Shown here piece after piece: positions 1-64,000 of a stretch of DNA of 64,000 nt (its first letter is position 1; every line of letters begins with the position of its first letter). The translations under genes were made by a program, and so were the position numbers. Under the pieces are notes generated by a model that did no database searches, had not been told where the DNA came from, and saw only the letters and a program-made list of their open reading frames with translations. Location: contig NZ_JAFDVD010000007.1 in NCBI RefSeq assembly GCF_016887965.1, forward strand, positions 124,001 through 188,000. Reading direction: 5' to 3'. The stretch is from Phycicoccus sonneratiae. Its GTDB lineage: Bacteria; Actinomycetota; Actinomycetes; Actinomycetales; Dermatophilaceae.

Positions 1-686
1 GAGGCATCGCTCGTGCCGGGCGGCAGCGCGACGTTCGCCACGCTGCCCCGCGCGTCCGGTCCGCCGACGTCGCCGGGCCAGCCGGTGCCGGGGAAGAGGT
101 GCTGGCCGCTCTCGTGGAGGGAGACCGTGAGCACGCGCGGGTCGTTCCAGAAGACCCGCTCGACGCCGTCGCCGTGGTGGACGTCGATGTCGACGTAGGC
201 GACCCGCTCGGCACCGTGGTCGAGGAGCCACTGGATGCCGACGGCGATGTCGTTGTAGATGCAGAAGCCGGCGGCGTGCGTGCGCATCGCGTGGTGGAGG
301 CCGCCGCAGTAGTTGACCCCGTGCTCGGCCTCGCCCTCCCACACCCGCCGGCAGACCTCGACCGTGCCCTGGACGATGCGTGCCGACGCCTCGTGCATGC
401 CAGCGAAGGCCGGGTCGTCGTCGGTGCCGAGGCCGCGGTGCACGTCGGCGCGGCTCGGGTCGGCCGAGGCCGCCCGGACCGCGGCGACGTAGGCCGGGTC
501 GTGCACGGTGGTCAGCAGGTGGTCGTCGGCGACGTCGGGGCGGACGACGTCGACGTGGTCGAGGACCCCGAGCGATCGGGCGAGGCGGGTGGTGAGGTCG
601 AGGCGCACGGGGCGCATCGGGTGGTCCGGCCCGAAGTCGTAGGCGGTGAACACGTCATCCCAGATGACGCTCGTCCGTGGGGCCAT
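1..686 (-). CDS. acuC: AcuC-like deacetylase, histone deacetylase superfamily (C-terminus cut by window edge)
   Basis: Zinc-dependent amidohydrolase of the arginase/histone-deacetylase fold. AcuC proteins deacetylate acyl-lysines, classically on acetyl-CoA synthetase. The 228 visible residues carry the family hallmarks: a tandem His in GGLHHAM (131-132), the FCIYNDIAV stretch (141-149), and the zinc-binding DIDVHHGDG (166-174). Full-length AcuC is about 390 residues, so the rest lies beyond position 1. The ATG at 686 is 6 nt after a TAGCGT hexamer, so the mRNA is probably leaderless. It diverges from the TrkA-type gene. No acuA or acs gene is visible, so the substrate is unknown. Confidence 0.88.
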   Translation of the reverse strand, partial: MAPRTSVIWDDVFTAYDFGPDHPMRPVRLDLTTRLARSLGVLDHVDVVRPDVADDHLLTTVHDPAYVAAVRAASADPSRADVHRGLGTDDDPAFAGMHEASARIVQGTVEVCRRVWEGEAEHGVNYCGGLHHAMRTHAAGFCIYNDIAVGIQWLLDHGAERVAYVDIDVHHGDGVERVFWNDPRVLTVSLHESGQHLFPGTGWPGDVGGPDARGSVANVALPPGTSDA

Positions 687-692
687 GGCTGC

Positions 693-698
693 ACGCTA
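693..698 (-). promoter_or_regulatory. -10 hexamer of acuC (leaderless)
   Basis: TAGCGT on the minus strand, 6 nt before the ATG at 686. It fits the TANNNT -10 consensus, with transcription starting at the start codon. Confidence 0.5.
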
Positions 699-757
699 CT
701 CGGTGCCCCGCTCGTGGCAGGCTGGCCCCGACCGACCCCACACCGGGAGGACACACG

Positions 758-1426
758 ATGGGCAAGAGCGCGCACGGCGACGGCGAGGTCCTCGTCATCG
801 GGCTGGGACGCTTCGGCGCCGCGGCCGCCCTCGAGCTGCGCCGCCTGGGGCACAAGGTGACCGCCATCGAGAAGGACGGCTTCCTCGCCGAGAAGTTCCT
901 CGGCCGGATCGCCCACGTCGTCCACGGCGACGCGAGCGACGTCGGCGTCATCCGCGACGCCAAGGCCGGCCGCTTCGGCATCGCCGTCGTCGCGATCGGC
1001 TCGTCGGTGGAGGCCTCGGTGCTCGCCGCCGCCAACCTCGTCGACGCCGGGGTGCCGGCCATCTGGGCCAAGGCCCTCTCCCCCGAGCACGCGCGCATCC
1101 TCGACCGGATCGGGGTGCAGCACATCGTCCGTCCCGAGGCCGACACCGGCCGGCGGGTGGCCCACCTCGTCGGCGGCCGGATGCAGGACTACATCGAGTT
1201 CGACGACGGCTTCGCCATCGTCAAGATGCGCCCGCCCACGGAGACCGTCGGGTTCACGTTGGAGCAGAGCGCGATCCGCAGCAAGTACGGGGTCACCGTC
1301 GTCGGCGTCAAGGCGCCCGGCGAGGACTTCACGTACGCCGTGCCGTCGACGAAGGTGTCGGCGCACGACGTGCTCATCGTCAGCGGCCCGACGACCCTCA
1401 TCGAGCGGCTCGCCGCCCGGCCGTAG
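758..1426 (+). CDS. TrkA/KtrA-family potassium channel regulatory subunit (RCK_N + RCK_C)
   Basis: Cytoplasmic gating subunit of a K+ uptake system, 222 aa. A Rossmann RCK_N domain starts at residue 10 with the nucleotide-binding GLGRFG (15-20) and an acidic residue at the end of strand 2 (IEKD). An RCK_C-like domain fills about 140-222. Length and order match KtrA-type single-RCK proteins rather than the double-RCK TrkA. ATG 758 was chosen for the GGGAGG 7-12 nt upstream; an upstream in-frame start would run into acuC. No ktrB/trkH membrane partner is next to it; it may lie elsewhere in the genome. Confidence 0.88.
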   Translation: MGKSAHGDGEVLVIGLGRFGAAAALELRRLGHKVTAIEKDGFLAEKFLGRIAHVVHGDASDVGVIRDAKAGRFGIAVVAIGSSVEASVLAAANLVDAGVPAIWAKALSPEHARILDRIGVQHIVRPEADTGRRVAHLVGGRMQDYIEFDDGFAIVKMRPPTETVGFTLEQSAIRSKYGVTVVGVKAPGEDFTYAVPSTKVSAHDVLIVSGPTTLIERLAARP

Positions 1427-1447
1427 CCGGTGGTGGTGCCCCCGGCC

Positions 1448-1975
1448 TCAGAGGCTGGGGATGCCGCCGCGGTCGCCGCCGAGGGGGAGGGTCATCGCGA
1501 CCTCCTCCTCGCCGTCGTCCTCGGAGACGACGCGCATCGGCCGGCGCAGCCCCGTGGGGCGGAACCCGAAGCCGCTCGCGAAGGCCACGGCGCGGCCGTT
1601 GTCGGTGCCGACCCAGTAGTAGAGCTGGGCGCGGCCCTGCTCGGCCGCGACCTGCGCGCCGGCGCGCACGAGGGCGGTGGCCACCCCGGAGCCGCGGGCC
1701 TCGGGGCGGACGAAGAGGCCGAACAGCTGGGCGGCCTCCGGCTTCTGCGGACCGACCTCGCCGACGCTCGCGATGCCGACCGGCTCGCCGTCGACCTCCG
1801 CCAGCAGGCGGGTCGAGCGTTCCATCCGGTCGCGCCAGAACTGTTCGGGCTCGGCCTCCTCGTCGGCGTGCGTCGCGACGAACGCGTCCGGTGACTCGGC
1901 GAGGGCGGTGAGGCGCACGGAGCGGTACTGCTCCCAGTCCTCGACGCCCAGGGGGCGCACCGTGATGTCGCTCAT
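1448..1975 (-). CDS. GNAT-family N-acetyltransferase
   Basis: 175-aa acetyl-CoA-dependent N-acyltransferase; substrate unknown. The acetyl-CoA pyrophosphate-binding motif A is clear (RPEARGSGVATAL, about 95-107), preceded by the GLFVRP strand. The N-terminus (ITVRPLGVEDWEQYRSVRL) is typical of RimI-like GNATs and closely resembles the next gene upstream (both have W-x-x-Y-R-x-V-R-L-x-A-L), so the two are probably diverged paralogues. It lies 63 nt downstream of the second GNAT and is convergent with the TrkA-type gene, 21 nt away. Confidence 0.85.
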   Translation of the reverse strand: MSDITVRPLGVEDWEQYRSVRLTALAESPDAFVATHADEEAEPEQFWRDRMERSTRLLAEVDGEPVGIASVGEVGPQKPEAAQLFGLFVRPEARGSGVATALVRAGAQVAAEQGRAQLYYWVGTDNGRAVAFASGFGFRPTGLRRPMRVVSEDDGEEEVAMTLPLGGDRGGIPSL

Positions 1976-2038
1976 GGCACGTCACTCTCCCACGACACCC
2001 TCGGCATCCGGCAACCGGGGAGGATGAACAGCCGGTGC

Positions 2039-2575
2039 TCAGCCCACCCGGCGGGCCATCCGGACCTCGTCGCACGTCGGGTCCCAGGGCATCGTCCCGG
2101 TCTCGCCGGTGAGCGCGAAGCCGTGCCGCAGGTAGAAGCGGCAGGCCCGGGTGTTCTCGCGGGCGACGTCGAGGGTGACCCGTCCGCGCCCGTCGGCGGC
2201 GGCGCGGTCGAGGGCGGCGTCGACGAGCGCGTCCGCGGCCCCGCTGCCGCGCGCTCCCGAGGCGACCCACATGCCGACCAGGTGCACCTCGTCGTCGGGC
2301 TGGTCGTCGGCGTGCCAGAGGCCGACGGTGCCGACCGGGCGGTCGCCGTCCCACGCGAGCCAGACGAGCGGCCCGTCGGCGACGAAGGACCGCCAGTCCT
2401 CGTCGCTGCGCTCGGTGGCCTCGGCCCAGGTGACCCAGAACGCGCGCGGGCTGTCGAGCAGCGCGGCGAGCCGGACGTCGCGGTAGGCGCGCCAGGAGTC
2501 GAGGGTGACCGGCTCGACACGCAGCGGCGGGGCGAGCCCGGGCGTGGCCGCGGACCCGTCCACCGGCTCAGCCAC
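2039..2575 (-). CDS. GNAT-family N-acetyltransferase, translationally coupled to proC
   Basis: 178-aa acetyltransferase. Motif A appears as VASGARGSGAADALV, and a NTRACRFYLRHGF segment forms the usual C-terminal GNAT helix and strand. The start codon lies 8 nt inside the 3' end of proC, so translation is probably coupled and the gene belongs to the proline dehydrogenase / proC transcription unit. The substrate cannot be told from sequence; amino-acid or small-amine N-acetylation is only a guess from context. Confidence 0.84.
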   Translation of the reverse strand: MAEPVDGSAATPGLAPPLRVEPVTLDSWRAYRDVRLAALLDSPRAFWVTWAEATERSDEDWRSFVADGPLVWLAWDGDRPVGTVGLWHADDQPDDEVHLVGMWVASGARGSGAADALVDAALDRAAADGRGRVTLDVARENTRACRFYLRHGFALTGETGTMPWDPTCDEVRMARRVG

Positions 2576-3368
2576 CGGCGAGCTCGCGGCTGCGGAGGGC
2601 GGCGGCCTCCATCGCGCTGATGAACGCGGCCCGCACCTTGTGGTCGTCGAGCTCGCGCAGCGCCGCGGCCGTCGTGCCGCCGGGCGAGGTGACCTGCTCG
2701 CGCAGCACGGTGGGGTGCTGTCCGGTCTCCTTGATCATCGTCGCGGCCCCGAAGAGGGTCTGGACGACGAGCTCGGTGGCGGTCGCACGCGGCATGCCGA
2801 GCACGACACCGGCCTCGATCATCGCCTCGACGACGTAGAAGATGTACGCCGGCCCGCTGCCGGAGATGGCCGTGACGGCGTCCTGGAGCTTCTCGGGGAC
2901 CTCGACGACCTTGCCCGTGGCCGCGAGCAGCGCCTCGGCCTCGGCGACGTGCTCGGGCGCGCAGTGCGCCCCGCCGGAGACCGCCGCCATCCCCTGGTCC
3001 ACCAGGGCCGGTGTGTTGGGCATGACGCGGACGACCGAACGCCCCTCCGGCAGACGGGACTCGACGAACGACGTCGTGATTCCGGCCGCCAGGCTGACGA
3101 CGAGGTCGCCCGGCCGGACGTGGGGCGCGACCTCCTCGAGCAGGGACTCCATGTCCTGCGGCTTGACGACGAGCACGAGGGTGTCGGCGAGCGCGGCGGC
3201 CTCGGCGTTCTCGAGGACCCGCACCCCGTACTTCTCGGTGAGCTCGGCGGCCCGCTCGGGGCGCCGCTCGGTGATGACGAGGGCGTCGACCGGCCGTCCT
3301 GCGCGCAGCAGGCCCGAGAGGAGCGTCTCGCCCATGACACCGGCACCGAAGATCGCGACCGTACCCAT
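2568..3368 (-). CDS. proC: pyrroline-5-carboxylate reductase
   Basis: Reduces delta-1-pyrroline-5-carboxylate to proline with NAD(P)H, the last step of proline synthesis. The 266 aa match the family length. The N-terminal Rossmann motif is GAGVMG (8-13), and the C-terminal dimerisation domain carries the ProC signature SGSGPAYIF and the conserved SPGGTT. ATG 3368 begins the Rossmann strand (MGTVAIFGAG); the longer frame upstream overlaps proline dehydrogenase. CATACT sits 6 nt before the ATG, so a leaderless internal promoter is possible besides read-through from proline dehydrogenase 16 nt upstream. Confidence 0.95.
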   Translation of the reverse strand: MGTVAIFGAGVMGETLLSGLLRAGRPVDALVITERRPERAAELTEKYGVRVLENAEAAALADTLVLVVKPQDMESLLEEVAPHVRPGDLVVSLAAGITTSFVESRLPEGRSVVRVMPNTPALVDQGMAAVSGGAHCAPEHVAEAEALLAATGKVVEVPEKLQDAVTAISGSGPAYIFYVVEAMIEAGVVLGMPRATATELVVQTLFGAATMIKETGQHPTVLREQVTSPGGTTAAALRELDDHKVRAAFISAMEAAALRSRELAGG

Positions 3369-3374
3369 GGGGCG

Positions 3375-3380
3375 AGTATG
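3375..3380 (-). promoter_or_regulatory. possible -10 hexamer of proC
   Basis: CATACT, 6 nt before the proC ATG, in the 16-nt gap after proline dehydrogenase. Weaker than TANNNT at its first base. Confidence 0.3.
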
Positions 3381-3384
3381 CCCG

Positions 3385-4335
3385 TCAGCCGCTGGAGGCG
3401 AGCGAGCGCAGGAAGAAGCGGACGTTCGCGGGGCGTTCGGCGAGGCGGCGCACGAGGTAGCCGTACCAGTCCTCTCCGAAGGGCAGGTAGACGCGCATCT
3501 GGTGGCCCCGGTCGGCGATCCGCTTCTGCTCCAGCGGCCGGACACCGAGGAGCATCTGGAACTCGTAGCTGTCCGGGGAGCGGCCGTGGTGGCTCGCGAG
3601 GGCCTGGCCGATCTCGACGAGCCGGGGGTCGTGGGTGGCGACCATCGGGTAGCCCTCGCCGGCCATGAGCACCTTGAGGCAGCGGACGTAGGAGAGGTCG
3701 ACGTCGCCGCCGTCCTGGTAGGCGACCGAGGCCGGCTCCTTGTACGCGCCCTTGCACAGGCGCACCCGGCTGCCCGGACCGGCGAGGTCGCGGCAGTCGG
3801 CCTCGGTGCGGTGCAGGTAGGCCTGGAGCACCGCGCCGACCCACGGGAAGTCCTCGCGCAGGGCCCGGACCGCCTCGAGGGTGCGGTCGGTCGTCGTGTG
3901 GTCCTCCATGTCGAGGGTGACGGTGGTGCCGACCCGCTCGGCGGCCTCGCAGATGGCCCGCGCGTTCTCGAGGGCGATGGCGTCGCCGTCGCCGGGGATG
4001 GCCTGCCCGACGGCGCTCAGCTTGACGCTCACCTCGGCCGCCCCGAAGCGGGAGAGGTCGGCCTCGTCGAGGGCGCCGAGGAGGGCGAGGTAGGTGTCGC
4101 GGGTGTGCTCGGCCTGGGCGCGTTCGGTGACGTCCTCGCCGAGGTGGTCGATGGTGGTCAGCCGGTTGGTCGAGCGCAGCTCGCCGGTGACCCGGACCGC
4201 GTCGGCCACCTCCTCGCCGGCGACGTAGCGGGCGACGACGGAGCGGCTGACCGGCGCCTTGACGACCGCCGCGCGCACGGCGTCGGACCCGGACAGCTGC
4301 AGCAGGGCTCCACGGAGGAGGTCGGAGGCGTCCAC
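3385..4335 (-). CDS. proline dehydrogenase (FAD-dependent, monofunctional)
   Basis: Oxidises proline to pyrroline-5-carboxylate and passes electrons to FAD and the quinone pool. The 316 aa match the short monofunctional class rather than full PutA. The TIM-barrel landmarks occur in order: TIDHLGEDV, SVKLSAVGQ, LDMEDH, AYLHRTEAD, RLCKGAY, ATHDP, YEFQMLLGVR and YLPFGEDWYGYLVRRLAE, the last holding the paired Arg that bind proline carboxylate. The GTG start is 7 nt after TAGCCT (leaderless). It is followed by proC, which catalyses the reverse chemistry. P5C dehydrogenase, the usual catabolic partner, is not in the window. Confidence 0.93.
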   Translation of the reverse strand: MDASDLLRGALLQLSGSDAVRAAVVKAPVSRSVVARYVAGEEVADAVRVTGELRSTNRLTTIDHLGEDVTERAQAEHTRDTYLALLGALDEADLSRFGAAEVSVKLSAVGQAIPGDGDAIALENARAICEAAERVGTTVTLDMEDHTTTDRTLEAVRALREDFPWVGAVLQAYLHRTEADCRDLAGPGSRVRLCKGAYKEPASVAYQDGGDVDLSYVRCLKVLMAGEGYPMVATHDPRLVEIGQALASHHGRSPDSYEFQMLLGVRPLEQKRIADRGHQMRVYLPFGEDWYGYLVRRLAERPANVRFFLRSLASSG

Positions 4336-4342
4336 GTCCAGC

Positions 4343-4348
4343 AGGCTA
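4343..4348 (-). promoter_or_regulatory. -10 hexamer of proline dehydrogenase (leaderless)
   Basis: TAGCCT, 7 nt before the GTG at 4335. Confidence 0.5.
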
Positions 4349-4455
4349 GCGCCGGGTCACGGGCCGCTCGACGCGCGGTACCGGCCGACCCGACCTACGG
4401 TGGCCGGACGTCCCCGCGGCACGCCGCCGCCCGTCCCCGATCCCGGGAGCCCCCC

Positions 4456-5187
4456 ATGCGACCCCGCACCCCCGCCGTCCTCCTCGCCGCCGCCGCCCTC
4501 CTCGGCACGCTCGCCGTGCCGGGCGCCGCGGCGGCCCCCGCGTCCTCGGGCCCGGCGCCCGCGGCCGGGCTCGAGCGGGCCGTGGCGGCGTGGCACCCCG
4601 GGCACCGGCTGCCGTTCCTCGCCCTCGTCACGCCGGTCGACCGGCGGACGCGGGCCTCGATGGTCGGGGTCAGCTGGAAGCCCGGCTGCCCGGTGCCGAT
4701 CGAGGACCTGCGGATCGTCACGATGACCTACTGGGGCTTCGACGACCGGCCGCACCTCGGCCGGCTCATGGTCCACGAGGACGTCGCGCGCGACGTGGCC
4801 CGGGTGTTCGGGCAGCTGTACGACCGGCGCTTCCCCATCCGCCGGATGGAGCTCATCGAGAGGTACGACGCCGACGACGACGCGTCGATGGCGGCCGACA
4901 ACACCTCGGCCTTCAACTGCCGTCCGATCACCGGCACGACCGACCGGTTCTCGATCCACAGCTACGGCAAGGCGATCGACGTCAACACGATCGAGAACCC
5001 CTATGTCAAGGGCGACCTCGTGCTGCCCGCCGCCGGACGCGCGTTCCTCGACCGCACGGACGTCCGGCCGGGGATGGTCGTCGCGGGCGACGCCGTCGTG
5101 AAGGCGTTCGCGGACAAGGGCTTCGCGTGGGGCGGCGACTACGTGACGCTCAAGGACTACCAGCACTTCGAGATCCCGAACCCGTGA
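4456..5187 (+). CDS. secreted M15-family peptidase (D-alanyl-D-alanine carboxypeptidase-like)
   Basis: 243-aa exported zinc peptidase likely to cut peptidoglycan stem peptides. A Sec signal peptide spans about 1-28 (hydrophobic LLAAAALLGTLAVP, then AAAAP). The M15 zinc ligands are visible: His and Asp in IHSYGKAIDVN, and the last His in DYQHFE at the C-terminus. Substrate-binding segments NTSAFNCRP and the GFAWGGDY strand match the M15C (VanY/endolysin-like) subgroup. A TACGGT hexamer about 55 nt upstream is a candidate -10. It is convergent with the ABC permease, with the 5222-5291 hairpin between them. Confidence 0.86.
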   Translation: MRPRTPAVLLAAAALLGTLAVPGAAAAPASSGPAPAAGLERAVAAWHPGHRLPFLALVTPVDRRTRASMVGVSWKPGCPVPIEDLRIVTMTYWGFDDRPHLGRLMVHEDVARDVARVFGQLYDRRFPIRRMELIERYDADDDASMAADNTSAFNCRPITGTTDRFSIHSYGKAIDVNTIENPYVKGDLVLPAAGRAFLDRTDVRPGMVVAGDAVVKAFADKGFAWGGDYVTLKDYQHFEIPNP

Positions 5188-5221
5188 CCTCGGGGTGCCT
5201 GCGCCCGAGCCGGCCACCCGA

Positions 5222-5291
5222 CATCTTTCGACGAATGTGTCGATATCTGTCGCTCGGGGACGACAAGAACTGACACATTCGTCGAAAGATG
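5222..5291. terminator. perfect 20-bp inverted repeat between convergent genes
   Basis: Arms 5222-5241 (CATCTTTCGACGAATGTGTC) and 5272-5291 are exact reverse complements separated by 30 nt. Inside the loop TGTCG (5248-5252) pairs with CGACA (5261-5265). The element starts 35 nt after the M15 peptidase stop and ends 4 nt before the permease stop, so it can terminate both transcripts. The arms are AT-richer than the surrounding DNA and there is no T-tract. Confidence 0.72.
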
Positions 5292-5294
5292 CAC

Positions 5295-6032
5295 TCAGGG
5301 GGTGCGGCGCGGGAGGGTGAGGCTGCCGAGCAGGAGCGCGACGGCCACCCAGAGCACCATGACGCCGAGGCTCGGCAGCACGTCGCCGAGCGGGTCGGCC
5401 TGCGCCGAGACGTCCTTCATCGCGTCGACGGCGTAGGACAGGGGCAGGACGTCCGAGACCGCCTCCAGCACACCGGGCATCTGGTCGCGCGGCATGAGCA
5501 GCCCGCAGAGCAGGAACTGCGGGAGGACGAAGGCCGGCATGAACTGGACGGCCTGGAACTCGGTGCGCGCGAACCCGCTGGCCAGCAGCCCGAGGGCGGT
5601 GCCGAGCACCGCGTCGACGACGGCGATGACGACGAGCAGCCACAGCGGCCCGGCGACGTCGAGGCCGCAGACCCACACCGCGAAGGCGCTCGCGACGACC
5701 GCCTGCACGACGGCCATCACCCCGAAGGCCAGCGCGTAGCCGACGATGAGGTCGCCCTTGCCGAGCGGGGTCGTGAGGAGCCGCTCGAGGGTGCCGGTGG
5801 TGCGCTCGCGCAGGGTGGCGATGCTCGTGACGATGAACATGACGACGAGCGGGAAGACGCCGAGCAGGGCCGGCCCGATCCGGTCGAAGACGACGGGCGA
5901 GTCGGAGTAGACCCAGGCGAGCAGGCCGAGCAGGACGCAGGGGACGACGAGCATCAGCGCGACCGTGCGGTGGTCGCCGCGGAGCTGGCGCAGGATGCGG
6001 CCCGCGGTCGCGAGCGTGATGCGGGGGTTCAC
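5295..6032 (-). CDS. ABC-2 type transporter permease
   Basis: Membrane half of an ABC exporter, 245 aa with about six predicted membrane segments. The ABC-2 signature is visible: RERTTGTLERLLTTPL (about 76-91), the conserved loop after TM2, and the LPLSYAVDAM segment near the end. It starts inside the last 4 nt of the ATPase gene, so the two form one operon. ABC-2 systems with this arrangement usually export drugs, lipids or peptides; the substrate cannot be read from sequence. The divergent two-component system may control it. Confidence 0.88.
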   Translation of the reverse strand: MNPRITLATAGRILRQLRGDHRTVALMLVVPCVLLGLLAWVYSDSPVVFDRIGPALLGVFPLVVMFIVTSIATLRERTTGTLERLLTTPLGKGDLIVGYALAFGVMAVVQAVVASAFAVWVCGLDVAGPLWLLVVIAVVDAVLGTALGLLASGFARTEFQAVQFMPAFVLPQFLLCGLLMPRDQMPGVLEAVSDVLPLSYAVDAMKDVSAQADPLGDVLPSLGVMVLWVAVALLLGSLTLPRRTP

Positions 6033-6763
6033 GCGGCACCCCCGTCGTGGGCGGCGTCCTCGTCGACGAGGGCGAGGAAGGCCGCCTCGGCATCGTCGGT
6101 CCCGGTGCGCGACAACAGGTCCGGGAGCGTCGAGTCGCTGAGCACCCGACCGGCGCGCAGGAGGACCAGCCGGTCGCAGCGCACCGCCTCGTCCATGACG
6201 TGGCTCGAGACGAGCAGCGTGCGCCCGTCGGCGGCGAGCCCCCGGAAGATCTCCCAGAGGTCACGGCGCAGCACCGGGTCGAGCCCGACCGTCGGCTCGT
6301 CGAGGACGAGCACCTCGGGGTCGCCGACGAGCGTGCAGGCCAGCCCGGCCCGGGACAGCTGGCCCCCGGAGAGGTTCTCGACGCGGGCGCCGGCGTGGTC
6401 GGTGAGGTCGACCGCGGCGATGGCCCGGTCGGCGGCGTCGGCCCCGACCCCGAGCACGCGGGCGAAGTAGCGGACGTTGTCGCGCACGGTGAGGTCGGCG
6501 TAGACGCTCGCGGCCTGGGTGAGGTAGCCGACCCGGGCCCGCAGCGCCGGGGACCCGGCGGGCTCGCCGAGGACGGTGACCGATCCGCCGGCGACGACCT
6601 GCACGCCGACGACCGACCGCATCAGGGTCGACTTGCCGCCGCCGCTCGGTCCGAGCAGCCCGACGACCTGGCCGCGGGGGACCCGCAGCGACAGGTCGGG
6701 CAGGACCTCGCGGCCACCGCGCTGGACCCGCAGGTGCTCGACGACGATCGCGTCGCTCGTCAT
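6029..6763 (-). CDS. ABC transporter ATP-binding protein (DrrA-like exporter ATPase)
   Basis: 244-aa nucleotide-binding subunit. Walker A (GPSGGGKST), Q-loop (YLTQAASVY), signature LSGGQ, Walker B (VLVLDEPTVGLDP) and the switch His (SSHVMDE) are all intact. The LDPVLRRDLW and MDEAVRCDRL stretches are typical of DrrA/CcmA-like exporters. The start overlaps nothing upstream; the ATG at 6763 follows CAGAGT by 7 nt. The permease start overlaps this stop by 4 nt. Confidence 0.92.
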   Translation of the reverse strand: MTSDAIVVEHLRVQRGGREVLPDLSLRVPRGQVVGLLGPSGGGKSTLMRSVVGVQVVAGGSVTVLGEPAGSPALRARVGYLTQAASVYADLTVRDNVRYFARVLGVGADAADRAIAAVDLTDHAGARVENLSGGQLSRAGLACTLVGDPEVLVLDEPTVGLDPVLRRDLWEIFRGLAADGRTLLVSSHVMDEAVRCDRLVLLRAGRVLSDSTLPDLLSRTGTDDAEAAFLALVDEDAAHDGGAA

Positions 6764-6770
6764 GGTCCCG

Positions 6771-6776
6771 ACTCTG
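6771..6776 (-). promoter_or_regulatory. possible -10 hexamer of the ABC exporter operon
   Basis: CAGAGT, 7 nt before the ATG at 6763. A 7-bp inverted repeat (ACCTGCG 6802-6808 / CGCAGGT 6819-6825) lies in the same divergent region and could bind a regulator. Confidence 0.35.
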
Positions 6777-6833
6777 GCACGGGGCCGGTCCGGCGTCGAG
6801 CACCTGCGGGCCCTGTCGCGCAGGTCACGAGCC

Positions 6834-6839
6834 TAGGGT
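6834..6839 (+). promoter_or_regulatory. -10 hexamer of the response regulator gene (leaderless)
   Basis: TAGGGT, 6 nt before the GTG at 6846. The inverted repeat 6802-6825 lies just upstream, near the -35 region. Confidence 0.5.
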
Positions 6840-6845
6840 GGCCGG

Positions 6846-7580
6846 GTGAACGACCCGAGCGCACGCGACGCCGGCCGGCGCGTCCTCCTCGTCGAGGACG
6901 ACGCCGTCATCGGCGAGGCCACCGCCGCGCACCTCGCGCGCGACGGGTTCGAGGTCGCCTGGCACACCGACGGCCTCGAGGCGTGGGACGCCTGGCGGGC
7001 GGCCGACCCGCCGTTCGACCTCGTCGTCTCCGACGTCGTGCTCCCCGGCCTCGACGGCGCCAGCCTGACCCGACGGATCCGGGAGACCGACGCGGTGCCC
7101 GTCGTCCTCGTCTCGGCCCGCACCGACAGCCTCGACGTCGTCGGCGGCCTCGAGGCCGGCGCGGACGACTACGTGACCAAGCCCTTCGACGTCCAGGTCC
7201 TCCGGGCGCGCCTGCGCAACGCGCTGCGGCGGGCCGGCGACCGGGGCCCGGCCGGCGGGGTCGTGCCGGCGGGCGAGGCCTCCCCCACAGACGGCACCGA
7301 GACCTTCGGCGACCTCGTCCTCGACCGCCGGGCCGTGCAGCTGCGCCGCGGCGAGGAGGTCCTCGCGCTGACCCCGACCGAGATGCGCCTCTTCCTCGAG
7401 CTCGCCGAGGAGCCGGGCCGCGTGCTCTCGCGCCGCGCCCTCCTCGAGCGGGTGTGGGGCTACGGCGACGCCGAGGACGAGGACCACCTCGTCACCGTCC
7501 ACGTGCAGCGCCTGCGGGCCAAGGTCGGCGCCGAGCACGTCGAGACGGTGCGCGGGTTCGGCTACCGGCTGCTCCGGTGA
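6846..7580 (+). CDS. OmpR/PhoB-family response regulator
   Basis: 244-aa transcription regulator. The receiver domain (12-125) has the acidic pair ED (18-19), phospho-acceptor Asp63 in VSDVVLPG and Lys112 in TKPFD. A linker of about 25 residues is followed by a winged-helix DNA-binding domain (about 150-242), with LTPTEMRLFLEL and HVQRLRAKVG recognisable. GTG 6846 fits a leaderless promoter. The sensor kinase start overlaps its stop by 4 nt. The divergent ABC exporter is the obvious candidate target, as in CseBC- or drug-responsive systems, but this is inference. Confidence 0.92.
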   Translation: MNDPSARDAGRRVLLVEDDAVIGEATAAHLARDGFEVAWHTDGLEAWDAWRAADPPFDLVVSDVVLPGLDGASLTRRIRETDAVPVVLVSARTDSLDVVGGLEAGADDYVTKPFDVQVLRARLRNALRRAGDRGPAGGVVPAGEASPTDGTETFGDLVLDRRAVQLRRGEEVLALTPTEMRLFLELAEEPGRVLSRRALLERVWGYGDAEDEDHLVTVHVQRLRAKVGAEHVETVRGFGYRLLR

Positions 7581-8932
7581 CCCGGGCTCGGGGGGCCGGA
7601 CGCACCCGGACGGGCGGGGGCCTGCGGGCGCGGATCGCCGCGGTCGTCATCCTCGTCGTCCTCGCGGCGGTCGCCGGCCTCGGGGTGGCGGTGCACCTCC
7701 TCGTGCTGCGCGAGCAGGTCGACACGGCGCGCCGGGCCGCGGCCGACCGGATGGCCGCCGCCCTCGACGTGCGGGCCGCGACCGGGCTGCTCTCCTTCGA
7801 CGCCCGAGAGGACGACCCCGCGGTGCCGGCCGAGCTGCGCGACGCCGTGCGCGGCGACGGGGCGCGGGCCACGCTCGTCACCGGCGGCTCGGTCCGCACG
7901 GTGTGGGCGGCCGGACGCTCGGGGGACGTCGTCCTCTCGACGCGAACCCGCCTCGTCCCGGGCGAGGGCACGCTCGCCCAGGTCGACCGCGCCCTGCTGC
8001 TCGCCGGGGTGGTCGTCGTGCTCCTCGCGGGTCTCGTCGGGTGGGTCACCGCCGGCCGGCTGGCGCGCCGGCTCCGGCGGGCGGCCGAGACGGCCCGGAC
8101 GGTCGCGTCCGGGGGCGACCCCGCCTCGCTGCGCCGCGTCGTCGGCGACCGTCGCGACGAGGTGGGCGCCCTCGCGGAGGCCGTCGACGCGATGGCCGGC
8201 CGGCTCGCCGAGCGGGTCCGCGCCGAGCAGCGCTTCACCGCCGACGTCGCGCACGACCTGCGGACCCCGGTCACCGGCCTGCTCACCGCCGCCGAGCTGC
8301 TCGAGCCGTCGCGGGCCGCCGAGCTCGTGCGCGACCGCGCCCGGGCGCTGGCCGCGCTCGTCGAGGAGCTGCTCGAGGTCGCCCGCCTCGACGGCGGGGA
8401 CGAGCAGGCGCTCGTCGAGCAGGTCGACCTCGGCGAGGTGGTGCGGCGGGTCGTGCGCCGGGGCGTGGCGAGCGGCGAGCTGCCGGCCGAGGCGGTGACC
8501 GTGTCCTCGGACGGACCGGCGCTCGTCGCCACGGACGCCCGCCGCGTCGACCGGGTGGTGAGCAACCTCGTCCGGAACGCGTTGCGGCACGGGGCCGCTC
8601 CGGTCGAGGTCGCCCAGCGCGGGTCGGTCGTCGAGGTGCGCGACCACGGCCCGGGGTTCGACGAGCCGCTGCTGCGCGACGGCCCGCAGCGACTGCGCCA
8701 CGACCGCGCCGACGCCGGAGGTCACGGGCTCGGCCTCGTCATCGCCGCCGGGCAGGCCGGCGTGCTCGGGGCCCGGCTGGAGCTCGACAACGCGCCGGGA
8801 GGCGGGGCCCGGGCCCGTCTGCTCCTGCCCGCGACGCCGCCCGGAGCGGCCGACGTTCCGCCCGACGCGGTACCTCACGACGAGGTCACGGACGGCTCAC
8901 GAGCCCGTGAGCGAACCGGTCGGCGACCGTGA
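7577..8932 (+). CDS. HAMP-type sensor histidine kinase
   Basis: 451-aa membrane kinase paired with the preceding regulator (GTGA overlap). TM1 about 19-44, a short external loop of about 90 residues, TM2 about 137-159, HAMP (about 160-215, ending DEVGALAEAVDAM), HisKA with phospho-His226 in DVAHDLRTP, and a HATPase domain with the N-box Asn334 (NLVRNALRH) and G1/G2 boxes DHGPGF and GHGLGL. The small sensor loop suggests detection at or in the membrane. The last 30 residues are a charged tail with no recognised domain. Confidence 0.92.
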   Translation: MTRARGAGRTRTGGGLRARIAAVVILVVLAAVAGLGVAVHLLVLREQVDTARRAAADRMAAALDVRAATGLLSFDAREDDPAVPAELRDAVRGDGARATLVTGGSVRTVWAAGRSGDVVLSTRTRLVPGEGTLAQVDRALLLAGVVVVLLAGLVGWVTAGRLARRLRRAAETARTVASGGDPASLRRVVGDRRDEVGALAEAVDAMAGRLAERVRAEQRFTADVAHDLRTPVTGLLTAAELLEPSRAAELVRDRARALAALVEELLEVARLDGGDEQALVEQVDLGEVVRRVVRRGVASGELPAEAVTVSSDGPALVATDARRVDRVVSNLVRNALRHGAAPVEVAQRGSVVEVRDHGPGFDEPLLRDGPQRLRHDRADAGGHGLGLVIAAGQAGVLGARLELDNAPGGGARARLLLPATPPGAADVPPDAVPHDEVTDGSRARERTGRRP

Positions 8933-8965
8933 CCCGCTCGAGCCGGTGCCGAGACCCGCGCGACC

Positions 8966-8971
8966 TAGCGT
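8966..8971 (+). promoter_or_regulatory. -10 hexamer of the DUF4232 lipoprotein gene (leaderless)
   Basis: TAGCGT, 7 nt before the ATG at 8979. It lies 34 nt past the kinase stop, so the lipoprotein has its own promoter. Confidence 0.5.
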
Positions 8972-8978
8972 CGACGGC

Positions 8979-9677
8979 ATGAGCACACACCCCGCCCGTC
9001 CCGTCCTCGTCGTCGCCGCCCTCGTCGCGACGCTCGGCGCCACCGCCTGCGGCAACGGCCTCGAGTCCGACGGTGCCGTCACCGGGTCCGGCCCGTCGAC
9101 GACGTCGTCCTCGTCCGGCTCGCCCTCGCCGGCGACGCCGGCCCCGGGCGAGAGCTCGCCGTCGTCGGACGGCACCGGCACCTCGCCGTCGGCGACGAGC
9201 ACGTCCGGGACGTCCGGCACGTCCGGCTCCTCGGGGGACGACCGCACCGGGCGGTGCACGCTCGGCCACCTCGCGGTCGGCGCCCGCTCCCCCGAGGGCG
9301 GCGGGTCGGCCGGGAGCAGCTACCTCCTGCTGACCTTCCGCAACACCGGGTCGGGCACCTGCGTGCTCTCCGGCTTCCCGGGCGTCTCCTTCGTCGGGAA
9401 GGGCGACGGGACCCAGCTCGGGGCGCCGGCGGTGCGCACCGGGAGCGCCCGCACCGTGGACCTCGCGGCCGGCGGGTCGACGACGGCGCTGCTGCGCATC
9501 GCGGACGCCGGTGCCTACGACGAGCGCAGCTGCGCCCCGACGACGGCCGACGGCTTCCGGGTCTACCCGCCCGGCTCGACCGAGGCCGCCTACGTCGAGA
9601 AGAAGGTCCAGGTCTGCCAGGGCTCGACCGGCGGCTCGCCGCAGCTGACCATCGCGTCGGTCGGCACCTCGGGCTGA
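8979..9677 (+). CDS. DUF4232 lipoprotein
   Basis: 232-aa exported protein of unknown function. Signal peptide about 1-24 ends at a Cys in ATAC, a loose lipobox with Ala rather than Leu/Val/Ile at -3. Residues about 30-85 are a Ser/Thr/Gly/Pro-rich linker typical of wall-spanning tethers. The DUF4232 domain (about 90-232) has its usual strands LLLTFRNTGSGTC and LSGFPGVSFVG and paired cysteines. ATG 8979 was chosen over an upstream GTG because it begins the signal peptide and follows TAGCGT. It is convergent with the TIM-barrel gene. Confidence 0.83.
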   Translation: MSTHPARPVLVVAALVATLGATACGNGLESDGAVTGSGPSTTSSSSGSPSPATPAPGESSPSSDGTGTSPSATSTSGTSGTSGSSGDDRTGRCTLGHLAVGARSPEGGGSAGSSYLLLTFRNTGSGTCVLSGFPGVSFVGKGDGTQLGAPAVRTGSARTVDLAAGGSTTALLRIADAGAYDERSCAPTTADGFRVYPPGSTEAAYVEKKVQVCQGSTGGSPQLTIASVGTSG

Positions 9678-9693
9678 CGACCCGACCGCGGCG

Positions 9694-9708
9694 GGCGGGT
9701 GTCCCGCC
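9694..9708. terminator. short hairpin between convergent genes
   Basis: GGCGGG (9694-9699), TGT loop, CCCGCC (9703-9708), directly after the TIM-barrel stop and 17 nt past the lipoprotein stop. A 6-bp all-GC stem without a T-tract; weak on its own. Confidence 0.35.
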
Positions 9709-10539
9709 TCAGCCGAGGTGCAGCCGGGCGAAGGCGAGCGCCTCGGCGAGGTCGAGCTCGCGCTGCTCCTCGTCGGCGCGCCGGGTCGCGACCTCGACGA
9801 CGACCTGACCGCCGTACCCCGCCCCGGCCAGCGCCTCGAGCACCTCGCCGCACGGCTGCCCGCCGCGACCGGGGACGAGGTGCTCGTCGCGCGGCGCACC
9901 CGACCCGTCGGCGAGGTGCAGGTGGGTGAGCCGCGGCCCGAGCCGCTGCACCATCTCGAGGGCGTCCGAGCCGGCGGTCGCGGTGTGCGACAGGTCGAGG
10001 GTCACGTGGTCGTACGGCTGCGGCACGGGGTCCCAGTGCGGGAGGTAGGCCTCGAGCTCGCGGGTGCGTGCCCCGGCCCGCCAGGGGTACATGTTCTCGA
10101 CGGCCAGCCGGATGCCCGAGTCCTCCTCGCGGAGTGCGACGCCGTCGGCGAAGCCCCGCGCGTAGTCACGCTGCCAGCGGAACGGAGGGTGGAGGACGAC
10201 GGTGTCGGCACCGAGGTCGTGGGCGAGCTCGACGGACCGGTCGACCTTCTCCCACGGGTCGGTGCCCCAGACCCGTTGGGTGACGAGCAGCGTGGGGGCG
10301 TGCACCGAGAGCACCGGTACTCCGTGGAGCTCCGAGAGCCGTTGCAGCGCACCGGCTTCGCGCGTGAGCGGGTCGGTCCAGACCATCACCTCGACCCCGT
10401 CGTAGCCGAGCCGGGCGGCGGTGGCGAACGCGGCCGCGCACCCCTCCGGGTAGACCGACGCGGTCGAGAGGGTGACGCGGGGCGACCCCGCCGCGGCGCG
10501 CCGGCCGCGGCGTCGGGGCCGCTGCCCCGGCACGCTCAC
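9709..10539 (-). CDS. sugar phosphate isomerase/epimerase-like TIM-barrel protein
   Basis: 276-aa member of the AP-endonuclease-2/xylose-isomerase-like TIM-barrel family. Barrel features include [11 protein letters not shown] near the N-terminus, the metal-site Glu in [20 protein letters not shown] and HLHLADG, followed by the C-terminal VVVEVATR strand. The GTG at 10539 overlaps the ppx stop (GTGA); a second GTG ([10 protein letters not shown]) 66 nt in is an alternative. The pairing with Ppx near proC matches mycobacterial gene order (Rv0496-Rv0500 region, from memory). No substrate is established for this subgroup. Confidence 0.8.
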
Positions 10540-11462
10540 CCCATCCGGTCGAGGTGCCGCAGGAGGATGCCCTCGCGCAGCGCCCAGGGGCAGATCTGGA
10601 GCTGGTCGAGCCCGAGGAGGTCCATCGTCGCGTCGGCGACGACCGCCCCGGCGAGCAGCTGGCGGGCGCGCGAGGCCGAGACGCCGGGGAGGTCGGCCCG
10701 CTGCCGCGTCGTCATCGCCGCGATCTCGGGGAGCCGCTCGACGAGCCGGTCGCGGGGCAGGAGGCGCTCCGCGTACATCCCCTCCGAGCTGGGGGCGGCG
10801 CCGCAGATGCGGGCCAGGGAGCGCATCGTCTTCGAGGTGCCGACGGCGAGGTCGGGGGGGCCGGCCTTGGCGAGCGGCCGCAGCTCGGCGGCGATCGTCG
10901 CGCGCACCCGGCGCCGGGCCTCGCGGACGTCGTCGGGCGAGGGCGGGTCGCCGGGCAGGAGGTCGCGGGTGACGCGCCCGGCGCCGAGGGGCACGGAGAT
11001 GGCGACGTCGGGCTCCTCGTCCATGCCCATCGCCAGCTCGAGGGAGCCGCCCCCGATGTCGGCGACGAGCAGCATGCCGGCCGACCAGCCGAACCAGCGG
11101 CGCACCGCGAGGAAGGTCAGCCGGGCCTCCTCCTCGCCGGTGAGCACGTCGAGGCGGACGCCGGTGCGCTCGGCGACGTGGTCGAGGACGTCCTGGCCGT
11201 TGGGGGCCTCGCGGATGGCGCTCGTGACGAAGCCGCGCAGGTCCTCGACCCCCTGGTCCTCGGCGACGGTGAGGCACTCGGCGACGAAGTCGGCGAGCCG
11301 CTCGCGGCCCTCGTCGGCGATGCGGCCGTCGTCGGTGACGTGCTCGGCGAGGCGCAGGTCGATCTTGTGCTTGCTCGCCGGCAGCGGCTGGGCCCCCGGG
11401 TGCGCGTCGACCACGAGGAGGTGGACGGTGTTGGAACCGACGTCGACGACCCCGAGGCGCAT
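10536..11462 (-). CDS. Ppx/GppA-family exopolyphosphatase
   Basis: 308 aa, the short actinobacterial form that acts on polyphosphate chains (or pppGpp). It has the ASKHA phosphate loop [13 protein letters not shown] at the N-terminus, the [12 protein letters not shown] segment, and the second phosphate-binding loop [12 protein letters not shown]. It lacks the C-terminal HD-like domain of E. coli Ppx, as expected for about 310-residue homologues. TAGGTT lies 6 nt before the ATG. It is divergent from the Cys-rich gene and followed by the TIM-barrel protein with a 4-nt overlap. Confidence 0.9.
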
Positions 11463-11468
11463 GGGGCA

Positions 11469-11474
11469 AACCTA
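11469..11474 (-). promoter_or_regulatory. -10 hexamer of ppx (leaderless)
   Basis: TAGGTT, 6 nt before the ATG at 11462. Confidence 0.5.
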
Positions 11475-11518
11475 GTGGGTGCGGCGTTGCACCGCGGTCG
11501 GGTGCCCACCGTCGTGCA

Positions 11519-11524
11519 TAGGGT
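11519..11524 (+). promoter_or_regulatory. -10 hexamer of the Cys-rich protein gene (leaderless)
   Basis: TAGGGT, 6 nt before the GTG at 11531. It faces the ppx promoter across a 68-bp divergent region. Confidence 0.5.
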
Positions 11525-11530
11525 GGGCGG

Positions 11531-12442
11531 GTGCCCGAAGCCTCCCTCGACATCCCGCGCACCTGGGCGGAGTTCGCCGACCCGGCCGACCCCGGCCAGC
11601 GCTTCCGCGTCGACCTCACCTGGCTGACCTCGAGCTGGACCTGCATCTTCGGGTCGGGGTGCCGCGGCATCTACGCCGACCGGCCGGACGACGGCTGCTG
11701 CACGCTCGGGGCGCACTTCACCGACGACGACGACCTCGAGCGGGTCCGGGCGGTCGTCGCCGAGCTCGGCGAGGACGAGTGGCAGCACCACCCCGGGCGC
11801 GGCAAGCGCGGTGACAAGGACCCCTCGCGCCGGTCGGCCTGGACCGAGGTCGACGAGGACGGCGACCGCAAGACCAAGGTCGTCGACGGCGCGTGCATCT
11901 TCCTCAACCGGCCGGGTTTCCCGGCCGGCGCCGGGTGCGCGCTGCACCAGCACGCCGTGCTCACCGGCACCCCGCCCCACGAGGCCAAGCCGGACGTCTG
12001 CTGGCAGCTGCCGATCCGCCGCTCCTACCGCACGGTCGAGCAGCCGGACGACACCTCGTACCAGGAGGTGACCATCGCCGAGTACACGCGGCGCGGATGG
12101 GGGCCCGGCGGCCACGACCTCGACTGGTACTGCTCGTCGAACCCGGAGGCGCACGTCGGCCGTGAGCCGGTCTACCGCAGCAGCCACGCCGAGCTCGTCG
12201 CGCTCATGGGCGAGGCGGCGTACCAGGAGCTCGTCGTGCGCTGCGAGGCCCACCTGGCCGTCGTGCGGCACGCGCGGTCGGCCGGCGCCCGCAAGCTCAT
12301 CCCCCTGCTCGTGCACCCCGCGACGGCCGAGGCCGGAACCATCGGCGGACGCCGGACGCGGGTGAAGCGGGTGCGCGGCGGGTCGGCGCTGCCGGACGGG
12401 GCCAACGAGCCCGCGCACCCCTCGTCGGCCACCGACGACTGA
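11531..12442 (+). CDS. conserved Cys-rich protein, possible metal-binding (YkgJ/DUF3109-like)
   Basis: 303-aa soluble protein with no signal peptide. Cysteines cluster in small motifs: [46 protein letters not shown] and DWYCSSNP. This spacing resembles the zinc/iron-chelating YkgJ-type fold, but with extra charged inserts ([12 protein letters not shown]). The C-terminal 40 residues are basic and low-complexity. No catalytic motif is apparent. The GTG start is supported by TAGGGT 6 nt upstream. The methyltransferase follows 16 nt downstream and may be co-transcribed. Confidence 0.7.
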
Positions 12443-12458
12443 ACGACTGCGGCACACC

Positions 12459-13139
12459 GTGATCCGCAGCCCGAACATCTGGGACACCCCCGAGGTCTAC
12501 GAGCTGGAGAACATCGCGTCCGACCGGGCGGGGGTCATCGACCGGGCGATCGACGCGCTGCACCCCCTGCGGGGCGCGGACCTGCTCGACGTCGGCTGCG
12601 GGACGGGGTTCCACCTACCGCGCTTCGCCGAGCGCGGAGCCCGGGTGCTGGGCGTCGAGCCGCACCTGCCGCTCGTGCGTCGGGCGGCGAACCGGTTGCG
12701 GGCGAGGGGTTCCCGGGCGCGGGTGGTGGCCGGTGACGCGGAGGCCCTGCCGCTGGGCGCGGGGTCGGTCGACGTGGTGCACGCGCGGTGGGCGTACTTC
12801 TTCGGGCCGGGGTGCGAACCGGGGCTGGACGAGCTGGCCCGGGTGCTGCGGCCGGGGGGTGTGGCCTGCCTGGTCGACAACGACGCGACGCGCTCGACGT
12901 TCGGGGCGTGGTTCTCGCGCGCCTACCCGGCCTACGACCCCGTTGCGGTACAGCGCTTCTGGGACCGGCAGGGGTTCACGACGCAGGCGCTGACCATCGA
13001 GTGGCGGTTCGAGCGGCGCGAGGACCTCGAGGCGGTGGTCCGCATCGAGCTGCCGCCCGGGCCGGCCGACGAGGTGCTGGCGTCGCACGAGGGGTTGGTC
13101 GTCGACTACGCCGTGGCGCTGCGCTGGCGCCGCTACTGA
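12459..13139 (+). CDS. class I SAM-dependent methyltransferase
   Basis: 226-aa Methyltransf_11-type enzyme. Motif I is LLDVGCGTGFHL, the acidic ribose-binding residue lies in VLGVEPH, VVAGDAEALPLG is motif II, and VVHARWAYFFGPG plus ELARVLRPGG are motifs III and post-III. The C-terminus (about 150-226) is an unassigned alpha/beta cap. Starts at GTG 12459, 16 nt after the Cys-rich gene stop. Substrate unknown. Confidence 0.82.
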   Translation: MIRSPNIWDTPEVYELENIASDRAGVIDRAIDALHPLRGADLLDVGCGTGFHLPRFAERGARVLGVEPHLPLVRRAANRLRARGSRARVVAGDAEALPLGAGSVDVVHARWAYFFGPGCEPGLDELARVLRPGGVACLVDNDATRSTFGAWFSRAYPAYDPVAVQRFWDRQGFTTQALTIEWRFERREDLEAVVRIELPPGPADEVLASHEGLVVDYAVALRWRRY

Positions 13140-13196
13140 GGCCCGCCCCCACCGGGGACGTCGTGCCGCACGCCGGTCGGACTTCGGCACCGCGGG

Positions 13197-13535
13197 TCAG
13201 CGGCGGGCCTCCCGGATCTTCCAGGTCCCGGGGCACGGGCCGTCGAGCGCGGCCACGACCCGGCCGTCCTCGGCGATGGCCACCAGCCGCCAGCTGACGG
13301 CGCACCCGTCCGCGTCCATCGCCGCCACCCGGAGGCTGACGGTGGAGCCGGGCACGATGCGAGGGACCAGCTCGAGGTCCGTCGTCTCCTCGACGACCCG
13401 CACCGTCGTGCTCGTCCCGTTGCCGATGGTCAGGCCCGGCGGCTGGCACCCGGAGACGAGGGCCGCGGTGAGCAGGCCGAGCACGACCGCGGTCGCGACG
13501 CGAGGACCGCCCGCCCTCCCGTGTCGGCTCCCCAT
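13197..13535 (-). CDS. small putative lipoprotein
   Basis: 112-aa exported protein with no recognised domain. Basic N-terminus, hydrophobic VVLGLLTAALVSG and a good lipobox LVSGC (about 26-30), giving a mature domain of about 80 residues rich in beta-prone Val/Thr, with a pair of cysteines (DGCAVSW and GPCPGTW) that could form a disulfide. TACCCT lies 6 nt before the ATG. Convergent with the methyltransferase; separate from the HNH gene behind it. Confidence 0.68.
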   Translation of the reverse strand: MGSRHGRAGGPRVATAVVLGLLTAALVSGCQPPGLTIGNGTSTTVRVVEETTDLELVPRIVPGSTVSLRVAAMDADGCAVSWRLVAIAEDGRVVAALDGPCPGTWKIREARR

Positions 13536-13541
13536 GCCGCG

Positions 13542-13547
13542 AGGGTA
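13542..13547 (-). promoter_or_regulatory. -10 hexamer of the small lipoprotein gene (leaderless)
   Basis: TACCCT, 6 nt before the ATG at 13535. Confidence 0.45.
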
Positions 13548-13571
13548 GTCACCGCGCGGCGTCGCGTGCGG

Positions 13572-15111
13572 TCAGAACGGGGGATCGCCGGTCGGCAGTG
13601 CGCAGCGGCGGCCCGCGTGGCCGTCTCGGGGCCGGTACTCGATGACCCACGCCCGGGGCGGTGGATGGTGCTCGAGGTGGTGCTCGAGGGTGGAGTGGGG
13701 TCCGTCGGGCAGCGCGCCCCGGCGGCGCACAGCGGGCGGAGCGCGGTCGGCGCCGCGGTCCGGGAGGACGACGGGCCGGTGGTCGCGGGCGGCAGTCGTC
13801 CGGACGCGGCCGGTGGGGTCGGTCCAGGTCATCGTGGCGTCGGGGTGGAGGACGGCCCGCCAGCCGGGGCGTTGCTTGATGCGGTGGTGGCGGCGGCAGA
13901 GGCAGACGAGGTTGGCGGCGCTCGTGGGGCCGGCGGGGAACGGACGGACGTGGTCGAGGTCGCAGTACCGGGCGGAGACGTGGCAGCCGGGGAAGCGGCA
14001 GTGTCCGTCGCGGGCGCGGACGAACCGGACGAGGGCGGCGCCGGGCCGATAGGTGTCGGTGGCGAGGGCGTCGTCGGGGTCGAGCAGCGCCCCGGTCGCG
14101 GGGTCGCACATCACGACGCGGCCGGAGCGGCTGGTGCGGCAGTTGGTGGCAGCGATCGCCTGCGAGAGCCATCCGCGCTCGACGAGCACCGGCTCCGCGC
14201 TGGCGACGCCGGCGGCGGCCACGAGGTCCGTGGAACGCGCGTCGTCGAGCTCCGGCGCCCCGCAGGCACCGGCGGTCGTGGTGAGCGTGACCTGGACGTC
14301 GATGCTGGCCTGCTGGGTGACCAGGTCGGTCAGGGCCTTGGCGCGGGCCCGGTCGACGCGATCGCACACCCCGTCACGCAGGTACTGCTGGGCGAGGGCG
14401 TCGATCGCGGCCCACGCGGTGCACGCCTCCTCAGAGGGGAAGGTCCCGAGCCAGGTGTCGACGCCGGGTTCGTCGACCCACCGCCGCAGGCCCGGACTCG
14501 CTGCGGGCCCGGACCGCGCGCTGGCGCAGCAGGTCCGGGCAGATGCGGGCCAGCAGCCGCCGGCAGCGGCGCCGCAGTCGTGTGGCGTCCTCCTGCTCGA
14601 ACCACGCCTCGAGGGCGTCGACGACGACCCGCGCCACCTGCGCCGGAGCCTCGTCCAGCTCGTGCGCGAGGACCTGCGCCCGGTACGGGTCGAGCCGCCC
14701 ATCGCCCATCGCCACGTGCAGCCCACCCAGGCCGGTGCTCGCCGGCGTCCCCTCCGGCCCGTCCGCCGCGACCCGCACGGCCTCACGCACCCGCCGCTCG
14801 GCGTGCACCGCCGACACGCACAACACCCCCGAGATCACCGCCGGGGCATCCAGGGCCACGTGCCCCGGGGCGTGACGGACCTCGACCAGGGTGCCGTCCT
14901 CGTCGACCTCGGTCTCCACGGCGGCCAGGGCCACGACCGCACTGTCCTGCACCGCGGTCGCGACGTCGACCAGCGCCTGCAGCTCACCGACCACCTGCGC
15001 CCACTGCGCGACCGAGCCCCCACCGCCGGCCCCGGCCACCACCGACGCCACCTCCGCCCGCGCCCGCCGAGCAGCCGCGAGCACCTCGCGCGGACCGGCG
15101 GTCGTGGTCAT
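13572..15111 (-). pseudogene. DUF222 / HNH endonuclease-like gene (13E12 repeat family) with +1 frameshift
   Basis: Two overlapping frames make one protein of about 512 residues. The first (from ATG 15111, good GGGAGGAGC upstream) encodes the N-terminal DUF222 half and reads well to ICPDLLRQRAVRARSESG. The second resumes at LRRWVDEPGVDTWLG and carries the rest of DUF222 and a C-terminal HNH domain (CRFPGC, DLDHVRPFP, CRRHHRIKQ, the zinc and HNH residues). The switch is at the CCC run 14491-14493 (GGG on the coding strand); removing one base restores a single frame. These genes are multicopy and mobile-looking in actinobacteria. A sequencing error is possible. No catalytic function is proven for the family. 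Confidence 0.82.
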
Positions 15112-15221
15112 CGGGGCTCCTCCCTGCTACCCCCGATCCTACCCGCCGCCACCGACAGCCCGCCCGGTCCATCCACAGGGAACCGGTTCCGCCACAGTCA
15201 GATCCAGCGCGACCGAGCCTC

Positions 15222-15686
15222 TTACACCAGCCGCGTCGGACCCTCTTGCACCGACGCCACCCGCACCCGCCCGAGGTGCTCGTCCGACATCGGGGGCAGC
15301 CCGTCGAGCGGGAACCACGCGACCTCCGAGGACTCGTCGTCGGCCACGTGCGCCTCCCCCGCGACGTACCGGCACCGGAAGGTGTGGTCGACGTACTGCG
15401 AGCGGTCGCCGTTCGGGTACTCGACGACCCCCGTCACGCCCACGGCGGCCAGCAGCTCCACCTCGCACCGGACGCCCGTCTCCTCGAGGCACTCCCGCAC
15501 CGCGGTCACCGCCGGGTGCTCCCCAGGGTCACAGATGCCGGTGACGGGGGTCCAGGCCCCCGTGTCGGCACGCCGCACGAGCAGCACCTCGTCGCCGCAC
15601 AGGACGACGGCCGTCACTCCCGGCAGCCAGAGCAGCTCGTGACCGACGCCCGCGCGCAGCCGGAGGATGAACTCGGGGGTCGCCAT
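15222..15686 (-). CDS. Nudix hydrolase
   Basis: 154-aa pyrophosphohydrolase. It has a complete Nudix box: G at GICDPG, then E, and RECLEETGV, matching GX5EX7REUXEEXGU exactly. The N-terminus (TPEFILRLRAGVGHELLWLPG) and the use of a YVDHTFRC strand resemble actinobacterial MutT/NUDIX proteins of unknown substrate. The start ATG shares one base with the flavin reductase stop (TGATG), so the two are translationally coupled. Position 15222 is the end of the stop codon; about 110 nt separate it from the HNH gene. Confidence 0.9.
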   Translation of the reverse strand: MATPEFILRLRAGVGHELLWLPGVTAVVLCGDEVLLVRRADTGAWTPVTGICDPGEHPAVTAVRECLEETGVRCEVELLAAVGVTGVVEYPNGDRSQYVDHTFRCRYVAGEAHVADDESSEVAWFPLDGLPPMSDEHLGRVRVASVQEGPTRLV

Positions 15687-16315
15687 CAGCCGTCGTACCT
15701 CGGGCGCGGCAGGTCGACGACCTCGCCGAGCCGGGCCCACTCGTCGGCCCCGAGCCGGGCCCACGGGTCGAGGGCACGCACGTCGACGTGCGGTCGGTGG
15801 AGCATGTCGTCCGACCCCGCCACAGACTCCGACACCGCCGCGTGCAGCACGACCCCGACGACGACGAAGCAGTTGCCCGTGGGCCGGACCTCGTGCAGCC
15901 GGCACTCGAACGCGACCGGTGACGAGGCCACCCGGAACGGTCCCACGACGACCGACGGCTCGCGCTCGACCCCCTCGGCGTCGAACTCGCCCGTCTCCGG
16001 CGGGTAGTCGGTGCTCGTCCCGTTGACAACCCGCGACAGCGACCCGCCCACGACGTTGACGACGAACTCGCCCGTCTCCTCGACGTTGGTCAGCGTGTCC
16101 TTGCGCCCGACCGACGTGAAGGCGAGCATCGCCGGGTCGGTGCTGACGACGGTGAAGAACGAGTGCGGCGCGAGGTTGTCGACCCCCGCGGCCGACCGGG
16201 TGCTGACCCAGGCGATCGGGCGCGGGACGACCGCGGAGTTCAGCAGGCGGTACGCCGCCCCGGGGCGCATCCGCGCGTCCTCGGGTCCGTGGCCGACGGC
16301 GAGCTCGTGACGCAT
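15686..16315 (-). CDS. flavin reductase family protein (FMN-binding split barrel)
   Basis: 209 aa. The split-barrel flavin reductase signature is clear: VVPRPIAWVST, APHSFFTVVSTDPAMLAF (FMN phosphate site) and GEFVVNVV. Such proteins reduce FMN with NAD(P)H for partner monooxygenases or act as flavoprotein oxidoreductases; no monooxygenase is adjacent. TAGGCT lies 6 nt before the ATG (leaderless). It leads a two-gene unit with the Nudix hydrolase. Confidence 0.86.
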   Translation of the reverse strand: MRHELAVGHGPEDARMRPGAAYRLLNSAVVPRPIAWVSTRSAAGVDNLAPHSFFTVVSTDPAMLAFTSVGRKDTLTNVEETGEFVVNVVGGSLSRVVNGTSTDYPPETGEFDAEGVEREPSVVVGPFRVASSPVAFECRLHEVRPTGNCFVVVGVVLHAAVSESVAGSDDMLHRPHVDVRALDPWARLGADEWARLGEVVDLPRPRYDG

Positions 16316-16321
16316 CCCCCG

Positions 16322-16327
16322 AGCCTA
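16322..16327 (-). promoter_or_regulatory. -10 hexamer of the flavin reductase operon (leaderless)
   Basis: TAGGCT, 6 nt before the ATG at 16315. Confidence 0.5.
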
Positions 16328-16352
16328 GGCGTTCGACCGCGGCCTCCGCGCG

Positions 16353-16358
16353 CACACT
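16353..16358 (+). promoter_or_regulatory. possible -10 hexamer of the VOC gene
   Basis: CACACT, 6 nt before the ATG at 16365; it favours that ATG over the in-frame GTG at 16359. Confidence 0.35.
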
Positions 16359-16364
16359 GTGGGG

Positions 16365-16727
16365 ATGCTGACCCGCTTCGTCGCCACCGTCTTCTACGCC
16401 GACCTCTCCGTCGGGCTCGACCTCTTCGTCGACGGCCTGGGGATGGACGTCGTCCACCGCGACGGCGGCTTCGTCGTGCTCGAGCGCGACGGCGCGAAGA
16501 TCCAGCTGGCCGAGAACGCCGAGGCCGCCGCGCACTCGGAGCGCCCCGAGCTCGGCCTCGAGACCGACGACCTCGACGCGGTCTTCGCCGACGTCTCCGC
16601 GCGCCGCCCCGACCTCCTCCACCCGAACCTCCCGACGCCCCGCCTGCGACCCTGGGGCGCAAGAGAGTTCGCGATGCTCGACGCCACCACCGTCTGCGTC
16701 GTGCTCCGCGAGTGGCCGCGGACCTGA
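16365..16727 (+). CDS. VOC/glyoxalase-like protein
   Basis: 120-aa single vicinal-oxygen-chelate module with the expected beta-alpha-beta-beta-beta pattern: RFVATVFYADLSVGLDLFVDGLG, then GGFVVLERDGAKIQL and FAMLDATTVCVVL. The usual metal ligands (His, Glu) are not conserved at the typical positions, so it may bind rather than convert a ligand, as in antibiotic-binding VOC proteins. ATG 16365 was preferred; GTG 16359 adds two residues. Convergent with nadC. Confidence 0.75.
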   Translation: MLTRFVATVFYADLSVGLDLFVDGLGMDVVHRDGGFVVLERDGAKIQLAENAEAAAHSERPELGLETDDLDAVFADVSARRPDLLHPNLPTPRLRPWGAREFAMLDATTVCVVLREWPRT

Positions 16728-16734
16728 CCGACGG

Positions 16735-17625
16735 CTACGCACCCTCGGGGTCGAGGTCGAGCGCGATGTCGACGATCGGGGACGAGTGGGTGAGTCCGCC
16801 GACCGACAGGTAGTCGACCCCTGTCTCCGCGTACGACCTGGCCACCTCGAGCGTCAGCCCGCCCGTGGCCTCCAGCTCCACGACCTCGCCGGTCGCGCGC
16901 ACCGCCGCCACGGTCTCGGCCAGCAGCGCCGGGGACATGTTGTCGCACAACAGGAACCGCGCGCCGGCGGTCACCGACTCCAGCGCCTCGGCCGTGGTCG
17001 TCACCTCCACCTGCACGTCGACGTCGGGGAAGTCACGCCGCACCGCGTCGTACGCGGCCGTCAGCCCACCGGCGGCGAGCTTGTGGTTGTCCTTGATCAT
17101 CGCCACGTCGTAGAGACCCATCCGCTTGTTCGTGCCACCACCGCAGCGCACCGCGTACTTCTCCAGCGCCCGCAGTCCCGGCGTCGTCTTGCGGGTGTCG
17201 AGGACGGTCGCCCCGGTGCCGGCGAGCTCGTCGGCCCAGCGCCGGGTGTGCGTGGCGACCCCGGAGGTGCGGGACAGGACGTTGAGGACGGTCCGCTCGG
17301 CGACGAGCGTCGTCCGCGTCGCCCCCCGGAGGGTCGCGAGGTGGTCACCGCGCGCGACCCGGTCGCCGTCGGCGACGTGCGGCTCGACCGACACCCGACC
17401 CGTCCCGAGCCGGCGGGCCACCGCGTCGAGCACGAGGGCCGCGACCGGCAGCCCGGCCACGACGCCGTCGGCCCGCGCCACGACGTGCGCCACCGACTCC
17501 TGGGACGCCGGGATGGTCGCCAGCGTCGTGACGTCGCGTCCGCCGCCGACCGTGCCGAGGTCCTCGTCGAGCGCCCGCTCGACGACGAGCCGGGCGTCCT
17601 CGTCCGGGAAGCCGAACCCGCTCAC
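16735..17625 (-). CDS. nadC: quinolinate phosphoribosyltransferase (nicotinate-nucleotide pyrophosphorylase)
   Basis: Converts quinolinate and PRPP to nicotinate mononucleotide in de novo NAD synthesis. 296 aa. Diagnostic stretches are RTSGVATHTRRW, LDTRKTTPGLRALEKYAV and CGGGTNKRMGLYD (Arg/Lys residues binding quinolinate), with AMIKDNH and VEVTT in the barrel. The GTG start overlaps the nadB stop by 4 nt (GTGA). nadB makes its precursor; nadA is not in the window. Confidence 0.95.
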   Translation of the reverse strand: MSGFGFPDEDARLVVERALDEDLGTVGGGRDVTTLATIPASQESVAHVVARADGVVAGLPVAALVLDAVARRLGTGRVSVEPHVADGDRVARGDHLATLRGATRTTLVAERTVLNVLSRTSGVATHTRRWADELAGTGATVLDTRKTTPGLRALEKYAVRCGGGTNKRMGLYDVAMIKDNHKLAAGGLTAAYDAVRRDFPDVDVQVEVTTTAEALESVTAGARFLLCDNMSPALLAETVAAVRATGEVVELEATGGLTLEVARSYAETGVDYLSVGGLTHSSPIVDIALDLDPEGA

Positions 17626-19310
17626 CACGCACCGCCCATCGGCTCGGAGACCGGCCGCTCGCCGACGACGAGCGACCCCTCGGCCGAGCGCACGAGGCCC
17701 TGGTGGACCAGCCACCGGTCGTCGTCACGCTCGGGGAAGTCGGTGCGGACGTGCCCGCCGCGGGTCTCCTCGCGCCGCCGCGCCAGCGTCGCCAGGGCCT
17801 GCCCGAGGTGCAGCAGGTTGGTCGTCTCCCACGTCCGGGGACCCGGCTCGGCGGCCCCCGTGGGCAGCGCGGCGAGGGCCTCCAGCTCGACCAGCGCGCG
17901 GGCCGTCGAGTCCGCGCTGCGAAGCGGACCACAGCCACGGGTCATCGTGCGCTGCAACCCGATCCGCTGGGACGAGTCGAGCAACCGGGCCGGCTCGTCC
18001 GTCGGCTCCACCGCCCGCCGCTCGGGCAGCTCACCCGCCGCCAGGCGCGAGGTCACGTCGTCGGCGATGCGGTGGGCGAAGACCAGCCCCTCGAGCAGCG
18101 AGTTCGACGCGAGCCGGTTGGCCCCGTGGACCCCGGTGCACGACACCTCGCCGCACGCGTAGAGGCCGTCGACCGACGTCCGGCCGCGCAGGTCGGTCTC
18201 GACCCCGCCCGAGGCGTAGTGCTGCGCCGGCGCGACGGGCAGCAGCTCGGTGGCGGGGTCGAAGCCCAGCTCGCGGCAGCGCGCGACGATCGAGGGGAAG
18301 CGCTCCTCGAGGAACCGCGCGCCCAGGTGCCGGGCGTCGAGCCAGACGTGGTCGAGGCCGCGCTCGCCCATGACGTCGAGGATGCCGCGGGCCACGACGT
18401 CGCGGGGCGCGAGGTCGGCCAGCTCGTGGCGTCCGACCATGAACCGCTCGCCGCGGTCGTCGACGAGGAACGCGCCCTCGCCGCGCACGGCCTCCGAGAT
18501 GAGCGGCTGCTGCCCGGTGGACCCCTCGCCGAGGAAGAGCACGGTCGGGTGGAACTGGACGAACTCGAGGTCGGTGACCCGCGCACCGGCCCGCAGCGCG
18601 GCGGCCATCCCGTCACCGGTGGCCACCGGCGGGTTGGTCGTCGAGGTGTAGATCTGGCCGAGGCCACCGGTCGCGAGGACGACCGCCCGCGCGTGCGCCG
18701 CGCCGACCCCGTCGACCTGCCCCTCGCCGATGACGTGCAGCGTCACCCCGCAGGCCGAGCCGTCGCCGGCGGTCAGGACGTCGACGACGAGGGCGTGCTC
18801 GACGACCTCGATGCCCGGGTCGTCGAGCACCCGCTGCAGCGCGGCGATGAGGGCCCTCGAGATCTCGGCCCCGGTGGCGTCGCCGCCCGCGTGGGCGATC
18901 CGGTCGCGGTGGTGGCCGCCCTCGCGGGTCAGCTTGATCTCGCCCCCGGCGTCGCGGTCGAACTCGGCACCCAGGGCCACGAGCTCGCGCACCCGGTCCG
19001 GCCCCTCGGTGACGAGCGCCCGCACCGCTTCGACGTCGCAGAGCCCGACGCCGGCGACGAGGGTGTCGTCGAGGTGCTCCTGCGGGGTGTCCTCGGGGTC
19101 GAGGGCCGCCGCGATGCCGCCCTGCGCCCACTGCGTGGAGCCCGCCGAGAGAACGGTCTTCGTGACGAGCAGCACCCGGTCGACCCGCTCGCGCAGCCGG
19201 AGCGCACAGGTGAGCCCCGCGATGCCGGACCCCACGACGACGACGTCGGCCGCCACCGTCCAGCCCGGCTCCGGCGCCGCGAGTCGCCGAGGGACCAGCA
19301 CGTCGGTCAC
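17622..19310 (-). CDS. nadB: L-aspartate oxidase
   Basis: FAD enzyme oxidising L-aspartate to iminoaspartate, the first step of NAD synthesis. 562 aa. FAD-binding GSGIAGL near residue 27, the succinate-dehydrogenase-like capping domain, the active-site HPT in FVQFHPT, and the second FAD segment [17 protein letters not shown]. The C-terminal helical domain (about 440-562) is fumarate-reductase-like. The start overlaps panD by 4 nt, placing two aspartate-consuming enzymes in one unit. Confidence 0.95.
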
Positions 19311-19747
19311 CGAACCGCCTCCGGCACAAGGGGTCCGCGAGGCACTGCCGACGTCGACAGCCCCGAGCCGTCGGGCGCCTCGCCCGGGTCACCGCCCACC
19401 GAGACGACCCGGTTGGCCTCGTCGACGAAGACGACGTGCGGCGCGAACGCCCGGGCCTCGGCGTCGTCCATCGCGGCGTACGCGATGACGATGACGGTGT
19501 CGCCCGGCGCGACGAGCCGTGCCGCGGCGCCGTTGACGCACACGACGCCCGAGCCGCGCTCACCCTCGATGACGTAGGTCGTGAAGCGCTGCCCGTTGTC
19601 GACGTCGACGACGTCGACCTGCTGGCCGACGAGGAGGTCGGCGGCGTCCATGAGGTCACGGTCGAGGGTCAGCGAACCGACGTAGTGCAGGTCGGCGGCG
19701 GTGACGGTGGCGCGGTGGATCTTGCCGTGGAGCATGAAGCGCTGCAT
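19307..19747 (-). CDS. panD: aspartate 1-decarboxylase proenzyme
   Basis: Makes beta-alanine for pantothenate. The proenzyme cleaves itself between Gly24 and Ser25 (HYVGSLT), giving a pyruvoyl group on Ser25. Lys9, Arg54 and Tyr58, the active-site residues of the E. coli enzyme, fall at identical positions. The chain is 146 aa; the family core ends near residue 120, and the last 25 residues are a low-complexity tail. It lies 37 nt after panC and overlaps nadB. Confidence 0.96.
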
Positions 19748-19784
19748 GGGTCCTCGGGTGGTCGGGTCGGCGGTGCAGGTGGGG

Positions 19785-20702
19785 TCAGACGTCGGCGCGG
19801 GCGTGCGGGACGTCGGAGAAGACGTCGACGGCCCCGCCGCCGGGTCCGACGACGACCGGGGTGTTGTCGATGAGCCGCGTCGTGCCGATGCGCGCGGCGA
19901 CGGCGAGCAGGGCCTCGCCGCGGTACCACTCCGGCACGTCGGCGAGGGTCTGCGGGTGCACGAGGACGAGGTAGTCGACGAGGGCGAGCGGCTCCTCGAC
20001 GAGCACCTCGCGAGCGGCCCGGCGGACCGCGGACGGCCCGAACGGCGCGGCCTCGGCCCCGGCCCGCAGCGCCCGGGACAGGCAGAGGGCGACCTCGCGG
20101 TCGGACGCCGTGAGGTAGGTGTTGCGGCTGCTCATAGCCAGCCCGTCGGCCTCGCGGACCGTCGGCACCGACACGATGTCGACGGGGAAGTCGAGGTCGC
20201 GGACCATCCTCCGGATGAGGAGCAGCTGCTGGGCGTCCTTCTGGCCGAAGTACGCGCTGCGGGCGGCCGTGAGGTGCAGGAGCTTGCCGACGACGGTGAG
20301 CACGCCGTCAAAGTGCCCTGCGCGCGAGGCTCCTTCGAGCACCTCGCCCAGCGGACCCGCCGACACCCGCACCCCGGGGTCACCGTCGGGGTACACGACG
20401 TCCGGCGTCGGGGCGAAGATGACGTCGACGCCGGCCTCGCGGCAGATCTCCATGTCCGCGTCGAAGGTGCGCGGGTAGCGGGACAGGTCCTCCTTCGGCC
20501 CGAACTGGAGCGGGTTGAGGAAGATCGTCACGACGACGTGGTCGTGACGCTGGCGCGCGGCGCGGATGAGCTGCGCGTGCCCGTCGTGCAGCGCCCCCAT
20601 CGTCATGACGACGGCGACGTCGCGGCTCGTCAGCGCCTCGCGGGCGGCCTTGAGCTCCTCGCGCGTGTGCGCGACGACGGGGGTCGAGGTGGTGGTGGTC
20701 AA
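19785..20702 (-). CDS. panC: pantothenate synthetase
   Basis: ATP-dependent ligation of pantoate and beta-alanine. 305 aa. The HIGH-like motif is GALHDGH (about 36-42), followed by [19 protein letters not shown], the FGQKDAQQ pantoate site and MSSRNTYL near the KMSKS-like loop. No ATG fits; the TTG at 20702 sits 7 nt after AGGAG and its codon starts two bases beyond the DUF2520 stop codon, so translation is probably coupled. panB, needed for ketopantoate, is elsewhere. Confidence 0.94.
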
Positions 20703-20703
20703 C

Positions 20704-21594
20704 TCAGCGCTCCTGGTCGGCGAGGATGTCGAGGAGGGGCTCGGCCGCGGTGGCCCGCAGTCGTCCGTCGTCGAGGGCGCGCAGCGCGGTGGCCCGGGCG
20801 AGCGCCACGTAGGTCCTCCGGATCTCGGGGGCGAGCCGGTCGAGCTCGCGCAGGTGGTCACCCACCGTACCGACGTCGCCGCGCGCGACGGGGCCGGTGA
20901 GGGCCGCGTCACCCAGCCGCAGCGCGTTGTCGAGCGCGGCGTGCATGAGCGGCCCGAGCAGGCGGCGGGGCTCGGGCACCCCTGCGCGGGTCAGCACCTC
21001 CATCGCCTCCGCCGTCAGGGTCACGAGGTGGTTCGACCCGTGCGCCAGCGCCGCGTGGTAGCCGACCCGGTCCTCCTCCCGCACCCACACCGGCTGGCCC
21101 CCCATCTCGAGGACGAGCGCCTCGGCGACCGGGCGCAGCACCTCGTCGGCCGTCACCCCGAAGGCGCACTCGGTGAGCCGGTCGAGGTCCATCGCGGTGC
21201 CGGTGAAGGTCATCGCCGGGTGGAGGGCCAGGGGCATCGCGTGGTGCTCGCGCACCGGGTCGAGGACGGTCGTGCCGTGGCGTCCGCTCGTGTGGACGAC
21301 GATCTGCCCGGCCTGCCAGGCGCCGGTGGAGGCCAGGCCGGCGACGAGGCCGCCGAGCGCGTCGTCCGGGACGGCGAGGAGCACGAGCTCGGCGCCGGCG
21401 ACGACGGTGGGCACGTCGGCGACGGGGACACCCGGCAGCAGGGCCTCGGCGCGCTCTCGGCTGGCGTCGGAGACGGCGTAGGCGCCGGAGACCCGGTGGC
21501 CGGCCCGGGCGAGGGCCGCGCCGAGGACCGCGCCGACCCGCCCCGCACCGACGACTCCGACGGTGAGGCGGGCGGGGTGCTCGAGGCCGTCCAC
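20704..21594 (-). CDS. Rossmann-fold DUF2520 protein (putative ketopantoate-reductase-like oxidoreductase)
   Basis: 296 aa: an N-terminal NAD(P)-binding Rossmann domain (VVGAGRVGAVLG about 13-24) and a C-terminal DUF2520 helical domain (about 140-280; HPAMTFTG, FGVTAD, HGSNHLVTL). The fold parallels ketopantoate and P5C reductases. It heads the panC-panD-nadB-nadC unit; the mycobacterial counterpart, Rv3603c, also precedes panC (from memory). No activity is established, but reduction of ketopantoate (PanE role) is a reasonable hypothesis. GTG start; TAGCGT lies 8 nt upstream. Confidence 0.85.
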   Translation of the reverse strand: MDGLEHPARLTVGVVGAGRVGAVLGAALARAGHRVSGAYAVSDASRERAEALLPGVPVADVPTVVAGAELVLLAVPDDALGGLVAGLASTGAWQAGQIVVHTSGRHGTTVLDPVREHHAMPLALHPAMTFTGTAMDLDRLTECAFGVTADEVLRPVAEALVLEMGGQPVWVREEDRVGYHAALAHGSNHLVTLTAEAMEVLTRAGVPEPRRLLGPLMHAALDNALRLGDAALTGPVARGDVGTVGDHLRELDRLAPEIRRTYVALARATALRALDDGRLRATAAEPLLDILADQER

Positions 21595-21602
21595 GAGCGA
21601 GC

Positions 21603-21608
21603 ACGCTA
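21603..21608 (-). promoter_or_regulatory. -10 hexamer of the DUF2520-panC-panD-nadB-nadC unit
   Basis: TAGCGT on the minus strand, 8 nt before the GTG at 21594; mirrored by TAGCGT on the plus strand 23 nt away. Confidence 0.45.
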
Positions 21609-21625
21609 CTCCGGCAGCGCAGCGG

Positions 21626-21631
21626 TAGCGT
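21626..21631 (+). promoter_or_regulatory. -10 hexamer of the MidA-like methyltransferase gene (leaderless)
   Basis: TAGCGT, 7 nt before the GTG at 21639. A GTG at 21630 would overlap this hexamer, so 21639 is preferred. Confidence 0.45.
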
Positions 21632-21638
21632 GCCGCGG

Positions 21639-22595
21639 GTGGACCCGGTGCCCTGGCGCGACGCGTGGCAGCAGGCCCTCTACGGCACGGACGGCTTCTA
21701 CCGGCGCGACGAGGGCCCCGCCGGGCACTTCACGACCTCGACGCACGGACCGCTCGGTGCGGTCCTCGCCGAGGCGCTCGGCCGGCTGGCCGACCGCGAG
21801 GGTGTCACCCACGTCGTCGACGTCGGGTGCGGCCGCGGCGAGCTGCTCGGCGCGCTGCACGCGGTCCGCCCCGACCTCGCGCTCACGGGCGTCGACGTCG
21901 TCGAGCGTCCGACCGCGCTCGCCGCAGGCATCCACTGGCTGCGCTCCCCCGGCGGCGCCACCCTGCCCGACGACCTCCGCGACCTCGACGACGTGCTCGT
22001 CGTCGCCCACGAGTGGCTCGACGTCGTGCCGTGCACCGTCGTCGAGGTCGACGGAGACGGCCTCCCGCACGAGGTCCTCGTCGACGCCGCAGCCGGTGCC
22101 GAGGAGGCGACCGGCCCCGTCACCGACGAGGACGCGGCGTGGTGCGCCGCGCACTGGCCGCTCGACGGGCTCGCACCCGGGTCGCGCGTCGAGGTCGGCC
22201 TCGCCCGCGACCGGGCGTGGGGCGACCTCGTGTCCCGGGTGCGCCACGGCACCCTCCTCGCCGTCGACTACGGGCACACCCGCGCCACCCGGCCCCCCGC
22301 CGGCACCCTCGTCGGCTACCGCGCGGGCACGACCGTCCCGGCGGTCCCCGACGGGACCTGCGACCTCACCGCGCACGTCGCCGTCGACACCCTCGAGCAG
22401 GACGAGCGGACGACCCAGCGGGATGCCCTGCGCGCCCTCGGCCTCACCGCCGCCGCGCCGGACATCGACCTCGCCCGCACCGACCCCCCGGCCTACCTCG
22501 CCGGGCTGGCCCGCGCCTCGGCCGTCCGCGCCCTCACCGACCCGGACGGTCTCGGCGGCTTCTGGTGGGTGCTGCGCCGGGTCGCGACCGGGTGA
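21639..22595 (+). CDS. MidA/NDUFAF7-like SAM-dependent methyltransferase (COG1565)
   Basis: 318-aa class I methyltransferase. SAM motif [15 protein letters not shown], then [15 protein letters not shown], which matches the NE-x-x-DA-x-P motif specific to COG1565, and near the end [21 protein letters not shown] and CDLTAHV, also family hallmarks. Mitochondrial NDUFAF7 dimethylates an Arg of NDUFS2, the NuoD homologue. Here the next gene is a NuoD paralogue with that Arg conserved. Somewhat shorter than NDUFAF7 (about 400). GTG 21639 was chosen by promoter position; GTG 21630 adds three residues. Confidence 0.85.
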
Positions 22596-22612
22596 CCCCC
22601 GGCGACGTGCGG

Positions 22613-22618
22613 CAGACT
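22613..22618 (+). promoter_or_regulatory. possible -10 hexamer of the nuoD-like gene
   Basis: CAGACT, 6 nt before the GTG at 22625, in the 29-nt gap after the methyltransferase. Confidence 0.3.
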
Positions 22619-22624
22619 GGCCGG

Positions 22625-23803
22625 GTGAGCCCCGACGCCCCCGCCGAGCCGCGCGCCCTCGACGTCGCCGTCGGTGCCGGGGGCCTCGCGACGGCCGACA
22701 TGGTGCTCAACATCGGCCCGCAGCACCCGGCCACGCACGGCGTCCTGCGGCTCAAGGTCGTCCTCGACGGCGAGCGCATCGTCCGCGCCGAGCCCGTCGT
22801 CGGCTACATGCACCGCGGCGCCGAGAAGCTCTTCGAGGTGCGCGACTACCGGCAGATCACCGTCCTCGCGAACCGGCACGACTGGCTCTCGGCGTTCTCC
22901 AACGAGCTCGGGGTCGTCCTCGGCGTCGAGGCGATGCTCGGGATGGAGGTGCCCGAGCGGGCCGTCTGGCTGCGCACCCTCCTCGCCGAGCTGAACCGGG
23001 TTCTCTCGCACCTGATGTTCCTCGGGTCCTACCCGCTCGAGCTCGGCGCCATCACGCCGGTCTTCTACGCCTTCCGTGAGCGCGAGGAGCTCCAGGCGGT
23101 CATGGAGGAGGCCTCGGGCGGCCGGATGCACTACATGTTCAACCGGGTCGGGGGCCTCAAGGAGGACGTCCCCGCCGGCTGGACCGGCCGGGTGGCCGAT
23201 GCGGTCGCGGCCGTGCGCCGCCGCCTGCCGGACCTCGAGTCGCTGCTCGTCGGCAACGAGATCCTCCTCGCCCGCACCCGGGGCGTCGGCGTCCTCGAGC
23301 CCGCCACCGTGCTGCAGTACGGCGTCTCCGGCCCGATCGCCCGCGCGAGCGGGGTCGACCTCGACCTGCGCCGTGACGACCCCTACCTCGCGTACGGCGA
23401 GCTCTTCGCCGCCGGCGGGCCCGGCCGGGTCGTCACCCGCACCGAGGGCGACTGCCTCGCACGCCTCGAGGTGCTCCTCGAGCAGGTGCACGTCAGCCTC
23501 GACCTCGCCGAGGCGTGCCTCGACCGGCTCCGGTCGCTGCCCCCCGGCCCGGTGAACCAGCGCCTCCCGAAGGTCCTCAAGGTGCCGGAGGGCGAGCGCT
23601 ACACCGCCACCGAGAACCCGCTCGGGCTCAACGGCTACCACCTCGTCTCGCGCGGGGAGAAGACGCCGTGGCGGCTCAAGCTGCGGTCGGCGTCGTTCGG
23701 CAACGTCCAGGTGCTCTCCGAGGTGCTGCCCGGGTGCCTCGTCGCCGACATGGTCGCCGTCCTCGGCTCGATGTTCTTCGTCGTCGGCGACGTCGACAAG
23801 TAG
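22625..23803 (+). CDS. solitary NuoD-like subunit (complex I 49-kDa / NDUFS2 family paralogue)
   Basis: 392-aa homologue of the quinone-site subunit of NADH dehydrogenase, with family landmarks [55 protein letters not shown] and VVGDVDK at the C-terminus. Quinone-site His38 (Thermus Nqo4 numbering, which coincides) is kept. The catalytic Tyr87 equivalent is Trp87 (RHDWLSAF). Arg64 of HRG aligns with the Arg methylated by NDUFAF7, and Arg84 near cluster N2 is kept. No other nuo gene is within 20 kb, so this is likely a paralogue of the operon-borne NuoD. It follows the COG1565 methyltransferase by 29 nt. Confidence 0.9.
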
Positions 23804-23912
23804 CCGCGAGCCGGGCGACGGGGTGCGCCGGGACCGGCCACCCGCTAGGTTCCCCGTGGGCGCCCGCCCGCTCCTCCACCGGCCCAGGCCGTCGACCACC
23901 AGGGGACCACCG

Positions 23913-24698
23913 ATGTCCAAGCCCACCGTGCTCGCCGGCACGCTCGCCCTCTGCGGCGCGGCCGCCCTCGTCGGCCTCTCCGCGACCCCGGCGGCGGCGG
24001 CCTCGCGCGACCTCGCCTACAGCTGCGACTGGGGCGTCGACGACGGCGACGGCGGGGTCGAGGGCAGCGGTGACGCCGCCTCGGCCACGTGGGACTCCGG
24101 CATCGCCGACGACCTCGTCGTCGCCACCGGCACCTCGGTGCCGCTGTCCCCGTACACCGGGACCATCACCCTCCCGACCCCCTTCGTCGACGCGCTGCGG
24201 GCCCAGGAGCGCCCGGACCTCGCCGGCGGTGGCTTCCACCTCGTCGTCGTCGACGAGAGCGAGCAGGCCTTCGACCTCGAGCTGCTCTACGGGCCGACCG
24301 CGGTGCCGGCCGAGGGCCCGATGACCCTGCAGGTCGAGGGTCTCGACGAGGTGTCCGTCGACACCCCGGAGCCGGGCACCTACACGCTCGTCACCGCGGA
24401 CTTCCAGCTCTTCGTCGAGGAGGACGAGAACACCGGCCTGGCCTGCGAGCTGACCGACGAGGGCGACCCGACGATCGACGCCTTCGAGGCCGTCGGTGAG
24501 GCCCCGACCACCACGCCGCCGGCCACGACCGCGCCGGCCGTGGCCCCCTCCCCGATCCGGCCGGCCCTCGTGCAGACCGACGCCGCCGAGGGCGGGTCCT
24601 CCGGTGGCCACGGGCTCGCGTGGGTCGGCGGTGCCCTCTCGCTGGCGCTCGCGGCCGGGCTGCGCCACGTCGTGCGCCGCGCGCCGCGCCGCCACTGA
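23913..24698 (+). CDS. secreted surface protein with C-terminal membrane anchor / degenerate sorting signal
   Basis: 261 aa, unrecognised domain. Signal peptide about 1-29 (LAGTLALCGAAALVGLS, then ATPAAAA). The mature domain (about 30-190) is acidic and beta-rich (DLAYSCDW, TGTITLPTPFVD, GTYTLVTADFQLFV). A Pro/Thr linker (APTTTPPATTAPA) is followed by LVQTD (219-223), a hydrophobic helix (about 234-250) and a basic tail RHVVRRAPRRH. This is the layout of a sortase sorting signal, with LVQTD in place of LPXTG. The sortase gene starts 5 nt downstream. A TAGGTT at about 23850 is a candidate -10. Confidence 0.75.
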   Translation: MSKPTVLAGTLALCGAAALVGLSATPAAAASRDLAYSCDWGVDDGDGGVEGSGDAASATWDSGIADDLVVATGTSVPLSPYTGTITLPTPFVDALRAQERPDLAGGGFHLVVVDESEQAFDLELLYGPTAVPAEGPMTLQVEGLDEVSVDTPEPGTYTLVTADFQLFVEEDENTGLACELTDEGDPTIDAFEAVGEAPTTTPPATTAPAVAPSPIRPALVQTDAAEGGSSGGHGLAWVGGALSLALAAGLRHVVRRAPRRH

Positions 24699-24703
24699 GG
24701 ACC

Positions 24704-25384
24704 GTGCCCACCCCGCGTCCGGAGGGCTCGCGCCGCGCGGTCCTCGCGGCGGCGGGCTCGCTCGCCCTCGGGTACCTCGCCGCCTGCTCCGACGGCCGCC
24801 CCGCCGCCACGACGACCCCCGGGACGGCCACACCCACACCGCCTTCGCCGCCCCCGGTGCCGACGCCGTCGAGCACCCCGGTCCCGACGACGACCGCCAC
24901 CCAGCGTGCGGCGAAGAACCCGAAGGGTCGACCCGACCACGTGGTCCTCGTGCGGGCCGACGGCGAGACGATCGTCGACGCCCCGGTGCGTCCGGTCGGC
25001 CTCGACGACCGCGGCATCCTCTCGCCGCCCGGCGGCGTGGTCGGCTGGTACGACGAGGAGGGATGGCCCCGGCCCGGCTACCCCGGGGCCTCGATCCTCG
25101 CCGGGCACGTCGGCACGCCCTCGAGCGGTGCCGACGTCTTCCGGCTCCTGCCGCGGGCCCGGCGGGGCGACCGCGTCACCGTGCGCTACGACTCCGGCGA
25201 CGTCGTGCACTTCGTCGTCGAGCGCTCGGCCGGGATGCCGAAGACGCAGACGCCCGAGGACGACTCCATCTGGGACGCCGGCAACCCCCGGCCGCTGCTG
25301 CGGCTCATCACCTGCGACCCCACCACCCCCTTGGAGAGCGGCCACTACGAGGGCAACTGGGTCCTCTGGGCCGACCTCGCCTGA
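24704..25384 (+). CDS. class F-like sortase
   Basis: 226-aa transpeptidase-fold protein. Catalytic His135 in ILAGHVG and Cys204 in RLITCDP are clear. The usual third residue, an Arg after the Cys strand, is not visible in the last 22 residues (DPTTPL to WADLA). The N-terminus is unusual: SRRAVLAAAG looks like a Tat motif and LAAC (25-28) like a lipobox, so the enzyme may be a Tat-exported lipoprotein; a plain membrane anchor is also possible. Residues about 30-70 are a Pro/Thr linker. GTG start 5 nt after the surface-protein stop, with GAGG spacing. Confidence 0.83.
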   Translation: MPTPRPEGSRRAVLAAAGSLALGYLAACSDGRPAATTTPGTATPTPPSPPPVPTPSSTPVPTTTATQRAAKNPKGRPDHVVLVRADGETIVDAPVRPVGLDDRGILSPPGGVVGWYDEEGWPRPGYPGASILAGHVGTPSSGADVFRLLPRARRGDRVTVRYDSGDVVHFVVERSAGMPKTQTPEDDSIWDAGNPRPLLRLITCDPTTPLESGHYEGNWVLWADLA

Positions 25385-25391
25385 GCCCCCG

Positions 25392-25406
25392 CCCGCCTCA
25401 GGCGGG
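25392..25406. terminator. short hairpin between convergent genes
   Basis: CCCGCC (25392-25397), TCA, GGCGGG (25401-25406). It spans the DUF3180 stop codon and lies 8 nt past the sortase stop. Confidence 0.35.
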
Positions 25407-25877
25407 TCGGTCGTCGTCGGGGCGGTCGTCGTCGCCCTCGTCGATGCGGCACCACGCCTGGGCCAGCAGGCCGGCCCCGGCGAGGGCCAGCGACGCGAGC
25501 GTCATCAGCCCGAAGGGCAGCAGCCGCTCACGGTTGGCGACGAGCGAGAGGTCCCCGAGCAGCGCGAGCACCTGCCCGAGGTACCAGCCCGCGGCGGCGG
25601 CACCGGTGAGGGCGCCCGCCTGGGCCAGCACCACGGTGCGGGCGGCCCGCAGCGCGTCGATGGAGGTCCGCCGGCCGCTGCGCAGGTGGTGACGCACCGG
25701 CCGGGCCAGCCAGAGCACGAGCCCGCCCATGACGACGAGCAGCAGCCCGGCGACCCACGGCGGCCGCTGGAGGAGCGTGCCGTCGCGCGTGACGACCATC
25801 GCCACGAGGAAGCCGAGGACGGTCGTGGCGACCGCGACGCCGATGAGCGTCCTGATGCGGATCCCGGTGCGGCTCAA
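25398..25877 (-). CDS. DUF3180 membrane protein
   Basis: 159-aa integral membrane protein of unknown function with four predicted helices: LIGVAVATTVLGFLVAMV, WVAGLLLVVMGGLVLWLA, AGALTGAAAAGWYLGQVLAL and LPFGLMTLASLALAGAGLL. The C-terminus is an acidic tail. The TTG start overlaps the folK stop (TTGA, 4 nt). DUF3180 genes closing the folate cluster are standard in actinobacteria. Confidence 0.86.
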   Translation of the reverse strand: MSRTGIRIRTLIGVAVATTVLGFLVAMVVTRDGTLLQRPPWVAGLLLVVMGGLVLWLARPVRHHLRSGRRTSIDALRAARTVVLAQAGALTGAAAAGWYLGQVLALLGDLSLVANRERLLPFGLMTLASLALAGAGLLAQAWCRIDEGDDDRPDDDRPA

Positions 25878-26794
25878 CGGAGGTCCTTGTCGGTCGGAGG
25901 GAGGCGGCGCACGCCGGAGGTGTCGGTGGCCGCGAGCAGGTCGGCGACCGGGACGAGCTCGTCCCCGACCCGCAGCACCGCCGCCGGGTCGGCGTCGAGC
26001 CACGGCGCGAGCACGAAGGCCCGCTCGTGGGCCCGCGGGTGCGGCAGGGTGAGGTGCGGCCGGGCGGACACCACGTCCGTGCCCGCGGACGGCTCGCCGT
26101 ACTGCACGAGGTCGAGGTCGAGGGTGCGAGCACCCCACCGGACCTCGCGCACCCGGTCGAAGGCGGCCTCGACGGCGTGCAGCTCGCGCAGCAGCGAGAC
26201 CGGAGACAGCGAGGTGCGCACGAGCGCGACGGCGTTGACGTACACCGGCTGGCCGGCCGGGCCCCCGACGGGGTCGGACTCGACGACCGCGGAGCGCGCG
26301 ACGACGGACAGCGCGGGGTGGTGGCTCAGCGCCTCGACCGCACCCGCGAGCGTCTCGGCGGGCGAGCTCTCGCCCCACGGGAGGTTGGCCCCCACGGCGA
26401 CCACGGCCGCGACCGGCGGACGACGCCGCACGACCCGCACCTCGACGTCCTCGAACGCGACCCCGACCGGCGCCTGCGGCTTGTGCACGGTGACCGTGAC
26501 CTCGTCGACGGCGCTGTGCGACAACGCGTCCGACGCGATGACGTCGGCCAGCCGCTCGATGAGGTCGAACGGCTCGCCCTCGATGCGGGCCAGCACGGCC
26601 GCACCGATCTCCCCGTAGTTCACCGTGTCGGCGAGGTCGTCCGAGTCGCCGGGCGCGGCGAGGTCGACGGCGAGCTCGACGTCGACGACGAAGTCCTGCC
26701 CGTCCCGCTTCTCGTGCTCGAAGACGCCGTGGAAGCCGCGACCCCGCACGCCGCGCAGGACGATGCGGTCGCGGGCGGTGCCGGCCGGGCTCAT
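25874..26794 (-). CDS. folK: FolB-FolK fusion: dihydroneopterin aldolase / HPPK
   Basis: 306-aa bifunctional folate enzyme. Residues about 8-120 are dihydroneopterin aldolase (RGFHGVFEHEK, VNYGEIGAAV, PFDLIERLAD, VTVHKP). Residues about 125-285 are 6-hydroxymethyl-7,8-dihydropterin pyrophosphokinase (AAVVAVGANLPWGE, PVYVNAVALVRT, ARTLDLDLVQYG, LPHPRAHERAFVLAPW). It converts dihydroneopterin to the pyrophosphate used by FolP. The ATG overlaps the folP stop (ATGA). No stop separates the domains, so the fusion is real in this sequence. Confidence 0.94.
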   Translation of the reverse strand: MSPAGTARDRIVLRGVRGRGFHGVFEHEKRDGQDFVVDVELAVDLAAPGDSDDLADTVNYGEIGAAVLARIEGEPFDLIERLADVIASDALSHSAVDEVTVTVHKPQAPVGVAFEDVEVRVVRRRPPVAAVVAVGANLPWGESSPAETLAGAVEALSHHPALSVVARSAVVESDPVGGPAGQPVYVNAVALVRTSLSPVSLLRELHAVEAAFDRVREVRWGARTLDLDLVQYGEPSAGTDVVSARPHLTLPHPRAHERAFVLAPWLDADPAAVLRVGDELVPVADLLAATDTSGVRRLPPTDKDLR

Positions 26795-27639
26795 CGCGGG
26801 TCCCGGGGGACGAGCTCGGCGGCGACGTCGAGCGCGTCGACGGCGGCGACGACGTCGTGGACGCGCACCCCCCACGCGCCGTGGACCGCGGCGTGTGCCG
26901 TGGTGACGGCAGTGGCGACGTCGCGGTCCAGCGGCGTGCGCTCCTCGGCGCCCTCGCGCCCGACGAGCCCAAGGAACTTCTTGCGCGAGGTGCCGACGAG
27001 GACCGGGAAGCCGAGGGCCAGCACGGCCTCGAGGTCGCGCAGCAGCGCCCAGTTGTGGTGGGCGAGCTTGGCGAAGCCGAACCCGGGGTCGAGGACGAGC
27101 CGTTCGGGTGCGATCCCCGCCCCGAGCAGCGCCTCGACCCGCTCGCCGAGCTCGCGGCAGACGTCGGCGACGACGTCGTCGTAGTGCGCCCGATCCTGCA
27201 TCCCGAGGCTGTGGCCGCGCCAGTGCATCGCGACGTACGGCACGCCGCGCTCGGCGACGAGGGCCGCCATGTCGGGGTCGGCGAGCCCACCGGAGACGTC
27301 GTTGACGAGGGTGGCACCGGCGTCGAGTGCGGCGGCCGCCACGGACGCGCGCATGGTGTCGATGGAGACCGGTCCGTCGGTCGAGAGCCCCTCGACGACC
27401 GGGAGCACCCGGCGCAGCTCCTCGGCCTCGGACGGTCGCTCGGCACCCGGACGGGTCGACTCGCCGCCGACGTCGAGCACGTCGGCCCCCTGCTCGCGCA
27501 GCAGCCGGCCGTGGGCGAGGGCGTCCTCGGGCTGGAACCACGCGCCGCCGTCGCTGAAGGAGTCGGGCGTGACGTTGACGACGCCCATGACGACCGGGCG
27601 TCCCGGCCGCCCGGTGGGGAGCTCCCCGGTCGTGGTCAC
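26791..27639 (-). CDS. folP: dihydropteroate synthase
   Basis: Condenses dihydropterin pyrophosphate with p-aminobenzoate; the sulfonamide target. 282 aa. Loop 1 is [14 protein letters not shown] (19-32), followed by [36 protein letters not shown] and GTSRKKFLG. The GTG start overlaps the folE stop (GTGA); the extra N-terminal frame upstream lies inside folE and is not used. Confidence 0.95.
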
Positions 27640-28236
27640 CGCTTCCCGCCGAGCAGGAGCGACATCGCCTCCGCCCGGGTGGCCGGGTCGCGGAGCTGGC
27701 CGCGCACGGCGGAGGTGATGGTGCGCGAGCCGGGCTTCTGGACCCCGCGCATGGACATGCACAGGTGCTCGGCCTCGACGACGACGATGACGCCCTGGGC
27801 CCCGAGGTGCTCGACGAGCGCGTCGGCGACCTGGGTCGTGATCTGCTCCTGGACCTGCGGGCGCCGGGCGAAGACCTCGACGAGCCGGCCGAGCTTGGAC
27901 AGCCCGGTCACCCGGCCGTCCTCACCGGGGATGTACCCGATGTGCGCGACCCCGTGGAAGGGCAGGAGGTGGTGCTCGCACGTCGAGTACATCGGGATGT
28001 CCCGGACGATGACGAGCTCCTCGTGCTCGATCGGGAAGGTCGCCGACAGCACCTCGGCGGGGTCCTGCCAGAGCCCCGCGTAGAGCTCGTGGGCGGCCTT
28101 GGCCACCCGCTTCGGGGTGTCGAGCAGCCCCTCGCGCTCGGGGTCCTCGCCGATCGCGAGGAGGAACTCGCGCACGGCCGCCTCGGCCCGCGGGACGTCG
28201 ACCGGGGGGCGGGTCGTCGCGGGGGCGACGTCGGGC

Positions 28237-28250
<14 letters not shown>
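27636..28250 (-). CDS. folE: GTP cyclohydrolase I
   Basis: First folate enzyme, opening GTP to dihydroneopterin triphosphate. About 204 aa. Zinc ligands lie in [12 protein letters not shown] and [30 protein letters not shown] and VQEQITTQ complete the family signature. The gene overlaps the 3' end of ftsH. The GTG at 28250 has GAGG with 6-nt spacing; the GTG at 28256 is too close to the same site. It heads the folE-folP-folBK chain of 4-nt overlaps. Confidence 0.94.
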
Positions 28251-30342
<2,092 letters not shown>

Positions 30343-30476
30343 CTGGTCGCGGGGCCGTGGCCCCACCCTCCTGCTCGTCGTCTTCTCGCCCCGCGGAGAG
30401 CTCCGGCGGGACCCGTACACGCTAGCAACGAGCCCGTCGGTGCTCGTGTTCCGCCGGGAAATCCCGGCCGGACGGC

Positions 30477-31028
30477 TCAGCTGTAGACGTGTGGCGCGAG
30501 CGTGCCGACGACCCGCAGCCCGCGGTAGTCCTCGGCGTAGTCGAGGCCGTAGCCGACGACGAACTCGTTGGGGATGTCGAAGCCGACCCACTGGACGTCG
30601 ACCTCGACCTTGGCGGCGTCCGGCTTGCGCAGGAGCGTGCAGATCTCGACCGAGGCCGGGCTGCGGGACTCGAGGTTGGAGCGGATCCAGCTGAGGGTGA
30701 GCCCGGAGTCGATGATGTCCTCGACGATCAGCACGTGCCGGCCGGTGATGTCGGTGTCGAGGTCCTTGAGGATGCGCACGACGCCGCTGGACTTGGTGCC
30801 CGACCCGTAGGACGAGACGGCCATCCAGTCGACGGGGACGCTGCGGGGCAGGGCGCGCATCAGGTCGGCCATCACCATGACCGCCCCCTTGAGGACGCCG
30901 ACGAGCAGGAGGTCCTTGCCCTCGTACTCGGTGGCGATGAACTGGGCCAGCTCGTCGAGCTTGGCGTGGATCTCCTCCTCGGTGACGAGGACTCGTTCGA
31001 GGTCTGCTCCCATGTGGGCGGCGTCCAC
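30477..31028 (-). CDS. hpt: hypoxanthine phosphoribosyltransferase
   Basis: Purine salvage: hypoxanthine (and guanine) plus PRPP to IMP/GMP. 183 aa. PRPP-binding motif [14 protein letters not shown] (99-112), flexible-loop [11 protein letters not shown] (72-82), and the base-contacting [17 protein letters not shown]. The start could also be Met6 (31013). It sits between tilS (36 nt upstream) and ftsH (134 nt downstream), the tilS-hpt-ftsH order widespread in Gram-positives. Confidence 0.94.
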
Positions 31029-31064
31029 TGCGGCTCCCGGGTCGGGGTGGGCGGGCGGTCGGGG

Positions 31065-32063
31065 CTATTCAACCCGAGCGGCGGGGGCGATGGACACCCG
31101 ACCGTCGGACCGGGTGGCGCGCAGACCACCCGGCAGGTGCACGGGGCCCTGCCCGCGCCAGTGGGTGAGCAGCCGGTCGCAGGCGTCGGTGTGCCGGCTC
31201 GACAGCTGCCCGGCGGGGCACCCGGCGGCGACGGCGAGGCGGCGCCAGGTGCGGGTGCGGACCGGTCGCGGGAGGTCGGCGAGGGCGTCGACCGGCCACG
31301 GGCTGCTGCCGAGGGCGGCGACGGCGGCGTCGGCGAGGGCGTCGAGGTGGTCGGCGTCCTCGCGCAGCTGGTCGGCGCTGCGGGCCAGGGCCGCGGCCAG
31401 GCCGGGGCCGAGGTCGGCCTCGAGGTCGGCGAGCGCGCGGCGGGCGCGGACACGGGTGACGGCCGGGTCGTCGTTCATCGGGTCGTCCCACCACGTGACG
31501 CCCTCGGCGGTGCAGGCGGCCCGGGTCTGCTCGCGCGTGACGCCCAGCAGCGGGCGGCGGTAGCGGCCCCGGGCGGCCGGCATCCCGGCGAGGGAGCGGG
31601 CCCCGGAGCCGCGCGCCAGCCCAAGGAGCACCTGTTCGGCCTGGTCGTCGCGGGTGTGGCCGAGGAGGACGAGCCGGGCGCCGAGGTCTTCGGCGGCGGC
31701 GTCGAGGACCCGGTAGCGGGAGGCGCGGGCCATCGCCTCGAGGCCGTCGGGGCCGTCGGCCATGACCCACGTCGAGGTGACGCCGACGGGGTCGAGGCCG
31801 AGCGCGCGCACCCGGGCGCCGGCCTCCTCGGCGACCTCGCGGGAGCCGGGCTGCAGGCCGTGGTCGACGACGACCGCCCCGACCCGCAGCCCGATGCGCT
31901 CGCCCTCGAACCGGGCGGCGTCGGCGAGGGCGGTGGAGTCCGCTCCCCCGCTGCAGGCGACGAGGACGAGGTCACCGGGGTCGCACTCGGCGAGGACGGC
32001 GCGCACGGCCGACCGCACGGCGGCGACGGCCGGGTGCGGCCGCCCCCACGCGCGGGTGCCCAT
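31065..32063 (-). CDS. tilS: tRNA(Ile)-lysidine synthase
   Basis: Modifies C34 of the CAU-anticodon tRNA-Ile to lysidine so that it reads AUA. 332 aa, the short actinobacterial form. PP-loop SGGADS (38-43), [21 protein letters not shown] and the [20 protein letters not shown] stretch are diagnostic. The C-terminal domain is reduced relative to E. coli TilS. ATG 32063 starts 4 nt after the upstream metalloprotease stop. Confidence 0.93.
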
Positions 32064-32067
32064 CGGG

Positions 32068-33108
32068 TCAGGCGTGGACGCGGCGGACCCAGGCGGTCGG
32101 GTCGGCGATCTCCTGCGGCATCGGGAGGGTCTCCGGCGAGGTCCACACGGCGTTGAACCCCTCGACCCCGACCTCGGCCTGCACACCACGGACGAACGCC
32201 GCGCCGTCGCGGTATTGGCGCATCTTGGCCTCGAGCCCGAGCAGCCGGCGCAGCAGCCGGTCCGGGGCCCCCGCGCCCTTGCGCCGCTCGGTGAACTTGC
32301 GCCGGATCTCGGCGACCGAGGGGATGTGCGCCGGCCCCACGTCGTCCATGACGACGTCGGCGTGCCCCTCGAGGAGGGACATGACGGCGGTGAGCCGCGC
32401 GAGCTGCTCGCGCTGCTCGGGCGTGGCGAAGAGCTCGGCGAGCCCGGTGCCGCCCTCGGAGAACAGCTCCGGGAGCCGCTCGGTGACGCGCGAGGCGATC
32501 TCCTGGAGCCGCTCCTGGTCCGGGGCGAGGTCGATGGCGAGGTGCCGGGCCTCGGCGACGAGGTGCTCGCGCAGCCACGGGTTGGCGGTGAACTGAACGC
32601 GGTGGGTCTCCTCGTGCATGCACACCCAGGCGCGGAAGTCGGCGGGGTCGACGTCGAGCTCGCGCGCGGTGGCCATGAGGTTCGGGGCGACGAGGAGCAG
32701 GCTGGGCGTGCCGTCGGGGGCGATGTCGTACTGCCCGAGCACCTTGCTCGCCATGAAGGCCAGCAGCGCTCCGGCCTCGGCGCCGGTGACCTTGCCGCCG
32801 ACGACCTGGGCGGCCGCGCCGGGGACGACGCCGCGCTTCTCGACGATGGCGTCGACGGCGGGGTCGAGCAGGGCCGACATCGAGTCGGCGTTGACGGCGA
32901 TCCAGGTGGCGCGGTCGACGACGAGAGCGTCGGGGGCGTCCGGCGGCGTGTGCATCCGGGCGGTCTCGGCGACCGGCTCGCGCGCGGCCCGGGCGGCGGA
33001 GCGGATGGCCTCGACCTCCGCCCGCGCCTCGGCGGGCGAGACCACCGGCCCGGCCGGGACGAGCGTGCGTCCCGTCGTCTTCGCGAACTCCCAGTCGACG
33101 TATCCCAC
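32068..33108 (-). CDS. zinc-dependent metalloprotease, DUF2342 / TIGR03624-type
   Basis: 346-aa predicted metallopeptidase of an actinobacteria-specific family, once labelled 'coenzyme F420 biosynthesis associated'. Zinc motif HEETH (165-169) followed about 80 residues later by EGHADVVMDDVG, which supplies the third ligand. No signal peptide, so cytoplasmic. It lies 12 nt after dacB and 4 nt before tilS. Its physiological substrate is unknown. Confidence 0.88.
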   Translation of the reverse strand: MGYVDWEFAKTTGRTLVPAGPVVSPAEARAEVEAIRSAARAAREPVAETARMHTPPDAPDALVVDRATWIAVNADSMSALLDPAVDAIVEKRGVVPGAAAQVVGGKVTGAEAGALLAFMASKVLGQYDIAPDGTPSLLLVAPNLMATARELDVDPADFRAWVCMHEETHRVQFTANPWLREHLVAEARHLAIDLAPDQERLQEIASRVTERLPELFSEGGTGLAELFATPEQREQLARLTAVMSLLEGHADVVMDDVGPAHIPSVAEIRRKFTERRKGAGAPDRLLRRLLGLEAKMRQYRDGAAFVRGVQAEVGVEGFNAVWTSPETLPMPQEIADPTAWVRRVHA

Positions 33109-33120
33109 GGGGTCAGCCTC

Positions 33121-34581
33121 TCATCCGGACCCGGACGCCGCGGCGCCGCAACCGCACCGGGTGATCGCGGCGACGACGCGGTCGAGGGCGGCCCGGGCCC
33201 GCAGCGTGCCGTCGTAGGTGCGCGGGAACCCGTTGACCTGCACGACGAAGGTGAGCGGCCGGCCGTCGGCGTCGACCGTCGTGCCGGCGAGCGCCGACCC
33301 CGCCCGCAGCGTGCCGGTCTTGGCCCGCGGGACCCCGAGGACGTCGCGCGTGGCCTTCGCCGCGAACCGCCCGCGCAGGGTGCCGGAGAGCCCGGAGACC
33401 GGCAGCCGGGCCACGACGTCGCGGAACTGCTCGGGCTCGCCGCGGACGGCCAGCCCCAGCACGCCCGAGAGCGTGGCCGGAGCCACCGCCTGGCCGGGGC
33501 TCAGGCCGCTGGCGTCGCGCAGGACGAGGCCGGTCGTCGGCACCCCGGCGGCCTCGAGCCGCCCCCGGATGAACGCGGCGTTGGCCCCGGCGCCGGTCGT
33601 GGGCGCGTCCGCCGTCGCCGCGGCCTGGCGCACGAGGCTCTCGGCGAGCGAGTTGTCGCTCTCGTCGAGGGCGAGGGACAGCAGCTCGCCGTAGGTGGCG
33701 GACTCGACCCGCCCGAGCTCGACGGCCGCGGTGGGTGCCGGTGCGGTCCAGCCCTTCTCGTCCCGCAGGGTGGCCTTGACGCCGCGTGATGCGAGCAGCT
33801 TCGCGAAGGTGCTCGCCACGACGGCCTCCGGCCTCGCCGGGGACGGACGGGTGGGGGTGGCCCGCGTCGTCGTCAAGCCGGTCATGAGCACCGGGCCGGC
33901 GAAGCCGTCGCGGACGTCGTGGGGGTTCCACGACGGGGGGACGCGGGGGCCCGGGGCGAACGAGAGGTCGAGCCGGAGCCCGACGCGGGTGCGGCCGTCG
34001 GCGGTCAGCGCGGCGGCGACGTCGTCGGCGAGGTCGGCGAGCCCGGCGTGGCCGGCCACGGCGGTGGCGTCGCCCGCGCCGGGGGCCAGCAGCATGTCAC
34101 CGCGGGCGACGAGGACGAGCTCGGAGGAGCCGGCCGGCGCGACGACCGTGGTCGGCACCCGGGCGCCGAGGTCGAGGGTCTCGGCGACGGCCAGCGCCGC
34201 GAGGAGCTTGGCCGTCGAGGCCGGGGGCCGCGGGGTGCTGCCGGCCAGCGACCACAGCTCGTCCCCGGTGACGCCGTCGCGGACGCTGACGCCGAGGCCC
34301 TTCCTGAGGTCCGGGTCGCCCGAGGCGGCGGCCACGGCGCGGGCCAGGCCGGCGGCGGTGGGCACGGGGGCGTCGGACCCGTCGGCCGCGAGGACGCCGG
34401 CGGACGTCGAGGGGGTCGGCAGGAGGTCGGCGGCCGGGGTCCGCGCGCCGGGGGTCGACGCACCGGCCGGCCGGTCGAGGGTGAGGACGCCGGGGACGAG
34501 GTCGAGCACGTCGGCCGTGGCGTAGCCGCCGACCGCGACGAGGGTGGCGGCCACGGCGGAGGCCACCATGACACGTCTCAC
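33121..34581 (-). CDS. dacB: D-alanyl-D-alanine carboxypeptidase/endopeptidase (PBP4 type)
   Basis: 486-aa peptidoglycan hydrolase, class C penicillin-binding protein (peptidase S13). Signal anchor about 1-24; a Pro/Thr-rich spacer to about 75; SxxK as STAK (122-125); SxN in [11 protein letters not shown] in RAKTGTL. The large insert between SxxK and SxN typical of PBP4 is present. GTG start with AGGG upstream; Met5 is an alternative. It diverges from ppa across a region holding a CCTAGG palindrome (34633-34638) that gives TAGG-type -10 boxes in both directions. Confidence 0.92.
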
Positions 34582-34666
34582 CCCTGCTCCCTTCGTGCTC
34601 CGCGCCCCTCATGCGTCAGACTGTCCGTCGAGCCTAGGTCACACACCCCGAGGGAGCCGGTACACC

Positions 34667-35305
34667 GTGGAGTTCGACGTCACCATCGAGATCCCCAAGG
34701 GTCACCGCAACAAGTACGAGGTCGACCACGAGACCGGGCGCATCCGCCTCGACCGGATGCTCTTCACGGCGATGTCGTACCCGTCGGACTACGGCTACAT
34801 CGAGGACTCGCTCGGCGAGGACGGCGACCCGCTCGACGCGCTCGTCCTCCTCGACGAGCCGACCTTCCCCGGCTGCATCGTCCGCGCCCGCCCGATCGGG
34901 ATGTTCCACATGCGCGACGAGGCCGGCGGCGACGACAAGATCCTCTGCATCCCGGCCGGTGACCCGCGGCGCAGCCACGTCACCGAGCTCGAGGACATCA
35001 ACGAGTTCGAGCGCCTCGAGATCCAGCACTTCTTCGAGACCTACAAGGACCTCGAGCCCGGCAAGTCCGTCGAGGGCGCGCACTGGGCCGGCCGCGAGGA
35101 GGCCGAGGCGTGCATCACCCAGGCCATCGAGCGGGCCCGCTCGGCCGGCCTCTCGACCGCCCGCTGGCGGATGCCGGCGCACGCCACCGACGTCACCTCC
35201 GAGACGGCCGTGACCTCCGCGCACACCCCGGACGAGGTCACCGCGGCCGCCGAGAAGGCGCGCTCCGAGCTCGCGACGAAGGACAAGCCGCTCAGCGACG
35301 ACTGA
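34667..35305 (+). CDS. ppa: inorganic pyrophosphatase (family I)
   Basis: Hydrolyses PPi to phosphate, pulling biosynthetic reactions forward. 212 aa. Signature [11 protein letters not shown] (51-61) with its metal-binding Asp residues, plus [21 protein letters not shown] and the [13 protein letters not shown] helix. The family core ends near residue 165; the extra Ala/Thr/Ser-rich tail to 212 is unusual but reads in frame. GTG 34667 was chosen because it begins the conserved [12 protein letters not shown] start; a longer frame upstream overlaps the promoter region. Confidence 0.95.
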
Positions 35306-35313
35306 GGGCCCCG

Positions 35314-35329
35314 GACGGGTCTGCCCGTC
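35314..35329. terminator. short hairpin between convergent genes
   Basis: GACGGG (35314-35319), TCTG loop, CCCGTC (35324-35329), 8 nt past the ppa stop and touching the DUF427 stop codon. Confidence 0.38.
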
Positions 35330-35825
35330 ACCAGCCCCAGGTGCCGGGCTCGCCCTTGAACGGGCCGACGACCCGGCTCGTCACCCAACCCCCGTAGAAG
35401 CCCCCGGCCTGCGGGGTGACGACCTCGCCGTCGACGACGCAGCGCTCCATCGCCGCGGGCATGACGGCGACGTGGTCGAGCAGGCCCTCGAAGCCGCGCG
35501 TCGGCTGCGGGTAGGTCCACGCGGCGCCCGGTGCGACGACGCCTCCCCCGACGACGTCGAGGTAGGCCGCCTCGCCCTTCCACTCGCAGAAGGAGGACCC
35601 GGGGGCCGGGCGCAGCGCACCGTCGACCCAGTCCTCGCGCGGCAGGTAGTAGGTCGGTGGATGGCTCGTCTCGAGCACGCGCAGGGTGCGGGTCGAGGCG
35701 GCGACGCGCACGCCGCCGAGCCAGACCTCGACGGACTCGGGGCTCGGGTCGACGGCCGGGGGGCGGGGGTAGTCCCACACCGACTCCTGGCCGGGTCCGG
35801 GTCGCTCGGGCACGGGACGTCGCAT
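35328..35825 (-). CDS. DUF427 protein
   Basis: 165-aa conserved protein of unknown function. DUF427 landmarks: VWLGGVRVAAS, VLETSHPPTYYLPREDW, SFCEWKGEAAYLDV, AAWTYPQPT and the C-terminal GGFYGGWVTS. Usually a small beta-barrel, no catalytic assignment. TAGCGT lies 6 nt before the ATG (leaderless). Confidence 0.87.
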   Translation of the reverse strand: MRRPVPERPGPGQESVWDYPRPPAVDPSPESVEVWLGGVRVAASTRTLRVLETSHPPTYYLPREDWVDGALRPAPGSSFCEWKGEAAYLDVVGGGVVAPGAAWTYPQPTRGFEGLLDHVAVMPAAMERCVVDGEVVTPQAGGFYGGWVTSRVVGPFKGEPGTWGW

Positions 35826-35831
35826 CCGCCC

Positions 35832-35837
35832 ACGCTA
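35832..35837 (-). promoter_or_regulatory. -10 hexamer of the DUF427 gene (leaderless)
   Basis: TAGCGT, 6 nt before the ATG at 35825. Confidence 0.5.
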
Positions 35838-35920
35838 CGTCCGCGGTCGTGGCCCTCGGGGCGCGGTGTCGCTAGGTTCGACGCGGGCGCGGACCGGACG
35901 CGCCGGACGGGAGCGGGCGG

Positions 35921-36538
35921 ATGCGGTGGTCGCGGGGTGCGGCGCTGCCGGCCGGGGTGCTGGTCGTCACGGTGCTGCTCATGGTCGTCGGCCTCACCGT
36001 GGGGTTCGAGTCCTTCAACGGCAAGGGCTTCGTGGCGCGGATCGTCATCTACCCGGTGCTCATGCTCGCCGTCCCGCTCGCCTGGTGGTGGCGGCACCGC
36101 GGACGCGGGGTCGAGCCGCCGTGGGGCGCGTTCGCGCTCGTCATGACGCCGTTCCTCGTCGACGTCCTCGGCAACTTCCTCGACCTCTACGACCGCATCG
36201 AGGCCTGGGACGACCTCAACCACCTCGTCAACTGGTTCCTCCTGCTGTGGGGCATCGGTCTGCTCGTCTTCCCCACGCGGGAGTCCGTGGCGCGGCCCGG
36301 GTTGACGGTGCTCACCGTCGCGGGGGTCGGCGCCCTGCTCGCGGTCCTCTGGGAGGTCGGCGAGTGGTACGTCTTCCTCAAGGCCGGCGTCGAGTCGGAC
36401 GGGCTGTACCAGGACACGATCGGCGACGAGGTGCTCGGCACGGCCGGCGCGGCGCTGGCCGGCCTCGTCGTCCTCCGGCGGCGCCGTCGGGGCGCGCCGG
36501 TCCGGGTCCCGGGCGACCCGTCATCGCCCACCACCTGA
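35921..36538 (+). CDS. DUF2238/YjdF-like integral membrane protein
   Basis: 205 aa with about six membrane segments. The PFLVDVLGNFLDLYDRI, WDDLNHLVNWF, LWEVGEWYVF and YQDTIGDEVLGTAGAALAG stretches match the YjdF-type family, whose acidic and His residues in helices suggest metal or ligand binding; function unknown. A TAGGTT at 35872 is a candidate -10 about 45 nt upstream. Confidence 0.78.
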   Translation: MRWSRGAALPAGVLVVTVLLMVVGLTVGFESFNGKGFVARIVIYPVLMLAVPLAWWWRHRGRGVEPPWGAFALVMTPFLVDVLGNFLDLYDRIEAWDDLNHLVNWFLLLWGIGLLVFPTRESVARPGLTVLTVAGVGALLAVLWEVGEWYVFLKAGVESDGLYQDTIGDEVLGTAGAALAGLVVLRRRRRGAPVRVPGDPSSPTT

Positions 36539-36563
36539 GGCGCGCGCGGCCGCCGCCCGACGA

Positions 36564-36995
36564 TCAGTGCCGGGACTCGCCCGCCACGGGTCCGATCGGG
36601 GTCCCGGCGACCCGGTCCCTGCGCTGCTGCACCCACGCGACGAGGGCGGCGAGGGTGGCCACCACCCACCCCACCGTCATCGCCATCAGCGGTGCGTCCT
36701 CCTGGCCGCCGCCGATATACCACGCCCCGGCCCCCGCGGCGACGACGGCCGCGACGGCGGCGAGCGCGACGAACGTCCGGGGACGGGGCAGGAGGAGGAG
36801 CACCAGGGCCTGGACGGCGATCACCACCCCGAGGCCGGCGTGCGCCGCGGCCACCCCGTCGTGGAGCAGTGCGTCCCAGCCGGATGCGGGCGAGCCGCCG
36901 CGGGGGAACTCCGGCCCGACGCCGGCGAGCACACCCACCGCGAGGAGCTCGAGGGCCAGCGCGCCGGTCAGTCGGCGTCGAGTGGTGGGCGACAT
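36564..36995 (-). CDS. small integral membrane protein divergent from tetR
   Basis: 143 aa, four predicted helices (ALALELLAVGVLAGV; HAGLGVVIAVQALVLLLL; FVALAAVAAVVAAGAGAWYI; LMAMTVGWVVATLAALVAWV). Not recognised; topology resembles small DoxX-like or DUF-type membrane proteins. ATG 36995 has GGAG 6 nt upstream. Its promoter region holds one of two CGCAAC-N5-GTTGCG operators, so it is the likely target of the adjacent TetR regulator. Confidence 0.66.
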   Translation of the reverse strand: MSPTTRRRLTGALALELLAVGVLAGVGPEFPRGGSPASGWDALLHDGVAAAHAGLGVVIAVQALVLLLLPRPRTFVALAAVAAVVAAGAGAWYIGGGQEDAPLMAMTVGWVVATLAALVAWVQQRRDRVAGTPIGPVAGESRH

Positions 36996-37012
36996 GGCGG
37001 CTCCTCCATCAT

Positions 37013-37029
37013 CGCAACTCCTTGTTGCG
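37013..37029. promoter_or_regulatory. TetR operator 1
   Basis: CGCAAC-TCCTT-GTTGCG, a perfect 6-bp inverted repeat with a 5-bp spacer, 17 bp upstream of the membrane-protein start. Same half-sites and spacer as operator 2. Confidence 0.62.
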
Positions 37030-37064
37030 TTAGGCTCCCGACTATGCACCCTTCGATCAGCCAA

Positions 37065-37081
37065 CGCAACTGTGAGTTGCG
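37065..37081. promoter_or_regulatory. TetR operator 2
   Basis: CGCAAC-TGTGA-GTTGCG, ending at the base before the tetR ATG. Centre-to-centre distance to operator 1 is 52 bp, about five helical turns. Confidence 0.62.
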
Positions 37082-37684
37082 ATGACGGCCCGTGGACCGG
37101 CGACGGGACGCCGCGGCGCCGCCGTGCGGGCCGGCGTCCTCCGGTCCGCCCTCGAGCTCCTCGCCGACTCGGGATACGCGTCCCTGAGCATGGAGGCCGT
37201 GGCGGAACGGGCCGGAGTGCACAAGACGACCGTCTACCGACGGTGGTCGAACCGCGAGGCGCTCGTGACCGACGCGGTCCTCGAGGGTTCCTCCACCGAG
37301 TTCGGCATCCCGGACACCGGCGACATCGACGCCGACCTGCGTGACGGGGTCCGGGCCCTCGCCCGATGGCTCGACGGCCCCGTCGGCCGCCCCCTCGTCG
37401 CGATGCTCGCCTCGGACGCCGGGCGCCTGCCCGCCGTCCAAAGCGCCAAGCGCCGCTTCTTCGCCGAACGGGCCGCCGTCGCCTCGGACCGGGTGGCCGC
37501 CGCCGTCGCGGCCGGCCAGCTCCCCGCCGGCACCGACCCGACGGCGCTGCTGTCCACCCTCGTCGCCCCCCTGTACCTCAACCTCCTCGTGACGAGCGCC
37601 CCGGTCACCGACCACGACTGCGACCGGGCCGCGGCCGTCGCACTCACCGCCGCCCGAGCAGGTCTGCTGGGTCCCGCACCGTGA
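37082..37684 (+). CDS. TetR/AcrR-family repressor
   Basis: 200-aa regulator. HTH about 31-60 (SLSMEAVAERAGVHKTTVYRRWSNREAL), then a ligand-binding helical domain of the TetR_C_11-like type. No ribosome site precedes the ATG because operator 2 occupies that space; the message may be leaderless or weakly translated. Twin operators in the divergent gap predict control of itself and the membrane protein. Ligand unknown. Confidence 0.88.
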   Translation: MTARGPATGRRGAAVRAGVLRSALELLADSGYASLSMEAVAERAGVHKTTVYRRWSNREALVTDAVLEGSSTEFGIPDTGDIDADLRDGVRALARWLDGPVGRPLVAMLASDAGRLPAVQSAKRRFFAERAAVASDRVAAAVAAGQLPAGTDPTALLSTLVAPLYLNLLVTSAPVTDHDCDRAAAVALTAARAGLLGPAP

Positions 37685-37753
37685 GGCCGCGACGTCGCCC
37701 GATCACGCGGGGTCGCCCCACGCGTCACCCGGGGCCGGTTGGGCGGGAGAACG

Positions 37754-37795
37754 ACGGTGGCCCCGCCCTGCATCGCTGCAGGACAGGGCCACCGT
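37754..37795. terminator. strong bidirectional hairpin terminator between tetR and tRNA-Thr
   Basis: Outer stem ACGGTGGCCC (37754-37763) pairs exactly with 37786-37795; a 3x3 internal loop; then inner stem CCTGCA/TGCAGG (37767-37772 / 37777-37782) with a TCGC loop. It lies 69 nt past the tetR stop and 2 nt past the 3' end of the convergent tRNA. Confidence 0.7.
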
Positions 37796-37797
37796 GG

Positions 37798-37874
37798 TGG
37801 AGCCGCCTGTCGGAATCGAACCGACGACCTATTCATTACGAGTGAATCGCTCTGGCCGACTGAGCTAAGGCGGC
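37798..37874 (-). tRNA. tRNA-Thr (anticodon CGU)
   Basis: Complete cloverleaf on the minus strand: acceptor GCCGCCT / AGGCGGC, D-arm GCTC...GAGC, anticodon stem ATTCA/TGAAT with loop CTCGTAA (anticodon CGT, reading ACG), T-arm GTCGG TTCGATT CCGAC, discriminator T, and an encoded CCA (37798-37800). The mature body is 74 nt without CCA. No duplicated 3' end or integrase nearby suggests element insertion. Confidence 0.97.
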
Positions 37875-37942
37875 GTGCGCCCGAGGGCGCGCGGACGAGT
37901 ATAGGCAGGCCACGGCACGCGCCGCGAATCCGCCCGGCGAAC

Positions 37943-38008
37943 CCGTCGAGAGTACAGAACACGCCGTCTGCACGTGGCCGCACACGGCGTGTTCTGTCCT
38001 CTCGACGG
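37943..38008. repeat. palindromic repeat, copy 1 (terminator-like)
   Basis: 25-bp arms (37943-37967 and 37984-38008) with one mismatch and a 16-nt centre. It shares about 60 of 66 bases with copy 2 at 54653-54717, including CAGAACACGCCGT and its complement. It lies 15 nt past the stop of the secreted hydrolase gene and upstream of tRNA-Thr. Confidence 0.8.
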
Positions 38009-38023
38009 TTTGGGAGCTGCGGC

Positions 38024-39571
38024 TCAGCAGCGCAGGCCGTCCTTCGGGACCTTGCCCTTGAGGTACCAGGCGTCGACGGCGTCGTCGACGCAGGAGTTCG
38101 AGCGTGTGTACGCGGTGTGCCCGTCGCCGTCGAAGGTGATGAGCGAGGCCTTGTCGAGCTGGTCGCGCAGCCGCACCGACCACTCGTACGGGGTCGCGGG
38201 GTCGCGCGTCGTGCCGATGACGACGATCGGCTCGGCGCCCTCGGCCTTCACCTCGTGCGGCTCCCCGGTGACCGGCACCGGCCAGTACCCGCAGACGAGC
38301 GAGCTCCACGCGAGGTAGCGGCCCCACGTCGGCGCCTCCTTCGCAGCGGCGTCGGCCTGGGCGAGGTGCTCGGGGACGCTGTCGGACTCCGGCTTGTCGA
38401 GGCAGTTGACGGCGTAGATGACCTCCATGATGTTGCCCGCGTAGCCGCCGCCCGGGTTGCGGTCGGCGTACTGGTCGGCGAGCTGCATGAGGGCGGTGCC
38501 GTCGCCCGTGAGCGCGTCGTCCATCGCGTCGACGAGGGTGCGCCAGGCGCCCTGGTCGTACATCGCGGCCGCGATGCCGAGCGAGGCCCAGCCCTCGGTG
38601 AGCTTCGGCACCGAGCCGTCGCCGGTCCTCGGCACCGGGGTGGCGTCGACGTCGGCGAGGAAGGTGCGCAGGTTCTCCATCACCTTCTCGACCGAGTCGC
38701 CGAGCGGGCAGTCGCCCTCGTCGACGCAGTACTTCGCCCAGGTGCGGGTCGCGAGCTCGAAGCCCTTGGCCTGGCCGAGGTTGATCTGCTCCGAGGTGAG
38801 GTCCGGGGCGACGACGCCGTCGAGGACGAAGCGCCCCACCTGCTTCGGGAACAGGTCGGCGTAGGTCGCGCCGAGGTAGGTGCCGTAGGACTTGCCGAGG
38901 TAGGTGAGCTTCTCCTCGCCGAGCGCCGCGCGCAGGACGTCGAGGTCCTTCGCGGCGTCCACGGTCGACACGTGCGGCAGCAGCGCGCCGGCCTTGGTCG
39001 CGCACGAGCGCGCGAAGGCGGCCGAGCCCTGCGCGAAGGTGCGCTGCTCGGCCTCGTCGTCCGGGGTCGGGTCCGAGCCGAGGAAGGCGTCGAGCTGGGT
39101 GTCGGTGAGGCAGTCGATGGGCGCCGAGCGCCCGACCCCGCGCGGGTCGAAGCCGACGACGTCGTAGCGGTCGCGGACCCCGGGCCCGACGATGAAGTCC
39201 GCAGCCCGCGCGTAGTCCACCCCCGAGCCGCCCGGTCCGCCGGGGTTGACGACGAGCGAGCCGAGCCGCTTCGAGGCCTTCTTGGCCGGCACCCTGAGCA
39301 GCGCGACCTCGATGGTGCTGCCGTCCGGGCGGGCGTAGTCGACCGGCACGGTGAGCTGCGCGCACTGGGCCCCCGAGCACTCGGTCCAGTCGAGGGTCTG
39401 GGAGTAGAACCGGGCCAGCGCCTCGGACCCCGCCGGCGGGCTCTGCGGCGACCCGGTGGCCGCGGGCGTCGCGTCGTCCTCGCGGAGGCCGTCGACGAGC
39501 GAGCACCCACCGAGCAGGGTGAGGGCGGCGGTCAGACCCGCGACGAGGGCGAGGGGACGGCGCGGGGTCAT
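38024..39571 (-). CDS. alpha/beta-hydrolase lipoprotein, tripeptidyl aminopeptidase-like (S33)
   Basis: 515-aa exported serine peptidase related to Streptomyces Tap/SlpD. Signal peptide ends at lipobox LGGC (about 20-23). The fold shows the oxyanion region VVNPGGPGGSG, GFDPRGVGRS, nucleophile Ser in GKSYGTYLG, acid Asp in GTTRDPATPYEW and His in GDGHTAY, and the C-terminal TAP domain with several cysteines (CLDK, CGYW, SCVDD). ATG 39571 was chosen over an upstream start because it begins the signal peptide and follows TATCGT by 7 nt. Confidence 0.9.
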   Translation of the reverse strand: MTPRRPLALVAGLTAALTLLGGCSLVDGLREDDATPAATGSPQSPPAGSEALARFYSQTLDWTECSGAQCAQLTVPVDYARPDGSTIEVALLRVPAKKASKRLGSLVVNPGGPGGSGVDYARAADFIVGPGVRDRYDVVGFDPRGVGRSAPIDCLTDTQLDAFLGSDPTPDDEAEQRTFAQGSAAFARSCATKAGALLPHVSTVDAAKDLDVLRAALGEEKLTYLGKSYGTYLGATYADLFPKQVGRFVLDGVVAPDLTSEQINLGQAKGFELATRTWAKYCVDEGDCPLGDSVEKVMENLRTFLADVDATPVPRTGDGSVPKLTEGWASLGIAAAMYDQGAWRTLVDAMDDALTGDGTALMQLADQYADRNPGGGYAGNIMEVIYAVNCLDKPESDSVPEHLAQADAAAKEAPTWGRYLAWSSLVCGYWPVPVTGEPHEVKAEGAEPIVVIGTTRDPATPYEWSVRLRDQLDKASLITFDGDGHTAYTRSNSCVDDAVDAWYLKGKVPKDGLRC

Positions 39572-39578
39572 GCCTCGC

Positions 39579-39584
39579 ACGATA
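39579..39584 (-). promoter_or_regulatory. -10 hexamer of the secreted hydrolase gene (leaderless)
   Basis: TATCGT, 7 nt before the ATG at 39571. Confidence 0.5.
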
Positions 39585-39668
39585 GGTGAGCACCATGGGA
39601 GCCCTCGCGCCGGGGAGGTCACGATCCGGCCGCAGTCGGCGCCCCGACCGGCTGCGGCGGCAGCGGCC

Positions 39669-40808
39669 TCAGCGTGGCAGGCGTAGGTCGAGGGCCATCG
39701 CCTCGAGGGCGAGCAGCGGGGCGACGTTGGCGCCGATGCGCTCGCGCGCCGTGCCGATGGCGTCCATCGCCGCGAGCACCTGCTCGGCGGTGAAGACCTC
39801 GGCGACCCGCGTGACGACCGGCCGTCCGTCCTCGTTGACGAGCGCCGTGCCGGCCCCGGTGCGCAGGACGAGCGCGTCGCGGTAGACCGACAGCAGGTCG
39901 ACGAGCGCGCGGTCGACGACGTCGCGGGTGAACCGGGTGGCCCGGGCCTTCTGCTCCCGCTCGAGCGAGGCCACCTGCGACCGGATGTGCGGCGGCTGCG
40001 TGCGGGCCGTGGCGTCGGCCCCGAGGACCTCCATCAGTCGCGCCTTCTCGGCGGCGTCCCGCTCCCCCGACGCCGCGGCCGACTCCTCGGCGGCGATGGT
40101 CATGATGTCCTGCGCGGCCCCCACGGCCTCGCCGACCGAGGTGATCCGCGCGGCCATCGCGACGACGTCGTGGCGCCGGATGCGGGCGTGCTCGTCGCGG
40201 GCCAGCCGCCGGGCCAGCCCGACGTGCGACTGGGCGGCCCGGGCCGCGTAGAGGGCCATCGCGTGGTCGACGCCGTCGCGGCGCACGAGGAGGTCGGCGA
40301 CCGCCTCGACCGAGGGCGTGCGCAGCCGCACGTGCCGCGAGCGCGAGCGGATGGTGATGATGACGTCCTCGACGGACGGGGCGCAGAGCATCCACACGGT
40401 GCGGGGCGTCGGCTCCTCGAGGGCCTTGAGGAGGGCGTCGGCGGCCCGCTCGGTGAGCCGGTCGGCGTCCTCGACGACGATGACGCGGTAGCGCCCGACC
40501 GACGGCCGGTGCGCGGCGAGCGCCACGAGGTCGCGGGCCTGCTCGACCTTGATCGAGAGCCCCTCGGTGGCGATGACGTCGACGTCGGCGTGCGTGGCGT
40601 CGAGGGCCGTGCGGCACTCGCGACAGGTGCCGCAGCCGCCCTGCGGGCAGAGCAGCGCGGCGGCGAAGGCCCGGGCCGCCACCGAGCGCCCGGACCCCGG
40701 CGGGCCGGTGAACAGCCACGCGTGGGTCATCGAGGCGGGGTCGCGGACCGCCCGCTCGAGGGTGGCGACGGCGGCCTCCTGGCCGATGACGTCGCGCCAG
40801 ACGCTCAC
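39669..40808 (-). CDS. holB: DNA polymerase III delta' subunit
   Basis: Clamp-loader subunit, 379 aa. AAA+ fold with P-loop GPPGSGRS (35-42; Arg replaces the usual Lys-Thr pair, as in non-hydrolysing delta'), a four-Cys zinc site (C54, C59, C62, C65), VIVVEDADRLTERAADALLKALEEP and the sensor strand VWMLCAPS. The GTG start overlaps the tmk stop (GTGA); tmk-holB pairing is conserved in many bacteria. The C-terminal helical domain is intact. Confidence 0.93.
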   Translation of the reverse strand: MSVWRDVIGQEAAVATLERAVRDPASMTHAWLFTGPPGSGRSVAARAFAAALLCPQGGCGTCRECRTALDATHADVDVIATEGLSIKVEQARDLVALAAHRPSVGRYRVIVVEDADRLTERAADALLKALEEPTPRTVWMLCAPSVEDVIITIRSRSRHVRLRTPSVEAVADLLVRRDGVDHAMALYAARAAQSHVGLARRLARDEHARIRRHDVVAMAARITSVGEAVGAAQDIMTIAAEESAAASGERDAAEKARLMEVLGADATARTQPPHIRSQVASLEREQKARATRFTRDVVDRALVDLLSVYRDALVLRTGAGTALVNEDGRPVVTRVAEVFTAEQVLAAMDAIGTARERIGANVAPLLALEAMALDLRLPR

Positions 40809-41449
40809 GGCGCCCCTCCGGTGACGGGGTCGAGGACGCCGAGGGCCTCGACCCGGGCGAGCACCTCGGCGTGCATGTCCTCGGCCGGCCGGGTGCCGTC
40901 GACGACGACGTAGCGCTGCGGGTTGCCCCGGGCCATCGCGAGGAAGTGCTCGCGGATGGAGGCGTGGAAGGCGTCGGCCTCGGCCTCGAGCCGGTCGTGG
41001 ACCTCGCCGCGCCGGCGCCGGCCCTCCTCGGGGGGCACGTCGACGACGACGGTGAGGTCGGGGACGAGCTCGTCGACGGCCCACATCTGGAGGTCGTGCA
41101 CCTCGTCGGCGCCGAGGTCGCGACCCGCGCCCTGGTAGGCGACGGAGGAGTCGGTGTACCGGTCGGTGAGCACCACCTGCCCCGCGGCGAGTGCCGGCCG
41201 GATGACGAGGTCGACGTGGTGCGCCTTGTCCGCAGCGAAGAGCAGGGCCTCGGCCCGCGGCGAGACGTGGTCGCCGTGGAGCACGAGGTCGCGAATGGCG
41301 GCGCCGAGCTCGGTGCCGCCGGGCTGGCGGGTGAGCAGCACCTCGCGGCCTCGGGCGCGCAGGACCTCGGCGAGGAGGCGCACCTGCGTGGACTTGCCCG
41401 CCCCGTCGCCGCCCTCGAAGGCGATGAAGACCCCGTCCCGTCCGCTCAC
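40805..41449 (-). CDS. tmk: thymidylate kinase
   Basis: Phosphorylates dTMP to dTDP. 214 aa. P-loop FEGGDGAGKS (11-20), DRY motif in LTDRYTDSSVAYQG, TRQPGGTELG, and the LID region PPEEGRRRRGEVHDRLE. GTG start 6 nt after TAGGCT, so probably leaderless; it leads the tmk-holB unit. Confidence 0.95.
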   Translation of the reverse strand: MSGRDGVFIAFEGGDGAGKSTQVRLLAEVLRARGREVLLTRQPGGTELGAAIRDLVLHGDHVSPRAEALLFAADKAHHVDLVIRPALAAGQVVLTDRYTDSSVAYQGAGRDLGADEVHDLQMWAVDELVPDLTVVVDVPPEEGRRRRGEVHDRLEAEADAFHASIREHFLAMARGNPQRYVVVDGTRPAEDMHAEVLARVEALGVLDPVTGGAP

Positions 41450-41455
41450 GCCGCG

Positions 41456-41461
41456 AGCCTA
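41456..41461 (-). promoter_or_regulatory. -10 hexamer of tmk-holB (leaderless)
   Basis: TAGGCT, 6 nt before the GTG at 41449. Confidence 0.5.
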
Positions 41462-41474
41462 GGCCAGCCCGCCG

Positions 41475-43097
41475 TCACGCGTGCAGGGCCACCACGGCGC
41501 TCGTCACCGCGACGGTCGCGGCGAGCAGCACAGCCGCCGGGAGGAGGGTGGTCCGCAGCACCCGCCCGGCCGAGGAGCGGTCGCCCCCGACGGCGCTCAG
41601 CCCGAGGACGATGACGACCGGCGCGAGCGAGTTGCCGATGTTCCCCCCGGCGAGCTGCCCGGCGAGCAGGTCCGCCCGGGGGGCACCGGTCAGCGTCGCG
41701 ACCTCGGCCTGGAGCGCCGAGAACAGGGCGTTCGAGCTCGTCGTCGACCCGGTGACGAACGACCCCAGCGCCCCGACGAGCGGAGCGACCGCCGGGTAGG
41801 CCGAGCCCGCGGCCGCGGCCGCCCCGCGGGCCACCGTCGTCACCATCCCGCTGTCGACGAGCACCCCGGCGACCGAGGCGAGGAGGACCACCGACGGCGA
41901 GGACTTGCGCAGCTGGCGCAGCGCACCGCGCCACACCGGGCCCCAGGAGCCGTGCGGCCAGCGCCCGCCCCACCGCCAGACGAGGACGCTCCCGAGGCAG
42001 GCGACGAGGAGGAAGGTGCCGGGGTGGCCGACGACGGCGATCGGGTTGTAGGTGTCGACCGCGGCCGTCCGGACCCCGTCCGCGGCCGACGTCGCGGGGA
42101 ACGACGGCCCGAGCAGGAGGTGGCCCTTGGCCCAGGCCCGCACCGGCGGCGGCAGGAACACCGCGAGCGCCACGGCCGCGAGCAGCACGTACGGCACGAC
42201 GGCGGCCCGGGCGCGACCGCGCTCCTCCGGCACCACCTCGTCCCTCGCCTCGGGGGCCGGCGCGCTCCCGCCGCGGAGCCGGCGGAGGAGGAAGACGACC
42301 GCGACCCCGGCCGCCCCGCCGCACAGGGCCCCGATCCCCGGCTCGACGCGGACGACCGCGGCCTGGACGAGGGCCATCGCCGGACCGACCGTCACGAGCA
42401 TCGGCCAGGCCTCGCGCAGGGCCGACCGGCCGCCGGACATCAGGGCGACGAGCAGGCCCGAGAGGAGGCAGTTGACCCCGAGGGCGAGGGCGGCGGCGGC
42501 GGCGTACTCGGCCGTCTCGGACCCGTCGAGGTGCGCCGTGAGCGCCCCCATGTAGAACGAGGAGCCCATCGACCCGAAGCCGACGGCCCAGTGGTAGCCG
42601 ACGAGCGGCAGCGCGACGGCCCGGGTCCGCCCGACCCCCAGCGCGACGAGCAGGGGCGCCGCGACGGCGATGGGGGTCCCGAAACCCGAGACCCCCTGGA
42701 TGAAGGAGGGCAGCACCCACGCGAGGAGGAGGACGTTCTCGGTGCGCGTCGGGAGGATGCCGGCGAGCACGCGGCCGAGCGCGGTCATGCCGACGCTCGA
42801 GGCGAGGTGGTGCACGAGGAGGGCGGGCCCGATGACGTAGAGGATCCACACCCCGACCCACGCGCCCTTGCCGAGCCCGACGAGGACCGTGGCGGTGCCG
42901 GCACCGAAGGAGGACCAGGCGACGAGCGAGGCCCACGCGACGGTGACGACGGCATTGACCCACATCGGCAGGCGTCCCCAGAGGACGAGCAGGAGGAGGA
43001 CGACGACGGGGCTGACGGCGAGCAGCCAGTGCCCGACGGGCACGCCGGGGACGGAGGCGGCGGGGGCCGGGCCGGCGGTGGGGAACAGCGGTCTCAC
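41475..43097 (-). CDS. L-lactate permease family transporter (LctP)
   Basis: 540-aa proton-coupled carboxylate transporter (TC 2.A.14), about 13 membrane helices. Family landmarks: LPSFIQGVSGFGTPIAVAAPLL, the GYHWAVGFGSMGSSF stretch and, near the end, GSFVTGSTTSSNALFSALQ and GGNIGNSLAPVVIVLGL. Lactate and glycolate are the usual substrates. It diverges from the gntR gene; a GTATAC-core site lies 12-19 nt before its GTG, where the -10 box would be, so repression by that regulator is likely. A second monocarboxylate transporter (MctP) is at 61.9 kb. Confidence 0.88.
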   Translation of the reverse strand: MRPLFPTAGPAPAASVPGVPVGHWLLAVSPVVVLLLLVLWGRLPMWVNAVVTVAWASLVAWSSFGAGTATVLVGLGKGAWVGVWILYVIGPALLVHHLASSVGMTALGRVLAGILPTRTENVLLLAWVLPSFIQGVSGFGTPIAVAAPLLVALGVGRTRAVALPLVGYHWAVGFGSMGSSFYMGALTAHLDGSETAEYAAAAALALGVNCLLSGLLVALMSGGRSALREAWPMLVTVGPAMALVQAAVVRVEPGIGALCGGAAGVAVVFLLRRLRGGSAPAPEARDEVVPEERGRARAAVVPYVLLAAVALAVFLPPPVRAWAKGHLLLGPSFPATSAADGVRTAAVDTYNPIAVVGHPGTFLLVACLGSVLVWRWGGRWPHGSWGPVWRGALRQLRKSSPSVVLLASVAGVLVDSGMVTTVARGAAAAAGSAYPAVAPLVGALGSFVTGSTTSSNALFSALQAEVATLTGAPRADLLAGQLAGGNIGNSLAPVVIVLGLSAVGGDRSSAGRVLRTTLLPAAVLLAATVAVTSAVVALHA

Positions 43098-43109
43098 CCT
43101 CTTGTCTTT

Positions 43110-43117
43110 CGTATACG
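43110..43117. promoter_or_regulatory. GTATAC-core palindrome between lctP and gntR (candidate GntR operator)
   Basis: CGTATACG, an 8-bp palindrome in the 75-bp divergent gap; it overlaps TATACG, the best -10 candidate for lctP. The same core, in a longer palindrome, lies upstream of the opp operon at 51336-51351. GTATAC cores are known for FCD-type GntR proteins (UxuR/ExuR). Confidence 0.5.
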
Positions 43118-43172
43118 GTCGGGGTCAGGAGCGGCGGAGCGACCCCGTTCCGGTCTCCCGGGAGGTGGCGTC

Positions 43173-43838
43173 GTGGCGAGTGGCCAGACCATCGGCGGGG
43201 CCCACGTCCCGCTGCGCGACCAGGTCCTCGCCGAGCTCCGGCGGCGGATCGTCGACGGCGACTACCCGCCCGGCGAGCGGCTCACCGAGGAGCGGCTCGC
43301 CGAGGACTTCGGGGTCTCCCGCAACCCGGTCCGCGAGGCGCTGCGCGTCGTCGAGGCCGACGGCCTCGTCTCTCTCACCCCCCGGCGCGGTGCGGTCGTC
43401 GCCGCCCCGGACGCCTCGACCCTCGCCGACCTCTTCGCGGTGCGGGCCAGCCTCGAGACGGTCGCCGCGCGGCTCGCCGCCGAGCGGGCCGGGGCCGACG
43501 ACGTCGCCGACCTGCGCCGACTCCTCGACCGGGCCCGCGAGGCCACCGACGCCGACGACCTCTCCACCGTCGCCGAGCTGAACAGCGCGCTGCACATGCG
43601 GGTCATCGACATCACGGGCAACCGGTGGATGCGCTCGATCTCGCAGTCGCTGTACCTGCACGTGCACTGGGTCTTCAAGCGCGGTGCGGCGCAACGGGCG
43701 CCGCACTCGTGGGAGGAGCACATCCGCCTCGTCGACGCGATCGCCGCCGGCGACCCCGACGCCGCCGAGGCCGTGGCCCGCGAGCACGTCGACGCCGCCG
43801 CGCACGCGGCCGTCGACACCGTCGCCGACCCCGCCTGA
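43173..43838 (+). CDS. GntR-family regulator, FadR/FCD subfamily
   Basis: 221 aa. Winged HTH about 12-75 (LRDQVLAELRRRIVDGDYPPGERL, ERLAEDFGVSRNPVREALRVVEADGLV), then an all-helical FCD effector domain (about 90-215) with the metal/carboxylate His and Asp positions plausible (LHMRVIDITGN, SWEEHIRLVDAI, AREHVDAA). FCD regulators sense organic acids such as lactate or sugar acids. The GTG has GGGAGG 7 nt upstream. Convergent with the GGT-like gene by 15 nt. Confidence 0.9.
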   Translation: MASGQTIGGAHVPLRDQVLAELRRRIVDGDYPPGERLTEERLAEDFGVSRNPVREALRVVEADGLVSLTPRRGAVVAAPDASTLADLFAVRASLETVAARLAAERAGADDVADLRRLLDRAREATDADDLSTVAELNSALHMRVIDITGNRWMRSISQSLYLHVHWVFKRGAAQRAPHSWEEHIRLVDAIAAGDPDAAEAVAREHVDAAAHAAVDTVADPA

Positions 43839-43853
43839 GGCCCCGGGCGGCGG

Positions 43854-45635
43854 TCAGCGTCCGACCGCATAGCCCTGCATCCCGCGCGGGTTGGCCCCGG
43901 CCCGCAGGACGCCGTCCTCGTCGCGCGTCACGGCGCACAGCCGCCCGAGGGTCCACCCACCCTCGACCCGCACGTCGTGGCCGCGGCGGGTCAGCGCGTC
44001 GACGACGTCGGCGCCCAGCCGGTCCTCGACGACGAGGACGCCCGGCTCGCTCGTCCGCGGCCAGAACGACCCCGGGAAGCTCGTCGTGTGCCACGCAGGC
44101 GCGTCGATCGCCTCCTGCAGGCCCATCCCCTGCCCGAGGGTCCGGAGGAGGAAGAGCAGCTGCCACTGGTCTTGCTGGTCGCCGCCGGGCGACCCGCAGG
44201 CCATGAACGGCCGGCCCTCGCGCAGGACGAGCGTCGGGGTGAGGGTGGTGCGGGGCCGCCGGCCGGGGATGAGGGAGGACGGCAGGCCCTCCTCGAGCCA
44301 GGTCATCTGCAGCCGGCTGCCGAGGCAGAACCCGAGTTCGGGCACGGTCGGCGAGCTCTGCAGCCAGCCACCGCTCGGGGTCGCCGAGACCATGTTCCCG
44401 AACCGGTCGACGACGTCGACGTGGCAGGTGTCGCCCCGGGTCACGCCGGTGCGCTCGACGGTGGGCTCCCCCGTCGTCGGGTCGGCCGGCCGCGCCGCGG
44501 ACCCGTCGAGGGCGTGCCCGGCGAGCCGCGGCGTCCGCCCGTCGGGCGAGCCGGGCCGCAGCTCGTGCGACGCCCGCTCGCCGACGAGCCCGGCCCGCTC
44601 CGCGGCGTACGCGGGCGAGAGCAGGGTGTCGAGCGGCACCTGGCCGGTGTCGCCGTACCAGGCCTCCCGGTCGGCGAAGGCGAGCTTCAGCGCCTCGGCG
44701 ACGAGGTGGACGCCGTCGGCGGTGCCGGGGTCGGGCACGGCGTCGGGACTCAGCGCGTCGAGCACCGCGAGCGACTGGAGGAGCGCCGGCCCCTGCCCCC
44801 AGGGGCCGGTCTTGCAGACGGTGTGGCCGCGCCAGTCGAGGGTGACCGGCTCCTCCCACGACGCCTCGAAGGCCGCGAGGTCGTCGGCCGTGACGAGGCC
44901 CGCGTGCCGCTCACCGCTGGAGTCGCGGAACGGCTTGCGGGAGAACGCGTCCACCGCTTCGGCGACGAATCCCTGCGACCAGGCGCGGCGAGCCGCCTCG
45001 GCCTGCGCGCCGGGGTCGGCGCCGGCGGCCTCACCCTCGGCGACGAGCCGGTCGAGGGTGTCGGCCCACGCGGGGTTGCGGTGCAGCGAGCCCGGCCGTG
45101 GGGCCCGGCCGCCGTCGAGCCAGAGGTCGGCCGAGGTGGTCCAGTCCTCGGTGAAGAGGTCGGCGACACGCTCGACCGTGGCGCTCACCCGCTCGAGGAG
45201 GGGGTGGCCGTGGCGGGCGTAGTGGGCCGCCGGACCGAGCACCTCGGCGAGCGGCAGGCTGCCGTGGTCGCGCAGCAGGACGAGCCACGCGTCGACCGCC
45301 CCGGGCACCGCGGCGGCCAGCGGCCCCGATCCCGGCACGAGGTCGAGGCCCTCGGAGCGGTAGTGCTCGATCGTCGCCGCGGCCGGCGCCGGACCCTGCC
45401 CGCAGAGGACGCGGGGGGTCGGGTCGGCAGCGGTCGCGATGATGGCCGGGAGGTCGCCGCCGGGGCCGTTGAGGTGCGGCTCGACGACGTGGAGGACGAA
45501 CCCGGCCGCGGCCGCCGCGTCGAAGGCGTTGCCCCCGCGCTCGAGCAGGCGCATCCCGACCTGCGAGGCGACCCAGTGCGTCGAGGACACCATGCCGAAG
45601 GTGCCCTCGAGCGTCGGACGGGTGGTGAGGGTCAT
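43854..45635 (-). CDS. gamma-glutamyltransferase-like Ntn hydrolase (YwrD-type subgroup)
   Basis: 593-aa self-processing Ntn hydrolase. The nucleophile Thr at the cleavage site is in RGDTCHVDVVD, and GSPGGDQQDQWQ replaces the GSPGGSRII of true GGT. The N-terminal FREMAP motif, whose Arg binds the gamma-glutamyl carboxylate, is absent; the aligned segment reads CGQGPAP. No signal peptide, unlike secreted GGT. The substrate is therefore probably another amide or peptide. The ATG overlaps the upstream ATPase stop (ATGA), so it is the last gene of the opp operon and may process what the transporter imports. Confidence 0.85.
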   Translation of the reverse strand: MTLTTRPTLEGTFGMVSSTHWVASQVGMRLLERGGNAFDAAAAAGFVLHVVEPHLNGPGGDLPAIIATAADPTPRVLCGQGPAPAAATIEHYRSEGLDLVPGSGPLAAAVPGAVDAWLVLLRDHGSLPLAEVLGPAAHYARHGHPLLERVSATVERVADLFTEDWTTSADLWLDGGRAPRPGSLHRNPAWADTLDRLVAEGEAAGADPGAQAEAARRAWSQGFVAEAVDAFSRKPFRDSSGERHAGLVTADDLAAFEASWEEPVTLDWRGHTVCKTGPWGQGPALLQSLAVLDALSPDAVPDPGTADGVHLVAEALKLAFADREAWYGDTGQVPLDTLLSPAYAAERAGLVGERASHELRPGSPDGRTPRLAGHALDGSAARPADPTTGEPTVERTGVTRGDTCHVDVVDRFGNMVSATPSGGWLQSSPTVPELGFCLGSRLQMTWLEEGLPSSLIPGRRPRTTLTPTLVLREGRPFMACGSPGGDQQDQWQLLFLLRTLGQGMGLQEAIDAPAWHTTSFPGSFWPRTSEPGVLVVEDRLGADVVDALTRRGHDVRVEGGWTLGRLCAVTRDEDGVLRAGANPRGMQGYAVGR

Positions 45636-46714
45636 GCGGGGCTCCCGGGGCGGTCGTCGTGGTCGGGGTCGGTCGTCGCGTCGGGCGTCGCCCCGGGCGT
45701 CGCGTCGCGGACGTCCGGCCCGCTGCCGTCGTCGTCGACGAGGTGGCAGGCCACGCTCCCGCCTCCACCGACGGTCCGCAGCACCGGCTCCTCGGTGGCG
45801 CAGCGGTCGACGGCGAGCGGGCAGCGGGTGTGGAAGCGGCAGCCGCTCGGTGGGTCGATCGCCGACGGCAGGTCGTCGCCGAGCAGCACCCGGGTGCGCT
45901 CGCGCTGCCGGACGGGGTCGGCGACCGGCGCCGCCGCGAGCAGGGCCTGCGTGTACGGGTGGCGCGGGCGCGCGAACACCTCCTCGCGCGTGCCGGTCTC
46001 GACGACCTGCCCGAGGTAGAGGACGGCGATGTCGTCGGCGAGGTACTCGACGGCGGACAGGTCGTGGGTGATGAAGAGGCACGCGAAGCCGATGTCGCGC
46101 TGGAGGTCGGCGAGCAGGTTGAGGACCGAGGCCTGCACCGAGACGTCGAGCGCGCTCGTCGGCTCGTCGGCGACGAGCAGCCGCGGCTCGGACACGAGTG
46201 CCCGGGCGAGGCTCACCCGCTGGCGCTGGCCGCCCGACAGCTCGTGCGGGTAGCGCTGCGCGACCGAGCGGTCGAGCCCGACCCGCTCGAGCTGCTCGGC
46301 CACCCGCCGCTCGCGCTCGGCCCGCCCCCCGCCGCGGCCCTGCAGGCGCAGCGGCTCGGCGACGACGTCGCCGACGAGCATCCGCGGGTCGAGCGAGCCG
46401 GCCGGGTCCTGGAAGACGATGGACACTTCGCGCCGGTGGGGGCGCATCGCGCGGCGGCCGAGGCCGGTGACGTCGGTGCCGCCGAGCCGGACCGTGCCCG
46501 ACGTCGGCGAGAGGAGCCGCACGACGCACCGGCCGACCGTGGACTTGCCGGAGCCGCTCTCGCCGACGAGGGCGGTGACCCGTCCCGGCGCGATCGAGAG
46601 CGATACCCCGTCGACGGCACGCACCGGGCCGAAGTGCATCACGAGGTCCTCGAGCTCGAGGACCGGGGCGCCGGGGTCGGCAGCCCCCGCGTCCGTGGCC
46701 GTGTCGGTGCTCAT
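45632..46714 (-). CDS. peptide ABC transporter ATP-binding protein (OppF/DppF-like)
   Basis: 360-aa ATPase. Walker A GESGSGKS, signature LSGGQRQRV, Walker B LLVADEPTSALD, switch His in ITHDLSAVEY, and the oligopeptide-type C-terminal extension with the Cys cluster CRFHTRCPLAVDRC that binds an Fe-S cluster in Dpp/Opp ATPases. A final 40-residue Asp/Thr-rich tail is low-complexity. ATGA overlap with the OppD-like gene. Confidence 0.92.
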   Translation of the reverse strand: MSTDTATDAGAADPGAPVLELEDLVMHFGPVRAVDGVSLSIAPGRVTALVGESGSGKSTVGRCVVRLLSPTSGTVRLGGTDVTGLGRRAMRPHRREVSIVFQDPAGSLDPRMLVGDVVAEPLRLQGRGGGRAERERRVAEQLERVGLDRSVAQRYPHELSGGQRQRVSLARALVSEPRLLVADEPTSALDVSVQASVLNLLADLQRDIGFACLFITHDLSAVEYLADDIAVLYLGQVVETGTREEVFARPRHPYTQALLAAAPVADPVRQRERTRVLLGDDLPSAIDPPSGCRFHTRCPLAVDRCATEEPVLRTVGGGGSVACHLVDDDGSGPDVRDATPGATPDATTDPDHDDRPGSPA

Positions 46715-47778
46715 GCGTCCTCCTCGCCCGCCGGGTGGTCCGTCGTCGGGGTGCTCCCCCGAGGGTGCCAGCACGCGACCTCGTGCCCGCTCCCCGGGTC
46801 GAGCTCGGCGAGCGGCGGTGCGGCGGAGCGACACCGGTCGGTGGCGGCGGGGCACCGGTCCGCGAAGGTGCACGCGTCGGGCTGCTCCGCGAGCGTCGGC
46901 ACGAGGCCGGGGATCTCCTGGAGCCGGTCGTCCGCCGCGGCGTACCGGCCCGGGGTCGGCGAGGCGCTGAGCAGCCCGGCGGCGTAGTGGTGCCGGGGGT
47001 GGACGAAGAGCTCCTCCACGCCCGCCCGCTCGACGACCCGCCCCGCGTACATGACGACGACCCGGTCGGCGACGTCGGCGATGACGCCGAGGTCGTGGGT
47101 GATGACGAGGATGCTCGTGCCGAGCCGGTCGCGCAGCCCCCGCAGGACGTCGAGGATGCCGGCCTGCACGGTGACGTCGAGGGCGGTCGTCGGCTCGTCG
47201 GCGACGAGGACCGTGGGGTCGCACGCGACGGCCATCGCGATCATCACGCGCTGCCGCATCCCCCCGGACAGCTCGTGGGGGTACTGCCGTACCCGGCGCT
47301 CCGGCGACGGGATGCCGACGAGCCGGAGCAGCTCGACGGCCCGTTCGCGCGCCCGGGCCCGGGACATCCGCTCGTGGACCTGGAGGACCTCGGAGACCTG
47401 CCGGCCGACGGTCAGCACGGGGTTCAGCGAGGACATCGGCTCCTGGAAGATGTACGCGATCTCGTTGCCGCGCACCGCTCGCAGCTGCGCCGGGGGTGCA
47501 CCGCGCAGCTGCCGCCCGAGCAGCTCGACGGACCCGGTGACCTCCGCGCTGCGCGGCAGCAGCCCGGCGAGGCTCATCGCCGTGACGCTCTTGCCGCAGC
47601 CGGACTCGCCGACGACACCGACGATCTCGCCGCGGCCGAGGGTGAGGTCCACGCCGTCGACGGCGCTCACCGTGCCGCCCTCGGTCGTGAAGGTCACGGA
47701 CAGGTCGCGCACCTCGAGCACCGGCTCGCCGTCGGCCGGGGCCGGCCGGTCGCCGGTCGTGGTGGTCGCGGTCGTCAT
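46711..47778 (-). CDS. peptide ABC transporter ATP-binding protein (OppD/DppD-like)
   Basis: 355-aa ATPase partner. Walker A GESGCGKS, Q-loop YIFQEPMSSLNPVL, signature LSGGMRQRV, Walker B VLVADEPTTALDV, ITHDLGVIADVADR, and the C-terminal Cys motif CTFADRCPAATDRC. Start overlaps the OppC-like stop by 4 nt. Together with OppF it powers the OppBC permease. Confidence 0.92.
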   Translation of the reverse strand: MTTATTTTGDRPAPADGEPVLEVRDLSVTFTTEGGTVSAVDGVDLTLGRGEIVGVVGESGCGKSVTAMSLAGLLPRSAEVTGSVELLGRQLRGAPPAQLRAVRGNEIAYIFQEPMSSLNPVLTVGRQVSEVLQVHERMSRARARERAVELLRLVGIPSPERRVRQYPHELSGGMRQRVMIAMAVACDPTVLVADEPTTALDVTVQAGILDVLRGLRDRLGTSILVITHDLGVIADVADRVVVMYAGRVVERAGVEELFVHPRHHYAAGLLSASPTPGRYAAADDRLQEIPGLVPTLAEQPDACTFADRCPAATDRCRSAAPPLAELDPGSGHEVACWHPRGSTPTTDHPAGEEDA

Positions 47779-48689
47779 CGCCGGCTCCCCCTCGGGTCGA
47801 GTGCGTCACGGAGGCTGTCGCCGAAGACGTTGAAGGACAGGGCGAGCAGCATGATCGCCAGACCCGGCATCACCGCGTTCCACGGTGCCCGGGCGGCGAA
47901 CGGCTGGGCGGCGGCGAGCATCGTCCCGAGGCTCGGGGCCGGCGGCTGGATGCCCAGCCCGAGGAAGGAGAGGACGGCCTCGCCGAGGATGGCGGCGGGC
48001 ACGGCCACGGTCGCCTGGACGAGCACCACCGACGTCGCGTTCGGCAGCACGTGCCTGAGCAGGACCCACAGGTCGCTCGCACCGTCGACGACGGCGGCGG
48101 CGACGAAGTCGAGGGACTTCAGCCGCAACGTGTCCGAGCGGACGACCCGGATGATGCCCGGCACCTGCGCGATGCCGATGGCGATCGCCGCGTTGCCGAG
48201 GCTCGCGCCGCGGACCGCGGCCAGGCCGACCGCGAGGATGAGGAACGGGAACGCGAGCATGAGGTCCGTGAGCCGCGAGATGACGCCGTCGACAGCCCGG
48301 AAGTAGCCGGCGACGAGGCCGAGCGGCACGCCGACCCCGATGGCCGTGACGACGGCGAGGACGGCGACGAGCAGCGAGGCCCGCATCCCGAGGAGGATCC
48401 GGCTCAGGACGTCGCGGCCGAGGTCGTCGGTGCCGAGGAGGTGCCCCGGGGTGCCGGGCGGCGCGAGGGTCGCCCCGAAGTCGGTGGCCTCCGCCGTGTA
48501 CGGAGCGAGCACCGGGGCGAGGACGCCGACGAGCACGGCGACGACGAGCACGAGGCCGCTGGCGACGGCGAGCGGGTTGTGCAGCAGGCGGCGGACGACG
48601 CGGCGCCGCGGGCCGGCGGCCGACCCCGAGGCGTGGTCGGGGCCGTCGGGGCGGGCGGGCGCCTCGGAGAGCACGGGGTCGACGCTCAT
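47775..48689 (-). CDS. peptide ABC transporter permease (OppC/DppC-like)
   Basis: 304 aa. N-terminal OppC_N helix (HNPLAVASGLVLVVAVLVGVLAP), LLGTDDLGRDVLSRILLGMR, about six helices in all, and the EAA loop GASDLWVLLRHVLPNA contacting the ATPases. The ATG overlaps the OppB stop (ATGA). Confidence 0.92.
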   Translation of the reverse strand: MSVDPVLSEAPARPDGPDHASGSAAGPRRRVVRRLLHNPLAVASGLVLVVAVLVGVLAPVLAPYTAEATDFGATLAPPGTPGHLLGTDDLGRDVLSRILLGMRASLLVAVLAVVTAIGVGVPLGLVAGYFRAVDGVISRLTDLMLAFPFLILAVGLAAVRGASLGNAAIAIGIAQVPGIIRVVRSDTLRLKSLDFVAAAVVDGASDLWVLLRHVLPNATSVVLVQATVAVPAAILGEAVLSFLGLGIQPPAPSLGTMLAAAQPFAARAPWNAVMPGLAIMLLALSFNVFGDSLRDALDPRGSRR

Positions 48690-49642
48690 GCCGCCTCCCC
48701 CGCGACGCGCACCCGCGGGTCGATGACCGAGTAGAGCAGGTCGACCGCGAAGTTGATGACGATGTAGGACGTCGCCGTCACGAGCACGACGGCCTGGATC
48801 ACCGGGTAGTCGCGCTGGAAGACGGCGTCGATGGTCAACTTGCCGAAGCCCGGGAGCGTGAAGATCTGCTCGGTGACGACCGCGCCCGAGATCAGCGCCC
48901 CGAGCTGTAGCCCGACGATCGTCACGACGACGATGAGGCTGTTGCGCAACGCGTGCCGCGTCACGACGACGCGCGGGCGCAGCCCCTTGGCCTCGGCGGT
49001 GCGCACGTAGTCGGCCGACAGGGCGTCGAGCATCGAGGACCGGGTCTGGCGCATGATCACCGCCGCGAGCCCGGTGCCGAGGATCACCGACGGCAGGACG
49101 AGGTGGTGCAGGTTGGCGACGGGGTCCTCGGCGAGCGGCACGAAACCGCTGGCGGGGAACAGGTTCGTCGCCACCGCGAGGTAGAGGATGGCGACGAGCC
49201 CGAGCCAGAAGTGCGGCACCGAGAGGCCGACGAGGGCCAGGCCGTTGGCGACCCACTCCTCCGGCCGGCCCCGGCGCACCGCGGCGACGACGCCCGCGAG
49301 CACCCCGAGCAGCGTCGCGATGACGATGGCCAGCAGCGACAGCTCGAGGGTCACCGGCAGCGCGGTCCGCAGCATCTCGCTCACCGGCTCGCCGGTGCGG
49401 ATCGAGGTGCCGAGGTCACCGCGCACCATCCGGGTCACGTACTGCCAGAACTGGACCGGCAGCGACTGGTCCAGCCCGTACTCGGACCGGATGGCGGCCA
49501 GCGCCTCGGGGCTGCGGTCCTCCCCCGCGAGGGCGAGGGCGGGGTCACCCGGCAGCGCCCGGATGCCGAGGAAGACGACGACCGCGGCGAGGACGAGGGT
49601 GAGGAGCGACTGCCACGCCCGGGTGGCGAGGTAGCGAGCCAT
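48686..49642 (-). CDS. peptide ABC transporter permease (OppB/DppB-like)
   Basis: 318 aa, six helices. N-terminus MARYLATRAWQSLLTLVLAA, the LPGDPALAL motif, EYGLDQSLPVQFWQYV, and an EAA loop AEAKGLRPRVVVTRHALRNS. It starts 6 nt after the binding-protein stop, in the order oppA-B-C-D-F-ggt. Confidence 0.92.
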   Translation of the reverse strand: MARYLATRAWQSLLTLVLAAVVVFLGIRALPGDPALALAGEDRSPEALAAIRSEYGLDQSLPVQFWQYVTRMVRGDLGTSIRTGEPVSEMLRTALPVTLELSLLAIVIATLLGVLAGVVAAVRRGRPEEWVANGLALVGLSVPHFWLGLVAILYLAVATNLFPASGFVPLAEDPVANLHHLVLPSVILGTGLAAVIMRQTRSSMLDALSADYVRTAEAKGLRPRVVVTRHALRNSLIVVVTIVGLQLGALISGAVVTEQIFTLPGFGKLTIDAVFQRDYPVIQAVVLVTATSYIVINFAVDLLYSVIDPRVRVAGEAA

Positions 49643-49648
49643 CCGGAG

Positions 49649-51295
49649 CTACTTGGCGAACCCGGAGAACCCGACGCGGATGACGCCGTCCGGGAACACC
49701 TGGACGCCCTTGACGGTGTCGGAGACGCCGGTGAGGTTGCGCTGGCGGTAGAGGTAGATGATCGGGTTGTCCTTCTCGATGAGCCCGACGACCTGGCCGT
49801 AGAGGTCGCGGCGGGCGGCGCTGTCGGTCTCGGTCCGGGCCTTGTCGAGCAGGCCGTCGACCGACGCGTTGCTGTAGCCGCTGACGTTCTGGCTCCCGCC
49901 GGTGCCGAGGAAGTTCGTGATGTTGGCGTCCGGGTCGATCCTCCCGGACCAGCCGAGCTGGAGGAGGGAGAAGTCGCCACGGTCCTGCTGGTCGAGCAGG
50001 CTGGCGTACTCGACGGGCGTGATCTTCAGGTCGAAGCCGCCGTCCTTGACCATCGCCTGCAGGGCCTGCGCGAGCCGGAGGCTGTCCGGGTTGTTCGAGG
50101 TGATCATCTCGATCGGCACGGGCGTGGTGACGCCGGCGTCGGCGAGCAGCTTCTTCGCGGCCGCGGGGTCGTGCTCCTCGCAGGCCTGCGCGGCGTCGGA
50201 GGTGTACTCGGTGGTCGGCGAGATCGGCGAGCAGGCCGGGGTGTTGAGGCCGTTGAAGACGACCTTGACGAGCTGCTCGCGGTCGATCGACATCGCGAGC
50301 GCCCGGCGCACCTCGGGCTTCGTGCCGAGGTCGGTGTCGACCGTGCCCACCGGCTTGCCGACGCCCTCGGTGTTGCCGACGTTGATCGTCAGCCCCTGGT
50401 AGCCGAGCGAGTTGGACTGGAGCAGCTGCAGCCCCTGCGTCGACCCGATGGCCGGGGCGTCCTGGGCCGAGAGCGAGTCGGCGACCTGGACGTCGCCGGA
50501 GCGCAGGTTGGCCGCGCGGATGCTCGCGTCGGTGATGATCCGGTAGGTGACGCCCTCGAGGTGCACCTGGTCGGCGTCGTAGTACTTCGGGTCCTTGACG
50601 AGCTCGATTGAGGTCTGCGGCGTCCGCTTGGCGAACTTGAACGGCCCGACGCAGACCGGCGCCGACGCGAAGTCCTCCCCCAGGTCCTTCGCGGCCTTCG
50701 GGCTGACGATCATCCCGGCGCGGTCGGTGAGGGCGGCGGTGAGCGGCGCGAACGGGGTCTTCAGCGTGATGACGACGGTCTTGTCGTCCGGGGTGGCGAT
50801 CGAGTCGATCGGCCCGAGCTCGCTCTTGCGGGCGCTCGTCGGGAGGGTCAGCTCGCGCTCGAGGCTGGCCTTGACGGCCGAGGAGTCGAAGGCCGTGCCG
50901 TCGGCGAACTCGATGCCCGTGCGCACGGGGATGGTGACGGTGAGGCCGTCCTCGCTCGTCGTCGGCAGGTCCGTGGCGAGCTGGGGCACGATCTGCGCCT
51001 TCTCGTCGGTGTCGTAGAGCTTCTGGCACATCGCGTGGAAGACGTAGCGCGAGTAGAGGCTCCGGGACAGGGCCGGGTCGAGCTGGTCGGGCTCGGCCGA
51101 GAGGGCCATGACGAGGGTGCCCCCGTCCTTGACCTCCGCGGGGTCGGCCGGGTCGCCGAACACGTCCTCCGTGCCGCCGGAGCTCGCGCCCGGCGACGAG
51201 GACGAGCCGGCGTCGTCGCCGACGGCGGAGCAGCCGGCGAGGGCGAGGGCCAGGGCGGTCGCGGCGGACACGACGGCGAGGGGTCTGCGGGTCAT
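49649..51295 (-). CDS. peptide ABC transporter substrate-binding lipoprotein (SBP family 5)
   Basis: 548 aa. Signal peptide with lipobox LAGC (about 19-22), Ser/Gly linker, then the SBP_bac_5 fold: GGTLVMALSAEPDQLDPAL, VTIPVRTGIEFADGTAFDS, VKASLERELT, the KPEVRRALAMSIDREQLVKVVF hinge region and YNNA-like GYSNASVDGLLDKAR. It supplies dipeptide-like ligands to OppBC. GGAGG precedes the ATG by 6 nt. A 16-bp GTATAC palindrome 41 bp upstream is the likely operator of the six-gene operon. Confidence 0.92.
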   Translation of the reverse strand: MTRRPLAVVSAATALALALAGCSAVGDDAGSSSSPGASSGGTEDVFGDPADPAEVKDGGTLVMALSAEPDQLDPALSRSLYSRYVFHAMCQKLYDTDEKAQIVPQLATDLPTTSEDGLTVTIPVRTGIEFADGTAFDSSAVKASLERELTLPTSARKSELGPIDSIATPDDKTVVITLKTPFAPLTAALTDRAGMIVSPKAAKDLGEDFASAPVCVGPFKFAKRTPQTSIELVKDPKYYDADQVHLEGVTYRIITDASIRAANLRSGDVQVADSLSAQDAPAIGSTQGLQLLQSNSLGYQGLTINVGNTEGVGKPVGTVDTDLGTKPEVRRALAMSIDREQLVKVVFNGLNTPACSPISPTTEYTSDAAQACEEHDPAAAKKLLADAGVTTPVPIEMITSNNPDSLRLAQALQAMVKDGGFDLKITPVEYASLLDQQDRGDFSLLQLGWSGRIDPDANITNFLGTGGSQNVSGYSNASVDGLLDKARTETDSAARRDLYGQVVGLIEKDNPIIYLYRQRNLTGVSDTVKGVQVFPDGVIRVGFSGFAK

Positions 51296-51335
51296 GACGT
51301 TCCTCCGACGGGTGGGGAGCCGATCGGGGAACCGT

Positions 51336-51351
51336 ACTCTGTATACAGAGT
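51336..51351. promoter_or_regulatory. 16-bp perfect palindrome upstream of the opp-ggt operon
   Basis: ACTCTGTATACAGAGT, a perfect dyad 41-56 bp before the oppA ATG, in otherwise GC-rich DNA; on the minus strand it contains TATACA, a plausible -10. Shares GTATAC with the lctP/gntR site at 43110-43117, suggesting the FCD regulator as its ligand. Confidence 0.6.
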
Positions 51352-51431
51352 GCAGAGGACTTTGCGACCGCCTCGATCTCGGGGGCGGGACGGCGGGGCC
51401 GGCGGGCGGGCAGGTGCCACCCGGGCGCGGG

Positions 51432-52064
51432 TCAGGCCGAGGGCAGGTTGTCGCGGGCCCAAAGGGCCGCGCTCGTGCGGTCGAGGACGCCGATCTCGCG
51501 GAAGACCCGGCCGAGGTGGGCCTTGACGGTGCGCTCGGTGATGCCGAGCGCCCGCGCGATCTGCTTGTTGGCCAGCCCCTGGGCGACGAGGCGCAGCACC
51601 TCGGTCTCACGGGGCGAGAGGCCGGCGACCGCGCCGTCGCGGACCGGGTCGCCCGAGGAGGGCAGGAGCGCGACGGCCACCCGCGGGTCGATCGGCACGT
51701 GCCCGGCCGCGGCCGCCCGCACGGCGGCGAGCAGGTCGACCGGGTCGGAGTCCTTGAGGACGTAGCCGATGGCCCCGGCCGCGAGCACCTCGCGGACCCG
51801 TTCGCGGTCCGAGAAGCTCGTGAGGACGAGCACGCGGGCCTCGGGCCGACGGGCCAGCACGCCACGAGTGCCCTCGACGCCGTCGACGCCGGGCATCGAC
51901 AGGTCCATGAGGACGACGTCGGGCTCGGTGCCCACCGCCGACTCGATGGCCTCGGCACCGTCGCGCGCCTCGGCGACGACGGTGATGTCGGGCTCGGCGT
52001 CGAGCAGGGTGCGCACCCCCGCCCGGACGAGCTGGTGGTCGTCGGCGACGAGCACCCGGATCAT
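51432..52064 (-). CDS. NarL/LuxR-family response regulator
   Basis: 210 aa. Receiver with acidic ADDH (7-10), phospho-Asp54 in LMDLSMPG and Lys in VLKDSD; C-terminal LuxR HTH (about 145-205) with LSPRETEVLRLVAQGLANKQIA and TVKAHLGRVF. The start overlaps the kinase stop (ATGA). Targets are not evident from sequence; self-regulation of the secreted-protein genes upstream is possible. Confidence 0.92.
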   Translation of the reverse strand: MIRVLVADDHQLVRAGVRTLLDAEPDITVVAEARDGAEAIESAVGTEPDVVLMDLSMPGVDGVEGTRGVLARRPEARVLVLTSFSDRERVREVLAAGAIGYVLKDSDPVDLLAAVRAAAAGHVPIDPRVAVALLPSSGDPVRDGAVAGLSPRETEVLRLVAQGLANKQIARALGITERTVKAHLGRVFREIGVLDRTSAALWARDNLPSA

Positions 52065-53551
52065 GCGCGCACCCCCATCGGGCCGTCGAGGTCGAGACGC
52101 CAGTGTGTCCCGGCACCGGGGGCGGTCGCGACCCGGAGCCGCGCACCGGGCACCGAGGCGGCCTCGGCGAGCAGCCGGGTGCCGAGGTGGCCGGGCTCGG
52201 GGTCGGCGAGGACGGCCTCGGCGTCGAAGCCGAGCCCGTCGTCGACGACGTCGAGCGCCACGGTCTCCGGTCCGGTGCGGTGCAGCGTGAGGGTGACCTC
52301 CGCGGGGCCGGCGTGGCGCGCGGCGTTGCGGACGCACTCCTGGGCGACGCGGTGGACGAGCCGCTGCGCGTCCTCGGTGAGCGCCAGCTCGTCCTCGCTG
52401 TCGGTGTCGAGGCGGACGACGACGTCCTCGGCCCGCACCGACTGGGCGAGGTCGGCGAGGGCGGCGACGACGCCGGAGCGTGACAGCGCCGGCGGGTGGA
52501 GGTCGACGAGGAGGGTGCGCAGCGACCGGATGCTCGCCCGGACGGCGCCGGCGGCGGCCCCGAGGTCGCGCGCGAGGGTGGCGTCGCCGTGCGCGGCGGC
52601 GGTGGCCGACGCCCCGGCGACGGTGAACGAGGTGGCCGCGAGCTCCTGGACCGGGCCGTCGTGGAGCGTCGCGGCGATGCGCCGGCGCTCGTCCGAGGAG
52701 GCGTCGACCGCCCGCTGGAGCAGGGCCACCCGGTGGACCTCGGCCCGCCGCAGCCGCCGCAGGAGGGCGAGGACGAGCGGCGTGACGATGAGCACGAAGA
52801 GCAGCAGGCTGCTCGCGGTGACCCCGGCGAACCCCCGCCACAGCTGGCCGGTGCGCTTCGCGACCGGCTCGTAGGACACGTAGATCTCGAAGAGCGCGGT
52901 CTGGCCGTCGGGCATCCAGACCGGTCGGTAGACCTCGACGAGCTTGTCGCCCTGCTCGAACTGGTTCTCGGAGGCCTCGAGCGTCGAGATCTCGGCGACG
53001 GTGGTCGGTCCGTCGAGCGCCTCGCGCTGGTCGTCGTCGAGGGTGAACGTGCGCCCGATGAGCTGCGGCTCGTCGGCGTAGAGGACGTACCCGTCGGGTC
53101 GCCAGAGCTTGACCCGGACGACGGTCTCGGGGTCGAGGCTGCGGCTCATCGTCCGGTCGAAGTCGTCGACCGCCTCGGGGTCGCCGGCCATGAGCGCGTC
53201 GGTCATCGCCGGCTGGACGACGGCCTCCGCGATGACCCCGGCCATCGAGGCCGCGTCGTTGACCGCCTCGCGCTCGGCGAGGGTGCTGGCGGCCACCGCC
53301 CCGAGGACGCCGACGAGGACCATCGCCGCGAGCACGCCCGCGGCCAGCTGGGCGAGGATGCGGCGCGGCCGCACCGGCGGCGGGTCGTCGTCGGCGGTGA
53401 CGGTGCGCGAGACCGTGACCCAGGCCGGCTCGACGCGCGCGAGGTCCCCGACCGGGTCAGGGCCGGTCGGGGACGGCGCGGGGTCCCCGACCGGGGCAGG
53501 GCCGGTCGGGGACGGCGCGGGGTGCGGCTCAGTCGTCGGATCCGTGCCCAC
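52061..53551 (-). CDS. NarL-type sensor histidine kinase (HisKA_3) with periplasmic sensor
   Basis: 496 aa from GTG 53551. TM1 about 66-91, a 150-residue extracytoplasmic sensor (about 92-240), TM2 about 241-264, HisKA_3 with phospho-His297 in AATLHDGPVQEL, and a HATPase domain (ECVRNAARHAG; DDGLGFD; GHLGTRLL). The sensor resembles the dCache-like loops of LiaS/DesK-class kinases. The start is uncertain: GTG 53551 overlaps the upstream gene by 23 nt and would translate two 39-bp hairpin repeats into Pro/Gly-rich residues 11-36; GTG 53374 (VRPRRILAQLAAG) gives a 437-aa protein with a normal N-terminus. Confidence 0.88.
   Translation of the reverse strand: MGTDPTTEPHPAPSPTGPAPVGDPAPSPTGPDPVGDLARVEPAWVTVSRTVTADDDPPPVRPRRILAQLAAGVLAAMVLVGVLGAVAASTLAEREAVNDAASMAGVIAEAVVQPAMTDALMAGDPEAVDDFDRTMSRSLDPETVVRVKLWRPDGYVLYADEPQLIGRTFTLDDDQREALDGPTTVAEISTLEASENQFEQGDKLVEVYRPVWMPDGQTALFEIYVSYEPVAKRTGQLWRGFAGVTASSLLLFVLIVTPLVLALLRRLRRAEVHRVALLQRAVDASSDERRRIAATLHDGPVQELAATSFTVAGASATAAAHGDATLARDLGAAAGAVRASIRSLRTLLVDLHPPALSRSGVVAALADLAQSVRAEDVVVRLDTDSEDELALTEDAQRLVHRVAQECVRNAARHAGPAEVTLTLHRTGPETVALDVVDDGLGFDAEAVLADPEPGHLGTRLLAEAASVPGARLRVATAPGAGTHWRLDLDGPMGVRA
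53443..53520. repeat. two tandem 39-bp units, each a 12-bp hairpin
   Basis: Units 53443-53481 and 53482-53520 differ at one base. Each contains GTCCCCGACCGG, 7 nt, and its exact reverse complement (53444-53455/53463-53474; 53483-53494/53502-53513). They follow the Asp/His-rich gene stop by 9 nt, as tandem terminators or attenuators would, unless they encode the kinase N-terminus. Confidence 0.75.
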
Positions 53552-54083
53552 CCGAGTCCCCACCGTGGTCGTCCCCGGCGTCGTGCCCGGAGCCGTCGTC
53601 GCTCCCGCCGCGGCCGGACGAGTCGTCGCCGCCGTGGCCGGAGTCGTCGCTCGAGTCGTCGCTCGAGTCGTGGCCGCCCGAGCCGTGGCCCGAGCTCGAC
53701 GAGCCGCGGCCGGAGTTGTCGGAGTCGTCGCCGGAGCGGTCGCGGTCGCCGCCGTGGTCGTCGCCGGCGTCGTGGGTGGCCGGGTCGTCCGAGCCGCCAC
53801 GCGGACGGTCGCCGCCGTGGTCGTCGCCGGCGTCGTGGGTGGCGGGGTCGTCCGAGCCGCCACGCGGACGGTCGCCGCCGTGGTCGTCGTCCGCGTCGTG
53901 CGAGGCGGGGTCGTCCGAGGTCGGCGAGTCGCTCGGGGTGGAGGACGGCGTGGCGGTGGAGGTCGCGCCGACGGGGGCGCGGACGGGCAGCCGCTCCGCG
54001 AACGAGGCGTTGCCGAGGACACCCACGAGGGCGGGGGTGACGGCCACGGCGGCTCCGACGGTGACGAGGGCGATGCGCTTCAT
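53529..54083 (-). CDS. secreted Asp/His/Gly/Ser-rich low-complexity protein
   Basis: 184 aa, no domain. Signal peptide about 1-29 (IALVTVGAAVAVTPALVGVLG, then NASFA). From about residue 45 the mature chain is almost only Asp, His, Gly, Ser, with a 21-residue unit containing DDHGGDRPRGG and SDDPATHDAG repeated two to three times. It should be disordered, very acidic and able to bind divalent cations; this is inference from composition. It lies between a small secreted protein (36 nt upstream) and the kinase, so it may be part of the signal the kinase reads. Confidence 0.72.
   Translation of the reverse strand: MKRIALVTVGAAVAVTPALVGVLGNASFAERLPVRAPVGATSTATPSSTPSDSPTSDDPASHDADDDHGGDRPRGGSDDPATHDAGDDHGGDRPRGGSDDPATHDAGDDHGGDRDRSGDDSDNSGRGSSSSGHGSGGHDSSDDSSDDSGHGGDDSSGRGGSDDGSGHDAGDDHGGDSGGHGSDD
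53754..53916 (-). repeat. 63-bp in-frame tandem repeat within the Asp/His-rich gene
   Basis: Copies at 53754-53816 and 53817-53879 are nearly identical; a third, diverged and partial copy runs from 53880. The period is 21 codons, so length changes keep the frame. Confidence 0.8.
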
Positions 54084-54119
54084 GGTTCTGGGTCCTTTCG
54101 GGAAGTGTGGCAGGTCGGG

Positions 54120-54524
54120 TCAGCCGGGGAAGACCACTCGGGCCGAGCAGGTCTGACCGGTGGCGGCGTGCCGCGCCGTCGCGGTGATGGTGTCGGTGCC
54201 CGCGCGGTTGGCGATCCGGCGCTCGACGGAGAACGAGCCGCTCGGGGCGACCGTGGTGGCCGAGCCGGAGCCGACGGCGACGCCGTTGTCCTTGAGGGCC
54301 CAGGTCCAGACCTGGCCGTTGCGGTTGGAGTCGACCTCGAGCTCGACCTGCAGGCGCCCGTTGTCGGCCTTGGCCTTGAGCTTCCAGGCGGCGCCCTGGC
54401 TGCACGTGCCGGCGGCCTTGGACTCGGCCCCCTTGGCGAGGGCGGCGGGGACGCTGCCGGCGGCGAGTGCGGTGGTCAGGATGCCGACCGCGGCCACACG
54501 CCGCAGGGAGGCGGTGCGGGTCAT
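54120..54524 (-). CDS. small secreted protein, beta-rich
   Basis: 134 aa. Signal peptide about 1-30 (AAVGILTTALAAGSVPAALA), then a compact domain of about 100 residues with alternating strands (WKLKAKADNGRLQVELEVD, VWTWALKDNGVAV, SFSVERRI, DTITATARH) and two cysteines (TCSQG near its start, QTCSAR near its end) positioned to form one disulfide. An immunoglobulin-like fold is plausible. GGAGGA precedes ATG 54524. First gene of a probable operon with the Asp/His-rich protein and the two-component system. Confidence 0.72.
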   Translation of the reverse strand: MTRTASLRRVAAVGILTTALAAGSVPAALAKGAESKAAGTCSQGAAWKLKAKADNGRLQVELEVDSNRNGQVWTWALKDNGVAVGSGSATTVAPSGSFSVERRIANRAGTDTITATARHAATGQTCSARVVFPG

Positions 54525-54652
54525 GGTGTCCTCCTCGGGACGAGGGCCGCGGGTCGGCCCGACACCGAGAAAGGTGCCGTGGACCCGTGGACACCCACCA
54601 TCCGGCGATGGTCCTAGTACCTCGCCCCACCCCCCGGACCTCCCCCGGAGCG

Positions 54653-54717
54653 CGTCGAGAGCACAGAACACGCCGTGTGCACCTGGGCGCACACGGCGTG
54701 TTCTGTCCTCTCGACGG
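54653..54717. repeat. palindromic repeat, copy 2 (terminator-like)
   Basis: 28-bp arms (54653-54680 and 54689-54716) with a single mismatch and an 8-nt loop. The mismatch is at the same position as in copy 1 (37943-38008). It begins 18 nt past the MerR gene stop. Confidence 0.82.
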
Positions 54718-54734
54718 GTGAGAACAGTTGTGGG

Positions 54735-55535
54735 TCAACCGTTCTCGTGCCGATCGGCGTTCGCGTGGATGGCGTCGCGCACGTACTGGGCGAGGCCGGG
54801 GGCCTGCTCCTCGTACGTCGCCGTGAACCGCGGGTCGGCGACGTACATGTCGCCGAGGCCCCGGTGGAAGGCGTGGTCGATGTCGTAGAACCACCGCTCG
54901 ATCTGCACGCGGTGGGCCTCGGCGGCGTCCATCGCCCGCTCCGAGGTCGGCGGCTCGCCGGCCCGCATCGCCGCGACGAGCTCGGCGCCGACCGCCTCCT
55001 GCTCCGCCTTGACCGCCTCCCAGTCGGCCTTGGTGTAGGAGTCGGTGCGGCGCTTGGACTGCTTCCAGGCGTCCGTGTCACCCCAGCGCTCCTCGGCCTC
55101 CTGCTGGTACTCCTCGCTGTAGCCGTCACCGAAGAGCTCCTTGAGGTCCTCGGTCGTGGCGGGCTGCTCGTTCATCTCTCGCTCCAGTGCTCGGTCGATG
55201 GCCGAGACGAGCTCCTCGAGCTCGCCCAGCCGGGACACGACCACGGCCCGCTGCCGGCGCAGGTGCTCCTCGGCGCTCCCGTCGCCGTCGAGGAGGTCCC
55301 TCACCTCGTCGAGGGGAAGGTCCAGCCGGCGGTACGTGACGACGGTGGAGAGCCGGGCGAGGTCCGTCTCCGTGTAGAGGCGGTACCCCGCGTGCGTGCG
55401 GGCGGACGGGACGACGAGGCCGATGGCGTCGTAGTGGTGCAGCGTGCGCACCGTGACGCCGAAGGTCTCGGCGACCTGCCCGACGGTCAGCTCCACCCGG
55501 TCAGTCTGCTGGCTCGTCGTGGTCATGTCATCCAC
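54735..55535 (-). CDS. MerR-family regulator with TipAS drug-recognition domain
   Basis: 266 aa. MerR HTH about 15-50 (LTVGQVAETFGVTVRTLHHYDAIGLV) and HAGYRLYTETDLARL wing, coiled-coil dimer helix to about 125, then a TipAS domain (about 140-262; YTKADWEAVKAEQ, FYDIDHAFHRGLGDMYVADPRF). TipA proteins bind thiopeptides and related drugs and autoactivate. Start may instead be Met4 (55526). No promoter with the 19-bp MerR spacer was identified. Copy 2 of the palindrome follows its stop. Confidence 0.9.
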   Translation of the reverse strand: MDDMTTTSQQTDRVELTVGQVAETFGVTVRTLHHYDAIGLVVPSARTHAGYRLYTETDLARLSTVVTYRRLDLPLDEVRDLLDGDGSAEEHLRRQRAVVVSRLGELEELVSAIDRALEREMNEQPATTEDLKELFGDGYSEEYQQEAEERWGDTDAWKQSKRRTDSYTKADWEAVKAEQEAVGAELVAAMRAGEPPTSERAMDAAEAHRVQIERWFYDIDHAFHRGLGDMYVADPRFTATYEEQAPGLAQYVRDAIHANADRHENG

Positions 55536-55583
55536 GGTGGGCCCTGACGTCGCGTGAGGGTCAAGCCGGTTCGCCGGGAACCC

Positions 55584-56015
55584 TCAGGAGAGGGGCGCGG
55601 TGAGCTCGAGGTTGACGTCGTCGGGGTCCTGGAAGGAGAGGATGGCGATGCCGGCGTCCGCGAGCTCGATGACCTCACCGTGCGCGACACCGGCCTCGCC
55701 GAGACCCCGGGCGGCGTCGTCGAGGTCGGCGCGGGAGCCGACGGCGAAGCTCACGTGATCCAGGCCGGTGACGTCGGACCGGAACGGCTGCGAGCCGACG
55801 GGGCGCAGGCCGAAGAGCGTACCCTGGGGCGTCTGGTAGACGACGCCGCCGTAGAACTTCTCGGGGGCGTCGTCGAGGCCGGGCTCACCCTGGTGCTCAC
55901 GAGCGTCGATCGCCTTCTCCCAGCCGAAGACGCGGTCGTAGAAGGCCACCGACCGCTCGATGTCGGTGACGGTGAGGCGGACGTGGGCGTAGCCGGAGCT
56001 GGTGACGAGGGACAT
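55584..56015 (-). CDS. VOC-family (glyoxalase/bleomycin resistance-like) protein
   Basis: 143 aa, two beta-alpha-beta modules. HVRLTVTDIERSVAFYDRVFGW at the N-terminus supplies a His ligand; GLDHVSFAVGSRADLDDAARGL opens the second module; the C-terminal FQDPDDVNLELT carries the Glu ligand. Metal-dependent lyase or dioxygenase-like activity is possible; substrate unknown. ATG 56015 follows TAGCGT by 7 nt and replaces a longer frame. Confidence 0.84.
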   Translation of the reverse strand: MSLVTSSGYAHVRLTVTDIERSVAFYDRVFGWEKAIDAREHQGEPGLDDAPEKFYGGVVYQTPQGTLFGLRPVGSQPFRSDVTGLDHVSFAVGSRADLDDAARGLGEAGVAHGEVIELADAGIAILSFQDPDDVNLELTAPLS

Positions 56016-56022
56016 GCCCGCC

Positions 56023-56028
56023 ACGCTA
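56023..56028 (-). promoter_or_regulatory. -10 hexamer of the VOC gene (leaderless)
   Basis: TAGCGT, 7 nt before the ATG at 56015. Confidence 0.5.
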
Positions 56029-56085
56029 CGTCGTCGCGGGCCCCTCACCGCCCGCAGTGACATGTCGTCGCCGGACGGGCGAGGG

Positions 56086-56535
56086 TCAGGCCTTCGGGGT
56101 CTCGAACCAGTTCGCGAGCGCGGTGGCCAGGCCGAGGTCGCCGCGGGCCTTGATCTTGCCCATCATGAACATCATCGCCGGGTTGCCGGTGCCCGAGATC
56201 AGCTTGAGGAACTCGGCGGGGCCGGCCATCAGCGAGAGGTCGGGGTCGGCGGTCGGGGCCTTCTCGACGGTGCAGGTGCCGTGGTCGACGACGACGGCGT
56301 AGGTGTCGCTCGAGCCGCCCGGCCCGCCGGTGACCCGGAAGTCGATGCGCGCCGCGCGGTCGGCGGCCTTGTCGGCGCGGAACTGCCCGGGGAAGCGGCC
56401 GAACACGGCGTCGAGCAGGGCCTCCCGGTGCTCCCCGGCGAAGGCGTCGCGGATCTCGCCGTCCGACGCACCCTTGACGGCGGCGACGAACTCGGCGGGC
56501 GAGGCGGTGGTCAGGGACTGCGGGTCGAAGGCCAT
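56086..56535 (-). CDS. SCP2 sterol-binding domain protein
   Basis: 149 aa, a single SCP-2-like lipid-binding domain: RIDFRVTGG, TYAVVVDHGTCTVEKAPTADPDLSLMAGPAEFLKLISG and the MMFMMGKIKARGDLGLATAL helix that closes the hydrophobic tunnel. Probably binds a lipid or acyl-CoA in the cytoplasm; no enzyme domain is fused. TAGGTT lies 6 nt before the ATG. Confidence 0.87.
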   Translation of the reverse strand: MAFDPQSLTTASPAEFVAAVKGASDGEIRDAFAGEHREALLDAVFGRFPGQFRADKAADRAARIDFRVTGGPGGSSDTYAVVVDHGTCTVEKAPTADPDLSLMAGPAEFLKLISGTGNPAMMFMMGKIKARGDLGLATALANWFETPKA

Positions 56536-56541
56536 GTCCGC

Positions 56542-56547
56542 AACCTA
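56542..56547 (-). promoter_or_regulatory. -10 hexamer of the SCP2 gene (leaderless)
   Basis: TAGGTT, 6 nt before the ATG at 56535. Confidence 0.5.
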
Positions 56548-56594
56548 CTGGCCGGTAACCAGCCCGGCAACCCCGAGCCGGGCCCCGGCCGCGC

Positions 56595-59369
56595 TCAGGC
56601 CTTCTTCGCCGCCTTCTTGGCCGTCGCCTTCTTCGCGGTCGACTTCTTCGCCGTTTTCTTCGCGGTCTTGCGGGCGGTCTTCTTGACCGGCCCCCGGGCC
56701 CGCTTGTCGGCGAGCAGCTCGTACCCGCGCTCGGGCGTGATCTTCTCGGGGTCGTCGTCCTTGCGCAGTGTCGCGTTGGTCTCGCCGTCGGTGACGTAGG
56801 GCCCGAACCGCCCGTCCTTGACGACGACCGGCTTGCCGGACACCGGGTCGGTGCCGAGCTCGGCGAGCGGCGGCTTCGCGGCGGCCCGCCCGCGCTGCTT
56901 CGGCTGCGCGTAGATGGCCAGCGCCTCCTCGAGCGTGATGTCGAAGAGCTGCTGCTCGCTCGTCAGCGACCGGGAGTCGGTGCCCTTCTTGAGGTACGGC
57001 CCGTACCGCCCGTTCTGCGCGGTGATCTCGACCTCGGACCCGTCCTCGGCCGTCGTCGTGCCGACGACCCGGGGCAGCGACAGCAGCCGCAGGGCGGTCT
57101 CGAGGTCGATCGTCCCGAGGTCCATGTCCTTGAAGAGCGAGGCGGTGCGCGGCTTGGCCTTCGCAGCCTTCTTCCCCTTGCCCTTCGCGGCCGGCGCCGC
57201 CTCGTCCTCGGGCAGCACCTCGGTGACGTACGGCCCGTAGCGCCCGGACTTCGCGACGATGTCGTGCCCGGTGGCGGGGTCCTTCCCGACGACCCGGCCG
57301 TCGTCGGCGGCGCGGTCGAGCAGCTCGCGGGCGATCGCCGGCGTCATCTCGTCGGGTGCGACGTCGTCGGTGATGGTCGCCCGGCGCGGCTGGGTGTCGC
57401 CGCGCTCGGCGGCCGCGGCGTCGGTGACCTCGCCGGTGCGCGGGTCGATGCCGGCCGGCACGACCTCCTCGACGTACGGCCCGTACCGCCCGACCCGCAC
57501 GACGATGCCGTCGCCGATCTCGATGGTCGACACGGCCCGGGCGTCGATGTCGCCGAGGTCCTCGACGAGCGAGCGCAGCCCCTCGGCCGAGCTCGCCTCG
57601 TCACCGAAGTAGAAGCGGCGCAGCCAGGCCGCGCGCTGCTCGTCACCGCGCGCGATGGCGTCGAGGTCCTCCTCCATCGAGGCGGTGAAGTCGTAGTCGA
57701 CGAGCCGGCCGAAGTGCTCCTCCATGAGCCGGGTGACCGCGAAGGCCAGCCAGCTGGGGATGAGCGCCGAGCCGCGCGTGCTGACGTAGCCGCGGTCCTG
57801 GATGGTGCCGATCGTCGAGGCGTACGTCGAGGGCCGGCCGATGCCGCGCTCCTCCATCGCCTTGACGAGGGTGGCCTCGGTGTAGCGGGCCGGCGGCGAG
57901 GTCTCGTGGCCGTTGGCCTCAGCGCGCTTGACGTCGAGCGAGCGGCCGGCGCCGAGCTTGGGCAGGCGGCGCTCCTCGTCGTCGCCGCGCCGGGCCTCGT
58001 CGCGGCCCTCCTCGTAGGCCGCGAGGAACCCGCGGAAGGTGATGACCGTGCCGCTCGCCGACAGCTCGACCTCACGGGCCGGCGCGCCGTCGGGCAGCGT
58101 CGCGGCGAGGCGCAGCGACGCGGTCGAGCCGCGGGCGTCGGCCATCTGGGAGGCGACGGTGCGCATCCAGATCAGCTCGTAGAGGGCGTACTCGTCGCCG
58201 CGCAGCTCGCCGCGGACCTGGGCCGGGGTGCGGAACCGGTCGCCGGCGGGGCGGATGGCCTCGTGCGCCTCCTGGGCGTTCTTGACCTTCTTCTCGTAGC
58301 GGCGCGGGGCATCCGGCACGGACTCGCCGCCGTAGAGGTCGCGGGCCTGCTGGCGCGCGGCCGTGAGGGCCGCGTCCGACAGCGTCGTGCTGTCGGTCCG
58401 CATGTACGTGATGTAGCCGTTCTCGTAGAGGCGCTGGGCGACCCGCATCGCGTTGCGCGAGTTGAGCCGCAGCTTGCGCGAGGCCTCCTGCTGGAGGGTG
58501 CTCGTCGTGAACGGCGCGCTCGGGCGGCGGGTGTAGGGCTTCTCGGAGACCTCGGCGACGGTGACCTCCGCGCGGCGCAGCGCCTCGGCGATGCCGGTGG
58601 CGCGCTCCTCGTCGAGCTGGACCGCCCGGTCGCCCTTGAGGGTCCCGTCGTCGGCGAAGTCGCGGCCGGTGGCGACCTTCTTGCCGTCGACCCCGGTGAG
58701 CCGGGCGGTGAAGAGGTCCTCGTCGGCGCCCGGCGTGACGTCGGCGTCGACGTCCCAGTAGGACGCGCGGACGAAGGCCATCCGCTCGCGCTCGCGCTCG
58801 ACGACCAGCCGGGTGGCGACCGACTGCACGCGGCCCGCGGACAGGCCGGCCTTGACCTTGCGCCACAGGACCGGGCTCACCTCGTAGCCGTAGAGGCGGT
58901 CGAGGATGCGCCGGGTCTCCTGGGCGTCGACGAGCGCGACGTTGATGTCGCGGGTCTGGGTGGCGGCCCGCTGGATGGCCTCGCGGGTGATCTCGTGGAA
59001 GACCATGCGCTTGACCGGGACCTTCGGCTGCAGGGTCTCGTAGAGGTGCCACGCGATGGCCTCGCCCTCGCGGTCCTCATCCGTGGCGAGGTAGAGCTCG
59101 TCGGCGTCCTTGAGGAGCGTCTTCAGCTCGCGGACCTTCTTCTTCTTGTCCGCGTCGACGACGTAGTAGGGGTCGAAGTCGTCGTCGATGTTGACGCCGA
59201 ACTTGCCGAACGGGCCCTTCTTGACCTCGGCCGGCATCTCGCTCGGCGTCGGGATGTCGCGGATGTGGCCGACGGACGCCTCGACGTCCCAGTCGGTGCC
59301 GAGGTAGCCCGCGATGGTCCGTGCCTTCGCGGGGGACTCGACGATGACGAGCTTGCGCCCAGATGCCAT
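56595..59369 (-). CDS. topA: DNA topoisomerase I (type IA)
   Basis: 924-aa enzyme relaxing negative supercoils. Toprim domain starts LVIVESPAKARTIAGYL, with the acidic TDEDREGE (96-103); catalytic Tyr322 in ITYMRTDS; decatenation region with SAGRVQSVATRLVV. The C-terminus (about 630-890) has four repeated Topo_C_Rpt units, each with a GRYGPY or GRFGPY core, and no zinc ribbons, as in mycobacteria. It ends in a Lys/Ala-rich tail of about 30 residues (repeated TAKK and KKA) that binds DNA in homologues. ATG 59369 is the conserved start; upstream codons are in frame but not conserved in character. Confidence 0.96.
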   Translation of the reverse strand: MASGRKLVIVESPAKARTIAGYLGTDWDVEASVGHIRDIPTPSEMPAEVKKGPFGKFGVNIDDDFDPYYVVDADKKKKVRELKTLLKDADELYLATDEDREGEAIAWHLYETLQPKVPVKRMVFHEITREAIQRAATQTRDINVALVDAQETRRILDRLYGYEVSPVLWRKVKAGLSAGRVQSVATRLVVERERERMAFVRASYWDVDADVTPGADEDLFTARLTGVDGKKVATGRDFADDGTLKGDRAVQLDEERATGIAEALRRAEVTVAEVSEKPYTRRPSAPFTTSTLQQEASRKLRLNSRNAMRVAQRLYENGYITYMRTDSTTLSDAALTAARQQARDLYGGESVPDAPRRYEKKVKNAQEAHEAIRPAGDRFRTPAQVRGELRGDEYALYELIWMRTVASQMADARGSTASLRLAATLPDGAPAREVELSASGTVITFRGFLAAYEEGRDEARRGDDEERRLPKLGAGRSLDVKRAEANGHETSPPARYTEATLVKAMEERGIGRPSTYASTIGTIQDRGYVSTRGSALIPSWLAFAVTRLMEEHFGRLVDYDFTASMEEDLDAIARGDEQRAAWLRRFYFGDEASSAEGLRSLVEDLGDIDARAVSTIEIGDGIVVRVGRYGPYVEEVVPAGIDPRTGEVTDAAAAERGDTQPRRATITDDVAPDEMTPAIARELLDRAADDGRVVGKDPATGHDIVAKSGRYGPYVTEVLPEDEAAPAAKGKGKKAAKAKPRTASLFKDMDLGTIDLETALRLLSLPRVVGTTTAEDGSEVEITAQNGRYGPYLKKGTDSRSLTSEQQLFDITLEEALAIYAQPKQRGRAAAKPPLAELGTDPVSGKPVVVKDGRFGPYVTDGETNATLRKDDDPEKITPERGYELLADKRARGPVKKTARKTAKKTAKKSTAKKATAKKAAKKA

Positions 59370-59482
59370 GCCTGACCTGCCTGTTCCGTCGGCCACGTGC
59401 AGCGGATTCGTCGCTGCGTCGGACGTGGTGACGCGACGACGGTAGCGCTCCGGGTGGCCGATCACGCAAACGGGAGGGGGCA

Positions 59483-59631
<149 letters not shown>

Positions 59632-59661
59632 AGGGGAGGTCGAGGGTCAGGGTGCCCGGGG

Positions 59662-61791
59662 TCAGAGGCCGCGGAGGGCGTCGAAGAGGGGCTCGGCGAG
59701 CGGGGACTCGCGGATGTCGTCGAGGTCGACCGGCCGTCCGTCCGGGCCCGCGAGCGGCAGCCGCCAGTTGGGGTACTCCTCGTGGGTGCCGGGCTGGTTG
59801 ATGGCCCGCCGGTCGCCGACGACGTCGGGCAGCGAGACCGCGAGCATCCGGCTCGGGGTCTGCGCGAGCCACCGGTGCAGCGCCACGACCGTGTCGTCGA
59901 CGTCGGCGCCGGGCGCCAGCAGGCCGCGCGACTCCAGCGCGGCGCGCACCCGGCCGATCGCCGACTCCTCGACCGCGCGCTCCTCCTCGACCGGCCGGGT
60001 GAGCAGCCCGAGCCGCTCGCGCACCGCGACGTGCTCGAGCGTCAGGTAGCCGGCCGTCGGCGGCAGGTCGTGGACCGTGACCGAGGACAGGCACAGGTCG
60101 CGGTAGGACTCCGGCGGCCGCACGGTGTCGCCGTCCCACTCGAACCAGAGGATGGAGGTGCCGAGCAGTCCGCGCTCGGTGAGCACCTCGCGGACGTTGG
60201 GCGCCACGACCCCGAGGTCCTCGCCGATGACGACCGCCCCGGCGCGCTGGGCCTCGAGGACGAGGATGCCGAGCAGCGCCTCCTCGTCGTAGTACACGTA
60301 CGTGCCGTCGGCGGGCGTGCCCCCGGTCGGGATCCACCACAGCCGGAACAGCCCGAGGATGTGGTCGACGCGGATGCCGCCGGAGTCGCGGAGCACGGTG
60401 CGCACCATGTCGCGGAACGGTGCGTACCCCAGCTCGGCGAGCCGGTCCGGGCGCCACGGCGGCTGGCTCCAGTTCTGCCCGAGCTGGTTGAACTGGTCCG
60501 GCGGCGCCCCGACCGTCACCCCGCGCGCCAGGGCGTCGCCGAGGCCCCACGCGTCGGCCCCGACCGGGTGCACCCCGACCGCGAGGTCGTGGACGATCCC
60601 GAGCGACATCCCGGCGGCGGTGGCCTCGCGCTGCACCCCGGCGAGCTGGTCCTCGAGGAGCCACTGCATCCAGCGGTGGAGGTCGACGTCGTCGGCGTGC
60701 TCGGCGGCGAAGGCCTCGACGCCGGGGCCGTCGGGGTCCTGCAGGTCCCCCGGCCACGCGGTGAACGGCAGCCCGTGGAGGTCGGCGATCGCGCACCACG
60801 TCGCGAAGCGCGCCAGCCCCTCCCCCTCGCGCTCGCAGTAGGCGGCGAAGGCCTGCGCCCGCGCGCCGGTGAGCCCCACGTCGTGCACGAGGCGCAGCGC
60901 CTCCCGCTTGAGCGCCCACGCGGCGTCGCGCTCGATGCGGTCGCCCGCGTCGAGCGCCCGACCGCGCGCGGCGAGGTCGGCCAGCCGCCGGCGCCCGGTG
61001 GCGTCCAGCGCGGCCACCTCGGGCACGTCCTCGACCCGCAGGTACAGCGGGTTGACGAAGCGCCGGGTCGTCGGCAGGTAGGGCGAGGCCTCGATCGGCG
61101 GCACGGGCTCGGCGGCGTGCAGCGGGTTGACGAGGACGAAGTCGGCGTCGTGCGCCGCGGCGGCCCACGTCGCGAGGTCGGCGAGGTCGCGCAGGTCGCC
61201 GACGCCCCAGGACCCCGGCGAGCGCACCTGGTACAGCTGGGCCATCAGCCCGACGACGCGCCGCGAGGCCACCGGCTCGGGCAGCTCGAGGCGCTCGGGG
61301 CAGACGACGAGGGTGCTCGTCAGCGTCGAGGGGTCGAGCGGTGCGGCGTCGACCTCGGCGACGAGCCGGTGCCAGCCCAGCGGCAGGTCGTCCGGGACCT
61401 CGAAGGCCGCCTCCCCCAGTGCCGTGCCGTCGACGACCCGGTCCGGCACCCAGCGGTCGAGCTGGGTGAGGGGACGGCGGCCGCCGTCCTCGAGCTCGGC
61501 GTGCAGCCTGACCCCGGAGCCCGCCGGCACGTGCACGAGCACCTCGCGGCGACGCCCGGCCCGCGCGACGACGGTGGCCTGGAGCGTCCGGCGCCACGGT
61601 GCGTCGGCGTGCTCGGCGATGGCCGCCTCGACCTGCGCGTCGTCGTCCGCCGCCACCCCGAGGGCCGCGAGGACCGACCGGATCGACGCCGCCGACACGG
61701 TCACGTGCCGGCCCAGCCAGTCCCAGTACTCCGTCGCGACCCCGTGGGCCAGGGCGAGCTCGGCGAGCCGGGGCGTCGGGGAGTCGGGCAT
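59662..61791 (-). CDS. malQ: 4-alpha-glucanotransferase
   Basis: GH77 amylomaltase, 709 aa, transferring alpha-1,4-glucan segments in maltodextrin and glycogen metabolism. An N-terminal beta-rich extension (about 1-150), common in actinobacteria, precedes the barrel. Catalytic landmarks: RVDHILGLFRLWWIP with the nucleophile Asp (about 475), VIGEDLGVV with the acid/base Glu, TVHDLPPTAGY, and the C-terminal GTHEEYPNWRLPL. ATG 61791 follows CAGGAT by 6 nt; the upstream frame is unsupported. Confidence 0.94.
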   Translation of the reverse strand: MPDSPTPRLAELALAHGVATEYWDWLGRHVTVSAASIRSVLAALGVAADDDAQVEAAIAEHADAPWRRTLQATVVARAGRRREVLVHVPAGSGVRLHAELEDGGRRPLTQLDRWVPDRVVDGTALGEAAFEVPDDLPLGWHRLVAEVDAAPLDPSTLTSTLVVCPERLELPEPVASRRVVGLMAQLYQVRSPGSWGVGDLRDLADLATWAAAAHDADFVLVNPLHAAEPVPPIEASPYLPTTRRFVNPLYLRVEDVPEVAALDATGRRRLADLAARGRALDAGDRIERDAAWALKREALRLVHDVGLTGARAQAFAAYCEREGEGLARFATWCAIADLHGLPFTAWPGDLQDPDGPGVEAFAAEHADDVDLHRWMQWLLEDQLAGVQREATAAGMSLGIVHDLAVGVHPVGADAWGLGDALARGVTVGAPPDQFNQLGQNWSQPPWRPDRLAELGYAPFRDMVRTVLRDSGGIRVDHILGLFRLWWIPTGGTPADGTYVYYDEEALLGILVLEAQRAGAVVIGEDLGVVAPNVREVLTERGLLGTSILWFEWDGDTVRPPESYRDLCLSSVTVHDLPPTAGYLTLEHVAVRERLGLLTRPVEEERAVEESAIGRVRAALESRGLLAPGADVDDTVVALHRWLAQTPSRMLAVSLPDVVGDRRAINQPGTHEEYPNWRLPLAGPDGRPVDLDDIRESPLAEPLFDALRGL

Positions 61792-61797
61792 GGCCCC

Positions 61798-61803
61798 ATC
61801 CTG
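61798..61803 (-). promoter_or_regulatory. possible -10 hexamer of malQ
   Basis: CAGGAT, 6 nt before the ATG at 61791. Confidence 0.3.
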
Positions 61804-61867
61804 CCAACTGCCCGGGCGGGCACGGGCACCGGCTCGCGGCCGCGACCGTGCCCGCCCGGCACAGGGG

Positions 61868-63517
61868 TCAGGGGTTCGGCGCCTCCTGGTGGAGTGGCTG
61901 GAGGACCTTCTCGACGCGCGGGTCACCGGCGTCGGCGAAGTAGTCGCCGCGGATCGTCTCGTCGTCACCGTCGGGAGCCTTGGCGACCCGTAGCACGACC
62001 GTCCCGACGACGGCGACGAGCAGGTTGATGACGAACGCCGTCATCGCGATGTAGCCCATCTGCCCGATGACCGGGATGGTGTCGAGCGAGCCGCCGAAGT
62101 GGTTGATGCCGGCCCGCGGGTTCGCGACGCTCCACGCCTGCCACGTGCCGTAGACCATGCCGACCGCCCAGCCGGCCGTCAGCGCCCACCGGTGCAGCCA
62201 GCGCGTGTAGAGGCCGAGGACGACGGCGGGGAAGGTCTGGAGGATCCAGATGCCGCCGAGCAGCTGGAAGTTGATCGCGTTCTGCTTGTCGAGCGCGAGG
62301 ACGAACACCAGGGCGAAGGCCTTGACGACGAGCGAGACGAGCTTGGAGACCTTGGCCTCCTGCTGCGGCGTCGCGTCGGGCTTCAGCCACTCCTTGTAGA
62401 TGTTGCGCGTGAAGGTGTTCGCCGCCGCGATGGACATGATCGCCGCCGGCACGAGGGCACCGATCGCGATGGCCGCGAACGCGACTCCCGCGAACCACGA
62501 CGGGAAGGAGTCCTCGAACAGCTGCGGGATGACGAGCTGCGCGTTCGGCTTGCCGTCGAGGCCGATCGGCTTCGTGCCGGCGGCGATGGCCACCCAGCCG
62601 AGGAGCGCCAGCAGGCCGAGGACGAAGGAGTACGCCGGCAGGATCGAGGCGTTGCGGCGGATCGTGTTCCGCGAGCTCGCCGACAGGCTGGCCGTGATCG
62701 AGTGCGGGTACATGAAGAGCGCGAGCGCCGAGCCGAGGCCCAGCGTCGCGTACGCCCACTGCGCCTGCGCACCGGGGATGAACGCGCCGGTCGGCTTGCC
62801 GTCCACCGGGTTCGGCTTCGCCATCTTCTGCTCGGCCGCGGAGAACACGGCGTCCCAGCCGCCGACCTTGCTCGGCAGGTAGACGATGGCCACGATGATC
62901 ACGAGGTAGATCAGCGTGTCCTTGACGAAGGCGATGACCGCCGGCGCCCGCAGCCCGCTCGAGTACGTGTACGCCGCGAGCAGCGCGAAGGCGATGAAGA
63001 GCGGGAGGTCCTTGGCGATGATGTTGCTGCCGCCGCCGAGCCCGATGACCTCGAGCACCGCCTGGATGCCGACGAGCTGGAGCGCGATGTACGGCATCGT
63101 CGCGAGGAAGCCGGTGACCGCGACGGCCAACGACAGTCCGCGGGAACCGAACCGGCCCCGCACGAAGTCGGCGGTCGTCACGTAGCCGTGCCGGTGGCTG
63201 ACCGACCAGAGCCGCGCCATGAACACGAAGATGATCGGGTAGAGGACGATCGTGTAGGGGACGGCGAAGAAGCCCGACACCGCGCCGGCGCCGAACATCG
63301 CCGCCGGGACGGCGACGAACGTGTACGCCGTGTAGAGGTCGCCACCGAGCAGGAACCACGTGATCCACGTGCCGAACGAGCGTCCGCCGAGGCCCCATTC
63401 GTCGAGCGACTCCATCGAGGTCGGCCGGCGCCAGCGGGTGGCCATGAAGCCCATGACCGTCACGAGGAGGAAGAGGACGACGAGGACGGCCAGCGCGGTG
63501 CCGTCGATGCCGCTCAT
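61868..63517 (-). CDS. MctP-type sodium:solute symporter for monocarboxylates
   Basis: 549 aa, about 13 helices, SSS family. GRSFGTWITWFLLGGDLYTAYTF at TM2 and the TTADFVRGRFGSRGLSLAVAV segment are typical of the MctP/YjcG branch that imports lactate, pyruvate, acetate or propionate. The start overlaps the DUF3311 stop by 4 nt, an arrangement conserved for this transporter. The C-terminal tail (DDETIRGDYFADAG) is cytoplasmic. Confidence 0.9.
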   Translation of the reverse strand: MSGIDGTALAVLVVLFLLVTVMGFMATRWRRPTSMESLDEWGLGGRSFGTWITWFLLGGDLYTAYTFVAVPAAMFGAGAVSGFFAVPYTIVLYPIIFVFMARLWSVSHRHGYVTTADFVRGRFGSRGLSLAVAVTGFLATMPYIALQLVGIQAVLEVIGLGGGSNIIAKDLPLFIAFALLAAYTYSSGLRAPAVIAFVKDTLIYLVIIVAIVYLPSKVGGWDAVFSAAEQKMAKPNPVDGKPTGAFIPGAQAQWAYATLGLGSALALFMYPHSITASLSASSRNTIRRNASILPAYSFVLGLLALLGWVAIAAGTKPIGLDGKPNAQLVIPQLFEDSFPSWFAGVAFAAIAIGALVPAAIMSIAAANTFTRNIYKEWLKPDATPQQEAKVSKLVSLVVKAFALVFVLALDKQNAINFQLLGGIWILQTFPAVVLGLYTRWLHRWALTAGWAVGMVYGTWQAWSVANPRAGINHFGGSLDTIPVIGQMGYIAMTAFVINLLVAVVGTVVLRVAKAPDGDDETIRGDYFADAGDPRVEKVLQPLHQEAPNP

Positions 63518-63834
63518 GCCCGCTCCCCCGCCCGGTCGGCCCCGGCGTCGGTCATCGGCCGGTGCGGCCGCGCGAGAAGGACGATGCGGTACGCGGTGTA
63601 CGTGAACGCCGAGCAGAGGAAGACCCAGAGGAACTGGTACCAGATGAAGAACGGGAAGCCCCAGAGCTTCGGCTCGACGCGGCTGTAGCTGCTCACCCAG
63701 AGCAGCGCGACGACCGGGATCGCGAGCAGCACGCCGGCGACGACGAGCAGGCCCGTCCGGGCGGGTGGGACGGTGTCGTGGTCGACCTCGTCGCGGCGTG
63801 GTCCGCCGGCGTCGGGCTGGTCGGTGGTGGTCAC
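63514..63834 (-). CDS. DUF3311 small membrane protein, MctP partner
   Basis: 106 aa, two predicted helices (TGLLVVAGVLLAIPVVALLWV; WYQFLWVFLCSAFTYTAYRIVL) linked by the conserved RVEPKLWGFPFFIWYQ loop. DUF3311 proteins occur almost only beside SSS monocarboxylate symporters and are thought to be accessory subunits. GTG start with GGAGG 7 nt upstream. It leads the two-gene operon. Confidence 0.88.
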   Translation of the reverse strand: MTTTDQPDAGGPRRDEVDHDTVPPARTGLLVVAGVLLAIPVVALLWVSSYSRVEPKLWGFPFFIWYQFLWVFLCSAFTYTAYRIVLLARPHRPMTDAGADRAGERA

Positions 63835-63993
63835 AGGAACCTCCTCGTTCCCCCGGGACGTCCGGCGGTCGCCGGGCCACCGGACACGGTAGGGACTCGA
63901 CCGCCCCCTGTGGGGCTTGCGTGCGCCCGTGTATCAGCGCCGCCCCGCCGACCTCCTCCTCCGCGACCGACCGCACGAGGAGAGGCGAGGGCG

Positions 63994-64000
63994 ATGACCG
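63994..64000 (+). CDS. possible start of a divergent gene, cut by the window end
   Basis: ATGACCG preceded by GGAGAGGCGAGGGCG, a reasonable ribosome site. Only seven bases are visible, so no product can be named. The rest of 63835-63993 is a divergent promoter region in which nothing else was recognised. Confidence 0.3.

Follow-up and report, generated by a model that had tools for sequence, protein, structure and literature searches.

A MidA-type methyltransferase gene paired with nuoD2 of a second actinobacterial complex I gene set

Introduction

In Streptomyces, a second nuo gene set that lacks the N-module and whose nuoD2 is encoded apart has already been published (PMC3765725, PMC8388888), and the available text of these accounts mentions neither a methyltransferase, nor Trp87 of NuoD2, nor nuoC2. 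Other complex I-like enzymes in which NuoEFG are missing, leaving 11 core subunits, are the cyanobacterial and plastid NDH-1 and an enzyme of Desulfitobacterium (PMC11238625). A Tyr-His-Asp triad in the quinone site is described as strictly conserved (PMC9503403). Complex I from bovine, human, Pichia and Paracoccus sources carries symmetric dimethylation on the NuoD/NDUFS2 arginine equivalent to Arg85 of NDUFS2, whereas the E. coli complex does not (PMC3750175), and NDUFAF7 is the human enzyme for this methylation (PMC3829151).

Here we analysed a window of 64,000 nucleotides of Phycicoccus sonneratiae DNA, from an assembly of 4.1 Mb in 33 contigs, for which a first-pass annotation had proposed an altered complex-I-like module with a different quinone site and with Arg64 of its NuoD methylated by the product of the neighbouring gene. 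As in Streptomyces, this is a second nuo set without N-module and with a displaced D subunit (NuoD2 or D2, to which the Streptomyces D2 is 76–80% identical); unlike in those accounts, we follow the set through the phylum and find that several deep lineages carry D2 within the cluster. The neighbouring enzyme shares with human NDUFAF7 and Dictyostelium MidA its methyltransferase fold, the family of its candidate target subunit and an arginine at the equivalent position, but it is distant in sequence, its gene adjoins just one member of a pair of NuoD paralogues, and its methylation of NuoD2 is putative. Compared with the other 11-subunit enzymes, D is encoded away from the remaining nuo2 genes in P. 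sonneratiae and Streptomyces, and cyanobacterial NdhH keeps Tyr at position 87 whereas D2 has Trp. Likeness to FpoD of F420H2 dehydrogenase is weak (288.9 bits, far under the FpoD cut-off of 600), and inspection of the nuo2 stretches by eye revealed no FpoF-like gene. Both the nuo2 set and its pairing with the methyltransferase are real and conserved, and the earlier interpretation was half right. We consider it moderately probable that D2 belongs to an old 11-subunit second complex I of actinobacteria in which Arg64 is most likely dimethylated by the linked MidA-type enzyme.

Results

The methyltransferase and NuoD2 genes

The two genes are adjacent as first annotated, with the COG1565-type methyltransferase directly 5' of the NuoD-family gene on the same strand and a gap of 29 bp between them (Table 1). 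The methyltransferase ORF opens with GTG, and a second in-frame GTG lies at 21639. Its product belongs to PF02636 (Methyltransf_28; 67.8 bits, Pfam gathering cut-off 23.3), a model with zero matches in an E. coli control genome. A phmmer search against PDB sequences returned 12 matches at E up to 10, none of them COG1565 or MidA. The AlphaFold model of the protein (mean pLDDT 92.7) has as its best six PDB fold matches 4g67, 4f3n, 5zu0, 5ztz and two chains of 1zkd, with E from 1.3e-18 to 2.3e-15 before a drop to 1.3e-5 at rank 7. The PDB titles of the first four read COG1565 or MidA, and 1zkd, at ranks five and six, we take to be of the same family; the modelled fold is thus that of MidA and not of another Rossmann methyltransferase. 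Across 17 aligned orthologues G68, R69, G70, E71, E128–V132, P134, C135, D213 and Y214 are invariant, and these motifs are presumably SAM-binding and catalytic.

NuoD2 likewise belongs to PF00346 (232.5 bits, Pfam gathering score 24), and scored 369.7 with the NCBIfam NuoD model PRK06075 (cut-off 360), 372.9 with TIGR01962 (459.35) and 376.9 with PRK12322 (522). The large subunit of a group-4 NiFe hydrogenase was rejected as an identity, the D2 translation being without any CxxC; we take two such nickel ligand motifs to mark that subunit. In Thermus numbering, His38, Arg64 (in HRG), Arg84 and Trp87 all read as first described, so that D2 keeps the quinone-site His and lacks the quinone-site Tyr. 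The AlphaFold model of D2 (mean pLDDT 74.5) is poor near residues 61–65 and 84–95 and was therefore left unused. Orthologues of D2 at 73% identity or more occur in 43 of the 59 genomes of our family sample, the window's own genome included.

Table 1. Positions of the genes and codons discussed; plain numbers refer to the window, those with the prefix C24 to the contig
Feature	Position	Strand	Length and basis
Rossmann/DUF2520 protein, on the methyltransferase side, synteny marker	20704..21594	-	PF10727, PF10728
MidA/NDUFAF7/COG1565-type SAM-dependent methyltransferase	21630..22595	+	321 aa; GTG start; PF02636, fold match, invariant motifs
NuoD2 (D2), NuoD/NDUFS2-family member of nuo2, a set lacking NuoEFG; encoded outside the operon	22625..23803	+	392 aa; GTG start, stop codon included; PF00346
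Codon of His38, the retained histidine of the quinone site (Thermus numbering)	22736..22738	+	
Codon of Arg64 in HRG, which corresponds to NDUFS2 Arg85; candidate site of methylation	22814..22816	+	
Trp87 codon, replacing the quinone-ligand Tyr (Thermus Tyr87)	22883..22885	+	
nuoN2	C24:33808-35262	-	Pfam
nuoM2	C24:35259-36740	-	Pfam
nuoL2	C24:36731-38608	-	Pfam
nuoK2	C24:38605-38928	-	Pfam
nuoJ2	C24:38925-39449	-	Pfam
nuoI2	C24:39446-40072	-	Fer4 models
nuoH2	C24:40069-41025	-	Pfam
nuoC2	C24:41022-41543	-	Pfam
nuoB2	C24:56208-56789	-	Pfam
nuoA2	C24:56798-57163	-	Pfam

The nuo2 gene set

The first-pass annotation had reported no other nuo genes nearby. This holds for the immediate surroundings, yet the partners nuoA2–C2 and nuoH2–N2 lie on the same contig at C24:33.8–57.2 kb, roughly 90–113 kb from D2 at C24:146.6 kb. 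Each of these ten genes scores above a Pfam cut-off, which together with D2 gives 11 subunits, and reading the ORFs in C24:28–66 kb by eye revealed no NuoE, NuoF or NuoG. Judged by gene content, D is the sole subunit absent from the nuo2 cluster for an 11-subunit complex, and D2 is not truly solitary. The korAB genes adjoin nuoA2. 2-Oxoglutarate:ferredoxin oxidoreductase (KOR) was rejected as the obligatory nuo2 donor because co-occurrence does not support it: a KorA match is absent in three D2-positive genomes (G009, G058 and G023), and strong matches occur in 8 of the 12 D2-negative genomes of the family.

The same genome also carries the main nuo operon, on the minus strand at about C24:70–86.5 kb (nuoA–I identified by eye in the translations, L, M and N by PF00361 matches), with a second nuoD at C24:83254-84120 that reads HTG and MDY (Tyr87). 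NuoD2 could therefore be an alternative subunit that mixes into the main complex I and forms no complex of its own, in the manner of the NuoL/NuoL2 and NuoM/NuoM2 exchange proposed for Streptomyces (PMC8388888). However, in G009 and G058 the genes A2, B2, C2 and H2–N2 are contiguous and D2 is present, NuoD, NuoB and NuoH each occur once per genome, and the main types of these three were not found there. D2, as their only NuoD, must therefore serve the nuo2 set in these genomes, and we regard mixing as very improbable. Across the family sample, a NuoH of the second type (matches with E from 1e-101 to 1e-95) was detected in 43 of 47 D2-positive and 1 of 12 D2-negative genomes, the lone exception (G033) being 81% complete. 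In 14 of 20 deep loci, which we selected from a sample of the phylum, D2 lies inside an A2-B2-C2-D2-H2-...-N2 cluster, and in the other six it lies apart.

Arg64 and Trp87 in main and second NuoD proteins

A tree of 72 NuoD sequences, built by a quick search, splits main NuoD from D2 with an SH-aLRT of 100. His38, Thr64 and Tyr87 were found in 21 of 21 main copies, from the window's genome and 20 others of the family, including seven without D2 (G006, G013, G014, G035, G041, G045 and G049). The Arg64/Trp87 pattern, on whose recurrence in homologues its reading depended, was present together with His38 in 47/47 D2 copies of the family, 80/80 named loci, and 28/28 and 20/20 loci of two overlapping sets from the phylum sample, so that the contrast drawn in the first-pass annotation between the two NuoD types is real and holds generally. 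Among all D2-type proteins of that sample, Arg64 was present in 92 of 92 readable sequences, Trp87 in 92 of 93, and His38 in every one whose alignment covers the column; the sole Trp87 exception comes from G295, carries Tyr and is placed with NuoD proteins of other types. At the position of Asp139 most D2 have Glu, which is not specific to D2 since all 21 main copies have it too.

What did not survive is Arg64 as a special feature. In an alignment with four PDB sequences only that of Thermus has HTG, and HRG is found in the cyanobacterial protein and two 49-kDa complex I subunits. On this alignment Arg64 is the usual state of NuoD and the Thr of main actinobacterial NuoD is the exception, and we rejected Arg64 as a distinguishing novelty of D2. 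An altered module stands in so far as a distinct set exists with Trp at the quinone-Tyr site. Nor do HRG and Trp87 track the methyltransferase, both being present with and without it, and by the sequences compared Trp87 is a clade-wide property independent of the enzyme.

Trp87 bears on whether NuoD2 reduces quinone at all: electrons might go elsewhere, or the complex might run in reverse and reduce ferredoxin. A near-universal Trp at a site of the triad described as strictly conserved (PMC9503403) speaks for this, as does the retention of Trp87 and Arg64 in relatives apparently without a membrane arm (see below). It is opposed by the presence of His38 in every D2 read where the column is covered, and of all pump subunits in the P. 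sonneratiae genome. We consider it unlikely that NuoD2 reduces no quinone, and retain quinone as the probable acceptor.

Co-occurrence and linkage of the methyltransferase with D2

In the family sample, where D2 was counted at 50% identity or more, 44 genomes have both genes, three have D2 only (G036, G043 and G051), one has the methyltransferase only (G033) and 11 have neither (Fisher p 1.5e-8, uncorrected for kinship). In the phylum sample of 246 genomes, where a D2-type protein had to show at least 45% identity and an E no higher than 5.6e-98, the corresponding numbers are 65, 28, 11 and 142 (p 1.4e-25, again uncorrected for kinship). The two genes share a contig in 42 of the 44 family pairs, always with the methyltransferase upstream on the same strand, and in 41 they lie within 10.2 kb. 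Among the 65 phylum pairs, 39 are within 15 kb, two at 20–26 kb and 24 on different contigs; some of the latter are truly unlinked, because they occur in assemblies of few contigs (G139, six contigs). In the 39 close pairs the methyltransferase is upstream on the same strand in five, convergent in 21, downstream on the same strand in 12 and otherwise placed in one. Four mapped deep loci of the downstream kind have it 3' of nuoN2 on the same strand.

Of the 80 named loci, 74 show a methyltransferase close to D2; five of the remaining six offer under 2.6 kb of sequence 5' of D2, and the last (L139) carries panC, DUF2520 and D2 but not the enzyme. In Streptomyces it is near D2 in 16 of 17 loci, the 17th being a short contig. 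A pairing confined to one genome is thus not what we find: by its spread through the family and phylum samples it is conserved far beyond P. sonneratiae, and it looks old and real. None of the papers listed by our literature searches pairs MidA with nuoD2 in actinobacteria.

Many of the 80 named loci share the order panC, DUF2520, methyltransferase, D2, with folE and ftsH in the block too, and adjacency alone is weak evidence because the pair sits in this long conserved stretch. The pairing might then be an accident of synteny within a housekeeping block, its members unrelated in function, and in keeping with this the block genes stay together at many loci and 28 of 93 D2-positive genomes of the phylum lack a detected methyltransferase. 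Against it, both genes are missing together in 11 of 59 family genomes, the linkage occurs in different orientations and places, and the four mapped deep loci have the methyltransferase at the nuo2 cluster with no marker gene of the panC block matched. The enzyme is also a separable part of the block, since G051 has no PF02636 match and its panC-DUF2520-D2-folE-ftsH order is otherwise intact. Of the three family genomes with D2 only, two show a clean gap, the DUF2520 and D2 matches being 106 bases apart in G051 and 75 bases apart in G036; G043 has other ORFs in between. We judge an accident of synteny to be quite improbable.

Is Arg64 the target?

Arg64 persists where the enzyme is gone. All 27 readable D2 from phylum genomes in which no methyltransferase was detected retain it (the 28th, from G287, is cut), as do the three family D2 without one (G036, G043 and G051), which rules out strict co-conservation of the two; the Arg is needed in either case, and its conservation is therefore no proof of methylation. 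Conversely, of the 76 methyltransferase-positive genomes of the phylum, 65 have D2 with Arg, seven have HR in another NuoD (G060, G076, G087, G091, G101, G236 and G242), two have only a Thr-type NuoD (G149 and G264) and two are unreadable (G234, with no NuoD found, and G298, cut). Two residues after Arg64, Phe is found in 24 of the 27 readable D2 from phylum genomes lacking the methyltransferase, against 3 of the 65 from genomes that have it. Correction by the tree leaves two informative pairs of six (D2 rows) or three of eight (all rows), with sign-test p of 0.5 and 0.25, respectively, and because kinship leaves so few pairs, Phe at this position is only a suggestive footprint of methyltransferase loss.

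It may be that the methyltransferase serves the nuo2 complex by modifying another residue or subunit (NuoB2, NuoC2 or NuoI2), or acts mainly as an assembly chaperone. The persistence of Arg64 without it would fit, and so would its co-occurrence with the nuo2 set as a whole and its place 3' of nuoN2, not nuoD2, in the four mapped deep loci. The evidence for Arg64 is that fold relatives of the enzyme act on NDUFS2, as reviewed for NDUFAF7, that E. coli, whose complex I lacks the dimethylated Arg (PMC3750175), has no PF02636 match in the control genome, that the methyltransferase sits near D2 where D2 has left the operon, and that the residues beside Arg64 differ in enzyme-less genomes, although not significantly after correction for kinship. 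Another target or a chaperone role seems to us fairly unlikely, and by analogy with NDUFAF7 methylation of NuoD2-Arg64 by the linked enzyme is likely.

Relatives apparently without a membrane arm

Four relatives (G002, G054, G036 and G043) have D2 together with a single NuoH, which is of the main type. G036 has B2-C2-I2-htpX, G002 has the same order beside korAB, and G043 has I2-C2-B2 beside korAB on a contig that stops at I2; B2, C2 and I2 of these three genomes and D2 of G002 are above Pfam cut-offs. In full sets htpX lies 3' of nuoN2, and the membrane genes of nuo2 seem to have been cut out in G036 and G002, because there htpX directly follows I2. From this gene content, at least three relatives apparently keep B2, C2, D2 and I2 with no membrane arm.

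G002, G036 and G043 retain the four N2 Cys in B2 and eight Cys in I2, and D2 of all four relatives retains Arg64 and Trp87. Arg64 and Trp87, kept despite the apparent loss of the membrane arm, would therefore serve N2 or the fold and not only quinone. Among the 47 family D2, Glu at the position of Asp139 is missing only in these four, which cluster together (SH-aLRT 99) on long branches. A comparison of the G054 D2 with 297 genomes of the order gave, among the matches listed, none above 57% identity, which is the level of an ordinary D2.

Discussion

In the mechanism that we favour, A2, B2, C2, D2 and H2–N2 would form a proton-pumping complex of 11 subunits without the NADH-oxidising NuoEFG. 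Its electrons, by our guess from reduced ferredoxin, would pass through the two clusters of NuoI2 to cluster N2 of NuoB2 and then probably to menaquinone. nuoD2 would have moved out of the nuo2 operon among the ancestors of the family Dermatophilaceae and of Streptomyces and its relatives, the displaced gene keeping its link to the MidA-type arginine methyltransferase. During assembly this enzyme would most likely dimethylate Arg64 of NuoD2, beside N2, as NDUFAF7 does Arg85 of NDUFS2.

A wider reading, which we offer tentatively and think somewhat unlikely as a whole, has two parts. A Trp87-type complex I may be part of the inheritance of Actinomycetota, its N2 being tuned by a dedicated, co-encoded MidA arginine methylase; this would be an old bacterial counterpart of the mitochondrial NDUFAF7 and NDUFS2 pair outside the Proteobacteria. 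In G002, G036, G043 and probably G054, B2, C2, D2 and I2, freed from the seven membrane subunits, may work as a membrane-free iron-sulphur enzyme that keeps Arg64 and Trp87.

Both the Arg modification and NDUFAF7 have been described in mitochondria and in Paracoccus, and the effect of the Arg methylation itself beside N2 is described as unresolved (PMC8042128). A single genome with an Arg-type NuoD and its linked methylase as well as a Thr-type NuoD would provide an internal control for that effect, and laboratory streptomycetes probably give the same control. Likewise, a clade-wide Trp in place of the quinone-ligand Tyr, in gene sets that look intact where read, may serve as a test of whether that Tyr is needed.

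Residue 66 of D2 and the methyltransferase

Phe was found at the equivalent of residue 66, two after the proposed methylation site Arg64, in 24 of the 27 readable NuoD2 (D2) sequences from phylum-sample genomes without the methyltransferase, versus 3 of the 65 from genomes with it, an association that is not significant because the independent events are too few. In two genomes, G149 and G264 (loci L335 and L338), a MidA-type methyltransferase is present and no NuoD was detected other than one with Thr64, which reflects either incomplete assemblies or another substrate of the methyltransferase.

Gene neighbourhood and composition of nuo2

The gene for an HtpX-like M48 peptidase follows nuoN2 in P. 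sonneratiae (G000), G009 and some of the deep loci chosen from the phylum sample; in the reduced sets it comes after nuoI2 instead. In G010, G043 and G002, as in G000, korAB lies close to nuo2 genes, but its presence does not track D2 in the genomes compared for both.

Coordinates of features in and around nuo2
Feature	Source	Position	Remark
D2 residue 66 codon	window	22820-22822	two after Arg64
Protein with DUF6801 match below threshold	window	23823-24698	downstream of D2
ORF with sortase domain	window	24620-25384	downstream of D2; overlaps ORF 23823-24698
HtpX-like M48 peptidase gene	G000	C24:32881-33768 (L095:4881-5768)	after nuoN2
korAB (2-oxoacid:ferredoxin oxidoreductase)	G000	C24:57509-60468 (L096:10509-13468)	divergent from nuoA2
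NuoB2/C2/I2, reduced set	G036	L092:7818-9233	
NuoB2/C2/I2, reduced set	G043	L093:5-1448	
NuoB2/C2/I2, reduced set	G002	L094:9911-11159	
D2, reduced-set relatives		L049-L052	

Some relatives carry an extra NuoD-like or NuoH-like gene (loci L053, L054 and L055; NuoD-like matches at 28-31% identity in G005, G015, G016, G046 and G055; NuoH-like matches at E 1e-47 to 1e-31), and these additional genes perhaps belong to a group-4 hydrogenase-type complex. G009 and G058, which are of one genus, keep the 11-subunit nuo2 set with NuoB, NuoD and NuoH each in single copy; their main complex I has apparently been lost. The reduced-set relatives G036, G043 and G002 have NuoB2, C2, D2 and I2 with their iron-sulphur ligands retained and no second NuoH, and these sets are apparently a complex I redox module without a membrane arm.
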